A stretch of DNA of 64,000 bases from Pseudomonas muyukensis. Its GTDB lineage: Bacteria > Pseudomonadota > Gammaproteobacteria > Pseudomonadales > Pseudomonadaceae. Positions 1-64,000 of this stretch are shown piece by piece (positions within the stretch are counted from its first letter, which is position 1; the number at the start of each line of letters is the position of its first letter). The notes under the pieces were generated by a model, which searched no databases, was not told where the DNA came from, and saw only the letters and a list, made by a program, of their open reading frames with translations. The stretch spans positions 3,190,501 to 3,254,500 of the forward strand of contig NZ_CP077073.1 of the NCBI RefSeq assembly GCF_019139535.1, read 5' to 3'. The position numbers and the translations under genes are program-made.

Positions 1-318
1 GGGGTACAGGCCCTGATCAGCCGCGCCTATGCCGCGCCACGGGATGCGCTGGAGCGCACGCTGGCGCAGATCTGGACCGAGGTGCTCAAGGTCGAGCAGG
101 TAGGGCGCGACGACAACTTCTTCGAGTTGGGCGGGCATTCGTTGCTGGCGGTCAACCTGGTGGCGCGCATGCGTCAGGCGGGGTTGCATGCCGATGCGCG
201 CCTGTTGTTCAGCCAGCCGACCCTGGCGGGCTTGGCGGCGCATACCCAGCGCCAGGCGCGGCAGGTGGAGATTCCGCGCTCGACGGTGCCAGGGTTGGCC
301 GGGCGGCGGCGAATCTGA
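1..318 (+). CDS. Non-ribosomal peptide synthetase, C-terminal end (carrier domain), partial
   Basis: The frame is open from the first base, so the gene begins outside the window. The visible 105 residues are the end of an adenylation domain followed by a peptidyl carrier (thiolation) domain with the phosphopantetheine motif FFELGGHSLL; the modified serine is codon 47 (bases 139-141). After the carrier domain only about 30 residues remain (ending GLAGRRRI), so no thioesterase, reductase or condensation domain follows. The product must therefore be released by another protein or passed to a partner synthetase. The next gene is convergent, so this is the last gene of its operon on this side. The peptide made cannot be told from this fragment. 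Confidence 0.93.
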   Translation, partial: GVQALISRAYAAPRDALERTLAQIWTEVLKVEQVGRDDNFFELGGHSLLAVNLVARMRQAGLHADARLLFSQPTLAGLAAHTQRQARQVEIPRSTVPGLAGRRRI

Positions 319-427
319 GGGGGCGGGCAGTTTCCAGGCGCCAGGGCGCTCGCGCGCAGCATGCCTTGCGCCGAGCCCCCGGTAGGCCCTCTATTGCAGG
401 TGGCCCAGGCCCTGCATCCGCCAGGCC

Positions 428-1525
428 TCAGGCCTTTTGCAAAACAGGGTAATCGGTATACCCCTCGGCCCCATTGGCATAATCGAACTGTGCCCGATGC
501 GGGTTCAGCGGCGCCTGCTGCTGCAACCGCTCGACCAGGTCAGGGTTGGCGATGAACGCGCGGCCGAAGGCCACGGCATCGATCAAGCCGCGTTCGAGCA
601 ACCCCTCGGCCTTGTCCGCGGTATAGGCCCCCGCCGCGACGATCACCCCCGGATAGGCCGCGCGAATCGCCGCGCGGAATTCGTCGCGCAGCGGCTTGCC
701 ACCGGCCCAGTCCGGTTCGGACAAGTGCAGGTAGGCCAGGTTGCGCTTGGCCAGCTCGCCGATCAGGTACAGGCCCGCAGCCTCCTGGTCCTCGCCATTG
801 TCGATGCCGTTGAAGCCGCCCAGCGGGAAGATGCGGATACCCACGCGATCGGCGCTCCACTGGGCAATGGCGGCATCCACCGCTTCGAGCACGATGCGCG
901 CGCGGTTCTCGACACTGCCCCCGTAGCGGTCCTCGCGGGTGTTGGCACTGGGGGTGAGGAACTGGTGCAGCAGGTAGCCGTGGGCGGCGTGCAGCTCGAT
1001 GAAGTCGAAACCCGCCTCGCGGGCATTGGCCGCGGCCTGGCCGAAGTCGGCGACGATGCCGGCGATCTCGGCCGCGCTCAAGGCGCGTGGGGTCGAGGTT
1101 TCGACCCGGATCACATTGCGGTTTTCGTCTCGCAGGCTGGTGCGGGCATTGGCCGCCAGCGCCGACGGCGCCACCGGTGCCTGGCCCTCGGGCTGCAACG
1201 AGGTGTGCGAGACCCGGCCGGTGTGCCACACCTGCACGGCGCTGTGGCCGCCCTCGGCATGGATGCCGTCGTTGACCCGGCGCCAGCCGGCAATCTGTTC
1301 GGCGGTGTGGATGCCTGGCGAGCCGGAATAGCCCTTGGCCTGGAACGAGATCTGCGTGGCCTCGCTGATGATCAGCCCGGCACTGGCGCGCTGACGGTAG
1401 TACTCGGCCATCAGCGGTGTGGGAATGTCGCCTGGCTCCTGGCTGCGCAGGCGGGTCAGCGGCGCCATGAACACCCGGTTGGGCAGGGTGAGCGGGCCAA
1501 GTTGCAGGGGTTCGAACAATTTCAT
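428..1525 (-). CDS. nemA: Old Yellow Enzyme family alkene reductase (NemA/XenB-like)
   Basis: A 365-residue FMN-dependent ene-reductase that reduces activated C=C bonds or nitro compounds using NAD(P)H in the cytoplasm. It has the (beta/alpha)8 OYE fold along its whole length. Visible family residues are APLTR near residue 24 (FMN contact), the substrate-binding pair H179/H182 in [12 protein letters not shown]184 (proton donor position) and the [15 protein letters not shown] stretch. The C-terminal [11 protein letters not shown] binds the FMN phosphate. Length is normal for the family. It faces away from ilvA and converges on the NRPS gene. The natural substrate is unknown; no TetR or LysR repressor gene sits beside it. 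Confidence 0.93.
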
Positions 1526-1661
1526 GGAAGCACCGTTTCAAGGAGGATTCGATGCCGCGCACGATACCGAGGTGATTGGGGAAAGGGGGGACCGGGTGAC
1601 TGGCACAACGGGCGCCAATGGGGATTAGCGGGTGCATACAGCCGCTCATCACTGGCCTGTA

Positions 1662-1691
1662 TTGACTTGCCAGCCGGGCCCAGGCTACTTT
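1662..1691 (+). promoter_or_regulatory. Possible sigma-70 promoter for the ilvA leader
   Basis: TTGACT (1662-1667) and TACTTT (1686-1691) are separated by 18 bases. Transcription from it would begin only a few bases before the leader ATG at 1700, so the leader peptide would be nearly leaderless. This is a pattern match only. Confidence 0.4.
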
Positions 1692-1699
1692 TCCACCCC

Positions 1700-1765
1700 A
1701 TGAACACACGCCTGCAGTGCCGCGCCCCAAGCATTATTACCGCCATTATCGGATTGGCGGGCTAG
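1700..1765 (+). CDS. Isoleucine-rich leader peptide of the ilvA attenuator
   Basis: A 21-codon reading frame, ATG to TAG, whose C-terminal half reads SIITAIIGLAG. Four of its codons are isoleucine (ATT 1733, ATT 1736, ATT 1745, ATC 1748), plus one threonine and one leucine. That is the end product and the substrate of the pathway whose first enzyme is encoded 82 bases downstream. Its last codons (GCG GGC TAG) overlap the segment that can pair with the terminator's left arm, exactly as in the classical ilv, leu and trp leaders. No good Shine-Dalgarno sequence is visible, so translation may be leaderless. It is too short for standard gene callers. Confidence 0.75.
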   Translation: MNTRLQCRAPSIITAIIGLAG

Positions 1766-1806
1766 CGCACACATGCACGAAACCCGCCCTGGAGGCGGGT
1801 TTTTTC
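1756..1806 (+). promoter_or_regulatory. Transcription attenuator of ilvA (antiterminator and terminator)
   Basis: GGCGGG at 1756-1761 can pair with CCCGCC at 1783-1788 (antiterminator). The same CCCGCC also pairs with GGCGGG at 1794-1799 (ACCCGCC/GGCGGGT, loop CTGGA), followed by a run of Ts at 1800-1805, which is an intrinsic terminator. The two structures exclude each other. A ribosome stalled on the Ile codons (1733-1750) leaves 1756-1761 free, so the antiterminator forms. A ribosome that reaches the stop codon (1763-1765) covers it, so the terminator forms. The pairing is visible in the sequence; the regulation is inferred from known branched-chain operons. Confidence 0.78.
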
Positions 1807-1847
1807 TCTCTGACTCCTGGGCCCTTGAAAACAACCAGGAGTCATCG

Positions 1848-3410
1848 ATGACCAGCCTCAGCCTTCCCTCGCGTACCCCCGTAACACCGCAACAACTGCT
1901 GTCCGAGCAGGTGCGGCGGATTCTCTCGGCGCCGGTGTACGACCTGGCCATCGAAACCCCGCTGCAAGGCGCCCCGGCGCTGTCGGCCAGCCTGGGCAAC
2001 CAGGTGCTGCTCAAGCGCGAGGACCTGCAACCGACCTTCTCCTTCAAGATCCGTGGTGCCTACACCCGGCTCTCGCGCCTGAGCCCCGCCCAGCGCGCCC
2101 GCGGCGTGATCACCGCCTCGGCCGGCAACCACGCCCAGGGCGTGGCCCTGGCCGCCGCGCACCTAGGGCTGAACGCCACCATCGTCATGCCCACCACCAC
2201 GCCCTCGCTCAAGGTCGAGGGCGTGCGCTCGCGGGGTGGCCAGGTCGTGCTGCATGGCGAGAGCTTCCCCCACGCCCTGGCCCACGCCCTGGCGTTGGCC
2301 GATAGCCAGGGGGCGACCTTCGTGCCGCCGTTCGACGACCCTGATGTGATCGCCGGCCAGGGTACGGTGGCCATGGAGATCCTGCGCCAGCACCCGGGCC
2401 GGCTGGACGCGATCTTCGTGCCGGTGGGCGGCGGCGGGTTGATCGCCGGCATCGCCGCCTACGTCAAGTACCTGCGCCCCGAGGTCAAGGTGATCGGTGT
2501 CGAGCCGCAGGACTCCAACTGCCTGCAGGCGGCCATGGCCGCTGGCGAGCGGGTGGTGCTGGCGCAGGTCGGCACCTTCGCCGACGGCGTGGCGGTGGCG
2601 CAGGTTGGCGCGCACTGTTTCGAGCTGTGCCGGCACTTCGTCGACGAGGTGGTGACGGTCAGCAGCGATGAGCTGTGCGCGGCGATCAAGGACATCTACG
2701 ACGATACCCGCTCGATCACCGAACCCTCCGGCGCCCTGGCCGTGGCCGGGATCAAGAAGTACGTGGCCCGCACAGGCGCCCAGGGGCAGACGCTGGTGGC
2801 CATCGACTCAGGCGCCAACGTCAACTTCGACCGCCTGCGCCATGTGGCTGAGCGCGCCGAGCTGGGCGAGCAGCGCGAAGCGGTGATCGCCGTGACCATC
2901 CCCGAATGCCCCGGCAGTTTCCGCGCCTTCTGCCTGGCGCTGGGCAAGCGCCAGATCACCGAGTTCAACTACCGCTACTACCCGGGCAGGGCGGCGCGCC
3001 TGTTCGTTGGCGTGCAGACCCACCCCCAGCACGACCCGCGTGAAGCGCTGCTGGCCAGCCTGGGCGCGCAGGGCTACCCGGTGCTCGACCTGACCGACAA
3101 CGAGCTGGCCAAGCTGCACGTGCGCCATACCGTGGGCGGGCACGCGGCGCCAGGGGCCAGCGAGCGGGTGCTGCGCTTCGAGTTTGCCGAGCGGCCCGGG
3201 GCCTTGCTGGGCTTTCTCGAACGCTTGGGCAAGCGCTGGAACATCAGCCTGTTCCACTACCGCAACCACGGCGCGGCGCAGGCGCGGGTGTTCGCCGGGC
3301 TGGAGGTGCCGGACGCGGAACTGGCCGGGTTGCCGCAGGCGCTGGAAGCGATGGGTTATCCGTATTGGGACGAGACGGATAACCCGGCGTATCGGTTGTT
3401 CATGGGGTAG
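1848..3410 (+). CDS. ilvA: Threonine ammonia-lyase, biosynthetic (threonine deaminase)
   Basis: Converts L-threonine to 2-oxobutanoate and ammonia, the first committed step to isoleucine. It is 520 residues from ATG 1848, the long allosteric form (E. coli IlvA is 514). The start is chosen because AGGAG lies seven bases upstream; an in-frame ATG at 1773 lies inside the attenuator hairpin region and would add 25 unlike residues. Residues 1-320 form the PLP fold: SFKIRGAY carries the Schiff-base lysine (K67), SAGNHAQG binds substrate and VGGGGLIAG binds the PLP phosphate. Residues from about 345 on hold two ACT-like Thr_dehydrat_C domains, which normally give isoleucine feedback inhibition. Expression is probably controlled by the attenuator at 1700-1806. 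Confidence 0.95.
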   Translation: MTSLSLPSRTPVTPQQLLSEQVRRILSAPVYDLAIETPLQGAPALSASLGNQVLLKREDLQPTFSFKIRGAYTRLSRLSPAQRARGVITASAGNHAQGVALAAAHLGLNATIVMPTTTPSLKVEGVRSRGGQVVLHGESFPHALAHALALADSQGATFVPPFDDPDVIAGQGTVAMEILRQHPGRLDAIFVPVGGGGLIAGIAAYVKYLRPEVKVIGVEPQDSNCLQAAMAAGERVVLAQVGTFADGVAVAQVGAHCFELCRHFVDEVVTVSSDELCAAIKDIYDDTRSITEPSGALAVAGIKKYVARTGAQGQTLVAIDSGANVNFDRLRHVAERAELGEQREAVIAVTIPECPGSFRAFCLALGKRQITEFNYRYYPGRAARLFVGVQTHPQHDPREALLASLGAQGYPVLDLTDNELAKLHVRHTVGGHAAPGASERVLRFEFAERPGALLGFLERLGKRWNISLFHYRNHGAAQARVFAGLEVPDAELAGLPQALEAMGYPYWDETDNPAYRLFMG

Positions 3411-3501
3411 CCGGTTTGCCCAAGGGTTGCCCTGGATCAACGCCGCACAGCGCGTTCAGGCAGATGCTCAAGCCCTACCATTCGCTTGAGAGGGCCTGGC
3501 C

Positions 3502-4650
3502 ATGAGCAGCACGTTCTTCATCCCCGCCGTCAATATCATGGGCATCGACTGCCTGGAGGAGGCGATGGCCGCCATCGCCGGTTATGGCTTGCGCAAGGCG
3601 TTGATCGTCACCGACGCGGGCCTGGTCAAGGCCGGCGTGGTCGAGCGGATCGCCGGCATGCTGGCCATGCGCGATATCGACGCGCGGGTGTTCGACGGCG
3701 CCAAGCCCAACCCGAGCATCGCCAACGTCGAGGCAGGGCTGGCCATGCTGCGCCGCGAGGGCTGTGACTGCGTGGTGTCGCTGGGCGGCGGCTCGCCCCA
3801 CGATTGCGCCAAGGGCATCGCCTTGTGCGCGACCAACGGCGGGCATATCAGCGACTACGAGGGCGTCGACCGGTCGAGCAAGCCGCAGCTGCCGCTGATC
3901 GCGATCAACACCACCGCCGGCACTGCCAGCGAGATGACCCGCTTCTGCATCATCACCGACGAGGCGCGCCATGTGAAAATGGCCATCGTCGACCGCAACG
4001 TCACGCCGCTCCTGTCGGTCAACGACCCGGCGCTGATGGCCGGCATGCCCAAGGGCCTGACCGCGGCCACTGGCATGGATGCGCTGACCCATGCCATCGA
4101 GGCCTATGTCTCGACCGCCGCCACGCCGATCACCGATGCCTGCGCGCTCAAGGCCATCGGCCTGATCAACGACAACCTGCGCCAGGCGGTTGCCGACGGC
4201 GCCGACCTGCAGGCGCGGGAGAACATGGCCTATGCCCAGTTCCTCGCGGGGATGGCGTTCAACAATGCATCGCTTGGGTATGTGCATGCCATGGCCCACC
4301 AGCTGGGCGGCTACTACGACTTGCCCCATGGCGTGTGCAACGCGGTGTTGCTGCCCCATGTACAACGTTTCAATGCCAAGGTCAGTGCCGTGCGCTTGCG
4401 CGATGTGGCCAAGGCCATGGGCGTCAAGGTGTGCGGGCTGGATGCCGAGCAGGGCGCCGGGGCGGCGATTTCGGCCATCGAGCACCTGGCCGCGGCCATC
4501 GGTATCCCGGCCGGGCTGGCGGAGCTGGGGGCCAAGGTCGAGGACGTGCCGGTACTGGCGGCCAATGCGCTGAAGGATGCCTGTGGCCTGACCAATCCGC
4601 GGGTGGCCAGCCAGGTGGAGATCGAGGCGATCTTCAAGGCGGCGTTCTAG
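3502..4650 (+). CDS. yiaY: Iron-containing alcohol dehydrogenase (YiaY-like)
   Basis: A 382-residue group III metal-dependent NAD(P)H alcohol dehydrogenase. [11 protein letters not shown] (from residue 96) binds the dinucleotide. The iron ligands expected for this family are all present: D193 and H197 in [13 protein letters not shown]262 and H276 in [18 protein letters not shown], with the catalytic H266 between them. A good Shine-Dalgarno (GAGAGGG) precedes ATG 3502. It lies 91 bases after ilvA on the same strand. E. coli YiaY of similar length oxidises threonine and short alcohols, so a threonine or methanol/ethanol-type substrate is possible but not shown. Confidence 0.88.
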
Positions 4651-4701
4651 AACGGCGTGGTAAGTGGCTGGCGCCTACGGGCATTGCAGGTCGCAGACGG
4701 C

Positions 4702-5113
4702 GTAGGAGCCGGCCTTGCCGGCGAACACCGGCGTAGCCGGTGCCAGCCACCGCGTCGCCTGGTTCGCCAGCAAGGCTGGCGCCCACGGGCATTGCAGGCC
4801 GCAACCGCCGTAGGAGCCGGCTTGCCGGCGAACACCGGCGCAGCCGGTGCCAGCCACCGCGTCGCCTGGTTCGCCAGCAAGGCTGGCGCCCACGGGCATT
4901 GCAGGCCGCAACCGCCGTAGGAGCCGGCCTTGCCGGCGAACACCGGCGCAGCCGGTGCCAGCCGCCGCGTCGCCTGGTTCGCCAGCAAGGCTGGCGCCCA
5001 CGGGCATTGCAGGCCGCAACCGCCGTAGGAGCCGGCCTTGCCGGCGAACACCGGCGCAACCGGTGCCATCCACCGCGTCGCCGGGTTCGCCAGCAAGGCT
5101 GGCGCCTACGGGG
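4702..5113. repeat. Tandem array of four REP-pair units (period 107-108 bp)
   Basis: Four near-identical units begin with GTAGGAGCCGG at 4702, 4810, 4917 and 5025. Each contains a REP palindrome, a small CACCGG..CCGGTG hairpin, and an inverted REP (TTCGCCAGCAAGGCTGGCGCC), then a short tail GGGCATTGCAGGCCGCAACC. It fills the 488-base gap between two convergent genes (4651-5138). The open frames across it in several phases are products of the repeats and not genes. The same unit recurs at 55454-55951. Confidence 0.92.
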
Positions 5114-5138
5114 CCGGGACAGACTCCAAACGCGCTGG

Positions 5139-6332
5139 CTAACGCTCGCGCATGAAGAACCCCGCCACGTACTTGCGGAAGGTCTCCAGGCTCTTGAAGT
5201 CGGCATAGCGCTTGAAGTTCTCGGCATCCGGCTCCGGCCCCAGCGGTTGCTCGAGCAACGACACCGACAACACCCGGTCCTGGTCCGAGGTCAACACCAG
5301 CTCGTCCATCACCTGGCCGCCGATCACCGGGCGGCGCATCAGCACCTTCACCCCCTTGCTGGCCATCCAGTCGATCAGCGACACCAGCGCCTTCAGGGGC
5401 TCGCGCTCTTCGTCGCGGTATACCGGGAACAGCTGCCCGCGCGACAGCACCGGCACGCTGGCGACATGGATCAGCTCGTAGAAATGGCTGCCGGCGGTGG
5501 CCGGTGAATACAGTGCCAGGGCCAGCAGCGGCCCGCTGGCGCGGCTGCCACCCCAGTACTGGTGGTGGCCCTGGAAGTCGAAGCCGTCCTCGCTGCGGTT
5601 GTTGAACAGCTTGCGGCCCTTGATCTGGTCGACGCAGTCCAGCAGCAGGCCATGCCGACGGTGGTTGCCGAACACCGTGGCTTCACGTAGCCGGGCCTTG
5701 AGCATCATCATGTGCTTCATGTCCAGGCGCGTTTCCAGGTAGTTGCTGGCCGGCACCCGCTCCAGCAGCGGGTAACGGCCGGCCACCCCGCGCAGCTCGG
5801 CGAACTGGGCGGTGAGGTCCTTCTTCAGGTGCGTGGCATAGACGTTCAGGCCACTGGCCTCGATCCAGGTCAGCAGCAACGACAGCAGGCGTTGCTGCTC
5901 ACGGCGTTCGCCGGGCTCGCGCGGCCCGCCGGTGGTGTCGCCGTCGCCTGCACGGCGATAGTCGCCCAGCAGGCGCAAGGGGGCATCCGGCGCCAGCCAG
6001 GCGGCGGGGGGGGGGTGGTCCTGGGCGCTGGCGCCGGCCTCGCGCTCATCCTTGCTGAACGGGCAGCCCGGGGTGTGTTCGGGGGTGTCGGGGTTGTTGC
6101 GCAGGAACAGGGTGCCGGTGTTGCCGTTGAGCGACACATTGAGCACCGGCAGGGCATCCTGGCGGCAATCGCAGGCCAACCACTGGTTGGCGCTGCGCAC
6201 TTTCATCAGCCATTGGTTGGCCTGCAGCAGGCGGGGGCCGGCCAGGGTGCCAGCGGCAAAATCGGCCAGCAGTTCCTCTTCGGCCAGGGTCAGGCTGCGC
6301 ACTTGTGCTCCGGATTTTTCGATGATACGCAT
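5139..6332 (-). CDS. Hypothetical protein with a CxC...HxxxC motif
   Basis: A 397-residue protein I cannot name. It has no signal peptide or membrane segment. Near the N-terminus WLACDC and PEHTPGCPF place C54, C56, H86 and C90 so that they could bind one zinc, in a context (bulk content reduced to short acidic and Pro-rich text) like nucleic-acid-associated SWIM-like fingers. The remainder looks globular, with a basic loop DQIKGRKLFNNRSEDGFDFQGHHQYW and a C-terminal half ending YADFKSLETFRKYVAGFFMRER. ATG 6332 is preferred to an upstream in-frame TTG at 6362 because GGAG lies about 10 bases before it. It converges on yiaY across the REP array. Function unknown. Confidence 0.75.
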   Translation of the reverse strand: MRIIEKSGAQVRSLTLAEEELLADFAAGTLAGPRLLQANQWLMKVRSANQWLACDCRQDALPVLNVSLNGNTGTLFLRNNPDTPEHTPGCPFSKDEREAGASAQDHPPPAAWLAPDAPLRLLGDYRRAGDGDTTGGPREPGERREQQRLLSLLLTWIEASGLNVYATHLKKDLTAQFAELRGVAGRYPLLERVPASNYLETRLDMKHMMMLKARLREATVFGNHRRHGLLLDCVDQIKGRKLFNNRSEDGFDFQGHHQYWGGSRASGPLLALALYSPATAGSHFYELIHVASVPVLSRGQLFPVYRDEEREPLKALVSLIDWMASKGVKVLMRRPVIGGQVMDELVLTSDQDRVLSVSLLEQPLGPEPDAENFKRYADFKSLETFRKYVAGFFMRER

Positions 6333-6359
6333 TGAGAAGCAGCTCCAAGCTACGAGCCT

Positions 6360-6401
6360 CAAGCTTCAGGCAAAGCGCGGCGGCTTTCAACTTGAAGCTT
6401 G
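6360..6401. repeat. Small inverted repeat (CAAGCTTCA / TGAAGCTTG)
   Basis: CAAGCTTCA at 6360-6368 is mirrored by TGAAGCTTG at 6393-6401 in the gap between two minus-strand genes. It resembles the AAGCTTGAAGCT-type intergenic repeats common in Pseudomonas and may act as a weak terminator for the VOC gene. There is no T-run. Confidence 0.45.
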
Positions 6402-6419
6402 CAGCCTGGAGCCTGCCGC

Positions 6420-6887
6420 TCACTGGCCGCCGAACAGTTTGGCGGCGCGGGCGCGGATTTCCTCGGGGCTGAGGTCTTCCTTGTGGGTGGAGACGAACCA
6501 CAGGTTGTTGAACGGATCCTTCAGGGTGCCGCTGCGGTCGCCGTAGAACTGGTCCTGGACTTCGCGCACCTGTGTCGCGCCGGCGCGCAAGGCCTGGGCA
6601 TAGACTTTGTCGCAGTCCTCGACATACAGGTGCAGGCCAACTGCTGGCGTTTCGATGGTCTCGCTGGGTTTGAGGCCGCCCTCCATGTCGCAGGGCGAGC
6701 CGAGCATCAGCGAGGAGTCGCCGATTTTCAACTCGGCATGGCCGATGCTGCCGTCAGGGCCTTCGAGGCGGAACATTTCCACGGCGCCGAAGGCGCTCTT
6801 GTAGAACTCAATGGCCTTGGCGGCCTCCTTGATGCCGAGGTAGGGGGTGAGGCTGTGCTGGCCTTCGGGGATGGGCTTGGCTGCCAT
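6420..6887 (-). CDS. VOC family protein (PhnB/glyoxalase-like)
   Basis: A 155-residue vicinal-oxygen-chelate protein with two beta-alpha-beta-beta-beta halves. It starts LTPYLGIKEAAKAIEFYKSAFGA, the typical opening of the PhnB-like subgroup, followed by the internal turn GHAELKIGDSSLMLG and a second half ending DPFNNLWFVSTHKEDLSPEEI. Such proteins are small soluble dimers that may isomerise, dioxygenate or just bind small metabolites; the substrate cannot be told. Start ATG 6887 has AGGAG nine bases upstream. It is transcribed in the same direction as the GapN-like gene but a terminator (6989-7018) separates them. Confidence 0.85.
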   Translation of the reverse strand: MAAKPIPEGQHSLTPYLGIKEAAKAIEFYKSAFGAVEMFRLEGPDGSIGHAELKIGDSSLMLGSPCDMEGGLKPSETIETPAVGLHLYVEDCDKVYAQALRAGATQVREVQDQFYGDRSGTLKDPFNNLWFVSTHKEDLSPEEIRARAAKLFGGQ

Positions 6888-6988
6888 TTGCGTAATCTCC
6901 TTTCACGTGGGGTGGGTTGCAACGCCTTGGTGATTAGAGTCGTCTGCGCGGGCGGAAAATCGACTGTCGCCTTATATCGATTGTCTCT

Positions 6989-7018
6989 AAAAAAGCGAAG
7001 GGGCCGCGATGTGGCCCC
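6989..7018 (-). terminator. Intrinsic terminator of the gapN-like gene
   Basis: Read on the minus strand, GGGGCC and GGCCCC pair around a 7-base loop (bases 7000-7018 on the plus strand) and are followed by TTCGCTTTTTT. It lies 16 bases after the stop codon at 7034. Confidence 0.8.
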
Positions 7019-7033
7019 ATTTGCTCGTCAGCT

Positions 7034-8653
7034 TCAGAAGATGTAGTCGGTGGTCAGGAAACTCGACTGGCGATTACGGATGATCTCGCTGATCAGTTCT
7101 TTATTCGCCGCCTGGAACTTGGTCGCCACCAGGGTGCGAATGGAGAACACCCGCAGTGCGTCATGCACCGACAAGGTCCCCTCGGCACTGTTCTTGCGGC
7201 CGTTGAACGGGTAGGTGTCCGGCCCGCGCTGGCACTGGGCGTTGAGGTTGATCCGGCCGACCTGGTTGGCGAAGGTGTCGACCAGCGCGCCGATGGTCGC
7301 CGGGTCGTTGCCGAACAGGCTCAGCTGCTGGCCATAGTCGGAGTCGAGCACGTAATCGACCACCGTCTGCAGGTCGCGGTAAGGCACCACCGGCACCAGC
7401 GGGCCGAACTGCTCTTCGTGGTACAGGCGCATGTCGGCGCTCACCGGGTACAGCAGGGCCGGGTAGAAGAACGAACCGCGGCTGAGCCCGCCGCCTGCGT
7501 TGAGCACCCGCGCGCCTTTGCCTGTGGCGTCGGCCACCAGGCCGTCGAGGTAGTCGAGTTTGCCCGGCTCCGGCAGTGGCGTCAGCGCCACGCCTGGCTC
7601 CCACGGCATGCCTGGCTTGAGTGCGGCGAGCTTGCGCTGGAACTTGTCGAGGAAGGCCTCGACCACGTCTTCATGCACGAACAGGATCTTCAGCGCGGTG
7701 CAGCGCTGGCCATTGAACGACAGCGCGCCGGTGACGGCTTCCTCGACGGCGTTGTCGAGGTCGACCTGGGGCAACACGATCCCTGGGTTCTTGGCGTCCA
7801 GGCCGAGGGCGGCGCGCAGGCGGTGCGGGCGTGGGTGGAGCTTTTTCAGGTCGCTGGCGGCCTTGTGGGTGCCGATGAAGGCGAACACGTCGACCTTGCC
7901 GCTGGCCATCAGCGCGCTGACAGTCTCGCGCCCGCGCCCGTAGATGACGTTGATCACCCCGGCCGGGAAGCTGTCGCGGAAGGCCTCGAGCAGCGGGCGA
8001 ATCAGCAGCACGCCGAACTTGGCTGGCTTGAACACCACGGTATTGCCCATGATCAGCGCCGGGATCAGGGTGGTGAAGGTCTCGTTGAGCGGGTAGTTGT
8101 AGGGGCCCATGCACAGCGCCACGCCCAGCGGTGCGCGGCGGATCTGGCCGAGGGTGCCTTGCTCGAGCTCGAAGCGGCTGGAGCGGCGGTCGAGGTCTTT
8201 CAGGGCATTGATGGTGTCGACGATGTAGTCGCAGGTGCGGTCGAACTCTTTTTCCGAGTCCTTGAGGTTCTTGCCGATCTCCCACATCAGCAGCTTGACC
8301 ACCGCCTCGCGCTGCTCGCGCATGCGCGCCAGGAAGGTCTCGACATGCTGGATGCGCTCGGCCACGCGCATCGTCGGCCAGGCGCCGCGGCCCTTGTCAT
8401 AGGCCTGCACGGCAGCGTCCAGGGCGCTGAGGGCGGTATCGGCGTCGAGCAGCGGCGCGCTGCCGAGGATCACCTGGCGTTCGCTGTCGCCGTCCTTGAG
8501 CCACACCGGGCTGCGCACCGTGGCCAGCGGGCCATCCCAGCGCCGCAGTTCGCCGGCCACCAGGTAGTCGCGTTGCTCCAGGGGTTGGCCCAGGCGCCAC
8601 TGCGCCGGGATGTCCTCGGGGGTGGGAAACAGCGAATCGAGCAGGCGGTCCAT
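7034..8653 (-). CDS. gapN: NADP-dependent glyceraldehyde-3-phosphate dehydrogenase-like aldehyde dehydrogenase
   Basis: A 539-residue aldehyde dehydrogenase of the long GapN-like subgroup. GPYNYPLNETFTTLIPALIMGN is the NAD(P)-binding loop, FIGTHKAA the helix equivalent to FTGS, and FNGQRCTALK carries the catalytic cysteine. The motif that is usually ELGGKNP reads GLDAKNP, so the general-base glutamate is not in its standard place; I recall this as a feature of the subgroup, but it deserves checking. ATG 8653 (AAGAGGTG nine bases upstream) is preferred to an in-frame GTG at 8665. In pseudomonads such an enzyme would bypass Gap/Pgk and yield NADPH; the assignment to glyceraldehyde-3-phosphate is by family only. 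Confidence 0.85.
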   Translation of the reverse strand: MDRLLDSLFPTPEDIPAQWRLGQPLEQRDYLVAGELRRWDGPLATVRSPVWLKDGDSERQVILGSAPLLDADTALSALDAAVQAYDKGRGAWPTMRVAERIQHVETFLARMREQREAVVKLLMWEIGKNLKDSEKEFDRTCDYIVDTINALKDLDRRSSRFELEQGTLGQIRRAPLGVALCMGPYNYPLNETFTTLIPALIMGNTVVFKPAKFGVLLIRPLLEAFRDSFPAGVINVIYGRGRETVSALMASGKVDVFAFIGTHKAASDLKKLHPRPHRLRAALGLDAKNPGIVLPQVDLDNAVEEAVTGALSFNGQRCTALKILFVHEDVVEAFLDKFQRKLAALKPGMPWEPGVALTPLPEPGKLDYLDGLVADATGKGARVLNAGGGLSRGSFFYPALLYPVSADMRLYHEEQFGPLVPVVPYRDLQTVVDYVLDSDYGQQLSLFGNDPATIGALVDTFANQVGRINLNAQCQRGPDTYPFNGRKNSAEGTLSVHDALRVFSIRTLVATKFQAANKELISEIIRNRQSSFLTTDYIF

Positions 8654-8793
8654 GGTGTACTGCACCTCTTGTAGATGGCGGGGTGAAACGCTTCAGCCAT
8701 GGAGCATGCACCCCGCGTCGGAAAAACACCAGTCTGGCTCAACATCGCCGCGACTGCGCCGATACACAAGGCATCGCTTCCGACCTCAGACCT

Positions 8794-11037
8794 ATGATCC
8801 GCAACGAACGTTTTTCCTTCGACGACCCGCCAGCCCCACCGGGGGCGCTGCGTCGCACGCTCTATCGCCTGCTGCCGGTAGGTTTCGCCGTGATCGGCAT
8901 CGGTCTGTCGCTGGTGTTGGGCCACCTGGATGCGCGGCGCGAGGAAAGCGAGCAGATCGCCAACCTCGCGGCCAGGCTGTCCGGGCTGCGCAGCGCGCTG
9001 GAGGCGCAACTGCGCGCATCGTTCGCCGAAGCCGAGGGCATTGCGCAACTGATCAGCACCGACGGCAGCATCAGCATCGACCACTTCCATGGCATGGCCC
9101 GCGATGCCCTGGACTCGGTGCCGTACATGCACCACATCGCCCTGGCGCCCGCCGATGTGATCCGCGATGTCTACCCGCTGCAGGGCAACGAGCAGATCGT
9201 CGGCCTGAACTACCGTCGCCTGCCCGACCAGTTCCCGCTGCTGGCCGTGGCCCGCGACAGCGGCCAGCCGGTGCTGGCCGGGCCGCTGCAGCTGTACCAG
9301 GGGGGGCGGGCGCTGGTGTACCGGCGCCCGGTGTTCATCAGCGCCAAGCGTGGGGTCAAGCTGTACTGGGGCAATATCTCGATCGTCGCCGATATCGACC
9401 GCCTGCTGCTGGCCGCCGGCCTGCGCCCGGAGACCGGCTTCGAGCTGGCGGTGCGCGGCAGCGATGGCAAGGGCGCCGAGGGTAGTTTGATCTGGGGCGA
9501 CCCGCAGTTGTTCGACGACCCGCAGGTGACGCTCGATGTCGAGGTGCCGGGAGGCGTCTGGCAACTGGTGGCCGCGCCGCGTGGCGGCTGGGCGGAGCTG
9601 AACCTGTTCGGCTCGCCGCTGTTCCTGTTCGCCCTGACCAGCACGGGCTTGTTCAGCCTGTTCGTGGCCCAGCTCAATCGCAAGCAGCGTCAGCTCGAAC
9701 AGCGCAACCGCGCGTTGCGCCAGTACCAGGCGCAGCTCGAGCGCCTGGCCCATTACGACACCATCACCGGGCTACCCAACCGCGTGCTGTTCCAGCGCCA
9801 GTTGGGCGAGGCGATCGTGCACGGCCATGGCCTGGCCGTGCTGATGCTGGATATCGACGGCTTCAAGCAGGTCAACGACAGCCTTGGCCACCCGATGGGC
9901 GACCTGCTGTTGCAGCAGGCCACCGCGCGCTTCCTGCAGGAGCTCGATAGCCAGGATCAGGTCTGCCGCCTGGGCGGCGATGAGTTCGTGTTCATGCTGC
10001 AGGGCACCCAGGGCCAGGTGAACCACCAGGTCCGCGCCTTGCTGCGCAGTTTGCAGCGGCCTTTCGACCTCAATGGCAACGCCGCGCTGGTCACCGGCAG
10101 CATCGGCCTGGCCTGGTGTCCGCAGCATGGCGAAGACCCCGACAGCCTGCTGCGCCATGCCGACACGGCCATGTACGCGGCCAAGGAAAGTGGCCGGGAC
10201 GCCTGGCGGCCCTATCATCCGGACATGACCGCGCGGCTGCAGCAGCGCCTGGAGCTGGAGCGCAACCTGCACCGGGCCCTGGAACACAACGAGTTCGAGC
10301 TGTGGTACCAGCCCAAGGTGGACCTGTTCAGTGGCCGCCTGGAAGGCGTCGAGGCGCTGTTGCGCTGGCGTGACCCGGAGCATGGCCTGGTTTCGCCAGG
10401 CGAGTTCATCCCGTTGGCCGAGCGCACCGGGCTGATCATCCCCCTCGGCGAGCGGGTGCTGGAGCTGGCCTGCGCCCAGCTGGCCGCCTGGCGCGACGGC
10501 GAAGGTGTGCCGGGGCCGCTGGCGATCAACGTCGCTGCCTTGCAGATCGAGCGCAGTGACTACGTCACCAGCCTGGCCTCGGCGCTGCAGCGCCATGGCC
10601 TGGCGGCCAGCCTGCTGGAGGTGGAAATCACCGAGAGCCTGCTGATGGAAAGCCAGCAGCAGGCCTGCGCGGTGCTGGCGCAGTTGCGGGCGATGGGCGT
10701 GGCCACCGCGGTGGACGACTTCGGCACCGGCTATTCGTCGTTGGCCTACCTGCGGGCGCTGCCGATCGATCACCTGAAGATCGACCGCGCGTTCATCAAG
10801 GACCTGCCAGGTGATGACGACGCCATCGCCGTGGCCCGGGCGATCATCGACCTGGGGCATGCCTTGGGTTTTCGCATTACCGGTGAGGGTATCGAGACCC
10901 AGGAGCAGTACGACTTCCTGCGCAACGCCGGGTGTGACCAGGGGCAGGGCTTCCTGCTTGGCCGGCCGATGCCGGCGCAGGCCTTGCGGCGCTGGTTGCG
11001 CGACCACCAGGAGCGTCAGCGGCAACCGCTGCGCTGA
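8794..11037 (+). CDS. Membrane CHASE-GGDEF-EAL cyclic-di-GMP protein
   Basis: A 747-residue inner-membrane signalling protein. An N-terminal membrane helix (LLPVGFAVIGIGLSLVLG) is followed by a periplasmic CHASE-type sensor of about 220 residues (YMHHIALAPADVIRDVYPLQGNE), a second helix (LFLFALTSTGLFSLFVAQL), a short coiled coil, a GGDEF domain with intact CRLGGDEF, and an EAL domain with EALLRW, VDDFGTGYSSL and GEGIETQEQ. Both cyclase and phosphodiesterase motifs look complete, so either or both activities are possible. No RxxD inhibitory site is evident before GGDEF. ATG 8794 is preferred to an in-frame GTG at 8683. It lies next to the exopolysaccharide operon, a usual target of cyclic-di-GMP. 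Confidence 0.92.
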   Translation: MIRNERFSFDDPPAPPGALRRTLYRLLPVGFAVIGIGLSLVLGHLDARREESEQIANLAARLSGLRSALEAQLRASFAEAEGIAQLISTDGSISIDHFHGMARDALDSVPYMHHIALAPADVIRDVYPLQGNEQIVGLNYRRLPDQFPLLAVARDSGQPVLAGPLQLYQGGRALVYRRPVFISAKRGVKLYWGNISIVADIDRLLLAAGLRPETGFELAVRGSDGKGAEGSLIWGDPQLFDDPQVTLDVEVPGGVWQLVAAPRGGWAELNLFGSPLFLFALTSTGLFSLFVAQLNRKQRQLEQRNRALRQYQAQLERLAHYDTITGLPNRVLFQRQLGEAIVHGHGLAVLMLDIDGFKQVNDSLGHPMGDLLLQQATARFLQELDSQDQVCRLGGDEFVFMLQGTQGQVNHQVRALLRSLQRPFDLNGNAALVTGSIGLAWCPQHGEDPDSLLRHADTAMYAAKESGRDAWRPYHPDMTARLQQRLELERNLHRALEHNEFELWYQPKVDLFSGRLEGVEALLRWRDPEHGLVSPGEFIPLAERTGLIIPLGERVLELACAQLAAWRDGEGVPGPLAINVAALQIERSDYVTSLASALQRHGLAASLLEVEITESLLMESQQQACAVLAQLRAMGVATAVDDFGTGYSSLAYLRALPIDHLKIDRAFIKDLPGDDDAIAVARAIIDLGHALGFRITGEGIETQEQYDFLRNAGCDQGQGFLLGRPMPAQALRRWLRDHQERQRQPLR

Positions 11038-11065
11038 GTGTTTGCAGGGGTGTTCGCCGAGCGTG

Positions 11066-11125
11066 TTGCAGCGCCTATCAGACCGAGCGCCGCCCGCGCG
11101 GCGCTCGGTCTGATAGGCGCTGCAA
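11066..11125. repeat. Perfect 28-bp inverted repeat, 4-base loop
   Basis: Arms 11066-11093 and 11098-11125 are exact reverse complements (TTGCAGCGCCTATCAGACCG... and its mirror) around CCGC. It sits between two convergent genes, so it may serve as a bidirectional terminator although no T-run follows. The sequence differs from the REP family seen elsewhere in the window. Confidence 0.9.
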
Positions 11126-11167
11126 GGGTCGTGGCGGGCCCCTGCTGGCCTTGATGCGATCCTCTCC

Positions 11168-11947
11168 CTACACCACCGGCGCACGCTGCACCAGGCTGGT
11201 GTAGCTGACCCGGGGTCGGTCGCCCAGGCGCTGCTCGATCAGCGCCTTGAGCGATTCGCCGCGGGCCAGGTAGGCGTCGCCGAAGTCCTGGCTGCCCAGG
11301 GCACTGGGGTGGGCCACCACCTCCAGCACGCCATGGGCCGGCGCCAGGCCCGCGCGCACATCGGCCGGGGTGCACACATGGTCGGCGGTGACCCCGCACA
11401 GCTGGTGCAGGCGCCGGTTGAGCAAGGTCTTGAACAGCCGTTTCAGCGGGCCGATGTTGTGGCCGATGTTGCGCGCCAGGCGGATCGGCACGCCCTGGCT
11501 GCGGGCGAAGCGGGCGACCACCTCGCCGACCGGCCAGATATTGTGCACGTGCTGGTGCGAGTCCAGGTGGCTGGGCATCAGGCCATGGTCCAGGCAGTGC
11601 TTCCACTGCGCCTCCAGCTCCTGCGCCACCGCCGCCCGCTCGCGCCGCGACAGGCGCAATGTGCGCTGTTTCAGGCGCAGGTCGAACTCGCCGTGGGGCG
11701 TGCAGAAACGCGGCTCGGCAAGGATCGCCCGGCTCAGCGGGCGGCCGTAGGTCAGGTTGAAATGCAGGCCCACCCGGCCCTTGAGCGCCGGTTGCTGGGC
11801 CAGCGTGCAGGCGGCGGCGAAAGCCGGCATGTTGGCCATGGCCGTGGCCGAGCTGATCAGCCCGGCCTGGAAGGCATGCAGGATCACCGCGTTGGTGTGG
11901 GCGCTGAGGCCGAAATCGTCAGCGTTGACTATGACCTGGGAGGGCAT
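11168..11947 (-). CDS. ChbG/HpnK (YdjC) family carbohydrate deacetylase
   Basis: A 259-residue metal-dependent deacetylase with the YdjC fold. VNADDFGLS at the start supplies the metal-binding aspartates, and SHLDSHQHVHNI supplies metal and catalytic histidines. The start ATG 11947 follows AGGAG by eight bases; the frame extends to 11977 without support. It is the last gene of the exopolysaccharide operon, overlapping the acetyltransferase upstream by 29 bases. In this context it probably removes acetyl groups from a polysaccharide repeat or its breakdown products. No signal peptide, so it acts in the cytoplasm. Confidence 0.85.
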   Translation of the reverse strand: MPSQVIVNADDFGLSAHTNAVILHAFQAGLISSATAMANMPAFAAACTLAQQPALKGRVGLHFNLTYGRPLSRAILAEPRFCTPHGEFDLRLKQRTLRLSRRERAAVAQELEAQWKHCLDHGLMPSHLDSHQHVHNIWPVGEVVARFARSQGVPIRLARNIGHNIGPLKRLFKTLLNRRLHQLCGVTADHVCTPADVRAGLAPAHGVLEVVAHPSALGSQDFGDAYLARGESLKALIEQRLGDRPRVSYTSLVQRAPVV

Positions 11948-13082
11948 CCGGGTGCTCCTGTGGTGGGGTCGGGGCAAGGGTGCCAGGTGTGCCGGTCTTG
12001 CGCAGGCGCGGCTTGAGCCATTGCCAGGTACGTTGCGCCAGGCCCAGCAGCAGGCCGTCGGGGCGCCAGCTGTAGCTGCTCAGGCGCCAGTGTTCGAGGT
12101 GGCCGGTCTGGCGTTCGTGGAGCTGGTGGCTGGAATTGTTCAGGCTGACCCGCGAGGCGTCGACCCACTTCCAGTCCTGGTCCAGCCCCCAGTGAATCCA
12201 CTCCTCGAGCAGCACGCGGCCACTGCCCAGGTCGCGGTGTTCGGGCGCGAAGGCGAGGTTGTAGTCGTACACCCGGCCGCGTTCGAGCAGGCCCAGGCGG
12301 TAGCTGATGCAGCGTCCGTCCAGTTCCAGCAGCACCAGGCAGACCAGGCCCTCGGCGGCCAGGGCGGTGAACGCCTGGTACATCCATTGGCGCTGCAGCT
12401 CGCCCGAGAAGATGCCGACCTCGTCGTCGCCTTTCCAACTGGCGGCCTCGACGGCGCTGATGGCGTCGAGCAGTGCGCCGATGTTCTCGGGGGTGGCGAT
12501 GACCCGCCGGACCTGGGCACCGCAGGCGCCGATGCGCTTGCGCGCGCGGCGCAGTTTGTAGCGCGGGTCGCCGCTGACTTCCTGGCGATCGCCTTCGTTG
12601 ATGCGGTGCACCGGCACACGGCAGCTCAGGCGCTGCTGCCAGGTGGAGCTGGCCGCAGCCCATTGGCGTAGCCAACCATCGGTCTCGGGGTGGTCCGGCA
12701 CTTCGCTCAGTTGCAGCAGGGCATGGGGCAACTGCCTGCGAATGGCCTGCAGCACCTGCTCGGCGTACAGCGCCGGCAGGTCGATGAGCAAGGCGATGCG
12801 ATCGCTCAGCGGGTGGCCGAGGTGGCGCACCACCGGGGCCAACAGCGGGCCGAAGGGTTCCCGGCAGCGAATCAGCGGCAGGCACAGGCACAGGTGTTGG
12901 TCCTGGTAGCCGAGCAGCACTTGCAGCTGCTGGCCGGGCGCCAGCGCGGCCTCGGCGGCGCGCAGCCAGCCGAGGTGGTTGAACGGCGTGCTGGCAGGCA
13001 GGCGCTTGCGCAGCGCCTCGTACTCGCCGGCGGGGAAGTCGTGGCTGCGCAACGACGCGCACCACTTCAGCACCAGGCTCAC
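11919..13082 (-). CDS. GNAT/BioF2-like acyltransferase of the exopolysaccharide operon
   Basis: A 387-residue protein of the FemAB/BioF2-like (Acetyltransf_6) group: a double GNAT fold whose second half contains YKLRRARKRIGACGAQVRR, GLVCLVLLELDGRCISYRLGLL and YDYNLAFAPEHRDLGSGRVLLEEWI, the usual acyl-CoA-binding region of these proteins. Genes of this type recur in bacterial exopolysaccharide and capsule operons and are thought to acylate sugars. It is cytoplasmic. The Pro-rich tail (PGTLAPTPPQEHPD) runs over the downstream gene. The acyl donor and acceptor are unknown. Confidence 0.8.
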   Translation of the reverse strand: MSLVLKWCASLRSHDFPAGEYEALRKRLPASTPFNHLGWLRAAEAALAPGQQLQVLLGYQDQHLCLCLPLIRCREPFGPLLAPVVRHLGHPLSDRIALLIDLPALYAEQVLQAIRRQLPHALLQLSEVPDHPETDGWLRQWAAASSTWQQRLSCRVPVHRINEGDRQEVSGDPRYKLRRARKRIGACGAQVRRVIATPENIGALLDAISAVEAASWKGDDEVGIFSGELQRQWMYQAFTALAAEGLVCLVLLELDGRCISYRLGLLERGRVYDYNLAFAPEHRDLGSGRVLLEEWIHWGLDQDWKWVDASRVSLNNSSHQLHERQTGHLEHWRLSSYSWRPDGLLLGLAQRTWQWLKPRLRKTGTPGTLAPTPPQEHPDALPGHSQR

Positions 13083-13086
13083 CGGC

Positions 13087-13776
13087 TCAACTCGCGGTGG
13101 CCGCAGAGGCTTGCGGCTCCGGCTTGCGCAACGGTTCCAGGCGCGACTCGCTGTAGCGGCTTTCGCGGAAGAACTTCCAGCGACCGAACAGGCAATACAC
13201 GTTCATGATCCGTCCTTGTTCCTGGTAGCCCATGCGCAGGTGCAGCTTGAGCGCCGGGATATTGTGCTGCTCGCAGACATCCACCACCTTGTTGCAGCCC
13301 TGGGCGGCCATGGCTTGCCACAGCGCCAGTTGCAGGTCCACCGACAGCTCGGTGCCCCAGTACTTGCGGATCAGTTCGCCGCCGAACTCGAAGAACTCGC
13401 CGGGCCCGACCGGGAACCAGCAACCGTAGTAGTGGCGGTCGTGGTAGTGGCGGTTGCTGCCCCAGATGAACGCCACCGCGTCGTTGTCGTCGTCGACGAA
13501 CATCAGCCCGGTGTGGCCCTCGGCCGCCAGTTCGCGCATGGTATCGACACGGTCGCCAAAATGCCGGGCGAAGGCCTGCGCGTTGTGCACGTTGATGGTC
13601 TCGACGCGCAACGCGCCATAGGGTTTGAGGCGGTGCGGCGGCACCGGGCTGACCAGGTCGCGCTCCATCCACAACAGTTGCCAGTGGTAAAAGACGTAGT
13701 GCCGCCAGGCGCTACCGAGGGTGTTGCGCAGTCCTTTGCGCTTGATGCGCTCCTGGAGCTTGGTCAAAGCACTCAT
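13087..13776 (-). CDS. GNAT-like N-acetyltransferase of the exopolysaccharide operon
   Basis: A 229-residue protein with an N-terminal amphipathic region (LQERIKRKGLRNTLGSAWRHYVFYHWQLLW) and a GNAT-like core. GHTGLMFVDDDNDAVAFIWG resembles strands 2-3, and CEQHNIPALKLHLRMGYQEQGRI is the typical NxxAxxlYxkxGF-like end of GNAT proteins. It lies 5 bases before the other acetyltransferase and 34 bases after the glycosidase-like gene. It probably acetylates an amino sugar or nucleotide sugar of the polysaccharide, but no substrate is apparent. Confidence 0.8.
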   Translation of the reverse strand: MSALTKLQERIKRKGLRNTLGSAWRHYVFYHWQLLWMERDLVSPVPPHRLKPYGALRVETINVHNAQAFARHFGDRVDTMRELAAEGHTGLMFVDDDNDAVAFIWGSNRHYHDRHYYGCWFPVGPGEFFEFGGELIRKYWGTELSVDLQLALWQAMAAQGCNKVVDVCEQHNIPALKLHLRMGYQEQGRIMNVYCLFGRWKFFRESRYSESRLEPLRKPEPQASAATAS

Positions 13777-13810
13777 GGTGCCTCCTGTACGTGGCAGGTC
13801 GAGATGCGTC

Positions 13811-15721
13811 TCATGACGCCTTCCAGGTCAGGGCGAACACGGTTTGCCCTGGCAATTGAAAACGTAGCTGACCGTCGCGGCAGTCGTAGTGGCCGCGGCG
13901 GCTCTGGTTGTCGGGGCCGAACAGTTCCAGCTGGCCGGCAGGGCAGTTGCCCAGGGTGAGCGCGACCTGTTGCAGGCGCTCGGCCTTGTTCACCCCCAGC
14001 AGGCTGCGTTGCCGCTGGCGGGCCATGGCCAGGGCGTCGACTTCGAAGGCGTCGTTGTCCAGCGCCAGCACCTGGTCCAGCCAGTGGCGCTGGATGAACT
14101 GCTGGGCCAGGCCCACCGGCTTGAGTTCGTAGCGCTCGCCGCCGGCGTCGCGCAGCATGCCCTTGGGCCACTCGGGCTCGTCGGCGACGTGGAACCAGTT
14201 GAGCATGTCGAGCAGGCCGTCGCTGGCGGCGTTGATCACCACCGAGGTCCACCACAGGCCGGCGTAGTGGCTGTTCTGCTCGTAAGGGCTCAGGCTCGAG
14301 CCGCTGGACAGGTTGGTCTGGTCCAGCAGCAGCGCCTTGCGCGGCCGGCCCTGGCCGTCCAGGCCGACCAGCGCGGCGGCCTGGCGCACGCTGTCGCGGT
14401 AGCTGCGAGTGGCGAGCAGGTCGCGGACCATCCACTCGTGCCAGGCCAACGCGTCGATCTGCGCGTCCTGTTCGGCGAGCAGGCGCCGCGCCCAGTCGAT
14501 GCCACGGCGTTGCTTGCCGTCCTCGGCGAAGGGGCCGCCGGTGAAGCGCGACGAGGCCGGCATGGCGATGCGGACCCCGGCCTGATGGGCGCCGGGGTAG
14601 TCGCGCACGCGCTTGGCCATGGCCTGGAAGAAATCCCGGTAGCTGGCATAGTCGCGGTAGTTGAGGTTGGGTTCGTCGGCGAAGGCCAGGTAGTGCAGGC
14701 CCTGGCCGCCAAGGGCCTTGGTCGCCTCCAGCCAGGCGCCGAGGGCGTCGTGGCTGGTACGGTCGCTGCGCAGGTCGGCCACCCGGGCGCTGCCGGCCAG
14801 CAGGGTGATGTCCTGGCGAATGCCGAAACGTTGTTGATAGAGCTTGCGCCAGGGGTTCTCGAAATCGGGCTGGCGCTGCAGCACATCGACGAAGCTGTAG
14901 TAGCCGGCGGCCTGGGGGCGCAGGGCATCGAGGGCGGCGAAACTCGAGGCTGGCGGCAGCACGTAGGGCAAGGCTACCCCCAGCTTCGGGGTGGGGCCGA
15001 GGACCTTGTCGGCCAGCTTCAGGCGCACCTGGCCGGGGGCCTGGGGCAGGTCGCCGAGGTCTTCGGCGCGCTGGGCGAACAGGTTGGCGCTGCCATCGAG
15101 CCAGAACGCCGCCTTGCCGCTGCCTTGCAAGGACAGGCGCCAGGTCTCGTCGCGGTTGCTGGTGGGCAGCGCCTGCTGGTCGAAACGCCAGTAGGCAGGG
15201 TAGGGCTTGAGCGCCAGTTGCACGCGCCGACCATCGCCCAGCCGCTCGGCGAACAGGCCATGCACGCCGCCGTGGTACTTGCCGGCGAGGATCGCCTGTT
15301 CGCCAGCCTTGACCCGCAAGTACAGGGTCACCCCGGGGCCGACCTCGGCGCTGAAATGCACCTTGGTCGGGGCGAACAGCGCGCGGGTGCTGGCGGCGTG
15401 CTGGATGCGGTAGTCGCGAAAGCTGTAGCCGGGAATTTCCAGGCGGTAGGTGCCCTGGCCCGGCGCCAGTGGCCAGCGTTGCGTGCCGCGGACTTGCTCG
15501 GCGCTGATGGGCCGTTCGCCGACCAGGCGGCCCTGGCCGTCGAGCAGGAACAGCCGCTCGGCGTTGGCGTCGGCCTGCCAGGCTGGGCGCCACTGGATGC
15601 GCACTTGGTCGTCGCGGGTCGGCAGCAGGTACAAGCTGCCATCGCGGATCTCGCCCCATTGCAGCGGCGCCGCAGGCAGCGCGGGCGGGAGCAGCATGGC
15701 GAGCAGCAGCAGGGCCCTCAT
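13811..15721 (-). CDS. Secreted glycoside-hydrolase-like protein of the exopolysaccharide operon
   Basis: A 636-residue protein with a Sec signal peptide (MRALLLLAMLLPPALPA). Residues 20-240 look like beta-sandwich domains; the central part has (beta/alpha)8-barrel features, with LHYLAFADEPNLNYRDY (DEPN at 349-352) resembling the NEP acid/base motif of clan GH-A, and later DALAWHEWMVRD. The expected nucleophile strand reads ALLLDQTNLSSG with Asp and not Glu, so activity is uncertain. A periplasmic hydrolase or lyase that trims or frees the polysaccharide is a usual member of such operons. ATG 15721 overlaps the flippase stop codon (ATGA). I could not match it to a specific GH family. Confidence 0.75.
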   Translation of the reverse strand: MRALLLLAMLLPPALPAAPLQWGEIRDGSLYLLPTRDDQVRIQWRPAWQADANAERLFLLDGQGRLVGERPISAEQVRGTQRWPLAPGQGTYRLEIPGYSFRDYRIQHAASTRALFAPTKVHFSAEVGPGVTLYLRVKAGEQAILAGKYHGGVHGLFAERLGDGRRVQLALKPYPAYWRFDQQALPTSNRDETWRLSLQGSGKAAFWLDGSANLFAQRAEDLGDLPQAPGQVRLKLADKVLGPTPKLGVALPYVLPPASSFAALDALRPQAAGYYSFVDVLQRQPDFENPWRKLYQQRFGIRQDITLLAGSARVADLRSDRTSHDALGAWLEATKALGGQGLHYLAFADEPNLNYRDYASYRDFFQAMAKRVRDYPGAHQAGVRIAMPASSRFTGGPFAEDGKQRRGIDWARRLLAEQDAQIDALAWHEWMVRDLLATRSYRDSVRQAAALVGLDGQGRPRKALLLDQTNLSSGSSLSPYEQNSHYAGLWWTSVVINAASDGLLDMLNWFHVADEPEWPKGMLRDAGGERYELKPVGLAQQFIQRHWLDQVLALDNDAFEVDALAMARQRQRSLLGVNKAERLQQVALTLGNCPAGQLELFGPDNQSRRGHYDCRDGQLRFQLPGQTVFALTWKAS

Positions 15722-17022
15722 GCCGGCCTCCGTTGCAGCATCTGGCGCAGCGGCGCCAAGTCGCTGGGCAGGATGATCAGCGTGCGCGCCACTGGCACGC
15801 CGCTCAGGCGGCAGTACAGCGCCAGCATGGCCACGGTCACCGCCAGGTAGGCGATCGAGGAGGCCGCCGCGGCGCCGACGATGCCCCAGGTCGGGATCAG
15901 CAGCACATTGAGCAGCAGGTTCAAGGCGGCCCCCGCGCCCATCAGCAGCGACACCGTGCCGGGGCGGTTCTTGCCCAGCAGGTCCAGGCGCAGGATGCTC
16001 GCATAGCACAGCCCCAGCAGCCCGGGCAGCAGCGCCAACAAGGCCGGGTAGGCCGGCGCGTAGTCGGCGCCGAACAGGGTGACGATCAGCCATTGGCCGA
16101 TCAGCGCCATGCCCAGGCAGGCGCCGAGCATCACCGTGGCGGTCAGGCGCAGGGCCAGCGGGGTCAGGCGTTCCATGCCGGTATCCTGTTGCAGCAGGCG
16201 TTTCATCAGCGGCGTGGTGACGGCCTCGGGGACGATCAGCAACAGTTCGGCGGCGGCGCTGGCCATGGCGTAGTGGCCCAGGGCGGTGCTGCCGAGCAGG
16301 GCGCCGATGAACAGGTAGTCCGAGCGCAGGATCAGTTGCTGGAACAACAGGTCCGGGTGGCTCTTGGCGCTGTAGGCCAGCAGTTCGCGCTGGCCGCCGC
16401 GGTCCCAGCGCAGGCGCAGGCGATGCTGGCGGCCGAGCCACCACAGGCCCAGCACCAGCACCAGGGCGATGCCGGCCAGCCAACTGATCAGCGCGGCTTC
16501 CAGGGCCTGCTCGCGCCACATCCAGAACAGCCCGAGGAACAGCAGCAGCGGCGCCAGCGATTCGCTCAGGCGCAAGGCATTGAAGGCGCCGACGCCGCCG
16601 CTGGCGTTGTGCAGGGTCAGCAGGCCGCTCTTGAGCACGGTCATCGGCACCGCCAGCAGCAACAGCCAGGCCAGCAGGCCCAGTTGCACGGTCACTGCCA
16701 GGTCGGCGCCGAACGAGCGCACCAGCACCACGCAGAGCAAGGTCAGCAGCCCGGCCAGCAGGCTGCCGTAGACCAGCACCTGGGTCAGCAGCAGGCCCAT
16801 GTCGCGCTGCTTGGCCGCCTGGTAGCCGACCGCGCTGTTCAGGCCGCCGCTGGTGGCGGCGCTGATCAGCTCGGGCAGGGTGCTGAGCAGGGCGAACAGG
16901 CCGCGTTCGCTGGGGCCGAGGATGCGCGCCAGGAGCACGTTGCGCAGCAGGCGCAGGGCGATCATCGCCAGCTTGGTGGCCATGCTCAGGGCCAGCTGGC
17001 GCAGGTAGCTGTTGCGCATCAT
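15718..17022 (-). CDS. Wzx-like polysaccharide flippase
   Basis: A 434-residue integral membrane protein with about 12 hydrophobic helices. It begins LRLLRNVLLARILGPSERGLFALLSTLPELISAATSGG, the typical first two helices of MATE/polysaccharide-synthase flippases. It would move the undecaprenyl-linked repeat unit across the inner membrane to the Wzy-like polymerase encoded in the same operon. Both ends overlap neighbours by four bases (ATGA), showing tight translational coupling. Confidence 0.88.
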   Translation of the reverse strand: MMRNSYLRQLALSMATKLAMIALRLLRNVLLARILGPSERGLFALLSTLPELISAATSGGLNSAVGYQAAKQRDMGLLLTQVLVYGSLLAGLLTLLCVVLVRSFGADLAVTVQLGLLAWLLLLAVPMTVLKSGLLTLHNASGGVGAFNALRLSESLAPLLLFLGLFWMWREQALEAALISWLAGIALVLVLGLWWLGRQHRLRLRWDRGGQRELLAYSAKSHPDLLFQQLILRSDYLFIGALLGSTALGHYAMASAAAELLLIVPEAVTTPLMKRLLQQDTGMERLTPLALRLTATVMLGACLGMALIGQWLIVTLFGADYAPAYPALLALLPGLLGLCYASILRLDLLGKNRPGTVSLLMGAGAALNLLLNVLLIPTWGIVGAAAASSIAYLAVTVAMLALYCRLSGVPVARTLIILPSDLAPLRQMLQRRPA

Positions 17023-18029
17023 CCGCGTGCTCCGCGGCTGATGCGCCAGGCCAGCAGCGATGGGCGGCTGGCGTTGCGCTGGCTGACACCGATGCGCGGC
17101 AGGGCCAGGGGGTCGTCCTGGCCCTGGCAGATCCCCGGGCGGGTGCTCAGGGCGTAAGGGTAGCGGTGCGCGGCGACCCGCGCGCGCACCCGTGCGTCGT
17201 GGTCGCCGTTGGGGTAGCAGTACACCGGCAGTGGCGCGCGACAGCCGGCGCCGAGCGCGGCATGGCTGCGCTGCAGTTCCTCGTTGAGGCGGTGGTCATC
17301 CAGGTGCGGCAGCAGGGCGTGGCTGGCACCGTGCGGGCCGAAGCGCACCAGGCCGGAATCTTCCAGGGTGCGCACTTGCTGCCAGTCCATGGCCTGGGGC
17401 AGCGACTCCGGCGGGCAGGTGTCGGTCAGCAGGTGCAGGGCCTGGGGGCTGAGGCTCTTGAGCGTTTGCAGGTAGCGCGCCAGCACCAGGCTGCGGGCCT
17501 TGCTGTGGTCGTGCATGAAGTACGCCGCCGGCAATGGCCGGCCGAGCTTGCGCAGGCGCTCGATCAACAGCCGGCGGGCGTCCTCGCCATGGCTGCCCCA
17601 CAGCGTTTCGCCGACGCTTTCCCACCAGAAGCGCTGGCGGCTGCCAATGTAGTCGGTGGACAGGAAGATGCTCGCCGGCACCTGGTGGCGCTGCAGCAGC
17701 GGGAAGGCATTGACCGCGTTGTCGCGCCAGCCGTCGTCGAAGGTCAGGGCCACCTTGGGCCGGGCATCGCCGCGGGGCGCCTGGTGGCTTTCCAGCAGGT
17801 CCATCAGGCTGACGCAGTCGAAGTGCCGTTGCAGCCAGCGCAGCAGCCCTTCGAAGGCGCGCGGGCCGACGCACAGCTCGTTGCGATGGGGCAGCGCGGC
17901 ACTGGCGTCATCGGCCAGCACCCGGTGCAGCATGAGGATCACCCCGGCGCCGCGCAGTTCGGCGCGCCCGCGCGGCGACTTGAAGTACAACCAGCCACTG
18001 GCCTGCTTGATATGGGTCTTGATCGGCAT
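17019..18029 (-). CDS. Polysaccharide deacetylase family protein (NodB domain)
   Basis: A 336-residue NodB-fold deacetylase. VILMLHRV (residues 30-37) and KVALTFDDGWRDN (D98, D99) give the catalytic base and metal-binding aspartate. IFLSTDYIG and the C-terminal FGPHGASHALLPHLDD provide the histidine motifs. There is no signal peptide, so it may act on lipid-linked or nucleotide-linked sugars at the cytoplasmic face. Its start lies 9 bases after the position where the upstream glycosyltransferase would end if not frameshifted (18039). Confidence 0.85.
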   Translation of the reverse strand: MPIKTHIKQASGWLYFKSPRGRAELRGAGVILMLHRVLADDASAALPHRNELCVGPRAFEGLLRWLQRHFDCVSLMDLLESHQAPRGDARPKVALTFDDGWRDNAVNAFPLLQRHQVPASIFLSTDYIGSRQRFWWESVGETLWGSHGEDARRLLIERLRKLGRPLPAAYFMHDHSKARSLVLARYLQTLKSLSPQALHLLTDTCPPESLPQAMDWQQVRTLEDSGLVRFGPHGASHALLPHLDDHRLNEELQRSHAALGAGCRAPLPVYCYPNGDHDARVRARVAAHRYPYALSTRPGICQGQDDPLALPRIGVSQRNASRPSLLAWRISRGARG

Positions 18030-18038
18030 GTCCGTCGC

Positions 18039-19180
18039 TCATCGATTCTGGTCGGGGTTCCATTGGCTGTAGCTGTGCCCGCGCAGGAACTGCCACAGGC
18101 CCACGCTCATGCCGGCCAGGGTGACCAGCACGAAGGCGGCCAGGCGGAACGGGCGCGGCAGCCGTCGCGGGCGTCGAGCAGCCCGGCGACGGCGGCGGCG
18201 TAGCCGAGCAGTTGCAAGGCCAGGGTCAGGCGGTAGAAACCGGGTTCGGCGGCCAGCCACAGGTTGGCCAGCAGCAGCGGCAGCAACAGCACCGGGGCCA
18301 GGCGGCGGATCAGCTTGTGGCTGAGCAGGGCAATGGCGTACAGCCCGTGGCGCGCGGGGTTGAGCAGCTCGCGGCGGGCGGCCAGGCTCAACAGGCCGCC
18401 GACGGTCACCCGCTGGCGGCGGCGGAACTGCTTGTCGGCCTCGTCCACGCCCTGGTCGATGACCAGCGCCTCGGGCACATAGACGATGCGCAGCCCCGCG
18501 GCGGGGGCGCAGGTGCTGATGTAGAAATCGTCGTTGACCTGTTTGGGGATAGGCTGGTACAGCGCACGGCGCAGGGCGAGCAGGGCGCCGTCGGCCGAGA
18601 CCATGCAGCCGGTGCGGTTCTCCACCTTGCGCACCCAGGCCTCGTAGTGGCGGTACAGGCTGTCGCCGATGCTCAGGCCCTTGCCCGGGTCGGGGATGAC
18701 CATGTGCCCGGCGCTGGCGCCGACCTGCGGGTCGGCGAAGGGTGCCAGCAGCAGGCCGAGGGTGTTGCCGGCCCATTGGTTGTCGGCGTCGGTGAACACC
18801 AGCAGCTCGCCGCTGCACTGCGCCACCGCGCTATTGAGCGCGCCGGCCTTGCCCAGGCGCGGCAGGTCCAGCACCTGCACCCGTGGATCGCCCACGGCCT
18901 GGGCCTGGGCCAGGGCCACGGTGCGGTCGCTGGAGCCGTCGCTGGCCACCACCACCTGCAGTTCGGCGGCGGCGTAGTCCTGGCCGAGCACACTGGCCAG
19001 CTTGGCCGCGATATGGCGCTCCTCGTTGTGCGCGGCGATCACCACGCTGACCCGCTGCGGCGCCAATGGCCCCGGTGTGCGGCGCGCGAAGCAAGGCGCG
19101 GCCAGGGTCAGCAGCAGCGGGTAGCCGACCCAGGCGTACAGCGGCAACAGCAGGCAAAGCCAGAAGATGATCTCAGCCAC
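18039..19180 (-). pseudogene. Glycosyltransferase family 2, C-terminus frameshifted
   Basis: A membrane GT2 with N-terminal helix (IIFWLCLLLPLYAWVGYPLLL), nucleotide-binding VSVVIAAHNEERHI, DXD-like FTDADN (131-133) and C-terminal helices. Start is GTG 19180, with AAGGAGG seven bases upstream. The main frame runs to a stop at 18107 and ends in an atypical tail (DGCRARSAWPPSCWSPWPA). The next frame over the same DNA continues as a good membrane helix, PFRLAAFVLVTLAGMSVGLWQF, and ends at 18039, next to the deacetylase start. The full span is 1142 bases, one short of a multiple of three. A single-base loss near 18165-18190 (GC-rich run) is therefore likely, real or a sequencing error. The catalytic half is intact, so some activity could remain. 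Confidence 0.75.
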
Positions 19181-20138
19181 GGGCGGGCCTCCTTGCAGTG
19201 CGGTTGAACAGGCTGAGGATGAACGCCGCACCGGCCAGGTGCAGGCGCAACCAATGCAGGCCCCAGAGCTGCACGGTCAGCAGCAGGTCGCGGTGGCGAC
19301 GGCTCTGGCGCAGGCTGAGGAACAACGCGGGCAGGGCGCTGAGCAGCAGCAGGCCCAGCGCCACGTGGGGGAAACCGTCCAGCAGCGCCGACAGGGCCAT
19401 GGCGTCGAGCACCCAGGCGCCGACCGAAAGCAGCGGGAAGCGCAGCAGGCGCAGGCTCAAGCCGTGGCTGCGCAGCAGTTGCAGGTGGCTGCCCTGGCGC
19501 CACATTTCCTTGCCCAGCCATTCGCGCCAGCTGGCTTCGAAACCCCAGTGCAGCACCGCCGGTGCGCGCAGCACCCGCAGGCGCGCGCCGGCCGCGTGCA
19601 GGCGCAGGGTGAAGTCCTTGTCCTCGCCGGTGCGCAGGCGTTCGTCGAAACCGCCCACCTGCGCGAACCAGCTGCGGCGCATCAGCAGGTTGGGGGTCGG
19701 CAGCCAGGCGCTGTCCTGTACCGTCTGCCCGCAGCGCAAGGTGCGCCGTTGCCAGGCCTGGGCGAACCACGGCGCCTGGCGCGGGGTGTCGCAGTCCAGG
19801 GCGAACACATCGCCGTCGCCGCGACGCTGCAAGTCGAGCAACAGGTCGAGCCAGTGCTCGGGCACTTCGATGTCGGCGTCGAGGAAGGCCAGCCAGTCAC
19901 CGTGGCTGGCAGCCACCCCGGCGTTGCGCAGGGCGCCGATGGCCACCCCTGGCAGCACCAGCACCTCGGCGCCATGGCCGCGGGCGATCGCCGGGCCTGC
20001 GTCGCTGGAACCGTTGTCCACCACGATCAGTTCGCAGGCCAGCCCCGCGGCGCTGGCGGCGCGGCGCGCGGCGTCGAGGGTGCGGCCAATATGGCGGGCC
20101 TCGTTGAACATCGGGATGACGATGCTCACCTGGCTCAT
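19173..20138 (-). CDS. Glycosyltransferase family 2
   Basis: A 321-residue GT-A enzyme. SQVSIVIPMFNEARHI is the nucleotide-sugar-binding start, ELIVVDNGSSD follows, and WLAFLDADIEVP is the DXD metal site. FDERLRTGEDKDFTLRLH (ED motif) carries the catalytic base. The C-terminus has two to three hydrophobic helices for membrane association. ATG 20138 overlaps the stop of the polymerase gene (ATGA), and the 3' end overlaps the next GT2 by 8 bases. It adds one sugar of the repeat unit; donor unknown. Confidence 0.9.
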   Translation of the reverse strand: MSQVSIVIPMFNEARHIGRTLDAARRAASAAGLACELIVVDNGSSDAGPAIARGHGAEVLVLPGVAIGALRNAGVAASHGDWLAFLDADIEVPEHWLDLLLDLQRRGDGDVFALDCDTPRQAPWFAQAWQRRTLRCGQTVQDSAWLPTPNLLMRRSWFAQVGGFDERLRTGEDKDFTLRLHAAGARLRVLRAPAVLHWGFEASWREWLGKEMWRQGSHLQLLRSHGLSLRLLRFPLLSVGAWVLDAMALSALLDGFPHVALGLLLLSALPALFLSLRQSRRHRDLLLTVQLWGLHWLRLHLAGAAFILSLFNRTARRPARG

Positions 20139-21505
20139 CGGGCCACCCCCAGCGGCTGCGCGGCGCGGGCCTGGCCCAGCAGCACGCTGGACAGCGCCAG
20201 CATCAGCCACAGGTACTTGTGGCTCGGCGCGCTGAGGAACATCAGGAACAAGCCGATGGCCAGCATGCTCATGCTCAGGTGGGTCATCAGGTCGGCCTGG
20301 TCAGGGTCGCCGGCGGCCCGGAACGCGGCACGGGCCCGCCAGAAGTTGCGCAGGGCCAGGGCGATCATGCCGACGAACAGCAGGCCCGCCGGCAGGCCGA
20401 CTTCGCTGAACAGCTCGAGGTAGGTGTTGTGGGCGCGCCGGTAAAGGTCGGTGGTCTTGCTGTTGACCGGGGCGAAGGCCTTGGAAAACCCGGTGTCGGC
20501 GTAATGCAGCGGGAAGGTGCCGGGGCCGGTGCCGAGCAGCGGGCTGTGGCTGATCATTTCCTTGCCCACCACCAGGTACGAGGCGCGCCGGCCCAGGGAC
20601 TCGTCCTGGTGGGCGTTGACCCCGGACTTGAGCAGCATCAGCGACTGGATGCGCTCGGCGTAGCCGGCGGGCATCAGGGCCACGCCCAGCGGCAGGACGA
20701 TGGCCAGGCCGAGCATGGCGAAGCCCAGGTGGCGCGGGCGGATGCGCGCCAACTGCTCGCGGTAGTTGTGCAGCACGATGCCCAGGCTGATCAGCAGCAC
20801 CACCAGCCCCGAGCGTGATTCGGTCTTGGTCATGCCCACCAGCAGCAACAGGCAGCAGCCGGCCCAGAACAGCTTGACCGGCAGCTGCCGCGCCTTGATC
20901 GCCAGCCACAGGCCCAGGGGCATGGCGATGGTAATCAGCAGGGCGAAGGCGTTGGGGTCGAGCATGGCCGAGGCGCGGCCCTGTTCCTGGTATTTGCTGG
21001 AGAAGATCGCGAACAGGCAGGTGACGCAGACGCTGACGGTGATCAGCCGCGCCAGCAGCGGCAGGTTGAGGTCGCGGCCCACCAGCAGGGTGATGACGAA
21101 CACCACCAGGCCCACCAGCAGCTCGCGCAGGTGGCCGCTGGACAGGGCCAGGTCGTCGCTGGTCCACAGGCTCAGCAGGTACAGGGCCATGAACGCCAGC
21201 AACAGGCGCCACTGGTTGCTGCGCAGCCGCTCGGCGGGCAGCTGGCGCACCGCCAGTTGCAGGCTGAGGATCAGCACCAGGCCGATGCCCACCAGTTTGG
21301 CGCCGGACACCAGGCCGTCCTTGAGCAGGCCCTCCAGTGGCACCAGGGTAGCGATCGCCAACAGGCCCCAGGCCGGCTTGCGGTACAGCGCCAGGGCGCC
21401 GGCCAGGCCGATCACCGCGCCGGGGGCCAGGTATGGGTAGGGGCTGGCCAGCAGGCCCAGGCTCAGCAGGGCCACCAGGCCCACCAGCGACAGGGGAATG
21501 ATCAT
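20135..21505 (-). CDS. Wzy-like O-antigen/exopolysaccharide polymerase
   Basis: A 456-residue membrane protein with about 11 helices and the O-antigen ligase (Wzy_C) core. The large periplasmic loop contains GRRASYLVVGKEMISHSPLLGTGPG and RAHNTYLELFSEVGLPAG, the H-[NST]-x-[YF] signature of these ligases and polymerases. In an operon with Wzx, Wzz and Wza homologues it is best read as the polymerase joining repeat units. ATG 21505 is chosen because it overlaps the upstream stop and starts directly with the first helix (MIIPLSLVGLVALLSLGLL). Confidence 0.87.
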   Translation of the reverse strand: MIIPLSLVGLVALLSLGLLASPYPYLAPGAVIGLAGALALYRKPAWGLLAIATLVPLEGLLKDGLVSGAKLVGIGLVLILSLQLAVRQLPAERLRSNQWRLLLAFMALYLLSLWTSDDLALSSGHLRELLVGLVVFVITLLVGRDLNLPLLARLITVSVCVTCLFAIFSSKYQEQGRASAMLDPNAFALLITIAMPLGLWLAIKARQLPVKLFWAGCCLLLLVGMTKTESRSGLVVLLISLGIVLHNYREQLARIRPRHLGFAMLGLAIVLPLGVALMPAGYAERIQSLMLLKSGVNAHQDESLGRRASYLVVGKEMISHSPLLGTGPGTFPLHYADTGFSKAFAPVNSKTTDLYRRAHNTYLELFSEVGLPAGLLFVGMIALALRNFWRARAAFRAAGDPDQADLMTHLSMSMLAIGLFLMFLSAPSHKYLWLMLALSSVLLGQARAAQPLGVAR

Positions 21506-22755
21506 GCGACAACCTCCTCGGCCGTGCCCCGGTACACCAGGGCCCAGCGTTGTGCCAGGGTCGGCAGGTGGTAGCGTTCGCGTTGCGTGCGGCGGGCCCG
21601 GGCAATCAGCTCCGCGGCTTGCTCGGGGTCTTGCAGCAGGGCTTCGAGGTGCGCGCCCAGCTCGGCGGTGGCCAGGGGGCTGGCCAGCAGGCCGTTGCGA
21701 CCGTGCTCGATGACATCGGGAATGCCGCCGACGCCGAAGGCCGCCACCGGTACGCCTTCCTGCATGGCCTCGAGCAGGATCATCGGCGTGCCTTCGGTGC
21801 GCGAGCTGATCACCAGGGCGTCGAGGCGCGCCATCCAGCCGCGCATGTCGCGCTGGAAGCCGGGCAGGGTGATGCGGGTGGTCAGACCGGCAGCGTCGAT
21901 GCGGGCTTGCAGGAGGTCGCGTTCGGGGCCTTCGCCGAGCATCACGGCGTGGACCTGCGGGTGGCGCTGGCACACCGGGATCAGGGTGTCGAGGAACAGG
22001 TCGGGGCCTTTTTCGCTGGACAGGCGGCCGACATAGGCGGCGAGCCAGGTGTTGTGCTCGTGATCGCGATCCCTGTAGGAGCGGCCTTGTGTCGCGATCG
22101 GGCGCGAAGCGGCCGCCGGGGCATGGCAATCCGATGTGCCTGGATTATCGGCGTGAGAGGCCTTGGGGCCGCTGTGCGGCCCATCGCGACGCAAGGCCGC
22201 TCCTGCAGGGGCGTCAGCAGTTGTACTGGCCTCGGGCAGGCCGTTGGGAATCACCTGCAGCTTGACCTCGGGCACCCCGGCATCGCGGTGGATGCGGGCG
22301 ATGCTCTGGGCCACGCAGACCACCGTCGCGACCGTCGGCGTGCGGCACAGCTGCAGGCTCAGCCAGGTGTAGAAGCGTTGCTTGCGGCTGCGCGGGGTGA
22401 AGCCGTGCTGGGTGCTGACCATCGGCAGGCGCCACAGGGTGGCGCCGATCCAGCCAAACAGCTGGCCCTTGAAGTTATGGCTGTTGACCAGCGGCCGCTG
22501 GCCGCGCTGCGCACCCAGCACCTTGAGCACCGCCAGCAGCCCATGGCAGGTTTCGCAGGCCACCCCGGCCTGGCGAAACCGTGCCACCAGCTCGGCCGGG
22601 GCATCGAGAAACAGCACGCGATGCTGGCCCGGCATGGCCTGGCAGTGGTCCAGGAGCATGCGTTCGGCGCCGTAGAACCCGCCACTGCTGAGCAGGTGCA
22701 GGATCGGCCGCTCGCAGGCCCGCAGCGCCGCGTTCAATTGCGCACCCAGTGCCAC
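21502..22755 (-). CDS. Glycosyltransferase family 4 with a REP-encoded insert
   Basis: A 417-residue GT-B enzyme. The N-terminal acceptor domain has LHLLSSGGFYGAERMLLDH and STQHGFTPRSRK; the C-terminal donor domain has AAYVGRLSSEKGPDLFLDT and SSRTEGTPMILLEAMQEGVPVAA with the EX7E glutamates. Between them, after VIPNGLPEA, lies an unusual low-complexity stretch (about residues 183-228) encoded by an inverted REP pair at 22073-22208. Family members pass straight from VIPNGL to the AYVGRL strand, so the insert sits in the inter-domain linker, where it may be tolerated. The reading frame is kept. Start is GTG 22755, inside the end of the wzz-like gene. Confidence 0.87.
   Translation of the reverse strand: MALGAQLNAALRACERPILHLLSSGGFYGAERMLLDHCQAMPGQHRVLFLDAPAELVARFRQAGVACETCHGLLAVLKVLGAQRGQRPLVNSHNFKGQLFGWIGATLWRLPMVSTQHGFTPRSRKQRFYTWLSLQLCRTPTVATVVCVAQSIARIHRDAGVPEVKLQVIPNGLPEASTTADAPAGAALRRDGPHSGPKASHADNPGTSDCHAPAAASRPIATQGRSYRDRDHEHNTWLAAYVGRLSSEKGPDLFLDTLIPVCQRHPQVHAVMLGEGPERDLLQARIDAAGLTTRITLPGFQRDMRGWMARLDALVISSRTEGTPMILLEAMQEGVPVAAFGVGGIPDVIEHGRNGLLASPLATAELGAHLEALLQDPEQAAELIARARRTQRERYHLPTLAQRWALVYRGTAEEVVA
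22073..22208. repeat. Inverted REP pair inside a coding sequence
   Basis: TGTAGGAGCGGCCTTGTGTCGCGA (given in part: TGTAGGAGCGGCCTTG at 22074) is mirrored by CAAGGCCGCTCCTGCAG at 22192-22208, with the usual REP spacer between. This is the common P. putida REP pair, normally intergenic, here within the GT4 gene. Confidence 0.88.
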
Positions 22756-24308
22756 AGGCGGGGCAGCGACCAGGTCTTGTGCGGGTTGGGCAGGGCCGGG
22801 GTCTGGTCGTTGATCACCAGCAGTACCGGCAGGCCCAGCTGGTGGCCAATCTGCGCCGGATGCTTGAAGCGGTGGTCGAAGAACTCCTTGACATAGACCA
22901 CGGCGATGGCCAGCAGCAAGCCGGTGATCAGGCCGAATGGAATGATCAGGCCGGGTTTCGGGAAGCTGGCGGCGGTCGGCTGGTAAGGCGCGCTGAGGAT
23001 GCGCGCGTTGGACTGGCTGCCGTCGAGCAGGCCCTGGCCACGGCTTTCTTCATAACGCTGGGCATAGGTGGAGAAGGCCTTGTGCAGGGCGTCGATCTCG
23101 GTGTCCAGCTGGCGGGTCTTGCTCTGGGTCTCGCGCAGTTGCAGGATGCGCTGGCTGTAGTCGGCGATGCGCTGGGTCTTCTGCGCGATCACCTGCGCGG
23201 TCACGGCCAGGTCCTGCTGGCGCTCGCGAATGCGGTTCTCGACGATCTTGAGGAACTGCGCGCGCAACTGGGCAATTTGCTGGCGGGCCATGACCATCTG
23301 CTCGGCGCCGGGCTGGAACACCGTGGCATCACCGTTGTAGCGGGCCAGCTGGGTGGTCAGCTGCTCGCCGAGCTGCTTGATCTCGCGGTCCTCGAAGGCG
23401 ATGTTGTCGACCGTGGTGGTGAAGGTGTAGGGGAACGCGTAGTCAGCCATCTTCGCTTTGCTGGCCGCGGCCAGGCTGGATTGCAGGTAGTCGAGCCACT
23501 TCTGGTTCTGCAACTGGCGGTCGCGTTGCAGGTTGAGCGCCTGCTCCTCGGTGTTGATGGCGTTGAGGCGGAAGGTGATCTCCTCTTTCGGATCGGACGA
23601 GCCGATCGCCGTCAGCAGGCCCAGGCGCTGGTTTTCCAGGTCGCCCAGGCGGGCCTGGTAGTGCAGCTTCTTCTGTTCGTAGAAGGTTTCGGGCAGCTCG
23701 TTGGATTGCAGGTCCTGGCGGTTGGTCAGGAAGTTTTCCAGCAGGCGGCTGACGAACAGCGTGCCGAGCTTGGGGTCGGCGGCGTTGTAGGTGATGGATA
23801 TCACGTTGGAGCCAGGCAGGGTCTCGACCTTGAGGTCTTTCACGGCCTGGTCGGTGAGGGTGTCCAGCTGGGTGTCGCGGTCATCGGCCACGTTGTTGCC
23901 GAACACCCGGTGCAGTGGCGCTATCACGGCGTGGCGCAGCGGATCGAGCAGCAGCCGGCGCAGCAGCCCGGGCTCGTCGGGGTAGTGGCCTTCCTTGCGC
24001 AGCTCGCCGAGGGTCTGGCGGATCAGGGTGGGCGAGCGCAGGATATTGCTCTCGGTCTCCATGTCGGCCAGCGACGGCGGGATGAACTGGTCGGCCTGCT
24101 GGGACAGCGCCGAGGAGGTGTCGCTCTGCGAGAGCTTCTTCGACTGCACGATGACTTCGGCGGTGACGTCGTAGCTCTGCTTGAGCACCAGCGGCAGCAG
24201 CACGGCGATCAGCGCGAACACCAGGAACACCCGTTTGACCAACTGGCGGTTGGCGAAGAAGATGCGGAAGAACTCATGCACATAGTTTTCTTTCGGTTGC
24301 GTGATCAT
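22734..24308 (-). CDS. Wzz/GumC-family polysaccharide co-polymerase
   Basis: A 524-residue inner-membrane protein with a helix near the N-terminus (VFLVFALIAVLLPLVL) and one near the C-terminus (IIPFGLITGLLLAIAVVYV). Between them is a large periplasmic Wzz domain and a long coiled coil (residues about 220-420). PYQPTAASFPKPG before the second helix is the characteristic Pro-rich PCP motif. It lacks the cytoplasmic kinase domain, which is encoded separately by the gene at 25365-26012. It should set chain length and connect the polymerase to the Wza-like channel. Confidence 0.9.
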   Translation of the reverse strand: MITQPKENYVHEFFRIFFANRQLVKRVFLVFALIAVLLPLVLKQSYDVTAEVIVQSKKLSQSDTSSALSQQADQFIPPSLADMETESNILRSPTLIRQTLGELRKEGHYPDEPGLLRRLLLDPLRHAVIAPLHRVFGNNVADDRDTQLDTLTDQAVKDLKVETLPGSNVISITYNAADPKLGTLFVSRLLENFLTNRQDLQSNELPETFYEQKKLHYQARLGDLENQRLGLLTAIGSSDPKEEITFRLNAINTEEQALNLQRDRQLQNQKWLDYLQSSLAAASKAKMADYAFPYTFTTTVDNIAFEDREIKQLGEQLTTQLARYNGDATVFQPGAEQMVMARQQIAQLRAQFLKIVENRIRERQQDLAVTAQVIAQKTQRIADYSQRILQLRETQSKTRQLDTEIDALHKAFSTYAQRYEESRGQGLLDGSQSNARILSAPYQPTAASFPKPGLIIPFGLITGLLLAIAVVYVKEFFDHRFKHPAQIGHQLGLPVLLVINDQTPALPNPHKTWSLPRLWHWVRN

Positions 24309-24322
24309 GGTGCGTCCCCCGC

Positions 24323-25351
24323 TCAGTCGTTGCTTTCTTTGTTGTCGACGCGGTAGCTGAAGCTGAAGCCAAAGCCCTGGAACAGCACCACGTCGGCCAG
24401 TTGCCGGGACAGCTCGGCGGCGCTGGCCAGGGTGGTCTTGGGCACGTAGAGCATGTCTTCGGGCTGCAGGTAGGCCAGTTGCTGGCTACCGCCGGAGAGC
24501 GCCTTGTCGACGTCGTAGTGCTTGGCGTGCACGGTGTTGCCTTCGCGGCGCATGATCACCACCGAGCCGAGCTTGGCCTTGAGGGTCGGGCCGCGGGCCA
24601 GGGTCAGCGCCTCGAGCACCGAGATCGGCCGGCGGATCTGGAAGGCGCCAGGTTGGCCGACTTCGCCGAGCACGTAGATCTCGTTGGCGGCGGTAGACTT
24701 GAGCAGCACGTCCACGCTCATGCGCCCCGGCAGGCTGGCGTAGCGTTCGTTGAGGTAGTCGCGCAGCTGGTTGACGGTCATGCCTTGCAGCGGCACCGAG
24801 CCGATTTCCGGGAAGGTGGCGCGGCCGTCGTTGCCCACGGTGATGTCGCGGCTCATGCCGGTACCGGGGTGGGTCAGGGCGTTCTTCAGGTTGATCTCGT
24901 CGGTCATGGGGCTGAGTACGCGCACGGTGACCTGGTCGCGGTTGGGCTTGAACACCCGCTTGTCCTGGTAAGCCTGGCGGATCGCGCCTTCGGCCTCGGC
25001 GGTGGTCATGCCCTCGACGCGTACCGCGGCGTTGGTGCTGGGCAGGGTGATGCTGCCGTCGGGCTGCACCAGCTGGTTGCCGTTCAGGCCGCTGGCGGCC
25101 ATGAAGTTCAGGTCCAGGGTGTCGCCGGACTGGATGCGGTACACCCCGGCCGAGCGGTTGCTGACATGGAAGATCACCTCCAGCACGTCCTGCGGGCGCA
25201 GTACCTGCTCGCGGCGGGCAACTTCGGTGGCCTGGCTTTCGGCCGGCGCCGCGGTGAGGATCTGCACCGGCATCTCGCGGTCATCCTGGCTGGCGCAGCC
25301 GGCCAGGGCCAGCAGGCACAGGGCAATCGATGGGTATCTCATGGCGTTCAT
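24323..25351 (-). CDS. Wza/GumB-like polysaccharide export lipoprotein
   Basis: A 342-residue outer-membrane export protein. The signal peptide ends LLALAGC (lipid-modified C19). A Poly_export domain follows (LRPQDVLEVIFHV, YRIQSGDTLDLNF), then SLBB-type repeats (EIYVLGEVGQPGAFQIRRPISVLEAL). The C-terminal amphipathic helix region probably forms the outer-membrane ring as in Wza. It lies 13-14 bases from the genes on either side. An internal ATG three codons in is an equally possible start. Confidence 0.9.
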   Translation of the reverse strand: MNAMRYPSIALCLLALAGCASQDDREMPVQILTAAPAESQATEVARREQVLRPQDVLEVIFHVSNRSAGVYRIQSGDTLDLNFMAASGLNGNQLVQPDGSITLPSTNAAVRVEGMTTAEAEGAIRQAYQDKRVFKPNRDQVTVRVLSPMTDEINLKNALTHPGTGMSRDITVGNDGRATFPEIGSVPLQGMTVNQLRDYLNERYASLPGRMSVDVLLKSTAANEIYVLGEVGQPGAFQIRRPISVLEALTLARGPTLKAKLGSVVIMRREGNTVHAKHYDVDKALSGGSQQLAYLQPEDMLYVPKTTLASAAELSRQLADVVLFQGFGFSFSYRVDNKESND

Positions 25352-25364
25352 CCTGTGCGGCCTC

Positions 25365-26012
25365 TCAAAGATTTTCGTACAGCCACTTGGGCATGTAGTA
25401 CTTGCGCTTGTTGAACACGCTGCCGATCAGCCGCGCGCCGGCCTGGGTCAGGCGCTGGGCGGCGGCCTGGGCCACTTCCCAGCGGGTCTCCTCGGCGCTG
25501 ACCACCAGGATCACGCCGTCGACCAGGGTGCCGATCACCAGGCTGTCGGCGCTGGCATAGATGGCCTCGCCGTCGATCACCACGAAGCGGTACTGGGCGC
25601 TCAGCTGGCGCAGCAGCACCCGAACCAGCTCGGGGTCGAGGCGGTCGCGACCGCGCTTCCAGGTGCCGGCCGGGAGCAGGTCGAACGGCTGGTCGGACAG
25701 GCGCACGATGCAGTCCTGGGCCAGCGGCGGGGTGTCCTGGTCGAACAACAGGTCGCTGTAGCCGCGCAGCTTGGCCAGGCCCAGCTGCTGGCTGAGGCCG
25801 CCGGGGCTGAGGCTGGCGTCGATCAGCAGCACGTTGCCGGCGCTCATCAGGGCCAGCTGGCCGGCGAAGGCCAGGGCGCTGGTGCTGGTGCCACTGCCGG
25901 TGTTGGCCGCGGTCAGCAGCAGGGTGCGCTGGTCGAGGTCGAGCACGGTGGCGGTCAGGTTGGTCTCGCTTGGGGTAGCGATTGTCAGGCTTCTTGAGGA
26001 TGAACCGTCCAT
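25365..26012 (-). CDS. CpsD/CapB-like kinase ATPase with altered Walker A
   Basis: A 215-residue cytoplasmic P-loop protein of the bacterial tyrosine kinase group, the partner expected for a GumC-like protein without its own kinase domain. The P-loop reads AANTGSGTSTSA (residues 35-46), so the lysine of the GxGK[ST] motif is replaced by threonine (T42). Walker A' is present as VLLIDASLSPGG, and RFVVIDGEAIYAS is in the Walker B position. The C-terminus KRKYYMPKWLYENL has three tyrosines that could act as the phospho-cluster. Whether it binds ATP is doubtful; it may be a structural regulator of the co-polymerase. Confidence 0.85.
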   Translation of the reverse strand: MDGSSSRSLTIATPSETNLTATVLDLDQRTLLLTAANTGSGTSTSALAFAGQLALMSAGNVLLIDASLSPGGLSQQLGLAKLRGYSDLLFDQDTPPLAQDCIVRLSDQPFDLLPAGTWKRGRDRLDPELVRVLLRQLSAQYRFVVIDGEAIYASADSLVIGTLVDGVILVVSAEETRWEVAQAAAQRLTQAGARLIGSVFNKRKYYMPKWLYENL

Positions 26013-26013
26013 C

Positions 26014-26760
26014 TCAGCTTGCTCCGTGGCCAGTGAAGACTTTGAACGGGGTCTTGAGCAGGATCTTCAGGTCCAGCATCAGGCTCTGTTCGTTGATGTA
26101 GCTCAGGTCGAGCTCTACACGTTGGTCGAAGTCGATGTCGCTGCGCCCGGAGATCTGCCACAGGCCGGTCATGCCGGGGTAGATCGACAGCCGCGCCAGG
26201 TGGTTGTCCTGGTAGCGGTAGGCGTTGAACGAGGTGGGGCGCGGGCCGACCAGGCGCATGTCGCCGCTGACCACGTTGAGCAGGTTGGGCAACTCGTCGA
26301 GGCTGCTGCGGCGTAGCCAGCTGCCCACCGAGGTGATGCGCGGGTCCTTGTCGATCTTGAAGTCGATGGCGTCGGCGCCGTGCTTGTTGAGGTGGCGCAC
26401 CGAGTCTTTCAGCGCCTCGGCGTTGGCCACCATGGTGCGGAACTTGTACATGCCGAACAGCCGGCCCCGGTAGCCGGTGCGCTTCTGCACGAAGAACACC
26501 GGGCCTGGGCTGGAGCGCTTGATCAGCACCGCCAGCACCAGGAACAGCGGCGACAGCATCAGCAGCAACACCAGCGCGGCCAGGCATGACAGCACGCGGT
26601 TGGTCCGCGACAAGGTCCAGGGCCGCCCACCGGCGCGGCCGCTGATCCAGCCGCGGCCCTGCATGTGGATGGCCGCGTCGATGCGCTGACGGTGCGCCGG
26701 GTCCATGCGTTTGTCCTGGTACAGCGCCTGTAGTTGCGCGCTTTTCGGTTGTCCTGTCAT
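26014..26760 (-). CDS. Priming undecaprenyl-phosphate sugar phosphotransferase (WbaP/PglC-like)
   Basis: A 248-residue polyprenyl-phosphate sugar-1-phosphate transferase that starts repeat-unit assembly on the lipid carrier. It has one hydrophobic re-entrant segment (RVLSCLAALVLLLMLSPLFLVLAVLI), then the catalytic block SPGPVFFVQKRTGYRGRLFGMYKFRTM, SSLDELPNLLNVVSGDMRLVGPRP and YPGMTGLWQISGRSD, all typical. It is the short form without the extra N-terminal helices of WcaJ. It is overlapped by the epimerase gene (26757-26760). Confidence 0.92.
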   Translation of the reverse strand: MTGQPKSAQLQALYQDKRMDPAHRQRIDAAIHMQGRGWISGRAGGRPWTLSRTNRVLSCLAALVLLLMLSPLFLVLAVLIKRSSPGPVFFVQKRTGYRGRLFGMYKFRTMVANAEALKDSVRHLNKHGADAIDFKIDKDPRITSVGSWLRRSSLDELPNLLNVVSGDMRLVGPRPTSFNAYRYQDNHLARLSIYPGMTGLWQISGRSDIDFDQRVELDLSYINEQSLMLDLKILLKTPFKVFTGHGAS

Positions 26761-27821
26761 ATCGCCCTCCGTTGATCCGACTGCTCGCCGGCGGGCGCCG
26801 CTTCGCTGGCGGCAGGCGAGTAGTAGTGCTTGAACCAGGCGACGAAGCGCCCGAGCCCTTCATCGAGGCCTATCTGTGGGGTGAAGCCGGTGACCCGGGC
26901 CAGGGCGCTGGCATCGGCGCAGGTGGCCAGCACATCGCCTGGCTGCAGCGGCAGCAATTCGATCACGGCCTTGCGGCGCAGGTGCTTTTCCAGCAGGGCC
27001 AGGTAGTCGAGCAGTTCCACCGGGCGCTGCCCGCCGATGTTGTACAGGCGCCAGGGCGCGTGGCTGCTGGCCGGGTCGGGGGTGAGCGGGTCCCACTGCG
27101 GGTCGCCGACCGGGGGCCGGGGGATCAGCCGCACCAGGCTCTCGACGATGTCGTCGATGTAGGTGAAGTCACGCTGGTGGCGGCCATGGTTGAACAGCTG
27201 GATCGGCCGCCCTTCGCTGATCGCGCTGGCGAACTGCATCGGCGACATGTCTGGGCGCCCCCAGGGGCCGTACACGGTGAAAAAGCGCAGGCCGCTGCAA
27301 GGGATGCGGTACAGGTGGCTGTAGCTGTGGGCCATGGCCTCGTTGGCTTTCTTGGTGGCGGCGTACAGCGACAGTGGGTGATCCACTGCGTCTTGCACGC
27401 GGTATGGGCTGCGCTGGTTGGCGCCGTATACCGAGCTGGACGAGGCGTACAGCAGGTGCTGAACCGGGTAATGGCGGCAGCCTTCGAGAATGTTGAGAAA
27501 GCCCGCCAGGTTGCTCTGCAGGTAGGCCTGGGGATTGTCCAGCGAGTAGCGCACCCCGGCCTGGGCGGCCAGGTGCACCACCACCTCGGGGCGCTCGCTG
27601 GCGAACAGCCTGGCCATGCCATCGCGCTCGCCCAGGTCCAGGCTGTGCAGCGGGAAGTCGCCGGCGCTCTGGCGTACCCAGTGCACGCGGGCGTGCTTGA
27701 GCGACGGCGCGTAATAGTCGTTGAAGTTGTCCAGCCCCACCACCTGGTGGCCGTCGAGCAGCAGCCGGCGGCAGGTGTGGGCACCGATGAACCCGGCCGC
27801 GCCGGTGACCAGCACCTTCAT
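26757..27821 (-). CDS. NAD-dependent sugar-nucleotide epimerase (UDP-glucuronate 4-epimerase-like)
   Basis: A 354-residue extended short-chain dehydrogenase. VLVTGAAGFIGAH is the NAD site, LYASSSSVYG the conserved serine region, and LYAATKKANE the catalytic YxxxK. DNFNDYYAPSLKHAR and the motif QRDFTYIDDIVESL are characteristic of UDP-glucuronate and UDP-galacturonate 4-epimerases. It is encoded immediately after UDP-glucose dehydrogenase (ATGA overlap), so conversion of UDP-GlcA to UDP-GalA is the most economical reading. Confidence 0.88.
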   Translation of the reverse strand: MKVLVTGAAGFIGAHTCRRLLLDGHQVVGLDNFNDYYAPSLKHARVHWVRQSAGDFPLHSLDLGERDGMARLFASERPEVVVHLAAQAGVRYSLDNPQAYLQSNLAGFLNILEGCRHYPVQHLLYASSSSVYGANQRSPYRVQDAVDHPLSLYAATKKANEAMAHSYSHLYRIPCSGLRFFTVYGPWGRPDMSPMQFASAISEGRPIQLFNHGRHQRDFTYIDDIVESLVRLIPRPPVGDPQWDPLTPDPASSHAPWRLYNIGGQRPVELLDYLALLEKHLRRKAVIELLPLQPGDVLATCADASALARVTGFTPQIGLDEGLGRFVAWFKHYYSPAASEAAPAGEQSDQRRAI

Positions 27822-29167
27822 GGCGCGTCCGCCTGCGGGCTGACCTGGCGCAGGCCGATGCCGCTGTAGTGCAGGCCGTGGGCGGCCACTTGCTCGGGGT
27901 TGTACAGGTTGCGGCCATCGACGATCACCCGCGCGCGCAGCTTGCTGGCCAACAGGGCGAAGTCGACCACGCGGAAGTTCTTCCACTCGGTGCAGATCAC
28001 CAGGGCATCGGCGTCCTGCAGGGTGTCGTCGCGGGTGGCGCACAGTTGCAGGTCGTCGCGGTAGCCGTACAGCCGCCGGCATTCATCCATCGCCTCGGGG
28101 TCGTAGGCGCGCACCGTGGCGCCTTCGGCCCACAGCGCTTCCATCAGGTAGCGGCTGGGTGCTTCGCGCATGTCGTCGGTGTTGGGCTTGAAGGCCAGTC
28201 CCCACAGGGCGATGGACTTGCCGGCCAGGCCTGCCAGGCGTTGCTTGAGCTTGGCGAACAGGATGCGCCGCTGCTGGTCGTTGACCTCGTTGACGCTTTG
28301 CAGCAGGCGCAGCGGCATGCCGCTATGGGCGGCGGTGTGCAGCAGGGCCTTGATGTCCTTGGGGAAGCACGAGCCGCCGAAGCCGCAACCGGGGTAGATG
28401 AAGTGGTAGCCGATGCGCGGGTCGGAGCCGATACCGCGGCGCACGGCCTCGATATCGGCGCCCAGGTGTTCGCTGAGGTTGGCCAGTTCGTTCATGAAGC
28501 TGATGCGCGTGGCGAGCATGGCGTTGGCGGCGTACTTGGTCAGTTCGGCGCTGCGGTTGTCCATGAACATCAGTTTTTCGTGGTTGCGGCAGAACGGTGC
28601 GTACAGCTCGGCCAACTGGTCATGGGCCACCTCGTCGAGGGTGCCGACGATGATCCGGTCGGGGCGCATGCAGTCGGCCAGGGCGCTGCCTTCCTTGAGG
28701 AATTCTGGGTTGGACACCACGCGCACCTGCAACTGGCTCTTGCCCAGGCGCTGCAGCTCGTCGCGGGCCAGGGCCATGACCTGGTCGGCGGTGCCCACCG
28801 GCACCGTGGACTTGATGATCAAGGTGCGGTCGGCCTCCATCAGCGCGGCGATCTGCCGGGTGACGTTGAGCACGTGGCTGAGGTCGGCCGAGCCGTCTTC
28901 GTCGGGCGGGGTGCCGACGGCGATGAAGATCAGCTCGGCATGGCTGACGGCGTCGCTGGCCTGGGTGCTGAACAGCAGGCGGCCTTCCTTGATGTTGTCC
29001 TCGAGCAGATCCGACAGGCCGGGCTCGCTGATCGGCGGCACGCCCTGGCGCAACTGGTTGATCTTGTGGGCATCGACATCCACGCACAGCACGCGATGGC
29101 CGACGTCCGCCAGGGCGGCAGCCTGTACCAGTCCTACATAACCTGTGCCAAAAACGCTCACGTCCAT
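27818..29167 (-). CDS. ugd: UDP-glucose 6-dehydrogenase
   Basis: A 449-residue enzyme oxidising UDP-glucose to UDP-glucuronate with two NAD+. GTGYVGLVQAAALA is the NAD-binding loop, KSTVPVGTAD and NPEFLKEGSAL are conserved, and PGCGFGGSCFPKD contains the catalytic cysteine. ALWGLAFKPNTDDMREAPS begins the UDP-binding C-terminal domain. It is the first gene of the 16-gene exopolysaccharide operon and feeds it with uronic acid. Confidence 0.95.
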   Translation of the reverse strand: MDVSVFGTGYVGLVQAAALADVGHRVLCVDVDAHKINQLRQGVPPISEPGLSDLLEDNIKEGRLLFSTQASDAVSHAELIFIAVGTPPDEDGSADLSHVLNVTRQIAALMEADRTLIIKSTVPVGTADQVMALARDELQRLGKSQLQVRVVSNPEFLKEGSALADCMRPDRIIVGTLDEVAHDQLAELYAPFCRNHEKLMFMDNRSAELTKYAANAMLATRISFMNELANLSEHLGADIEAVRRGIGSDPRIGYHFIYPGCGFGGSCFPKDIKALLHTAAHSGMPLRLLQSVNEVNDQQRRILFAKLKQRLAGLAGKSIALWGLAFKPNTDDMREAPSRYLMEALWAEGATVRAYDPEAMDECRRLYGYRDDLQLCATRDDTLQDADALVICTEWKNFRVVDFALLASKLRARVIVDGRNLYNPEQVAAHGLHYSGIGLRQVSPQADAP

Positions 29168-29550
29168 GCGCTGTGCCTCGATGGATGAGTAAGGGAGATG
29201 AAACAGTGGTGTGAATTCGGTATAGCTCAGCGCCGGGGATTTGCGTCAAAGCAATGGCATGTTTCGTCGAATTTACAGACCCTAAGTAAACGGGCCATGT
29301 GCCACCAACCCTTTTCCAATCCGTGTGTTAGCGAACAAAGCTGCTGGCAATTGGCCGTTCCGTGTCCCGATGAACGGTTGGATGCAGCGTAATAAGCGGG
29401 CTGTAGACGATAGGGATAATCATCAGCGACTACTGTGAGGTGCCAGAATCTGGCGTCGGAATATCGTCGGAAAATTGACTTTTCTGTGTTGTGGTTTGTT
29501 TCACAGCTGCTACGGTTTGAAGAGCAATCCATGACGGGAGTGACCGGGAC
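29168..29550. promoter_or_regulatory. Divergent control region between the exopolysaccharide operon and the sulfatase-like gene
   Basis: This 383-base gap between divergent genes is clearly AT-richer than its flanks and should hold the promoters of both. I see TTGACT near 29475 facing the sulfatase-like gene without a clear -10 element. No perfect operator palindrome or gene was found. Confidence 0.45.
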
Positions 29551-31245
29551 ATGCGGAGCTGGATCAAGATTTCGCTGCTGCTCATCTACCTGATCAGCTT
29601 TCACGCCTACTACCGCGAACGCATAGAAGCGTTGGCTATTGGCCTGCCGCTGGTGTTGTACCTGGGGGTCTTCGCGGTGCTGGCGACGACCTTGCTGCTG
29701 GCGGCGTTCACCCGCCTGGCCTGGCTGCGCTGGCTGTTGGCGGCGACCCTGGCGGTGAGCGCGGTGTTCCTCGACGCTTATCACCAGATCACCGATGCCT
29801 ACCTGACCTATAGCGCGTTCGTGTCGATGGTCTATGCCGGCGCCTTCGTGCAGGAAGCCTTGCAGCAGTACCACTACGCCATAACCTTGGCGGCGGCTCG
29901 GGCGTTGCTGCTGCTGTTGGGCATCGGCCTGCGCCCCGCGCGCTGGCCACGCCTGCCGCGCGCGTTGCCACCGTTGGCCCCGGTGCTGGGCGTGCTGATG
30001 TTGATGGCGATCCTGTTCGTGCGCGCAGGCGAGGGCGCCCGGGGCCTGCCGGTGATGTACACGCCGCTGGCCTACCTGGGGCTGTTCGGCTACGAGAGCG
30101 TGCATGACCGGGTCGGCCCGCGCCAAGCGGTGACGCTGGCGCGCACCGGGCCGCCCATGGCCCGCGATATCGTGCTGCTGATCGACGAGAGCATCTCGGG
30201 CAACTACCTGGACCTGAACACCCCGGCCGGGGTCACCAGCCATCTGGCGCAAGCGCAACCGGGGGTGGCGATCGTCAACTTCGGCTATGCCGCCTCGATC
30301 GCCAATTGCAGCGCCGACACCAATGTCACCTTGCGCTATGGCGGTACCCGCGACGACTACCTGCGCATCAACACCACCCAGCCATCGATCTGGCAGTACG
30401 CCAAGCAGGCGGGGCTGGGCACGGTGTACATCGATGGCCAGCGCACCGGCGGCAACTTGCAGAACCTGATGAGCGAAACCGAAAAGCGCGATATCGACCA
30501 GTTCATCCAGTTCGATGACACGCCGGTGGTGCAGCGCGACATGGCGGTGCTGGAGCGTTTGCTGGCGTTGCTGGGTGATGGCAAGCCGCAGTTGATCGTG
30601 GTCAACAAGGTTGGCGCGCACTTTCCGGTACACGACAAATACCCCGACGATTTCCTGACGTTCAAGCCGGCCTTGCCCCGTGGGCGTTTCGTCGATATCG
30701 CCGACACCGGCACGCGCGAGGGTTTCGACGGCAGCCCGCAGGATTGGGTGCTCTATCGCAACGCCTACCAGAACACGTTGCTGTGGAATGTCGGCGAGTT
30801 CTTCCGCCGGTTGTTTGCCCAGGCGGATCTGAGCCATGCCGTGCTGCTCTATACCTCTGATCATGGTCAGGATCTGCACGAGCGCGGCAACCCGGGGCTG
30901 AACACCCACTGCGACAGCGACCCGGTGCCGGAGGAGGGCCTGGTGCCGTTGGTGGTGATCCAGGGCCAGGGGCTGAAGACCCTCGACTGGCAGGCGCACC
31001 TGGCGCAGAACCGCAATGCCTCGAGCCATTACAACCTGTTTCCCACCTTGCTCAAGTTGATGGGCTATGACGGCGCGGCGGTGAGTGCATTGTATGGCCG
31101 GGCCCTGGATATGCCGACGGACGATCCGTTTACCTTCAATGTGCGGTTCAATGCGCGGTTGGGGGCGAAGCCGGATTTTCGGCATATAGACCTGGGGCAG
31201 GTGGTTACACCAGGGGTCTATATGCCGGTTGGCAGAGCGGATTGA
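29551..31245 (+). CDS. Sulfatase-like membrane hydrolase/phosphoethanolamine-transferase-like protein
   Basis: A 564-residue protein with four to five N-terminal helices (residues 5-165) and a periplasmic alkaline-phosphatase-fold domain. DIVLLIDESISGNYLDLN is the first metal site with a candidate Ser nucleophile; NKVGAHFPVHDKYPDDF supplies the internal metal or substrate histidines; LLYTSDHGQDLHERG has the DHG metal site. This matches the EptA/OpgE-type sulfatase superfamily, which transfers phosphoethanolamine or similar groups to envelope glycans. It is divergent from ugd and could decorate the polysaccharide or lipid A; the substrate is not known. Confidence 0.82.
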   Translation: MRSWIKISLLLIYLISFHAYYRERIEALAIGLPLVLYLGVFAVLATTLLLAAFTRLAWLRWLLAATLAVSAVFLDAYHQITDAYLTYSAFVSMVYAGAFVQEALQQYHYAITLAAARALLLLLGIGLRPARWPRLPRALPPLAPVLGVLMLMAILFVRAGEGARGLPVMYTPLAYLGLFGYESVHDRVGPRQAVTLARTGPPMARDIVLLIDESISGNYLDLNTPAGVTSHLAQAQPGVAIVNFGYAASIANCSADTNVTLRYGGTRDDYLRINTTQPSIWQYAKQAGLGTVYIDGQRTGGNLQNLMSETEKRDIDQFIQFDDTPVVQRDMAVLERLLALLGDGKPQLIVVNKVGAHFPVHDKYPDDFLTFKPALPRGRFVDIADTGTREGFDGSPQDWVLYRNAYQNTLLWNVGEFFRRLFAQADLSHAVLLYTSDHGQDLHERGNPGLNTHCDSDPVPEEGLVPLVVIQGQGLKTLDWQAHLAQNRNASSHYNLFPTLLKLMGYDGAAVSALYGRALDMPTDDPFTFNVRFNARLGAKPDFRHIDLGQVVTPGVYMPVGRAD

Positions 31246-31265
31246 TTAAATAGACCGCTTCTAGG

Positions 31266-31517
31266 CTCTGCTGTTGCTCTGCTGTTGCTCTGCTGTTGCT
31301 CTGCTGTTGCTCTGCTGTTGCTCTGCTGTTGCTCTGCTGTTGATGTTGATTTTGCTTCTAAGCGCGCGATAGTTCAGGCGCCGCTGTTGCTCTGCTGTTG
31401 CTCTGCTGTTGCTCTGCTGTTGCTCTGCTGTTGCTCTGCTGTTGCTCTGCTGTTGCTCTGCTGTTGCTCTGCTGTTGATGTTGATGTTGCTTCTAAGCGC
31501 GCGATAGTTCAGGCGCC
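31266..31517. repeat. Two 11-bp tandem arrays (CTCTGCTGTTG) with duplicated 40-bp spacers
   Basis: Seven exact copies of CTCTGCTGTTG occupy 31266-31342 and eight more 31390-31477. Each array is followed by a 40-base segment beginning ATGTTGAT and ending GTTCAGGCGCC (31343-31382 and 31478-31517), identical but for one base. The whole array-plus-spacer block has therefore been duplicated. Apparent Leu/Cys-rich reading frames here follow only from the repeat. Confidence 0.93.
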
Positions 31518-32170
31518 GCCAATTGCGACTTCAGGAGGCCGAGTGGAGTTCTTGCGTAGTGGGGCGACGGCCATGGATGGCCGTCGAGCGCTGCGCCCCA
31601 GGATGGGGCGTACAGCGCGGTACCCACGGGAGCAAGAACGGAGCGAGGGGACCCCGGAGCGCAGCGTAGGGGCCGGATGAATGGAGCCAGCGGTTTTTGC
31701 CTACTTTTGCCCGCGTGCAAAAGTAGGTCGCCGTAAAGGCGAAAAGGTGACTGTGCGTCGACATAGCTAATGAATGCGCCTATAGCTTTCAAAACCCACG
31801 CTCTGAAAGTCAAAGTCAAAGTCAAAGTCAAAGTCAAAGTCAAAGTCAAAGTCAAAGTCAAAGTCGATCGGCGTGGGTATTCACAGAGGTAAGCGCATTC
31901 ATTGGCTATATTGACGCTTAGTCACCTTTTCGCCCTTACGGCGAGTCACTTTTTGTCAAACGCGACAAAAAGTAACCAAAAAACGCTGCGCTCCATTCAT
32001 CCGGCCCTACGCTACGCTCCGGGTTCCCTCACTCCGGCCTTGCTCCCGGGAGGGCCGCGCTGTAGGGCCCATCCTGGGCCCCAGCGCTTGACGGGCATCC
32101 ATGCCCGTCACCTCCCTACGCAAGGCCTGCGTTCGGCCTCCTGAAGTCGCGAAGTTACGCGCGGCGCCTG
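31511..32170. repeat. Large imperfect inverted repeat (arms of about 290-300 bp)
   Basis: Left arm 31511-31801 and right arm 31871-32170 are recognisable reverse complements over almost their whole length. Landmarks paired in mirror order are GGCGCC, GACTTCAGGAGGCCG, CATGGATG, CCAGGATGGG, GGCCGGATGAATGGAGC, GGCGAAAAGGTGACT, AATGAATGCGC and ACCCACGC. The 69-base centre holds the AAAGTC array. I recall similar long palindromic intergenic elements from other Pseudomonas genomes. Confidence 0.85.
31806..31865. repeat. Hexamer tandem repeat AAAGTC x10
   Basis: Ten exact copies of AAAGTC lie at the apex of the large inverted repeat 31511-32170. Confidence 0.95.
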
Positions 32171-32225
32171 CACTGGCGCAGCTGTCGCTCGCTGGGGTTG
32201 ACGCTAGCCTCTTGATCGACAAAGT

Positions 32226-32281
<56 letters not shown>

Positions 32282-32288
32282 TCTGCCG

Positions 32289-33224
32289 TTAACTGCGTTC
32301 CCACATCGACCTGAATCCTTGCGCTTCTTCAACCAGCCAGTCATGCACCGCCCGTGCACCTGGCTGGTTCAGCCCTCCCGGCGGGTATAGCAGCACATAG
32401 CGCTTGTGGTTGGCGATCGGCACGCCGAACGGCACGATCAAGGCGCCACGCTCGAGCTCGTCGTTGAGCAGCGTGCGCCGGGCGATGGCCACGCCGATAC
32501 CGGCAATGGCCGCCTCGATGGTCAGATGGTTGCGGTTGAACGTATGCCCACGCCGCACGTCCAGCCCGGCGGCACCGATACCCTCGAGGTAGAACTCCCA
32601 TTCCGCGTACTCCGAACTGCCGCGCCAGGCCGTGATGTCGTGCAGCAGCGGATAGTGGGCCAGGTCGGCCGGGCCATGCAGCGGCGGCCGCCCACGCAGC
32701 AGCGCCGGGGAGCACACCGGGAAGATCTGCTCGTCCAGCAGCGGGGTGGAGAGCATGCCCGGGTAGCTGCCATCGTTGAGGTCGATGGCCAGGTCGAAGT
32801 CCTCCGGATGCAGGGCCTGGTTGCTGTCCTCGGCCACCAGGCGCAGTTCGATGTCCGGGTAGCGCTGCTGGAAGCGCGGCAGGCGCGGCGTCAACCATTT
32901 GGCCAGGAACGAGGGGATCGAGCGCAGGCGCAAGGTGCCACGGATCTCCCCGGCATCCAGGCGCAGCAGCTCGGCCTCGATGCTGCCGTAGGCCTCGGCC
33001 ACGGTCTGGGCCAGGCGCTGCCCCTCCGCCGACAGCTCGACCCCACGGGCACGGCGCAGGAACAGGCGAAAGCCCAGGCGCTCCTCGAGCTGGCGCATCT
33101 GCTGGCTGACCGCGCCGGGAGTGATGTGCAACTCCTCGGCACAGCGGGTGAACGACAAGTGCCGCGCGGCGCAGGAAAACACATGCAGCCAGACGAACAC
33201 CTGGCCATTGAGTGGCCCTTTCAT
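32289..33224 (-). CDS. LysR-family regulator, DsdC/GcvA-like, probable serine-catabolism regulator
   Basis: A 311-residue LysR protein. The N-terminal winged helix reads HLSFTRCAEELHITPGAVSQQMRQLEERLGFRLFLR. The effector domain follows (RGTLRLRSIPSFLAKWLTPRLPRF). The overall pattern resembles GcvA and DsdC, regulators of glycine and D-serine metabolism. It is divergent from the serine dehydratase and serine transporter genes with 146 bases between start codons, so it is the likely activator of that unit. Its 3' end abuts the AACGGC repeat. Confidence 0.87.
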   Translation of the reverse strand: MKGPLNGQVFVWLHVFSCAARHLSFTRCAEELHITPGAVSQQMRQLEERLGFRLFLRRARGVELSAEGQRLAQTVAEAYGSIEAELLRLDAGEIRGTLRLRSIPSFLAKWLTPRLPRFQQRYPDIELRLVAEDSNQALHPEDFDLAIDLNDGSYPGMLSTPLLDEQIFPVCSPALLRGRPPLHGPADLAHYPLLHDITAWRGSSEYAEWEFYLEGIGAAGLDVRRGHTFNRNHLTIEAAIAGIGVAIARRTLLNDELERGALIVPFGVPIANHKRYVLLYPPGGLNQPGARAVHDWLVEEAQGFRSMWERS

Positions 33225-33328
33225 CGTTTAGTCCTGCTAAAGGCTTGTGTAGGAAGTTTCGTTGGTCAAGCCGACCTGAGCGCGGCAGTATCGCGCAACT
33301 TTGTAATACCGTTCAATTTTTCCAGAGA

Positions 33329-33359
33329 GCCATGGCGTGTTTCTATTGCACGTCATGGC
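33329..33359. promoter_or_regulatory. 11-bp inverted repeat before sdaA
   Basis: GCCATGGCGTG (33329-33339) and CACGTCATGGC (33349-33359) pair with one G-T/G-U mismatch around a 9-base loop, ending 11 bases before the sdaA start. It may be a regulator site or an RNA hairpin at the translation start. Confidence 0.5.
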
Positions 33360-33370
33360 CAGGCATTAGC

Positions 33371-34747
33371 ATGGCTATCAGTGTTTTCGACCTTTTCAAG
33401 ATTGGCATCGGCCCGTCCAGCTCCCATACCGTCGGCCCGATGCGCGCCGCCGCAACCTTCGCCCAGGCCCTGCGCGAGCGCGGCCTGCTGGCCCAGGTGA
33501 CGCGGGTCGAGGTGCGCCTGTACGGCTCGCTGTCGGCTACCGGCGTCGGCCATGCCACCGACCGCGCCTGCCTGCTGGGGTTGATGGGCCAGTGGCCCGA
33601 CCGTATCGATCCGCAGAGCATCGAGCCACGCATCGACCAGTTGCTGCAGGAGAACTGCCTGTTGCTCGATGGCAGCCACCCCGTCGAATTCCAGTATGCC
33701 CGCGACATGCGCCTGCTCGACGAGAACCTGGCCTACCATCCCAATGCCATGACCGTCGAAAGCTTCGCCGGCCACGACAGCCTGTTCAGCCAGACCTATT
33801 ATTCGGTCGGTGGCGGTTTCATCGTCGAGGCCAGCGAGATCGATGCGCCGCAGGGCAGCGGCGCTCAGGTCGAACTGCCTTACGAATTTTCCAGCGGCGC
33901 CGAGCTGCTGGCGCTGTGCAAGGCCCACAACCTCAGCGTCAGCCAGCTGATGCTGGCCAACGAATGCGCCTGGCGGCCAGAAAGCGAAGTGCGCGAAGGG
34001 CTGCTGAAGATCTGGGCGGCGATGGGCGAGTGCGTCAGCAACGGCTTGCGCAACGAGGGCATCCTGCCCGGAGGGCTCAAGGTCAAGCGCCGCGCCGCGC
34101 GCCTGCACCGCAGCCTGCAGGAGCTGGGCAAGCCCAACGTGATCGGTTCGACCCTCAGCGCCATGGAGTGGGTCAACCTGTTCGCCCTGGCGGTCAATGA
34201 AGAGAACGCCGCGGGCGGGCGCATGGTCACCGCGCCCACCAATGGGGCGGCAGGGATCATCCCGGCGGTGCTGCACTACTACATGAAGTTCAACCCCGGT
34301 GCCTGCGACGACGATGTGGTGGCGTTCCTGCTGGCCGCTGCCGCGGTGGGCATCCTGTGCAAGAAGAACGCCTCGATTTCCGGTGCCGAAGTCGGTTGCC
34401 AGGGCGAGGTCGGTTCGGCCTGCTCGATGGCCGCCGCCGGCTTGGCCGAGGTGCTCGGCGCCACTGCGCCGCAACTGGAGAACGCCGCCGAGATCGCCCT
34501 GGAGCACAACCTGGGGCTGACCTGCGACCCGGTGGGCGGCCTGGTGCAGATCCCCTGCATCGAACGCAACGCGATCGCCGCGGTGAAGGCAATCAATGCC
34601 GTGCAGATGGCCCTGCGTGGCGATGGCGAGCACTTCATTTCCCTGGACCGGGTGATCCGCACCATGCGCGACACCGGCGCCGACATGCACGCCAACTACA
34701 AGGAAACCTCCCGCGGCGGCCTGGCCGTCGCTTTCGTCGAGTGCTGA
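33371..34747 (+). CDS. sdaA: L-serine ammonia-lyase (iron-sulfur serine dehydratase)
   Basis: A 458-residue single-chain [4Fe-4S] enzyme that deaminates L-serine to pyruvate. The start [20 protein letters not shown] matches the canonical N-terminus of the family; the frame is open further upstream (ATG 33332), but those residues are not family-like. The beta domain (about 1-150) contains [12 protein letters not shown]. The alpha domain has [43 protein letters not shown] and [19 protein letters not shown], which supply the cluster cysteines. With the transporter downstream it allows growth on serine or detoxifies it. Confidence 0.95.
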
Positions 34748-34835
34748 GCCACAAGCGCTTTGCTGTGCGGGGCGGCTTCCACGAAGCCGTTCCGACGACC
34801 CTGATTGAACCTGCAACACCCGCTGTACCTGCGAC

Positions 34836-34843
34836 AAAAACAA
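34836..34843 (+). promoter_or_regulatory. Possible Crc/Hfq CA motif before sdaC
   Basis: AAAAACAA fits AANAANAA and lies just upstream of the AAGG Shine-Dalgarno of sdaC. Such A-rich motifs are the Hfq/Crc sites used for catabolite repression in Pseudomonas. Confidence 0.4.
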
Positions 34844-34859
34844 CTACAAGGCGATACCC

Positions 34860-36161
34860 ATGACTGATGTACAAAGCACCACGCGCATGCGTGCGGATTC
34901 GGCTGCCCCGGCTGCGGGCTCGAGCACCTGGAACCGTCACGACACCACCTGGGCCCTGGGCCTGTATGGCACGGCCATCGGCGCCGGCACCCTGTTCCTG
35001 CCGATCAACGCTGGGGTAGGGGGCTTCTGGCCATTGCTGATCCTGGCATTGCTGGCCTTCCCCATGACCTTTTTCGCCCACCGGGCCCTGACCCGCTTCG
35101 TGCTGTCCGGGCGCAAGGGCGGCAACGAAGACATCACCGAGGTGGTCGAAGAGCACTTCGGCACCGGTGCCGGCAAGCTGATCACCTTGCTGTACTTCTT
35201 TGCCATCTTCCCGATCCTGCTGGTCTACAGCGTGGCGCTGACCAACACCCTGACCAGCTTCTTCGAGCACCAACTGCACATCGAGCCACCACCACGGGCC
35301 TTGCTCGCGCTGCTGCTGATCTGCGGGTTGATGATCGTGGTGCGCTGCGGCCAGCAGATCATCGTCAAGGCCATGAGCGTGCTGGTCTATCCCTTCGTCG
35401 CCTCGCTGCTGTTGCTGGCCCTGAGCCTGATCCCCAACTGGAACGGCGCCTTCTTCGCCCAGGCCAACGAAGGCTTGAGCGCCTCGAAACTGCTGCTGAC
35501 CCTGTGGCTGGCGATTCCGGTGATGGTGTTCTCGTTCAACCACTCGCCGATCATCTCGGCCTTCGCCGTCGACCAGAAGCACCGCTACGGTGGCGATGCC
35601 GACCGCAAGAGCGGCCGCACCCTGGCCACCGCCCACGTGATGATGGTGCTGACGGTGATGTTCTTCTGCTTCAGCTGCGTGCTGGCCCTGAGCCCCGGCG
35701 ACCTGGCCGCGGCCAAGGCGCAGAACATCTCGATCCTGTCGTACCTGGCCAACCACTTCCAGACCCCGGTGATCGCCTTCGTCGCGCCGCTGATCGCCCT
35801 GGTGGCGATCACCAAGTCGTTCCTGGGCCACTACATCGGTGCCAGCGAAGGCTTCCAGGGCATGATCGTCAAGAGCCTGCGCGGGCGTGGCAAGGCTTGG
35901 CCAGCCAAGCGCCTGGAGCGCGTCACGGCGCTGTTCATGGTGCTGAGCTGCTGGGCGGTGGCGACCCTGAACCCGAGCATCCTTGGGCTGATCGAGAGCC
36001 TGGGTGGCCCGGTGATCGCCTGCCTGCTGTTCCTGATGCCGATGTACGCGGTACACAAGGTACCGGCGCTGCGCCAGTATTCGGGCAAGCTGTCGAATGT
36101 GTTCGTGGTGCTGATCGGCTTGATCACGCTGTCGGCGATCGTCTACAGCTTCATCGCCTGA
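34860..36161 (+). CDS. sdaC: Serine transporter (HAAAP family)
   Basis: A 433-residue inner-membrane proton symporter with about 11 helices, of the hydroxy/aromatic amino-acid permease family. TTWALGLYGTAIGAGTLFLPINAG is the first helix with the conserved GxxIGAG substrate-binding bend; MVFSFNHSPIISAF and SFLGHYIGASEG are family motifs of SdaC/TdcC proteins. It lies 112 bases after sdaA on the same strand and ends at a good terminator, so the two probably form one unit under the divergent LysR regulator. Confidence 0.92.
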   Translation: MTDVQSTTRMRADSAAPAAGSSTWNRHDTTWALGLYGTAIGAGTLFLPINAGVGGFWPLLILALLAFPMTFFAHRALTRFVLSGRKGGNEDITEVVEEHFGTGAGKLITLLYFFAIFPILLVYSVALTNTLTSFFEHQLHIEPPPRALLALLLICGLMIVVRCGQQIIVKAMSVLVYPFVASLLLLALSLIPNWNGAFFAQANEGLSASKLLLTLWLAIPVMVFSFNHSPIISAFAVDQKHRYGGDADRKSGRTLATAHVMMVLTVMFFCFSCVLALSPGDLAAAKAQNISILSYLANHFQTPVIAFVAPLIALVAITKSFLGHYIGASEGFQGMIVKSLRGRGKAWPAKRLERVTALFMVLSCWAVATLNPSILGLIESLGGPVIACLLFLMPMYAVHKVPALRQYSGKLSNVFVVLIGLITLSAIVYSFIA

Positions 36162-36185
36162 GGCGCTGAAGCATCGCCGGAAGAG

Positions 36186-36224
36186 CCCGCTCCCACGCCA
36201 TGATCACGGCGTGGGGCGGGTTTT
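36186..36224 (+). terminator. Intrinsic terminator after sdaC
   Basis: A GC-rich stem (CCCGC T CCCACGCC paired with GGCGTGGGGCGGG, with one bulged base) around an 8-base loop is followed by TTTT, 25 bases after the sdaC stop codon. Confidence 0.8.
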
Positions 36225-36246
36225 ACCGCTCAGGCGCTGTGCGCAC

Positions 36247-36924
36247 TCACTTGGCTTTCTGTTGCAAGGCCACGAAGCTGCGGCGCATGTCGCTGGCCCA
36301 GCCGTCGAGCACCGGCTTGACGTCGTTCAGGGTCAGCTGGGTGGTTTTGTTTTCCAGCTCCTTACCGCTGCCCTTGCGCACCACCTGGGCCACGACCTTC
36401 TGGCTGGCACCGTCGAGGAAGGCCGCCTCCACGGCGATGTCGACCTGCTGGTCGCGGCCACCGGCGGCGGTGTTGACCGCGGCGGCGACCAGTGCGATAG
36501 GGATCACTTCATAGGGCTTGAGGCCTTCGGTGCTGGTGGACACGGCAGTGATCGCCGGGCGCACCACGATGGTGTTCGGCCCGGGAGTCTTGACCAGGGT
36601 CAGCACGCTGCCCAGCTCCCGGCGCATCGCATCGTTGAAGTAGCGGGTGATTTCTTGCAGGGTCTGCGCCGAGATCACCTCGGTGGGTTGGGGCTTGGGA
36701 TAGAACTGGCTCGGTTCGATGAACACCTTGGTGTACTGGCTGGCCTTGATGTCCGGGTCGATCCAGCGCATCACCGGCGCGCCGGAGACGCTTTCGGCGG
36801 GTTTCAGGCGGCTGTAGTCCTTGAGAAATCCGGAGTAGTCCTTGGGGTCGACGCGGTTGCTGGAACAGGCAACCAGCGCCAGCAGGGCAGCGCACAGCAG
36901 GGTGGTGCGAGACAGTTGCATCAT
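36247..36924 (-). CDS. DUF3313-type lipoprotein
   Basis: A 225-residue lipoprotein. The signal peptide ends LLALVAC, so the mature protein starts with lipid-modified Cys followed by SSNRVDPKDYSGFLKDYSRLKP. This opening and WIDPDIKASQYTKVFIEP are characteristic of the DUF3313 family, whose role is unknown. ATG 36924 (second ATG 36921) is chosen because the signal peptide begins there; the frame extends to 36999 without support. It probably sits in the inner leaflet of the outer membrane. It has no functional link to its neighbours. Confidence 0.83.
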   Translation of the reverse strand: MMQLSRTTLLCAALLALVACSSNRVDPKDYSGFLKDYSRLKPAESVSGAPVMRWIDPDIKASQYTKVFIEPSQFYPKPQPTEVISAQTLQEITRYFNDAMRRELGSVLTLVKTPGPNTIVVRPAITAVSTSTEGLKPYEVIPIALVAAAVNTAAGGRDQQVDIAVEAAFLDGASQKVVAQVVRKGSGKELENKTTQLTLNDVKPVLDGWASDMRRSFVALQQKAK

Positions 36925-37051
36925 GATCGAAGGTTCCATGAGGGAAGTGGCCAGAACAACGCTAGCAGGTGGTTGGCGGTTGGCCAGCAGTTGCAGCATC
37001 CCTTTGAAGGTCTTTGCGACTTTTCGCAGATGGCCGTTTCAACTCAAGATT

Positions 37052-37100
37052 GCCGGGGCTGCTTTGCAGCCCTATCGCGACACGAGGCCGCTCCTACAGG
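37052..37100. repeat. Single REP element
   Basis: A half REP pair with GGGGCTGCTTTGCAGCCC and the REP head GAGGCCGCTCCTACAGG, between the lipoprotein and puuB genes. Confidence 0.75.
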
Positions 37101-37143
37101 TGATCGCACGTTACTGGAGCAGCGACCCCGGCTCCTCAAACGC

Positions 37144-38439
37144 TTACCCCAACGCTTCACGCAATCGGTACCACAACATCCCCATGGCCAACAGCGGCGA
37201 GCGCAATGCCTTGCCGCCGGGGAAGGTCAGGTGCGGCACGCTGCTGAACACATCCAGCCCGTAACTGGCCTGGGTGGCGATGGCCTCGGCCAGCAGTTTT
37301 GCCGTCCAGTGGGTGACGTTGAGCCCATGCCCGGAGTAACCCTGGGCATAGAACACGTTGCGCTGCTGGCGCAGCCGCCCGACCTGGGGGAAGCGGTTGG
37401 CGGTGATGCCGATCATGCCACCCCACTGGTACTCCAGGCGCACCTCGGCCAGTTGCGGGAACACCTTGAGCACCTTGGGTCGCATGTAGGCGCCGATGTC
37501 GCTGGGGTCGCGCCCGGAGTAGTGGCAGGCACCGCCGAACAGCAGGCGATTGTCGGCGGTCAGGCGGTAGTAATCCAGGCCGACTTTCTGGTCGCACAGC
37601 GCCATGTTCTGCGGGATCAGGCTGCGCGCCAGGCGCTCGGGCAGTGGCTCGGTGGCCACCACGTAGCTGCCGGCGGGCAGCACCTTGCCGCTCAGGCGCG
37701 GCTCCAGTTCGTCGAGGTGGGCGTTGCAACCGAGCACCAGGTGCTCGGCGCGGACCTTGCCGCGGGCGGTGTGCAGGGTCACGCTGGCGCCGTGCTCGAT
37801 GCGCAGGACCGGGCTCTGCTCGAAGATGCGTGCGCCTTGTCCGCTGGCAGCGCGGGCCTCGCCCTGCACCAGGTCGAGCGGGTGCAGGTGCCCCGAGCCC
37901 ATGTCCACCAGGCCGCCGGCGTACAGGTCGCTGGCGACGATTTCATCCAGGCGCGCCTTGTCCACCAGGCGGGTTTCATGGCGATAGCCCAGCTCGGCCA
38001 GGTCACGCTGTTCGGCGGCGAAGGCGGCGAACTGCGCCGGGGTGTTGGCCAGCTCGCAGAAGCCCCAGCGCAGGTCGCACGGGATGGCGTACTGCTCGAT
38101 GCGTCGGGCCACCAGCGCCACCGAGTCGATGCCGGCCTGCTGCAGGTAGCGCACGCCCTCCTGGCCGACGTGGCGGGCAAAGCCCGAGACGTCATGGCCG
38201 ATGCCGCGGATCAGCTGGCCGCCGTTGCGCCCACTGGCGCCCCAGCCGATGCGCCGGGCCTCCAGCAGGATCACCGACAGGCCGCGCTCGGCCAGTTCCA
38301 GGGCCGTGTTGACCCCGGTCAGGCCGCCGCCGACCACGCAGACATCGGCCTGCAGGTCTTGCTCCAGCGCGGGGTAGACCGTGCCCTGGCGCGCGCTGGC
38401 GGCGTAGTAGGAGGCGGTGTGTTCATTGATGTGTGGCAT
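37144..38439 (-). CDS. puuB: Gamma-glutamylputrescine oxidoreductase (PuuB/OrdL-like)
   Basis: A 431-residue FAD-dependent amine oxidase of the DAO fold. DVCVVGGGLTGVNTALELAERG is the FAD-binding GxGxxG; RRIGWGASGRNGGQLIRGIG is the segment typical of PuuB and OrdL. The C-terminal YAQGYSGHGLNVTHWTAKLLAEAI completes the FAD site. It oxidises gamma-glutamylputrescine (or a related amine) to the aldehyde with H2O2. It lies 13 bases after a polyamine-binding protein gene and in line with a gamma-glutamylputrescine synthetase gene. Confidence 0.9.
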   Translation of the reverse strand: MPHINEHTASYYAASARQGTVYPALEQDLQADVCVVGGGLTGVNTALELAERGLSVILLEARRIGWGASGRNGGQLIRGIGHDVSGFARHVGQEGVRYLQQAGIDSVALVARRIEQYAIPCDLRWGFCELANTPAQFAAFAAEQRDLAELGYRHETRLVDKARLDEIVASDLYAGGLVDMGSGHLHPLDLVQGEARAASGQGARIFEQSPVLRIEHGASVTLHTARGKVRAEHLVLGCNAHLDELEPRLSGKVLPAGSYVVATEPLPERLARSLIPQNMALCDQKVGLDYYRLTADNRLLFGGACHYSGRDPSDIGAYMRPKVLKVFPQLAEVRLEYQWGGMIGITANRFPQVGRLRQQRNVFYAQGYSGHGLNVTHWTAKLLAEAIATQASYGLDVFSSVPHLTFPGGKALRSPLLAMGMLWYRLREALG

Positions 38440-38452
38440 GGGCGGGCTCGGC

Positions 38453-39691
<1,239 letters not shown>

Positions 39692-39715
39692 GAGGTCGTT
39701 CGAACCAATCAGGGA

Positions 39716-41074
39716 TCAGACGCTGAGCAGCAGGAACTCCCGCTCCCACGAGCTGATCACCCGCTTGAAGTTCTCGTGCTCGGCGCGCTTGACCGCGACG
39801 TAGCCCTGGACGAACTGCTGCCCCAGGTATTCGCGCACCTTCTCGCAATCCTCCATGTGCTGCAGCGCGTCCTCAATGGTGATCGGCAGGCGCAGGTTGC
39901 GCCGTTCATAGGCACGGCCCTGCACCGGCGCGCTCGGCTCGATCTTCTCGACCATGCCGATGTAGCCGCACAGCAGGCTTGCGGCGATGGCCAGGTAGGG
40001 GTTGGCGTCGGCGCCTGGCAGGCGGTTCTCCACGCGCATCGCCTCGGGGCTGGAGGTCGGCACGCGCAGCCCGGCGGTGCGGTTCTCCTCGCCCCACTCG
40101 ACGTTCACCGGCGCCGAGGTGTCGGGCAGGAAGCGGCGGAACGAGTTGACGTTCGGCGCGAACATCGGCAGCAGCTTGGGGATGTACTTTTGCAGGCCAC
40201 CGATGTGGTGCAGGAACAACTCGCTCATGCTGCCGTCGGCGTTGGCGAAGATCGGCTTGCCGCTGGCGATGTCGATCACGCTCTGGTGCAGGTGCATGGC
40301 GCTGCCGGGCTCGTCGGTGATCGGCTTGGCCATGAAGGTGGCCGTCACGTTGTGCTTGAGCGCCGCCTCGCGCAGGGTGCGCTTGAACACGGTGATCTGG
40401 TCGGCCAGGTCCAGCGCATCGCCGTGGCGGAAGTTGATCTCCATCTGCGCCGGGCCGTCTTCGTGGATCAGCGTGTCCAGGTCCAGGCCTTGCAGCTCGC
40501 ACCAGTCGTAGACGTCTTCGAACAGCGGGTCGAATTCGTTGGCCGCGTCGATGGAGAACGACTGGCGACCGCTTTCGGCGCGGCCCGAACGGCCCATTGG
40601 CACTTGCAGCGGCAGGTCCGGGTCTTCGCAGCGCTGGGTCAGGTAGAACTCCATCTCCGGCGCGACGATCGGCTGCCACCCCTGGTCGGCATACAGCTTG
40701 AGCACTTTTTTCAGCACGTTGCGCGGCGACAGCTCGATCGGCTTGCCCTGCTTGTCGAAGGTGTCGTGGATGACGATGGCGGTCGGTTCGATGGCCCAGG
40801 GGATCTGGTACACCGCCGTGGGGTCGGGGCGGCAGACCATGTCGATGTCGGCGGCGTCGAGCAGGCTGTAGTAGATGTCGTCGTCGACGTAGTCGCCGGT
40901 GACGGTCTGCAGCAGCACGCTTTCAGGCAGGCGCATGCCGCGCTCGTGGAGGAACTTGGCGGTCGGGGCGATCTTGCCGCGGGCGATGCCGGTCAGGTCG
41001 CTGATCACGCATTCGACTTCGGTGATCCGGTGTTCTTTCAGCCAGGTGGACAGCTGATCGAAGGGGGCGTTCAT
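39716..41074 (-). CDS. puuA: Gamma-glutamylputrescine synthetase (glutamine-synthetase-like)
   Basis: A 452-residue glutamine-synthetase-fold ligase joining glutamate to putrescine with ATP. VAPEMEFYLTQR and HEDGPAQMEINFRHGDAL carry the metal-binding glutamates; SAMHLHQSV and PNVNSFRRFLP are the ATP- and glutamate-binding motifs; ENRLPGADANPYLAIAASL is the C-terminal signature. The tyrosine-adenylation segment of true GlnA is absent. ATG 41074 has AAGAGG five bases upstream. The divergent AraC regulator and an NtrC-like site lie just upstream. Confidence 0.92.
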   Translation of the reverse strand: MNAPFDQLSTWLKEHRITEVECVISDLTGIARGKIAPTAKFLHERGMRLPESVLLQTVTGDYVDDDIYYSLLDAADIDMVCRPDPTAVYQIPWAIEPTAIVIHDTFDKQGKPIELSPRNVLKKVLKLYADQGWQPIVAPEMEFYLTQRCEDPDLPLQVPMGRSGRAESGRQSFSIDAANEFDPLFEDVYDWCELQGLDLDTLIHEDGPAQMEINFRHGDALDLADQITVFKRTLREAALKHNVTATFMAKPITDEPGSAMHLHQSVIDIASGKPIFANADGSMSELFLHHIGGLQKYIPKLLPMFAPNVNSFRRFLPDTSAPVNVEWGEENRTAGLRVPTSSPEAMRVENRLPGADANPYLAIAASLLCGYIGMVEKIEPSAPVQGRAYERRNLRLPITIEDALQHMEDCEKVREYLGQQFVQGYVAVKRAEHENFKRVISSWEREFLLLSV

Positions 41075-41208
41075 ACAGACCTCTTGGTTGGGTTGTTGTG
41101 GTGGGACGCAAGGCGCGCTGTGCCGTGGGGCACTTCCCACAGGTGACGCTGAGGGCTATCTTGGGCGCAGCCCTGCGGGGCGATCTATCCACTTTCTTCG
41201 CCGTTGAA

Positions 41209-41225
41209 TGCACCAAAAGAGTGCA
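41209..41225. promoter_or_regulatory. NtrC-like binding site between puuA and araC-type gene
   Basis: TGCACCAAAAGAGTGCA matches the enteric NtrC palindrome TGCACCNNNNTGGTGCA at all but two inner positions. It lies 134 bases upstream of puuA, a suitable place for an enhancer. No matching sigma-54 promoter (GG-N10-GC) was found for puuA. Confidence 0.55.
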
Positions 41226-41237
41226 ATAGGACCGTGC

Positions 41238-42140
41238 GTGAATACGCCAACCGCCTTGCAGGTCCAGGATTTACGGACCACCGACGTGACCGAACAGATC
41301 CGCGCCACCCCGGGTTGGCAGCAGCAGTACCGGCAGATGTCCCCGGGGCATTTCAACGGGCAGTTGCGCTGGCTCGCGCTGGAGGGCGTGGAGGTCTACG
41401 AAGAGCGCCTGAACACCCGGGTCGAGCAGTTTTTCCGGGCGCCGAGCGGTGCCTTGGCGTTCTGCTTCGACCGCAGCGAGAACAGCCTGTACCTGCTCAA
41501 CGAAGACAGCCGCAATATCTGGATCACCCCGGAGAACTACCAGGAGGTGGCGGTGGTGTTCGAGCAGCCGTTCCTGGCCAGCCATGGCCTGGACCTGGAG
41601 CGCTTGCGCGGGCTGTTCATGGTGCCGTTGAGCTGCCAGCAGAACGCCCTGTTCGGCAACTGGCTGAGCGCCACGCTGACGCGCCTGGGCCAGGCTGAGC
41701 GCCCGCTGGAGGGGCGGCTGCTGGCCGAGCAACTGCTGGAGGATTGCCTGTTCATCCTCGACAACGCCGGCCAGCGCCTGCAAGGCCAGGCCCTGGGGCG
41801 GCGCGACGAGGAGCGGGCGATCATGCGCCGGGTCAGCGAATGGGCCGCCGATTGCCCGGAGGAAACCCTCAACCTGCTGGAACTGGCCCAGGTTGCCGGG
41901 GTCTCGCTGCGCCAGTTGCAGCAGGCGTTCAAGGCCTTCACCGGCTTGCCGCCAGCGCACTGGCTGCGTTTGCGCAGGCTCAATGGCGCGCGGCGCGACC
42001 TGCTGCGCGAGGACGGCGTGACCGTGGCCGAGGTGGCCATGCGCTGGTCGTTCTGGCACCTGGGGCGGTTTTCCGAGAGTTATCGGCAGCTGTTTCGCGA
42101 GTTGCCGAGCGAGACCCTGCGACGGGCGCGCGGGTTGTGA
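41238..42140 (+). CDS. AraC-family regulator, probable regulator of the polyamine genes
   Basis: A 300-residue protein. The N-terminal two-thirds is a sensor domain (WQQQYRQMSPGHFNGQLRWLALEGVEVYEE resembles the opening of EutR-like AraC proteins). The C-terminus holds two helix-turn-helix motifs (LLELAQVAGVSLRQLQQAFK and VTVAEVAMRWSFWHLGRFSESYRQLFRE). GTG 41238 with TAGGA seven bases upstream is preferred to ATG 41208, which lies within the NtrC-like palindrome. Divergent from puuA. It may answer to an amine or alcohol. Confidence 0.85.
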   Translation: MNTPTALQVQDLRTTDVTEQIRATPGWQQQYRQMSPGHFNGQLRWLALEGVEVYEERLNTRVEQFFRAPSGALAFCFDRSENSLYLLNEDSRNIWITPENYQEVAVVFEQPFLASHGLDLERLRGLFMVPLSCQQNALFGNWLSATLTRLGQAERPLEGRLLAEQLLEDCLFILDNAGQRLQGQALGRRDEERAIMRRVSEWAADCPEETLNLLELAQVAGVSLRQLQQAFKAFTGLPPAHWLRLRRLNGARRDLLREDGVTVAEVAMRWSFWHLGRFSESYRQLFRELPSETLRRARGL

Positions 42141-42254
42141 CGCGCGGGGCAAATGGCTGGCAGCCTGCATGGGCAACCACCGCGCTGGCGCCAACAGCTT
42201 GCTGCAACTCGGCGGATCGCCCCCGCCGTGGACCGCAGGCGGGGGCGAGGACGC

Positions 42255-43634
42255 TCAGGTGCGCAGGCCAAGCGCCTTGAGCTGCGCCTTGCGGTTCGCC
42301 TCGTAGGCCTCGCGCGCCATCGGCCGCGCGTGGGGATCACCCAGGTCCTCCATCGCCAAGCGGTGGGTTTCCGGCGCCAGGTAGGCGGCGAGGGCGCACA
42401 CGCAGGTGATCACGAACGCCAGTCCCCCGACCACCAGTGGGATGTTATCCGACCCAGGTGGCGCCACGGTGGCGAACAGCGCCGGCAGCATGGCGGTGAT
42501 CATGGTGCCGATGTTCTGGGCGATGGCCATGGCCGAGACCCGGTGGCGGGTGTGGAACAGCTCCGGATAGAAACTGGGGAACACCGCGTTGTACCCCTGG
42601 TAGACCATGCCCCACATGACGATCGAGGCGGCGAACGCCAGCGGCACGTGCTGGATGCTGATCGCGTACAGGTAGACGAATGCCAGCAGCCCTGAACCCA
42701 GGCAGCCGGCGATCATGGTCGGGCGCCGGCCAATCCGGTCGGAGAGATTGCCGACGAAGGGTATCACCAGCACCGCGACGATATTGCCCACCACCGGGAT
42801 CCACAGGTACAGGCTCTTGTCGAAGCCGATGCCGTAGGCCGGCTGTACCGCGTAGGCGGCGCCGAAGATGGTGGCAACCACCGGGATCACGTTCATCAGG
42901 GCCATGAACATCACCAGCAGCATGTGCCGCCAGCTGTGACGCAAGGCCTCGCTGATCGGTGACTTGACCACCTTGGCCTGTTGCTCTTGCTGGACGAACG
43001 CCGGGGTTTCGTGCACCTCCTTGCGGATGATGAAACCGGCGATCAGCACCACCGCGCTCATCAGGAAGGGAATACGCCAGCCCCATTCGTTGAAGGCTTC
43101 GCTGGGCATGAAATAGGCCAACGGCAGGAACACCGCCGCGGCCATCACCTGGCCGGCCTGCACGCCTTGCAGGGTATAACTGGCGTAATAGCCGCGGCGC
43201 CCGAACGGCGCATGCTCCATGATCATCGAGCTGGCCCCGGAAATCTCGCCGGCCACGGCGAAGCCCTGGATCAGCCGCAGCACCACCAGCAGCGCCGGGG
43301 CCAGCAGGCCGATGTCGTGGTAGGTGGGCAACAGCCCGACGGCCATGGTCGACAGGCCCATCAGGAACATGCACAGCAGCAGCACGTTCTTGCGCCCGCG
43401 GGTATCGCCCCAGTGGCCGAGCACGAAGGCGCCGACCGGGCGCGCCAGGTAGCCGACGCCGTATGTGGCCAGCGAGGCGATGATGGCCATCTTCGGGTCG
43501 CTGGAGGGGAAGAAGATCTGCGGGAAGATCAGTGCCGCCGCCTGGGCATAAATGAAGAAGTCGTAGTACTCCAGGGCAGAACCGATCCAGCCGCTGGCAG
43601 TGGCTTTGCGCGCTTGGGAGCTTGAATGGGCCAT
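42255..43634 (-). CDS. MHS-family MFS transporter, probable shikimate/quinate uptake
   Basis: A 459-residue proton symporter with 12 helices of the metabolite:H+ symporter family. SGWIGSALEYYDFFIYAQAAALIFPQIFF is the classical first helix, and GVGYLARPVGAFVLGHWGDTRGRKNVLL the family signature around the 2-3 loop. ATG 43634 has GGAGA five bases upstream. The neighbours encode 3-dehydroshikimate dehydratase, a quinate/shikimate dehydrogenase and dehydroquinase, so uptake of quinate, shikimate or 3-dehydroshikimate is likely. An AAGAACAA motif just upstream of the Shine-Dalgarno suggests Crc/Hfq control. Confidence 0.87.
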   Translation of the reverse strand: MAHSSSQARKATASGWIGSALEYYDFFIYAQAAALIFPQIFFPSSDPKMAIIASLATYGVGYLARPVGAFVLGHWGDTRGRKNVLLLCMFLMGLSTMAVGLLPTYHDIGLLAPALLVVLRLIQGFAVAGEISGASSMIMEHAPFGRRGYYASYTLQGVQAGQVMAAAVFLPLAYFMPSEAFNEWGWRIPFLMSAVVLIAGFIIRKEVHETPAFVQQEQQAKVVKSPISEALRHSWRHMLLVMFMALMNVIPVVATIFGAAYAVQPAYGIGFDKSLYLWIPVVGNIVAVLVIPFVGNLSDRIGRRPTMIAGCLGSGLLAFVYLYAISIQHVPLAFAASIVMWGMVYQGYNAVFPSFYPELFHTRHRVSAMAIAQNIGTMITAMLPALFATVAPPGSDNIPLVVGGLAFVITCVCALAAYLAPETHRLAMEDLGDPHARPMAREAYEANRKAQLKALGLRT

Positions 43635-43644
43635 GTTGTCTCCG

Positions 43645-43652
43645 TTGTTCTT
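43645..43652 (-). promoter_or_regulatory. Possible Crc/Hfq CA motif of the MHS transporter
   Basis: On the minus strand AAGAACAA (AANAANAA) lies directly before the GGAGA ribosome-binding site of the gene starting at 43634. Confidence 0.45.
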
Positions 43653-43894
43653 GTCAGGGGCCGGTGGGTCAGTGCTGGGGGCACGAACGACGGCTATGGG
43701 GAGAAGACGAACGAGGCATTGCGGAGCGCAGGGCGAGCAAGGTGTGCATAGGTCGGTACCCGTTTTCTTGAACTTATTATGTGGTGACGTTGGGCGTTGC
43801 AGCGCAGGGCCTGCCGAATGACCGGAGCTGACCTGCGACTGCTGCTCATGGTTGTGCACGAGGACCGCTGAAGCAATTCGCCAGACGGGGTTTT

Positions 43895-43909
43895 GTTCGA
43901 TAATCGAAC
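43895..43909. promoter_or_regulatory. Perfect 15-bp palindrome like a PcaR operator
   Basis: GTTCGATAATCGAAC is a perfect palindrome around the central A in the 445-base gap between the divergent transporter and quiC genes. As I recall it, the PcaR site at the pca promoters of P. putida is GTTCGATAATCGCAC, two bases different. It is a good candidate operator for an IclR-type protocatechuate or beta-ketoadipate regulator. The rest of the gap (43635-44079) holds no gene that I can see. Confidence 0.6.
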
Positions 43910-44060
43910 GAAAACTAACTGTTCCGTACAAAGTTCGTTGCGAGGGCGACTTTACCTGCGAATAATCGATCGTGCCAGGCGCGAGGTGGCAGGTCCGGGT
44001 CTTTTTCCTGGGCGCGCAGGCTAGCCCGGTGACAACACCAACGCGCCACTGGCCATCCCC

Positions 44061-44068
44061 AACAACAA
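44061..44068 (+). promoter_or_regulatory. Possible Crc/Hfq CA motif of quiC
   Basis: AACAACAA (AANAANAA) overlaps the start of the AAGGA ribosome-binding site of quiC, where Hfq/Crc binding would block translation. Confidence 0.5.
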
Positions 44069-44079
44069 GGAACTCCCCC

Positions 44080-45972
44080 ATGCAGCGTTCGATTGCAACC
44101 GTGTCCTTGAGTGGCACCCTGCCTGAAAAGCTCGAGGCCATCGCCGCCGCGGGCTTCGATGGTGTCGAGATATTCGAGAACGATCTGCTGTATTACGCCG
44201 GCAGCCCCCGCGAGATCCGCCAGCGCTGCGCCGACCTGGGTATCGCCATCACCCTGTTCCAGCCGTTTCGCGACTTCGAAGGCTGCCCGCGCGAGCGACT
44301 GCGCAAGCACCTGGACCGCGCCGAGCGCAAGTTCGACCTGATGCACGAGCTGGGCACCGACCTGGTGCTGGTGTGCAGCAATGTGCAGGCCGATGCCCTG
44401 GGCGATGAGCAACTGCTGGTCGACGACTTGCGCCTGCTGGCCGAGCATGCCGGCGCGCGCGGCCTGCGCATCGGCTACGAAGCCCTGGCCTGGGGCCGTC
44501 ATGTCAACACCTACCAGCAGGCCTGGAACCTCGTGCGCCAGGCTGACCAGCCGGCGCTGGGGGTGATCCTCGACAGCTTCCACACCTTGTCGCTCAAGGG
44601 CGACCCAGGGGCCATCGGCGACATCCCCGGCGAGAAGATCTTCTTCGTGCAGATGGCCGACGCGCCGATTCTGGCCATGGATGTGCTGGAGTGGAGCCGG
44701 CATTTCCGCTGTTTCCCAGGGCAGGGCGAGTTGGACTTGGCGGGCTTTCTGGCACCGATCCTGGCCCGTGGCTACCAGGGCCCCTTGTCGCTGGAAATCT
44801 TCAACGATGGCTTTCGCGCAGCACCCCCCCGGCAGACGGCGGCCGACGGCCTGCGCTCCTTGTTGTACCTGGAAGAAAAGACCCGCCTGCACCTGCAGCG
44901 CGAAGCGCGCAGCCTGGCGCCGGACGTGCTGTTCGCGCCGCCTGCGGCCAGCCGCTACGAAGGCGTGGAATTCCTTGAGTTCGCTGTCGACGAAGCGGTT
45001 GGCGCGCGTCTGCAGGGTTGGCTCAAGCGCCTGGGGTTCGCCACGGCCGGCCACCACCGCAGCAAGGCCGTGAGCCTGTTGCGCCAGGGCGATATCAATA
45101 TCGTGCTCAATGCCGAGCCTTATTCGTTCGCCCACAACTTCTTCGAGGCCCATGGGCCGTCGCTGTGCGCCACTGCGCTGCGGGTCAGCGATGCTCAGGC
45201 GGCGCTGCAACGCGCCACAGCCTATCGGGGCCAGCCGTTCCGTGGCCTGGTGGGCCCCAACGAGCGCGAGATCCCAGCGGTGCGCGCGCCGGATGGCAGC
45301 CTGTTGTACCTGGTGCAAGGGGAGGGCGCGGGGCAGGGTATCTACCACAGCGACTTCCACCTGGACGGCGCCGCCCAGGCCAGCGGCGGTCTGCTGCGGA
45401 TCGACCATATGGCCCTGGCGTTGCCGGCCGAGGCATTGGACAGCTGGGTGCTGTTCTACAAGAGCCTGTTCGACTTCACCGCCGACGATGAAGTGGTACT
45501 GCCCGACCCTTACGGCCTGGTCAAGAGCCGGGCGTTGCGCAGCCCCTGCGCCAGCCTGCGCGTGCCGCTGAACATTTCCGAGAACCGCAACACCGCCATT
45601 GCCCACGCCTTGTCCAGCTACCGAGGCTCGGGCGTGCACCATGTTGCCTTCGCCTGCGACGACATCTTCGGCGAGGTGGCGCGGGCCAAGGATGCTGGCG
45701 TGCCATTGCTGGAGATCCCGCTGAACTACTACGACGACCTGGCGGCGCGCTTCGAGTTCGATGACGAGTTTCTCAGCGAGCTGGCGTACTACAACGTGCT
45801 GTACGACCGCGATGCCCAGGGCGGCGAGCTGTTCCATGTGTACACCGAGGCGTTCGAGGGGCGCTTCTTCTTCGAGATCCTGCAGCGCAAGGGCGGCTAT
45901 GGCGGCTATGGCGCGGCCAACGTGGCGGTGCGTTTGGCGGCAATGGCCAAAGCACGCAAGGGCATCGCCTAG
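44080..45972 (+). CDS. quiC: 3-dehydroshikimate dehydratase, two-domain QuiC type
   Basis: A 630-residue enzyme converting 3-dehydroshikimate to protocatechuate. Residues 1-280 form a TIM barrel of the xylose-isomerase/AP-endonuclease-2 type (FDGVEIFENDLLYY, GLRIGYEALAWGRHVN, LGVILDSFHTLS, KIFFVQMADAP, PLSLEIFNDGF), which binds the metal and is catalytic. The rest is fused to a 4-hydroxyphenylpyruvate-dioxygenase-like VOC half (LLRIDHMALALPAE, GVHHVAFACDDI, FFFEILQRKGGYGGYGAAN), a fusion known from pseudomonad QuiC. ATG 44080 has AAGGA eight bases upstream. Divergent from the transporter. Confidence 0.93.
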   Translation: MQRSIATVSLSGTLPEKLEAIAAAGFDGVEIFENDLLYYAGSPREIRQRCADLGIAITLFQPFRDFEGCPRERLRKHLDRAERKFDLMHELGTDLVLVCSNVQADALGDEQLLVDDLRLLAEHAGARGLRIGYEALAWGRHVNTYQQAWNLVRQADQPALGVILDSFHTLSLKGDPGAIGDIPGEKIFFVQMADAPILAMDVLEWSRHFRCFPGQGELDLAGFLAPILARGYQGPLSLEIFNDGFRAAPPRQTAADGLRSLLYLEEKTRLHLQREARSLAPDVLFAPPAASRYEGVEFLEFAVDEAVGARLQGWLKRLGFATAGHHRSKAVSLLRQGDINIVLNAEPYSFAHNFFEAHGPSLCATALRVSDAQAALQRATAYRGQPFRGLVGPNEREIPAVRAPDGSLLYLVQGEGAGQGIYHSDFHLDGAAQASGGLLRIDHMALALPAEALDSWVLFYKSLFDFTADDEVVLPDPYGLVKSRALRSPCASLRVPLNISENRNTAIAHALSSYRGSGVHHVAFACDDIFGEVARAKDAGVPLLEIPLNYYDDLAARFEFDDEFLSELAYYNVLYDRDAQGGELFHVYTEAFEGRFFFEILQRKGGYGGYGAANVAVRLAAMAKARKGIA

Positions 45973-46091
45973 GCGCTGTTCGCCTGCAAGGCTGGCGCCT
46001 GCGCCGCAGGGGCCGGCCAACACCGCGCTTCCCTGCATCGCCGCGCTCACGGATAATCGCCCGGATTCCCAAAACGAGCCTGTGAGTCGGT

Positions 46092-46754
46092 ATGAGTGAT
46101 TCGGTAGCCAAGCCTGAAGTCGAAGGGCTGCGCAAATCGCGCAAGAACAACCCGGAAAAGACCCGCGAGAACATTCTCCAGGCCGCCATCACCGAGTTCG
46201 TCCAGCAGGGCCTGGCCGGCGCCCGGGTCGATGCCATCGCCGAGCGCACCGCCACCTCCAAGCGCATGATCTACTACTACTTCGGCAGCAAGGAGCAGCT
46301 CTACGTCGAGTGCCTGGTCAAGCTCTACGGCGATATTCGCAAGACCGAGCACAGCCTTGATCTGGAGTCGCTGCCGGCCGAGCAGGCGATCCTGCGGCTG
46401 GTGGAATTCACCTTCGACCACCATGACCGCAACGTCGATTTCGTGCGCATCGTCTGCACCGAGAACATTCACTACGGCGAATACGTCAAGCAGTCGCCGG
46501 CCATTCGCCAGATGAGCAGCCTGGTGCTGCAGGCCTTGGGCCGAACCCTGGCGCGCGGGGTGCAGGAGGGGGTGTTCCGGCCTGGCATCGAGGTCATCGA
46601 CCTGCACATGCTGATGAGTTCGTTCTGCTTCTACCGGGTGTCCAATCGCCACACCTTTGGCGATATCTTCCAGATCGACCTGGCCGACGAGCAGGTCAAG
46701 GACCGCCACAAGCAGATGATCTGTGAGGCGGTGATGCGTTACATCAAGGCCTGA
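46092..46754 (+). CDS. TetR-family regulator of the quinate/shikimate genes
   Basis: A 220-residue TetR protein. The DNA-binding domain is at about residues 20-68 (KTRENILQAAITEFVQQGLAGARVDAIAERTATSKRMIYYYFGSKEQLY); the rest is the all-helical ligand and dimer domain with HYGEYVKQSPAIRQ. It follows quiC by 119 bases on the same strand and converges on the dehydrogenase gene, so control of the quinate/shikimate unit is likely. The ligand could be a shikimate-pathway compound. Proteins of this exact type are usually named acyl-CoA-unrelated TetR_C_2-like repressors; I cannot be more specific. Confidence 0.85.
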   Translation: MSDSVAKPEVEGLRKSRKNNPEKTRENILQAAITEFVQQGLAGARVDAIAERTATSKRMIYYYFGSKEQLYVECLVKLYGDIRKTEHSLDLESLPAEQAILRLVEFTFDHHDRNVDFVRIVCTENIHYGEYVKQSPAIRQMSSLVLQALGRTLARGVQEGVFRPGIEVIDLHMLMSSFCFYRVSNRHTFGDIFQIDLADEQVKDRHKQMICEAVMRYIKA

Positions 46755-46803
46755 TCAGTGGGTCATTGCAGGTGCAGCGCATGACGTGAGGTTGGCACGG
46801 TCA

Positions 46804-46848
46804 CTGTGGGAGCGGCTTTAGCCGCGAACACCGGCGCAGCCGGTGCCA
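46804..46848. repeat. Single REP element
   Basis: GTGGGAGCGGCTTTAGCCGC followed by the CACCGG..CCGGTG hairpin, between the convergent tetR-type and dehydrogenase genes. It may help to terminate both. Confidence 0.75.
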
Positions 46849-46862
46849 GCCATTACGCGGCG

Positions 46863-47711
46863 TTATCCCAAGCAGGCAAAGTGCGCCTGCATGCGCCCGG
46901 CATCGGCTGCCCGGCCGCTGAACAGCTCGAACGCCTTGACTGCCTGGAACACCGCCATGCTGCCGCCATCGAGGGTGCGGCAGCCCAGCGCCCGGGCGTG
47001 GCGCAGCAGCTCGGTCTGCAACGGGAAGTAGATGATTTCCGCCACCCACAACCCGGCATGCAGCAGTGCCGGCGGCAGTGGCGTGCCTGGCAACTTGGCC
47101 ATGCCGACCGGCGTGGTGTTGACCAGGCCGTCGGCCTCGGCCAGGGCGCCCGCCAGGTCGCTGCCAAGCATGGCCCGGCCGCTGCCGAAGCGTTGGCAAA
47201 GGTTATCGACCAAGCCTTGGCCGCGGGCCAGGTCCACCTCGAACACCAGCAGCCGCTCGACCCCTTCGCCCAGCAGCGCATGGGCCACCGCCGCGCCAGC
47301 ACCGCCCGCGCCCAGTTGCACCACCTGGCGCCTGGCGACATCCGGCAAGCCCCGGCGAAAGCCCTCGGCAAACCCCAGGCAGTCGGTGTTGTGCCCGATC
47401 CGCTTGCCATCGCGCAGCACCACGGTATTTACCGCGCCGATGCCGCGGGCCTCGTCCGACAGCTCATCGAGCAGCGCCAGGATCGCCTGCTTGAACGGGA
47501 AGGTGATGTTCAGCCCGGTAAAACCGGTGCGTTGCGCCGCCTCGAGCAGCTGCGCCAGGGCGCTGTCGGGTAGCCCCAGCTGGTCGACGTCGATCAGCCG
47601 GTACAGGTAGCGCAGGGCCTGGGCGTCGCCCTCGTGCTCGTGCAGCGCTGGCGTGCGCGAGGCCTGGATACCACGGCCGATCAGGCCGGCGAGGATGCCT
47701 TGGCTGCTCAT
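46863..47711 (-). CDS. aroE: Quinate/shikimate dehydrogenase (AroE family, QsuD-like)
   Basis: A 282-residue NAD(P)-dependent dehydrogenase. [20 protein letters not shown] replaces the SLSP..HN start of biosynthetic AroE and closely resembles the catabolic QsuD of Corynebacterium. NITFPFKQ carries the catalytic lysine, NTDCLGF the aspartate, [17 protein letters not shown] the dinucleotide loop, and VNTTPVGM is conserved. With aroQ (ATGA overlap) it would oxidise quinate or shikimate and feed 3-dehydroshikimate to QuiC. The main biosynthetic aroE is expected elsewhere in the genome. Confidence 0.88.
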
Positions 47712-48157
47712 GCCGCTTGCTCCTTCAGGGCCTGGCGCAAGTAGCTCAGGGCCATGACGTAGCCCTGGCTGCCGAGGCCGCAGATCACCCCGACGGCGAT
47801 CCCCGAGACGAACGACAGATGGCGGAACGGCTCGCGCTTGTGCACGTTGGACAGGTGCACTTCGATCACCGGCAGCTCGGCGGCGACCAGGGCGTCGCGG
47901 ATGGCCACCGAGGTGTGGGTCCAGGCGGCGGGGTTGATGACGATGCCGTGACAGTGGCCACGGGCAGCGTGGATCCAGTCGAGCAGCTCGCCTTCGTGGT
48001 TGGTCTGGCGAAACTCCAGCTCAAGGCCCAGGTCGCGGGCGCTGGCGGCGCACAGGCTGGCCAGGTCGGCGAGGCTTTGCTGGCCATATTGGGTGGGTTC
48101 GCGGCAGCCCAGCAGGTTCAGGTTGGGGCCGTTGAGCACGAGGATTCGGGGGGTCAT
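47708..48157 (-). CDS. aroQ: 3-dehydroquinate dehydratase, type II
   Basis: A 149-residue dodecameric enzyme that interconverts 3-dehydroquinate and 3-dehydroshikimate. [21 protein letters not shown] is the signature start, carrying the catalytic arginine and tyrosine region (R19 and Y24 by count); [15 protein letters not shown] and [17 protein letters not shown] are the substrate-binding motifs, and [18 protein letters not shown] closes the site. The gene position with a QsuD-like dehydrogenase and quiC makes a catabolic role likely. Confidence 0.93.
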
Positions 48158-48259
48158 GGCGGGGCATCGCTTTGTTGTTTTTGGATGCCTTGAATATTTG
48201 TACTATCTGGTTAGTTTTGTAAATGGCTGCTGCCATGAATCGGGCGGTAATCGCACATC

Positions 48260-48332
48260 GTAGGCGCCGGCCTTGCTGGCGAACGGCTAGCACTCGCTGT
48301 CAGGCCCTTTCGCCAGCAAGGCTGGCGCCTAC
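48260..48332. repeat. Inverted REP pair
   Basis: GTAGGCGCCGGCCTTGCTGG is mirrored by TTCGCCAGCAAGGCTGGCGCC, upstream of both aroQ and czcC. Confidence 0.88.
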
Positions 48333-48448
48333 ACCTGGGCGTGGTGTTGATTACAGAATTGTAATGTTCATGCCACCGCCCCGATAACCTGCGCTGCCTA
48401 AAGTCCCACGCCAAAGCATTCCGCCGCTTGCCGACGAGGACTTCCGCC

Positions 48449-49663
48449 GTGCCCATTCCCCGCAAGATCGCCTGGCTCTGCCTGCTCCTGGCTGGCCCCG
48501 CCAGCGCCCAGAGCCTGAGCCTGGACCAGGCGCTCAGCGCCGCGTTCGCGCAAAACCCCGAACTGGCCGCTGTCGGTCGTGAAATCGGCATTGCCGAGGG
48601 CGAGCGCCGCCAAGCCGGGTTATTGCCCAACCCCGAGCTGGCCTGGGAGGTCGAGGACACTCGACGCAACACCAGCACCACCACCGTGACCCTCAGCCAG
48701 GCCCTGGAACTGGGCGGCAAGCGCGGCGCGCGCATCGAGGTCGCCGAGGCCGGCCAGGCCGTGGCCCGGCTTGAACTGCAGCGCCAGCGCAACGGCCTGC
48801 GCGCCGACGTGATCCAGGCCTTCCATGCCGCCCTGCGCGCGCAGACTGCGCTGGAGCTGGCGCAGCAGTCCCAGGCCTTGACCGAGCGCGGGTTGCGGGT
48901 AGTGGAAGGGCGGGTGCGGGCTGGCCAGTCTTCGCCGGTGGAAGCGACCCGTGCCCAGGTTCAGTTGGCCCAGGCCCAGGCAGCGGTACGCCGCGCCCAG
49001 GCCGAACGCAGCGTCGCCCGGCAAGCCCTGGCACGGCTGACCGGCAGCGCCGAGGTTGGCTTCGACCGCCTCGACAGTGCCAGCCTTTCGCCTGGCCCGG
49101 CGCCACGTGCCGAACGGCTGCTGGCCAAGGTCGAGCAAACCGTCGACTGGCGCCTGGCTGCCGCGCAGGTCGAGCGCGGCGAGGCCGGCCTGGGCTCGGA
49201 AAAGGCCCAGCGGATCCCCAACCTGACCGTCAGCCTGGGCAGTCAGTACAGCCGCGAGGACCGCGAGCGGGTCAACGTGGTGGGGTTGTCGATGCCACTG
49301 CCGTTGTTCGACCGCAACCAGGGCAACGTGCTGGCGGCTGCGCGGCGCAGCGACCAGGCCCGCGACCTGCGCAACGCCGTCGAGCTGCGCCTGCGCAGCG
49401 ACACCCGCAGCGCCCTCGAGCAGTGGGCCACGGCCATGGGCGAGGTGCAGGCCTACGACCGCACCATCCTGCCGTCGGCGCAGCAGGCGGTGGATACCGC
49501 CACCCGTGGCTTCGAGATGGGCAAGTTCGCCTTCCTCGATGTGCTCGATGCGCAGCGCACGCTGATCGAGGCGCGGGGGCTGTACCTGGACGCACTGGCT
49601 TCGGCCACCGATGCGCGGGCGCAGGTGGAGCGGATTTATGGCGATCTGGCCCTAGACCGGTGA
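48449..49663 (+). CDS. czcC: CzcC-like outer-membrane factor (TolC family)
   Basis: A 404-residue TolC-type channel protein with a Sec signal peptide (IAWLCLLLAGPASAQS) and two outer-membrane-efflux repeats rich in Ala/Gln/Arg coiled coils (SLDQALSAAFAQNPELAAVGRE, and the second beginning near AAQVERGEAGLGSEKAQRIPNL). SMPLPLFDRNQGN is typical of CzcC and CusC-like factors. GTG 48449, with AGGA nine bases upstream, is preferred to an in-frame TTG at 48428. It opens a czcCBA unit for metal efflux; a REP pair sits between it and czcB. Confidence 0.9.
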   Translation: MPIPRKIAWLCLLLAGPASAQSLSLDQALSAAFAQNPELAAVGREIGIAEGERRQAGLLPNPELAWEVEDTRRNTSTTTVTLSQALELGGKRGARIEVAEAGQAVARLELQRQRNGLRADVIQAFHAALRAQTALELAQQSQALTERGLRVVEGRVRAGQSSPVEATRAQVQLAQAQAAVRRAQAERSVARQALARLTGSAEVGFDRLDSASLSPGPAPRAERLLAKVEQTVDWRLAAAQVERGEAGLGSEKAQRIPNLTVSLGSQYSREDRERVNVVGLSMPLPLFDRNQGNVLAAARRSDQARDLRNAVELRLRSDTRSALEQWATAMGEVQAYDRTILPSAQQAVDTATRGFEMGKFAFLDVLDAQRTLIEARGLYLDALASATDARAQVERIYGDLALDR

Positions 49664-49671
49664 TGCATTCG

Positions 49672-49724
49672 TTCGCCGGCAAGCCGGCTCCTACAGAACC
49701 CGTAGGAGCCGGCTTGCCGGCGAA
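49672..49724. repeat. Perfect inverted REP pair between czcC and czcB
   Basis: Two exact 23-base arms (TTCGCCGGCAAGCCGGCTCC.. and its reverse complement) flank a 7-base loop. It lies inside the czc unit and might make czcC partly separate from czcBA. Confidence 0.92.
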
Positions 49725-49781
49725 AGGGCCGCACAGTGGCCCCGGCGATTCGACTGACGACCCTTCCCAGCAGGAACGACA

Positions 49782-50993
49782 ATGACCAACCCACGCAAAC
49801 TCGCCATCCTCGCCGCCGCCATTGCCGCCCTCGGCCTGGGTGGCCTGGCCTGGACCGGCAATCTCGGCCAGGCCTCCAGCGGCCAGGCCCAGCAAGACGA
49901 CCACGGCCATGCCGAAGAACAGGACGATGGCCACGGCGCCGCTGCAGAGGAGGGCGAAAACCACGCCGAGGAAGAGGGCAAGCTGCACCTCAGCGCCGAG
50001 CAGATCCAGGCCGCCGGCGTGCAGCTGAGCACCGCCGGCCCGCAGACACTGGGCACCGCCATCAGCTTCCCCGGCGAGATCCGTTTCGACGAAGACCGCA
50101 CCGCCCATGTGGTGCCCCGGGTGCCAGGCGTGGTCGAGTCGGTGCAGGCCGAACTCGGCCAGGCAGTCAAGCGCGGCCAGGTGCTGGCGGTGATCGCCAG
50201 CCAGCAGATCTCCGAACTGCGCAGCGAGCAGCAGGCCGCCCAGCGCCGCCTTGAGCTGGCCCGGCTGACCTTCAGCCGCGAGCAGCAACTGTGGCAGGAG
50301 CGCATCAGCGCCGAGCAGGACTACCTGCAAGCCCGCCAGGCCTTGCAGGAGGCCGAGATCGCCGCCGCCAACGCCAGGCAAAAGGTGGCCGCCGTGGCCC
50401 CGGCCGGCCAGGGCAACCGCTTCGAGTTGCGCGCGCCCTTCGACGCGGTGGTGGTGGAAAAGCACCTGACCGTGGGCGAGGTGGTGGACGAGACCAGCAA
50501 CGCCTTCACCCTGTCCGACCTGAGCCGGGTCTGGGCCACCTTCGCCGTGGCCCCGCGTGACCTGGACAAGGTGGTCAGCGGCCGCGGCGTCACCGTCAGC
50601 GCCCCGGACCTCGGCGCCCAGGTGCAGGGCAAGGTCAACTATGTCGGCAGCCTGCTCGGCGAGCAGAACCGCGCCGCCACCGTGCGCGCCACCCTGAACA
50701 ACCCCAACGGCGCCTGGCGCCCGGGCCTGTTCGTCAATATCGCGGTCACCGTCGAGCGTTTCGATGCCGCCGTGGTGGTGCCGCAAAGCGCCTTGCAGAC
50801 ATGGGAGGCGCAGACCGTGGTGTTCGCCCGCACCGCCGAGGGCTTCGAGGCCCGTGCGGTCACCCCCGGGCGCCGCGATGGCGACCAGGTGGAGATCCGC
50901 GAGGGGCTCGAAGCCGGCACGGTGGTTGCCGCCGCCGGCAGCTTCGTTCTCAAGTCCGAGCTGGGCAAAGGCTCGGCCGAACACAGTCACTGA
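49782..50993 (+). CDS. czcB: CzcB-like periplasmic adaptor (membrane fusion protein)
   Basis: A 403-residue adaptor with an N-terminal membrane anchor (LAILAAAIAALGLGGLAW) and a His/Asp/Glu-rich stretch (residues about 35-70, DDHGHAEEQDDGHG and ENHAEEEGKLH) that probably binds metal in the periplasm. The rest has the usual lipoyl/hairpin core (VVPRVPGVVESVQAELGQAVKRGQVLAVI, coiled coil, FELRAPFDAVVVEKHLTVGEVV), beta-barrel and membrane-proximal domains. The C-terminus ends AEHSH. It joins CzcA to CzcC. Confidence 0.92.
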   Translation: MTNPRKLAILAAAIAALGLGGLAWTGNLGQASSGQAQQDDHGHAEEQDDGHGAAAEEGENHAEEEGKLHLSAEQIQAAGVQLSTAGPQTLGTAISFPGEIRFDEDRTAHVVPRVPGVVESVQAELGQAVKRGQVLAVIASQQISELRSEQQAAQRRLELARLTFSREQQLWQERISAEQDYLQARQALQEAEIAAANARQKVAAVAPAGQGNRFELRAPFDAVVVEKHLTVGEVVDETSNAFTLSDLSRVWATFAVAPRDLDKVVSGRGVTVSAPDLGAQVQGKVNYVGSLLGEQNRAATVRATLNNPNGAWRPGLFVNIAVTVERFDAAVVVPQSALQTWEAQTVVFARTAEGFEARAVTPGRRDGDQVEIREGLEAGTVVAAAGSFVLKSELGKGSAEHSH

Positions 50994-54154
<3,161 letters not shown>

Positions 54155-54155
<1 letters not shown>

Positions 54156-54199
54156 CCCTGCCTGTAGGCGCCAGCCTTGCTGGCGCCTACAGGCAGGGT
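54155..54199. terminator. Perfect 21-bp hairpin between convergent czcA and doxX genes
   Basis: Arms 54155-54175 and 54179-54199 are exact reverse complements around CTT (ACCCTGCCTGTAGGCGCCAG.. and its mirror). It starts at the czcA stop codon and ends 10 bases before the DoxX stop, so it probably terminates both. It is built from a REP head pair without the usual spacer. Confidence 0.8.
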
Positions 54200-54208
54200 G
54201 CCCTTGAA

Positions 54209-54697
54209 TCAGCGTCGGCGCCGCAACCCGTGATCCAGGCTCAACCTTCCGGCGCCTTTCAACAGCAGCGGCAGCAACGCCACCAGGTAGATCAACGGCA
54301 GCTTGAAGTTGCCATACCCCTGGTCGGTGATCGCATAGCCGCGGCCCAGTTCCGCCAGGCTCGACCATTGGCTCGGCCAGTGCACCGCGGCAATCGCCAC
54401 CACCGTCACCACCATCAGCACCGCCGACGCCAGTCGGGTCCCCAGCCCCAGCAGCAGGAGCAGCGGGCAGATCAATTCGGCCCACATCGACAGTTGCCAG
54501 TTCAACCCGGCCGGCAGCAGGTCGAAAGGGAATGGAAAACTGCCTTGCAGGTCGGCGAACCAGTTGTTGCCGTTGTACTTCTCAAGGCCCGATTCGAAGA
54601 ACTCCCAGGCCAGGAACAGCCGTAGTGGCAGGTCGGCGCCCCAGTTGCCGGCACGCTCGAGGGCGCTGAAAGGGCGGGTGAGGGTTTGCGTCAGCAT
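54209..54697 (-). CDS. DoxX-family membrane protein
   Basis: A 162-residue membrane protein with four helices. [21 protein letters not shown] is the conserved DoxX first helix, with [23 protein letters not shown] and [13 protein letters not shown] after it. Members of this family are tied to thiosulfate:quinone oxidation or oxidative stress, but most are uncharacterised. The divergent-free pair with the ferric-reductase-like gene upstream (21 bases apart) suggests joint transcription and perhaps a redox role. Confidence 0.87.
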
Positions 54698-54718
54698 GTC
54701 GAGGCTCCTTGCATTGAG

Positions 54719-55336
54719 TCAGTGGGACAACGAGGGGGCGGCGCGGCGCAGGCGCTGGGCTTGCTTGGCGATCAGCTTGAGGGCGATGGCGGCGAACATC
54801 AGGGCGAAGGCCAGGGGATACCAGCCGCCCAGGGCAATGCGCTTGTAGAACGACAGGCAGAACACCGCGGCCAGCACCCAGGTGCCGGTGCTGTGCAGGT
54901 GCTTCCACAGGCGTGGCCCGAGCAGGCGCATGGGCGCCTTGAGCGAGGTTAGGGTCAGCAGCAGGATGAACAGATAGCCTAGCGATCCGGGGATGTTCGC
55001 CACGGCCGTGCGGCCTGCCCAGAACAGCTCGGGGTAACGTTGCGCGTACAGGTAGATCAGTGCCCCATGCACGCTGTGCGAGAAGGCGAAGGCCAGGCCG
55101 ATGTAGCGCCGCTCACGCAGCAGTTGGCGGCTGGCCGCGCCCGGCAGCAGGGTGACCAGCGCCGAGGCGAGGAAGGCCGCCAGAAACAAGGCGAACGAAC
55201 TGCGTGCGGTGGCGCGGATGGCACTGCGCAGGCCTTCGACGCCAAGCGGTTGGCTGAGCAGCACTGCGCCCGTCATCAGTAGGGTGAGGGCGGCAAGGGC
55301 AGTGAACAGCTTCCAGCCGGAGGGCAGGGCTTTCAT
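54719..55336 (-). CDS. Ferric-reductase-like transmembrane protein
   Basis: A 205-residue membrane protein with six helices and haem-ligand-like histidines (FAFSHSVHGALIYLY and WKHLHSTGTWVLAAVFCLSFY), matching the ferric-reductase-like transmembrane domain also found in MsrQ and YedZ. It lacks the cytoplasmic FAD/NAD domain, so it needs an electron-donating partner. It lies 21 bases upstream of the doxX gene. Its substrate is not known. Confidence 0.85.
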   Translation of the reverse strand: MKALPSGWKLFTALAALTLLMTGAVLLSQPLGVEGLRSAIRATARSSFALFLAAFLASALVTLLPGAASRQLLRERRYIGLAFAFSHSVHGALIYLYAQRYPELFWAGRTAVANIPGSLGYLFILLLTLTSLKAPMRLLGPRLWKHLHSTGTWVLAAVFCLSFYKRIALGGWYPLAFALMFAAIALKLIAKQAQRLRRAAPSLSH

Positions 55337-55453
55337 GGGTGTTTTCCCCGGAGCAGGCGGCGAGGGCGGGCTGCCTTCGCGCTGTGGTGGCCGGGAGTGT
55401 GCGGTGGCGGGGTATCTGCAGTGTGTCGCGCTACAGCGGGTTATGTATCACTG

Positions 55454-55951
55454 TGTAGGCGCCGGCGAACACCGGCATAGCCGGTGCCATCCACCGCGGC
55501 GCCGGGTTCGCCAGCAAGGCTGGCTCCTACGGGTATTGCAAGCCGCAACCTGTGTAGGAGCCGGCTTGCCGGCGAACACCGGCATAGCCGGTGCCATCCA
55601 CCGCGTTGCCTGGTTCGCCAGCAAGGCTGGCTACGGGTGTTGCAGGTCGCAGGAGCCGGCTTGCCGGCGAACACCGGCATAGCCGGTGCCATCCACCGCG
55701 GCGCCTGGTTCGCCAGCAAGGCTGGCTCCTACGGGTGTTGCAGGTCGCAACCGGTGTAGGCGCCGGCTTGCCGGCGAACACCGGCATAGCCGGTGCCATC
55801 CACCGCGGCGCCTGGTTCGCCAGCAAGGCTGGCGCCTACGGGTGTTGCAGGCCGTAATCGGCGTAGGAGCCGGCCTTGCCGGCGAACACCGGCGTAGCCG
55901 GTGCCATCCACCGCACCGCCTGGTTCGCCAGCAAGACTGGCGCTTACGGGG
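55454..55951. repeat. Tandem array of five REP-pair units (period 95-107 bp)
   Basis: Units start at 55454 (head shortened), 55554, 55649, 55756 and 55863. Each has the REP, the CACCGGCATAGCCGGTG hairpin and the inverted REP, then GGGTGTTGCAGG-type tail. The array fills most of the 641-base gap 55337-55977. It is the same family as 4702-5113, but with CATAGCC in place of CGCAGCC in the small hairpin. Frames open across it are not genes. Confidence 0.92.
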
Positions 55952-55977
55952 AGGTTGGTGCGGGAGCGGGCGCTCAC

Positions 55978-56700
55978 TTAGCGCTGGCTGGCCAGGCGTT
56001 GCTGGGCGGCGGCGCAGCCATTGATCTCCACCGCCTTTTGCAGGAAACCCTGGCGTTGCTGCGGGTCGAGCTCGCCAAGCAGGCGGTAGATTTCCGCCTG
56101 ATAATCGCGTTGGCGTCCCCACTGCATCTGCAACCCCTGCGGCCGGGCGCGGCTGCAGGCCAGGCGCGTCGCCGGTTGCGGGTAGTAGGGCGCGTACAAG
56201 GTGGCCATGCTGGGCACCGCTGCCAACGCCTCGCGGTAGGCAGGGCTGGCATTGTAAGGCGTACACCAACGGGCAATGGCCAGGGCCGGCGGCGCGAAGC
56301 CCTGCTTGAGGCTGGCCTCCAGCAATGGGCAGGCAGCGTCGGCGATCTGCCCGGCAGGCAGGTAGGTGGTGTAATACAGCGCCAGGCGATACTGGGCCAC
56401 CGGATGGCCAAGGGCGACCGAGCGCTTGAGCAATGCCACGGCCGACGGCAGGGTATGGGCCATGGCCTGGCCCTGGCGGCTCAGCTCGGGGTCGCTGGCC
56501 GAGGCGCGCAGCGGGCTGGCACTGTCGTCCTGGCTGTCGGCCTGCTCCAGCAACGGCAGGGCCTGGCGATACAGCAGGTCGGCATGGGGGTCGATGTTCA
56601 CCTCCAGCGCCTGCGCGGCAAAAGCCGCCAGCATCAGTGGCAAAAGGGTCATGCGACTGGTGCGCATGGCCAACAGCTGGGGGGCGACAGGGGAAGTCAT
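55978..56700 (-). CDS. Exported Sel1-repeat-like protein
   Basis: A 240-residue protein with a signal-type segment (MRTSRMTLLPLMLAAFAAQALE); starts at 56700 or 56667 are both possible. The mature part has helical-repeat character: AVALLKRSVALGHPVAQYRLALYY and ADAACPLLEASLKQGFAPPALAIARW resemble Sel1/TPR motifs. The end, YRLLGELDPQQRQGFLQKAVEINGCAAAQQRLASQ, contains a further repeat. Such proteins act as scaffolds in the periplasm. No catalytic motif was seen, and the function is unknown. Confidence 0.75.
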   Translation of the reverse strand: MTSPVAPQLLAMRTSRMTLLPLMLAAFAAQALEVNIDPHADLLYRQALPLLEQADSQDDSASPLRASASDPELSRQGQAMAHTLPSAVALLKRSVALGHPVAQYRLALYYTTYLPAGQIADAACPLLEASLKQGFAPPALAIARWCTPYNASPAYREALAAVPSMATLYAPYYPQPATRLACSRARPQGLQMQWGRQRDYQAEIYRLLGELDPQQRQGFLQKAVEINGCAAAQQRLASQR

Positions 56701-56792
56701 GGCAGGTACGCGTATGCCTCAGGCGGATCAGGAGCGACGACGGCGTATTCTAGCCAGCCAGCGTGCTTCGCCGAAAGCCCGATACGTCGCTA

Positions 56793-57878
56793 TCAGGCCG
56801 GCTTGATCGGTGAAACCTTGCGCAGGGCGTGGTTTTCCTGGGCCAGGCCGAGCTTGGCGGTGATCACTTTGGCTAACGCGTTGTTACCCAGGTCGTTGAA
56901 ATGCAGGCGGTCGACGAACAGGTCCTGGGTAAAGGCCGGCGAACTGCCGAGCATGCAGTTCATGTCGTAGCAGGGGATCGGCTCGGCCTGGCTCTTGATG
57001 CGACGGAAGAAGGCCATGTGCAGTTGGCTGTCGAAAGCGCCACCGATCAGGCGGTCGAAGTTCGACGGTTGGCGCTCGAGCGCGGCCAGCATGGCCTGCT
57101 CGCCGCCCGGCAGGGTCTCCCGGCACCAGGGCAGCAGTGGCTGGAGGATGAAGGTGAGGGTGGTATGGCCGTCGGCCAGCAAACGGTCCCATTGCCGCAG
57201 GGTGCGGCCGATGCTGTCGGCGGCGCGGATCAGGCGTTTGTCCGGGCTCGACAGCGCTTCGATGTCTGGCCATGGCGGCACGCGGCGTGGCGCCAAGGCC
57301 TGGCCCAGGCGTTGCCAGAGCGATTCGCGGCGCGCGGGGGCCGTTGCCTGCACGCCTTCGTTGAAGCGGTTGAGGAAGTCCTGGTAGGCCTGGGCCCTTT
57401 GCGGGTCCTGGCTGCCGGCCAGCACTTCGCCGAGGGTCTCCTGGGCCAGGGTGTTCAGGCCGCTGAGCAGCACCACATGGCCGATCTGGCCAAAGCGGTG
57501 CTGGTGGGTGAGAAACATCAGCAGTTCCTGGGTCGCGTTGAGCCCACAGCCGGCCAGGCTCAGCCAGACCTCGCCGGTCAGCTGCGACAGGTACGAGGCC
57601 ACCGTGTGCTCATCGGAACTGGCGCCGATGCCCATGGCCGTGGAACCGCCCACCAGCACATTGACCCGCGCCGCGCCACCGCGTTCGGCCACCGAAAAGC
57701 GCTTGCCAGCGCAGTGGCTGTAGCGCAGCCCCAGGGCATCGGTGTTGATGGTGCCGGAGCGGTAGCCGCGCTCATGCACGTAGAGCATCTGCGGCGCCCG
57801 CCGACTGCCCCGTTGCACAAAGCGCTGGTAGTCCTGGGACAGTGGGCTGCCTGGCGGGGTGTCGTCGATTGGGGTCAC
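56793..57878 (-). CDS. SGNH/GDSL-like hydrolase of a putative N-oxygenase operon
   Basis: A 361-residue protein with the SGNH blocks: NVLVGGSTAMG (S79), a block-II-like LAGCGLNATQELL, LSGLN (N142) and DRLHFNDLG (D323, H326). It thus has a complete putative Ser-Asp-His triad with the oxyanion Gly and Asn, so an esterase, acyltransferase or thioesterase-like activity is plausible. No signal peptide, hence cytoplasmic. GTG 57878 has AAGGAG five bases upstream. It is the third gene after the YqcI/YcgG and LysE genes (25-base gap), so it is probably co-transcribed. Confidence 0.8.
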   Translation of the reverse strand: MTPIDDTPPGSPLSQDYQRFVQRGSRRAPQMLYVHERGYRSGTINTDALGLRYSHCAGKRFSVAERGGAARVNVLVGGSTAMGIGASSDEHTVASYLSQLTGEVWLSLAGCGLNATQELLMFLTHQHRFGQIGHVVLLSGLNTLAQETLGEVLAGSQDPQRAQAYQDFLNRFNEGVQATAPARRESLWQRLGQALAPRRVPPWPDIEALSSPDKRLIRAADSIGRTLRQWDRLLADGHTTLTFILQPLLPWCRETLPGGEQAMLAALERQPSNFDRLIGGAFDSQLHMAFFRRIKSQAEPIPCYDMNCMLGSSPAFTQDLFVDRLHFNDLGNNALAKVITAKLGLAQENHALRKVSPIKPA

Positions 57879-57903
57879 GGGCGCTCCTTGGGCGCAGCTC
57901 GGC

Positions 57904-58536
57904 TCAGGCCGCCAGCGCCTTGAGGTTGTAGGCCAGGCCGACGCCGGCGATCAGCAGCAGCGCCACGCCGGAGGCCAGGCTGATGACACGGTTGCTGCGC
58001 GGCGAGGCGAGCTTGCCGATGGCGAAGATGTACAGGCTGAGCACGGCGAAGTCGATGGCGATCCACAGCAGCGACAGCACCAGCATGCTTTTGCCGAACG
58101 ATTCGGTGATCTGGATGAACTGCGGGAAAAAGGAAATGAAGAAGATGATGTCCTTGGGGTTGGAAATACCCACCATGAAGCCCTGCAGCAAGCCGCCACG
58201 CCCCGGCTGTTGCACCGGCGTATCCGCTGCGGCGCGGTCGGCCGTGGGCTGCATGGCTTCGCGCAGGGTGCCCAGGGCGATGTAGCCGATGAACAGGCAA
58301 CCCAGCAGGCTCATGCCATTGAGCCAGGTCTTGTCGATGGCCGCGCTGGTCATGATGATCCAGGCCGCGGCGCCGATCAGCACCAGTGACGCCCAGTTGG
58401 TGCCCACGGCGGTGAACAGCGCCTTGCGCGAGCCCGAGGCGGCGGCGGTATTGACGATCAGCGCCACCACCGGGCCAGGGGTGGCGATCAGCAGCAGGAC
58501 GGTGAGGGCGTAGGTGGCGGTCAGTGCGGTATTCAC
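57904..58536 (-). CDS. LysE-family amino-acid/metabolite exporter
   Basis: A 210-residue inner-membrane protein with six helices. TATYALTVLLLIATPGPVVALIVNTAAASG is the LysE/RhtB opening; VGISNPKDIIFFISFFPQFI is the characteristic NPK motif. GTG 58536 is the start that directly follows the upstream stop codon (two bases apart), with GAGAA before it. It probably exports the product of the adjacent N-oxygenase-like enzyme or a related amino acid. Confidence 0.9.
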   Translation of the reverse strand: MNTALTATYALTVLLLIATPGPVVALIVNTAAASGSRKALFTAVGTNWASLVLIGAAAWIIMTSAAIDKTWLNGMSLLGCLFIGYIALGTLREAMQPTADRAAADTPVQQPGRGGLLQGFMVGISNPKDIIFFISFFPQFIQITESFGKSMLVLSLLWIAIDFAVLSLYIFAIGKLASPRSNRVISLASGVALLLIAGVGLAYNLKALAA

Positions 58537-58538
58537 GT

Positions 58539-59312
58539 TCAGTTCTCGATCAGGGGGGCAGCAGTTGCGGTATGGAACGGGCAGCGCGCCGGGTTCAGCG
58601 AACCGGGCTCCTGCAGTTGGTATTGGCGCCACTCGAAATTGTCGTCCTGGCCGAAGAAGCCAAGGGAGTCTGGCATTACGCCGTCGTTGTAGTGGTGCAC
58701 CCGGTCGCGAATCCGCGCGCGGATGCGCTGGCCGCTTTCGGTACCGGCGCTGGCCACTTCGTCGAAGCTTTCCCGGGGGTTGATGACGAAGGCGATGTGC
58801 TGGCCCAGGTTGCGGCTTTTCATCAGCTGGTGGCCGGGGAAGCTCATGTTGACGAACAGCGGCATGCCGGCGAAGCAGAACGCCCAGCGCGGGTCGTGGG
58901 GGTCTTGCGGCACCTCGGCTGGCCAGGGTTGCGGGTCGCGGGCGTGAACCTGGTGCAATACCTCCCAGGCCAGGCCCTGCTGGGCGGCGAGCGTGCTGGC
59001 CGGGTCGGTTTGCAGAAACACCAGCAGCGGGTGACCGATGCGCTGCTTGAGCGGGAGCGGTTCGACGGTGCGGATGTAGTCGGCCAGGCCCCGGGCGATA
59101 TCGTCGGCCAAACGCTCGGCACGGGCGAAAATCACATGGCAGGTGCGCGCGGTGACCGCCTTGCGCCCGAACAGGCAAGGGAAGTCGGGGTTGGCCAGGG
59201 TCTGCTTGAAGTGTTCTATGGTCTTGTGCGTCCAGTGGTGCCGGTTGTGCACATGTTCATCGGCCAGCTCTAGCGCATCCAGGCGGTAGCAGTTTCCATA
59301 ACCCGTAAACAT
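58539..59312 (-). CDS. YqcI/YcgG-family protein, putative haem-dependent N-oxygenase
   Basis: A 257-residue protein of the YqcI/YcgG family. FPCLFGRKAV, HARDPQPWPAEVPQDPHDPRWAFCFAGMPLFVNMS, AFVINPRESFD and DSLGFFGQDDNFEWRQYQL match its conserved blocks (compare B. subtilis YcgG). Characterised relatives such as GntA (guanitoxin) and DcsA (cycloserine) are haem enzymes that N-hydroxylate guanidino or amino groups, so this enzyme may make an N-oxygenated amino acid derivative. It is the first gene of a three-gene operon with a LysE exporter and an SGNH hydrolase, divergent from a LysR regulator. Its substrate is unknown. Confidence 0.85.
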   Translation of the reverse strand: MFTGYGNCYRLDALELADEHVHNRHHWTHKTIEHFKQTLANPDFPCLFGRKAVTARTCHVIFARAERLADDIARGLADYIRTVEPLPLKQRIGHPLLVFLQTDPASTLAAQQGLAWEVLHQVHARDPQPWPAEVPQDPHDPRWAFCFAGMPLFVNMSFPGHQLMKSRNLGQHIAFVINPRESFDEVASAGTESGQRIRARIRDRVHHYNDGVMPDSLGFFGQDDNFEWRQYQLQEPGSLNPARCPFHTATAAPLIEN

Positions 59313-59485
59313 GATTTCCCCAGGTCTATCGATGTGACCGCGTCAAGGTGATTTTTCCGTCATATCCATGCGGGTTGGCTATATAAAATTGTTATTTAGC
59401 GGCATTTTCCGTGAGGGTCGCTGCGTTGTAAAACGCCTGGAACTATGACCTACTATGAGCCTTGCTAATGCTCTGGAAGGCGCTC

Positions 59486-60406
59486 ATGTCGGAACGGATT
59501 CAAGCCTTGCATGCCCTGCGGGCCTTCGAAGTGGCCTCGCGCTACGGCTCTTTCACCCGCGCCGCCCAGGAACTGGCCCTGACCCAGGGCGCGGTCAGCC
59601 ATCACATCAAGACCCTCGAGGCGTTGTTCGGTTGCGACCTGTTCGAACGCCGCGGCCCCAAGTTGCGCCTGACCGAGCACGGCCGGCTGCTGGCCCAGGA
59701 GCTCAAGGTCGGTTTCAAGATCATCGAGAACGCCTGCGCGCTGTTGCGCCAGGACCGTTACGGCATCCGTCTCAAGGCGCCGTCGACGCTCACCGTGCGC
59801 TGGCTGCTGCGGGCGTTGGACGGGTTCAAGAAGGCCGACAACAGCTGCGCGGTGCAACTGTCCAGCGTGTGGATGGACATCGACGCGGTGGATTTCTATT
59901 CCGAGCCCTACGACTGCGCCATCCTGCTGGGCAATGGCCGTTTCCCGGCCGAGGTCGAGAGCCTCAAGCTGTTCGACGAGTGGCTGATCCCCGTGTGCCA
60001 CCCCGGCTACCTTGGCAACCCCGCGCCGCCGCTGTCGGTACTCGACGATTGCGAGCTGCTGCACCCCTCGCCGGACCGGCGCGATTGGCGGCGCTGGCTG
60101 GCGCGCCTGGACGCCCTGGAGATCGGCATCGACCAGGGCCAGGTGTTCGACACCCTCGACCAGGGCATCTCGGCGGCCCAGCAGGGCCTGGGCATTTCGG
60201 TGGTCGACCTGGTGCTGGCCAGCGCCGACCTGGCGGCGGGCAACCTGGTCACGCCATTCCCCCAGGCGGTGGCCACCGGCGACGGCTACTACATGACCTG
60301 GCTCAAGGCCAGCCCCAAGGCCCACCAGATGCACAAGCTGCGGGATTATCTGGTGGCGCAGGTGCCGGCGTTGGCGCACAAGGACATCAGTTATCTGTAT
60401 GGGTGA
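59486..60406 (+). CDS. LysR-family regulator of the YqcI/YcgG operon
   Basis: A 306-residue LysR regulator of the GcvA type. YGSFTRAAQELALTQGAVSHHIKTLEALFGCDLFERRG is the winged helix; the effector domain begins RLKAPSTLTVRWLLRAL. ATG 59486 has GGAAGG six bases upstream. It is divergent from the YqcI/YcgG gene with an AT-rich 173-base gap between them (TATATAAAATTGTTATTTA around 59380), the usual place for LysR-controlled promoters. Its ligand is probably linked to the metabolite handled by the operon. Confidence 0.87.
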   Translation: MSERIQALHALRAFEVASRYGSFTRAAQELALTQGAVSHHIKTLEALFGCDLFERRGPKLRLTEHGRLLAQELKVGFKIIENACALLRQDRYGIRLKAPSTLTVRWLLRALDGFKKADNSCAVQLSSVWMDIDAVDFYSEPYDCAILLGNGRFPAEVESLKLFDEWLIPVCHPGYLGNPAPPLSVLDDCELLHPSPDRRDWRRWLARLDALEIGIDQGQVFDTLDQGISAAQQGLGISVVDLVLASADLAAGNLVTPFPQAVATGDGYYMTWLKASPKAHQMHKLRDYLVAQVPALAHKDISYLYG

Positions 60407-60626
60407 TATTGCATTGTAGTGACGGCTATCGACTCATCCAGGCCGTAGTGTCTAATGCGATGGCGTGCGTTGCTTGATCTTGCCGGGCGTTTGGTACGTA
60501 AAACGTCTGCTCTTCTCGTATTCAAAAAGGTTCACCTGTTAATTTTACTAGTTTCTGATCCCCCTTTTTCGGCGTGACAATAGCGTTGAATCGGCGTTGT
60601 GCCGAATGCAATGAGAGGGTACGAAA

Positions 60627-61265
60627 ATGTCTACTGAAATAAGCGCTGTCGCTGCGGCTGATGGACGGGGTGTAAGTGAGAGCTGGTATGTTGAAAACGG
60701 CTTCCCTTTTACTGTTTCACACACACGGCTGCCAACGAAGAACGGTGTGTTTTACGTGGTGCAGGTGCAGTTGTACAGTGGAGAGATTGCTTCGGTAACT
60801 ACCATTCCTGAAGGGGATAAAAAATTTGTTAATTGCAGGCCGGTGGATTTGGTTAATACTTATGGAGCCTGTAGATTTTACAAGTTTGGACCGGCGAGGA
60901 GTATTCGCAAACCTTCGCTCGACGTGGATGGGCCGATCGATATCAGGGAGAATGTGCTTACGTTGAGTAGTCATCTCCTATGTAGATCTGACGAAGCTGG
61001 CTCGTATACTCACCCGATGGATATGGTGATCATTGATAAAGGCTACTATAAGAAAATAAAAGATTCTTACCCGGATGAGTCAGTTGAAACCATTATGGCT
61101 GACCGCGATCATCGCGCGCACAAGGAATTTTCTACACTCTCTGGACGATACGACTTTGGCGTTAGATTTTCCTATGAAGTGAGGGTGGACGAAAATGGCT
61201 ATCATTTTGTGATGAAGTTGGAGTACATCTCCTCAGGAAAAAAAGCCATTTTTTCGGTGTCTTGA
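60627..61265 (+). CDS. AT-rich orphan protein of unknown function
   Basis: A 212-residue protein with no recognisable domain, signal peptide or membrane helix. It is a mixed alpha/beta sequence with several beta-like segments (GVFYVVQVQLYSGEIASVTTI, YDFGVRFSYEVRVDENGYHFVMKLEYI) and lysine- and tyrosine-rich text, unlike its neighbours. GAGAGGG precedes ATG 60627. The gene and flanks (about 60420-61400) are markedly AT-rich; for example only 24 of the 60 bases 60781-60840 are G or C. It is probably horizontally acquired. The preceding 220 bases (60407-60626) hold no other gene. Confidence 0.8.
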   Translation: MSTEISAVAAADGRGVSESWYVENGFPFTVSHTRLPTKNGVFYVVQVQLYSGEIASVTTIPEGDKKFVNCRPVDLVNTYGACRFYKFGPARSIRKPSLDVDGPIDIRENVLTLSSHLLCRSDEAGSYTHPMDMVIIDKGYYKKIKDSYPDESVETIMADRDHRAHKEFSTLSGRYDFGVRFSYEVRVDENGYHFVMKLEYISSGKKAIFSVS

Positions 61266-61453
61266 AGGTTGATGAACTGGCCACCATGCAGGAACGGATT
61301 GAGGGTTTTCTAAAAAGTTTCCGGTGGCGATCAGGCAAGGCAGGCGTATGCAAAGCATGACGATGGGCACGCTTAAATATTCTTTCTGACCCAGCACGCT
61401 GGCGTATAGCGGTGACGCCAAGTGCCGAGCTACCGTTCCAAGTGCCTGCAGCT

Positions 61454-62365
61454 CTACCGCCCCCCCTGATCACGCCCGGTTTTCAGCAATAGCTGCTCCA
61501 CCATGAAGTCGATGAACACCCGCAACTTCGGCGGCATCTGCCCGCCCGAGGGCCACAGCAGGTAAAAACTGCCGCGCCGCTCCATGAACCCATCGAGCAC
61601 GCTCACCAGCCTGCCGGCCGCCAGTTCCTTGTGCACGCTGAAGTCCGGCAGGCAGGTGATGCCGCGATCATTGAGGGCAAAGCAGATGCGCGTCTCGACA
61701 TGGTTGCAGACCATGGCGATCGGAATGCTGTAGTCCTGCTCGGGGTGCTCCCGGCGCAGCGGCCAGACTTCCAGCTTGCCGGTGCTGGGGAAGCGATAGT
61801 GCAGGCAGCGGTGCCCGGCCAGATCGCGCGGGTGCTGCGGTATGCCGTGTGCGGCCAGGTAGGCCGGGGAGGCGACCAGGCGGTGCTGGAAGTGCCCGAG
61901 AAACTTGGCGTTGAGGCGCGAATCCAGCGGCTGGCCACCGCGCATCACCACATCGAAACCTTCGCCGACGATATCCACCATGCGGTCGCTGAAGTCCAGG
62001 TCCAGCTCGATGTCGGGGTAGCGCGCCATGAATTCAGCCAGCGCCGGCATCACCAGCCCGGTCACCTGCGGCAGGCTGACGCGCAAGCGCCCGCGTGGGG
62101 TGCTGCTGGCCTGGGACAGCGCCTGCTCGGTGGCTTCGATCTCGGCCAGGATGCGCTGGCTGCGCTCGAGAAACAATGCGCCTTCGGCGGTCAGGGTAAT
62201 GCTGCGAGTGCTGCGGTGGAACAGGCGCACCCCCAGGCGTTGCTCCAGGCGTGCCACGCGCTTGCCCACCGCCGAGGCGCTGATGCCCAGGGATTGGCCG
62301 GCGGCGACGAAACTGCCGGCTTCGGCGATTCGGTTGAACACCACGAAGCCGCTGAGGCTGTCCAT
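61454..62365 (-). CDS. LysR-family regulator of the adjacent MFS exporter
   Basis: A 303-residue LysR protein of the large LTTR subgroup with the signature GSFVAAGQSLGISASAVGKRVARLEQRLGVRLFHRSTRSITLT. The effector domain has FDVVMRGGQPLDSRLNAKFLG and CLPDFSVHKELAAGRLVSVL, typical of regulators of quinone and aromatic-stress genes. It is divergent from the MFS gene (114 bases between starts), so it probably controls it. Confidence 0.88.
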   Translation of the reverse strand: MDSLSGFVVFNRIAEAGSFVAAGQSLGISASAVGKRVARLEQRLGVRLFHRSTRSITLTAEGALFLERSQRILAEIEATEQALSQASSTPRGRLRVSLPQVTGLVMPALAEFMARYPDIELDLDFSDRMVDIVGEGFDVVMRGGQPLDSRLNAKFLGHFQHRLVASPAYLAAHGIPQHPRDLAGHRCLHYRFPSTGKLEVWPLRREHPEQDYSIPIAMVCNHVETRICFALNDRGITCLPDFSVHKELAAGRLVSVLDGFMERRGSFYLLWPSGGQMPPKLRVFIDFMVEQLLLKTGRDQGGR

Positions 62366-62479
62366 GTTGCGCTCCTATTGCGGACATTGGTGTCCGGTAT
62401 GAATGGCATTCTAACCGTCTTTTTCCGTAATGCCCCGCTGTCAGAAGATACCCGCCTTGATCGACAGTTGGAGGCATCC

Positions 62480-63691
62480 ATGCATACACCTTCCCCCGCG
62501 GCATGCGCCGCCGAACCTAGCGCCCAGGCGGCGCGGCTGCCCTTGGGTGGGCTGCTGGCCCTGGCCCTGACCGGCTTCATCGCCATCCTCAGCGAGACCC
62601 TGCCGGCCGGCCTGCTCGACCAGATCGCCACGGGCATGGGCATCAGCCAGGCCATGGCCGGGCAGTGGGTCACCGCCTACGCGCTGGGCTCGTTGCTCAC
62701 GGCGATTCCGCTGGTGACCTTGACCCAGGGCTGGTTTCGGCGCCGGGCCTTGTTGCTGGCCATCGGTGGTTTCGTGCTGGGCAACGGGCTGACCGCTGTT
62801 TCAGCGGATAACACCTTGACCTTGCTGCTGCGCTTTCTGACCGGCGCCGCCGCCGGGCTGGCCTGGGGCCTGATCGCCGGCCATGCCCGGCGCATGGTGG
62901 CGCCGGCGCAGCAGGGCAAGGCGATGGCTGTGGCGATGCTGGGGCAGCCCATCGCGCTGTCGCTGGGGTTGCCGATCGGCACCTGGCTAGGCGCCTGGCT
63001 GGGCTGGCGCGCCACGTTCGTGTTGGTGACGCTGGCGGCACTGTTGCTGGTGGCTTGGGTGCTGCGGGCGGTGCCGGATTTCCCCGGCCAGGTGGCGGGC
63101 CGACGCCCGGCGGCGCTGGGGGTGTTGCGCACACCTGGGGTGGCGCGGGTGTTGCTGGTGATCCTGGCGTGGATCCTGGGACACAACATTCTCTATACCT
63201 ACATCGTGCCGCTGTTGGCGGCGCTGGGCATGGCGGGCGCGGTCGGCCAGGTGCTGATGACCTTCGGCCTGGCATCGTTGGCCGGCATCGTTCTGGTTGG
63301 CCTGGGCGTGGACCGTCACCTGCGCGCGCTGGTGCTGGCATGCCTGGCAGGCTTTGCCCTGGCCACACTGGCGTTGGGCCAGGTGCAGGGCTCGGCGTGG
63401 CTGATGCATGCCAGCGTGGCGCTGTGGGGCTTGACCTATGGTGGCGCGCCGACCTTGCTGCAGACCGCCTGTGCCGATGCAGCGGGCGAGGGCGGCGATG
63501 TGGCGCAGTCGATGCTGGTGACGGTGTGGAACAGTGCCATCGCCCTGGGCGGGATCATCGGCGGCTTGTTGTTGACCGGGGCCGGGGTGGCATCCTTTGG
63601 CGCGGTGGTGCTGGGGTTGGTCGCCGTGGCCGGGTGGCTGGTGCTAGGCGGGCGCCGGGCCGGGTTCGCCAGTGGCGCCCGGCGGGGATGA
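62480..63691 (+). CDS. DHA1-family MFS exporter (Bcr/AraJ-like)
   Basis: A 403-residue membrane protein with 12 helices. GFIAILSETLPAGLLDQIATGMGISQAMAGQWVTAYALGSLL is the classic start of the DHA1 drug/arabinose exporters, with GAAAGLAWGLIAGHARRM and LGQPIALSLGLPIGTWLGAWLGWR giving motif B/C-like sequences. ATG 62480 has TTGGAGG seven bases upstream. It exports an unknown drug, sugar or amino acid. The downstream REP begins 2-6 bases after the stop. Confidence 0.88.
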   Translation: MHTPSPAACAAEPSAQAARLPLGGLLALALTGFIAILSETLPAGLLDQIATGMGISQAMAGQWVTAYALGSLLTAIPLVTLTQGWFRRRALLLAIGGFVLGNGLTAVSADNTLTLLLRFLTGAAAGLAWGLIAGHARRMVAPAQQGKAMAVAMLGQPIALSLGLPIGTWLGAWLGWRATFVLVTLAALLLVAWVLRAVPDFPGQVAGRRPAALGVLRTPGVARVLLVILAWILGHNILYTYIVPLLAALGMAGAVGQVLMTFGLASLAGIVLVGLGVDRHLRALVLACLAGFALATLALGQVQGSAWLMHASVALWGLTYGGAPTLLQTACADAAGEGGDVAQSMLVTVWNSAIALGGIIGGLLLTGAGVASFGAVVLGLVAVAGWLVLGGRRAGFASGARRG

Positions 63692-63696
63692 TGCGC

Positions 63697-63760
63697 GCCA
63701 GCCAGGCTGGTGCCTACGGGCTGGGAGGGCAAGGCTGTAGGAGCCGGCTTGCTGGCACGG
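63697..63760. repeat. Imperfect inverted REP pair before polB
   Basis: GCCAGCCAGGCTGGTGCCTAC and, inverted, GTAGGAGCCGGCTTGCTGGC. It ends 42 bases before the polB start and covers much of its upstream region. Confidence 0.75.
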
Positions 63761-63801
63761 TAGAATCGGCATTTGCGCTCCAGCTTTGCGAGGTTCACGC
63801 G

Positions 63802-64000
63802 GTGCAGTTGCAACGGGGCTTTGTCCTCACCCGTCATTGGCATGACACGCCCGAAGGCGCCTGCGTGGAATTCTGGCTGGCCACCGACCAGGGCCCCAGG
63901 CGGCTACGCCTGGCGCCCCAGCCTTCGGTGGCGTTCATTCCTGCGGCACAGGCCGATCACGCCCGGGCGCTGCTGGCCAACGAGCCGGGCGTCGAGCTCA
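63802..64000 (+). CDS. polB: DNA polymerase II, N-terminal part
   Basis: The first 66 residues of a family B polymerase, cut by the window end. RGFVLTRHWHDTPEGACVEFWLATDQGPRRLRL and QPSVAFIPAAQADHARALL align with the start of E. coli PolB (GFILTRHWRDTP.., WLATDNGP). The start is GTG 63802. PolB is an SOS-inducible repair polymerase with proofreading; no clear LexA box (CTG-N10-CAG) was found between 63692 and 63802. Confidence 0.93.
   Translation, partial: MQLQRGFVLTRHWHDTPEGACVEFWLATDQGPRRLRLAPQPSVAFIPAAQADHARALLANEPGVEL

Follow-up and report, generated by a model that had tools for sequence, protein, structure and literature searches.

Upstream of ilvA2, a threonine deaminase gene of Pseudomonas muyukensis, lies an element that we interpret as a ribosome-mediated transcription attenuator: it would sense isoleucine, by way of charged tRNA-Ile, and control a second, inducible threonine deaminase gene. 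We put the probability of this reading at roughly 90%. On the comparative evidence laid out below, what is new is a leaderless, paralogue-specific leader-peptide attenuator followed by a Shine-Dalgarno hairpin, hidden under the name of a small RNA. The element was analysed within a 64,000-nt stretch of the genome (the window), and its features are as follows.

1662..1667, + strand: -35 element TTGACT, read from the sequence; 161 of 185 distinct loci have TTGA 35-38 nt ahead of the ATG.
1686..1691, + strand: -10 element TACTTT (TAnnnT), from conserved positions in 67 loci with TTGA at -37.
1700..1765, + strand: leader peptide ORF, MNTRLQCRAPSIITAIIGLAG followed by a stop; its ATG is predicted at the transcript start or a few nt from it, with no Shine-Dalgarno.
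1733..1738, + strand: ATT-ATT (Ile), putative control codons, present in all three target classes (leader counts below; alignment A1).
1740..1745, + strand: segment 1, CCGCCA, partner of segment 2; at one pair both sides change, from G-C to A-U, in 13 of 101 rows.
1755..1761, + strand: segment 2, TGGCGGG, pairs with segment 1 or 3, from pair conservation in alignments.
1783..1788, + strand: segment 3, CCCGCC, antiterminator partner of segment 2 or left arm of the terminator; six 2:3 pairs in 101 of 101 rows.
1779..1806, + strand: intrinsic terminator, stem 1779-1788 / 1794-1803 plus T tract; the right arm is segment 4.
1730..1803, + strand: matches 74 of 74 positions of Rfam RF00624 ('Pseudomonas sRNA P9') with 88.8 bits (cut-off 43).
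1811..1844, + strand: hairpin of 10 pairs, TGACTCCTGG (1811-1820) / CCAGGAGTCA (1835-1844), covering the ilvA Shine-Dalgarno.
1837..1841, + strand: ilvA Shine-Dalgarno AGGAG, read from the sequence.
1848..3410, + strand: ilvA2, biosynthetic threonine ammonia-lyase of 520 aa with two C-terminal regulatory stretches, from profile matches.

Read directly from the sequence, the leader runs for 21 codons from the ATG at 1700 to a TAG stop at 1763-1765. Four Ile codons (ATT ATT ATT ATC, at 1733, 1736, 1745 and 1748) precede GGCGGG (1756-1761), which falls within the final leader codons with one base between it and the stop; the terminator and ilvA follow. This order had been noticed in an earlier reading made from the sequence alone (the sequence-only reading), and we confirm it. 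The combination of promoter, ATG and ATTATTA occurs once in the 64-kb window, against 0.01 times expected from shuffles.

We compared this leader with those at 172 loci scoring above the RF00624 cut-off, the window included; these are among the matches listed, not all matches. As leader ATG we took the one with the TTGA of a -35 element 35-38 nt upstream; in this way the promoter fixed it in 155 of the 172 listed loci, with 14 having no TTGA there and 3 missed by the pattern. At all 155 of these listed loci the promoter-placed ATG is in frame with the Ile codons, where one third would be expected; as P9 loci are related by descent, these are not independent trials. Adjacent Ile codons ('II') occur in 164 of 169 leaders among the matches listed and are absent in the other 5, and in 153 of the same 169 the stop begins 7 nt after the start of GGYGGG. 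The first two Ile codons are near-universal and the later Ile positions vary (IITAII, IITAIP, IITTIAP, IITTFT). The leader is thus a short ORF with codons for the end product, one of the hallmarks of an attenuator.

The wider set of 185 distinct loci includes 9 named loci, the window and 10 loci below the RF00624 cut-off. Locus extraction missed 12 of 199: L126, L231, L237 and L241, which were recovered by another scan, and L263-L270. Among 80 named IlvA loci of mixed paralogues, 9 have a P9-type leader (L031-L036, L045, L089 and L091), without a strict stem in L091. A distant metagenome-assembled genome (L100) has a stem and two Ile-containing frames, unlike P9, and five further loci (L074, L103, L107, L109 and L110) have an Ile-containing frame and no stem. 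In L201, L223, L224, L225 and L230, a one-base deletion just 5' of segment 2 shifts the frame of the leader C-terminus (WRAC/WRAS); the Ile codons and segment 2 are kept despite the frameshift.

The terminator stem has 10 pairs, contains both CCCGCC (1783-1788) and GGCGGG (1794-1799), and runs into the T tract. CCGCCA (1740-1745) can pair with TGGCGG (1755-1760), which completes a four-segment set with the alternatives 1:2, 2:3 and 3:4. Antiterminator and terminator had both been recognised in the sequence-only reading and stand; segment 1 and the Shine-Dalgarno hairpin had been missed. Folding of 1730-1806 gives 1:2 and 3:4 together, with a z of -3.5 and none of 200 shuffles folding as well.

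Pair conservation was assessed in two alignments: A1, containing 101 of 129 distinct cores, and A2, containing 25 chosen rows (16 from A1 and 9 distant ones from other families of the order, with L331 and L333 left out). In A1, 1:2 and 3:4 are paired in 98.5% of cells, with 24 double-sided changes compared with 3.2 in shuffles. Such changes within 1:2 fall at two pairs (13 and 5 cells), one 1:2 pair reading GC in 84 rows, AU in 13, GU in 3 and otherwise in 1. In the aligned sequences, covariation for 1:2 and 3:4 is clear.

The 2:3 antiterminator behaves differently. Its six positions are intact in all 101 rows of A1, with U-G in 17 rows at one pair, and a seventh pair beside them fails in 67 of the 101. 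Within the genus 2:3 is thus mostly invariant, and invariant pairs count neither for nor against pairing. In A2, one 2:3 pair reads CG in 9 rows, UG in 11, UA in 4 and otherwise in 1, and the matching 3:4 pair reads GC in 20, AU in 4 and otherwise in 1; in four rows, one base of segment 3 has changed along with both of its alternative partners. By the rule of the tool, A2 contains no double-sided change in 2:3, the U-G intermediate being the most frequent type. In A2, 39 of 500 shuffles reach the covariation score, which makes the 2:3 covariation suggestive but not decisive; after a slide of +3, 72% of cells are still paired. Taken as pairings, all three mutually exclusive alternatives are conserved, and they end in an intrinsic terminator 5' of the cognate biosynthetic gene. 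The attenuator was to be doubted, according to the sequence-only reading, if relatives had lost the frame or the alternating stems; both are kept, the frame in 155 of 155 loci and the six 2:3 pairs in every A1 row.

In the mechanism that we infer, the transcript would begin at the leader ATG or a few bases from it, and translation of the 21 codons would proceed without a Shine-Dalgarno. With isoleucine present, the ribosome would reach the stop at 1763 and cover segment 2 (GGCGGG, 1756-1761); segments 3 and 4 would therefore form the terminator, and the terminated RNA of about 105 nt would be Rfam's P9. With isoleucine short, the ribosome would stall on ATT-ATT (1733-1738) and cover segment 1, leaving 2 to pair with 3, so that no terminator would form and ilvA would be transcribed. 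With no ribosome, 1:2 and 3:4 would both form and transcription would stop. After read-through, the second hairpin would hold the ilvA Shine-Dalgarno. The proposal of an attenuator acting through Ile codons holds up, but probably only the first two of the four codons exert control. Footprint reasoning makes these two the likely control codons, because a ribosome stalled on the later two (1745-1750) would itself reach GGCGGG. We rejected the later two as control codons on this reasoning; they are also variable, and the near-universal first two codons fit the same choice.

The promoter of the window consists of TTGACT, an 18-nt spacer, TACTTT and 8 nt before the leader ATG, with TTGA at -38. Where TTGA is at -37 (67 loci), conservation is 98% for each of T -13, A -12 and T -8, and 97% for C -1. 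Shine-Dalgarno-like 4-mers occur upstream of the leader ATG in 3 of 185 loci, compared with 15, 19 and 23 in control stretches. All nine kinase-type loci from other families have TTGA 35-37 nt ahead of a candidate leader ATG, a spacing that was obtained for L328 and L330 by choosing between two ATGs and for L326 by eye. Promoter spacing that puts +1 at the ATG, together with the rarity of Shine-Dalgarno sequences, is what is expected of a leaderless mRNA. A leaderless leader peptide, with its predicted +1 at or within a few nt of the ATG, is thus supported, as is the sequence-only suggestion that the promoter places the leader ATG near the transcript start for translation without a Shine-Dalgarno. 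As the leader is widely conserved without a Shine-Dalgarno, leaderless initiation would be needed for its translation and with it for the entire sensor.

Alternatively, the attenuator may be real and transcription start farther upstream, giving the leader an ordinary 5' UTR. TTGA is absent at 35-38 nt in 24 of the 185 distinct loci, and a simple sigma-70 scan did not list the window promoter because its -10 element matches only 3 of 6 consensus bases. What makes that promoter look real is its conservation across loci, and we consider an upstream start unlikely given the fixed TAnnnT at -13 to -8 and C at -1, the scarcity of Shine-Dalgarno-like 4-mers, and a spacing that is still readable in all nine kinase-type loci of other families (two of them by choice of ATG).

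Apart from its leader, the element is already catalogued. In the P. muyukensis genome, RF00624 has exactly one match above the cut-off, with 26 weak others at no more than 22.5 bits. At E <=0.001, it matches 298 of 398 genomes of the genus (289 above the cut-off), 51 of 119 genomes of the family (48 above), 20 of 145 genomes of the order (6 above) and none of 14 control genomes; at E 10, matches appear in 13 of the 14 controls, above the cut-off in none. Seven loci with 28-35 bits (L263, L264 and L266-L270) had no leader by our script and were terminator-like only; we treated them as chance matches and excluded them. L265 (34 bits) was missed by the script and by eye has a leader-like frame before a kinase gene. 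One locus (L232, G007:C18) carries a tandem pair of P9 matches with a run of N between them, which may be an assembly artefact.

Rfam's structure line for this family gives the 1:2 hairpin and the terminator, the same as found here. However, the family is typed as 'Gene' and not as a leader, and its model starts just before the Ile codons; it contains no ATG, promoter, reading frame, 2:3 pairing or gene link, all of which are present in the leader described here. Among the papers listed from the open-licence PMC literature we found no link of Pseudomonas ilvA or P9 to a leader peptide, and an earlier mention of the neighbouring gene is possible. The terms 'ilv', 'isoleucine' and 'threonine' are absent, by term search, from the main text of a survey of premature terminators (PMC2965389). 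The novelty suggested from sequence alone therefore applies to the leader peptide, for which no description was found, but not to the element, which Rfam holds as sRNA P9.

The gene behind the element is an ilvA by its profile matches. Its product scores 978.5 bits with NF009130 and 773.8 bits with TIGR01124 (cut-off 411.3), and has the domains of IlvA, PALP and two Thr_dehydrat_C stretches. The regulated gene is not the only ilvA of this genome but a second one, the other full-length ilvA (G000:C1:929369-930883) being 74% identical. This link to a second copy extends across genomes. All 25 P9-negative genomes examined, out of 100, have exactly one long IlvA; 28 of 30 P9-positive genomes have two, and the other 2 have one only. 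Our upstream script found neither an Ile leader nor a terminator before the other ilvA of this genome or before 24 ilvA genes from P9-negative genomes, a scan that counted 25 of 26 loci (L313 being without the anchor motif). Applied to 156 P9 loci with the anchor motif, the same script found a leader in 144, and a leader and terminator in 131.

In 20 of the 30 P9-positive genomes, the match of the second IlvA extends no further than about residues 340-352. L016 and L018, which come from other genomes, have proteins of this kind that are 335 aa long and carry the catalytic domain alone. Judging from domain content, isoleucine feedback is probably lost where the second IlvA is without its C-terminal regulatory domain, and in these species the leader may replace feedback as the isoleucine control. 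IlvA2 of the window retains its regulatory domains. A use for the gene duplication is thereby suggested, with one ilvA free of the attenuator and one under isoleucine control, the controlled copy having no feedback domain in many species.

Rfam's filing of P9 as a gene would suit a free-standing, trans-acting small RNA whose position before ilvA is incidental, and terminated leaders can act in trans, as described for rnTrpL of Sinorhizobium in passages of PMC7298713. We think this improbable: conservation tracks the codons, the stop position and the pairing; a recognised gene (ilvA, YybH-like or kinase) follows on the same strand within 500 nt in 184 of the 185 distinct loci; and the P9-negative genomes examined have one long IlvA only, 25 of 25. 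Read as an attenuator, the catalogued sRNA P9 gets a concrete, testable function, as the terminated product of an isoleucine attenuator.

Equally slim are the chances that the leader senses threonine, or translation in general, and not isoleucine. Most leaders have a Thr codon, ACC, after the two Ile codons, and threonine is the substrate of IlvA. However, ACC belongs to segment 1, so pairing alone can explain its conservation, and it is lost in relatives with leaders reading IIIIIP or IIIIP, where the Ile codons are kept; in another relative, L326, Ile and Thr alternate (RITITP). A plain terminator beside a chance Ile-containing frame has a negligible probability and is refuted by a correct frame in 155 of 155 loci against one third expected (in related, not independent, loci) and by the covariation of 1:2 and 3:4, although GC-rich terminators are common in the genome, which has many weak matches to the 3' half of the RF00624 model.

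The Shine-Dalgarno hairpin is also conserved. In 163 distinct regions, 1304 of 1588 cells are paired (82.1%), compared with 34.7-49.3% when the arms are slid; four loci (L213, L215, L223 and L232) were dropped from this count. The third pair swaps between TA (67) and AT (26), with 62 of 158 cells unpaired there, and about half of the regions do not pair at the first and eighth positions. Folding predicts the hairpin in both states of the attenuator. We also considered whether segment 4 opens the ilvA Shine-Dalgarno upon antitermination. This was rejected after constrained folding of 173 loci, in which mean accessibility was 0.148 versus 0.143; accessibility differed by more than 0.1 between the two states in 10 of the 173. 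On these predictions, the hairpin looks independent of the attenuator state, and our best guess is that it acts as a general brake on ilvA translation in both.

In some genomes a second Ile-rich ORF (MIII...TR and a stop, or similar) lies between the terminator and ilvA. A short ORF begins at the Shine-Dalgarno in 25 of the 181 loci that have one; in 22 of the 25 it finishes with ATGA and so overlaps the ATG that follows, which in all 22 opens a frame with the IlvA motif KILTS or KILNS. Ile makes up 14.4% of these 22 peptides, compared with 3.0% of shuffled sequence and with 2.0% and 1.1% in the other frames, and residue 2 is Ile in 21 of them. The loci concerned are L002-L015, L026, L028, L045, L089, L162, L175, L179 and L221, with P. 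congelans (L045) and P. viridiflava (L089) as named examples. The window has no second Ile-rich ORF.

P9-type leaders are not confined to ilvA. The first recognised gene within 500 nt of the leader in the 185 distinct loci is ilvA in 153, a YybH/SnoaL-like gene in 26, an AAA_33 kinase gene in 5 and none in 1, so that ilvA is not the first recognised gene in 32. The YybH-like protein, found at L116, L118, L119, L127, L130, L132, L139, L143, L149-L160, L253, L254, L256 and L260-L262, matches PDB 2gxf (yybH) with E 8e-38. Gene order at L271 and L280 is leader, YybH-like gene, ilvA, and at L272 leader, YybH-like gene, AAA_33 kinase gene. At L278, the YybH-like gene after the leader is split, with a 326-aa ORF in the gap. 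The AAA_33 kinase that follows the leader in Pseudomonas (L251, L255, L257, L258 and L259) has only a weak match to a homoserine kinase model (26.8 bits, cut-off 197). In other families of Pseudomonadales, the leader (e.g. MKLNLTQKTARIIIIIP) precedes a different P-loop kinase (L321-L328 and L330), whose best NCBIfam match, PRK08118, scores 88.6 bits, below its cut-off of 215. Two threonine-deaminase-like genes of other families (L331 and L333) have different Ile-rich frames upstream (MNRLLSAQIIMIMHTKRLLVD and MYRVNSSNIMMIIRTGNRLVG) as well as terminators; neither has TTGA at 35-38 nt.

A tentative wider reading, to which we give slightly less than even odds, is that P9-type elements mark an unrecognised isoleucine-starvation regulon of Pseudomonadales, made up of leaderless Ile-leader attenuators. 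Besides a spare threonine deaminase (without a feedback domain in many species, the leader replacing allostery), it would include P-loop kinases from two or more families and a YybH-like protein, and one lineage would add a translational isoleucine sensor in the form of the second Ile-rich ORF with its ATGA overlap with ilvA. If this is true, threonine and isoleucine supply involves these kinases and YybH-like proteins in ways yet to be discovered; the presence of the leader before such genes, which are uncharacterised, suggests additional participants in isoleucine starvation.

The choice among 1:2, 2:3 and 3:4 pairings is the textbook scheme of attenuation, and ribosome-mediated attenuation occurs within the genus at trpE and trpGDC of Pseudomonas putida, where it senses tryptophan, unlike the isoleucine leader found here. 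The ilv leaders of E. coli have been described, and the enteric ilv attenuators are classical examples, according to parts of PMC6123439. The leaders of the enteric ilv, leu and thr operons (such as E. coli ilvGMEDA and ilvBN) follow the same principle, with a codon-rich leader and a choice between terminator and antiterminator. In contrast to these operon leaders, the element described here precedes a single gene, encodes a leaderless peptide of 21 codons and has a paralogue-specific target. It does not belong to the enteric Rfam families, scoring 20.7 bits against a cut-off of 55 with Thr_leader (RF00506) and 17.9 against 50 with Leu_leader (RF00512). A parallel for the start site is trpL of Sinorhizobium meliloti, whose leader RNA begins at the ATG of the leader peptide, as stated in passages of PMC7298713; the trpL/rnTrpL system shares this start and differs in amino acid, lineage and gene.

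The gene adjoining ilvA2 (3502-4650) matches L-threonine dehydrogenase (PRK09860, 633.3 bits against a cut-off of 581). As this match is above the cut-off, two threonine-linked genes lie side by side. Behind this gene, at 4666-5112 of the window, is a tandem array of 4.1 copies of a 108-bp unit, with a 95% match between copies.
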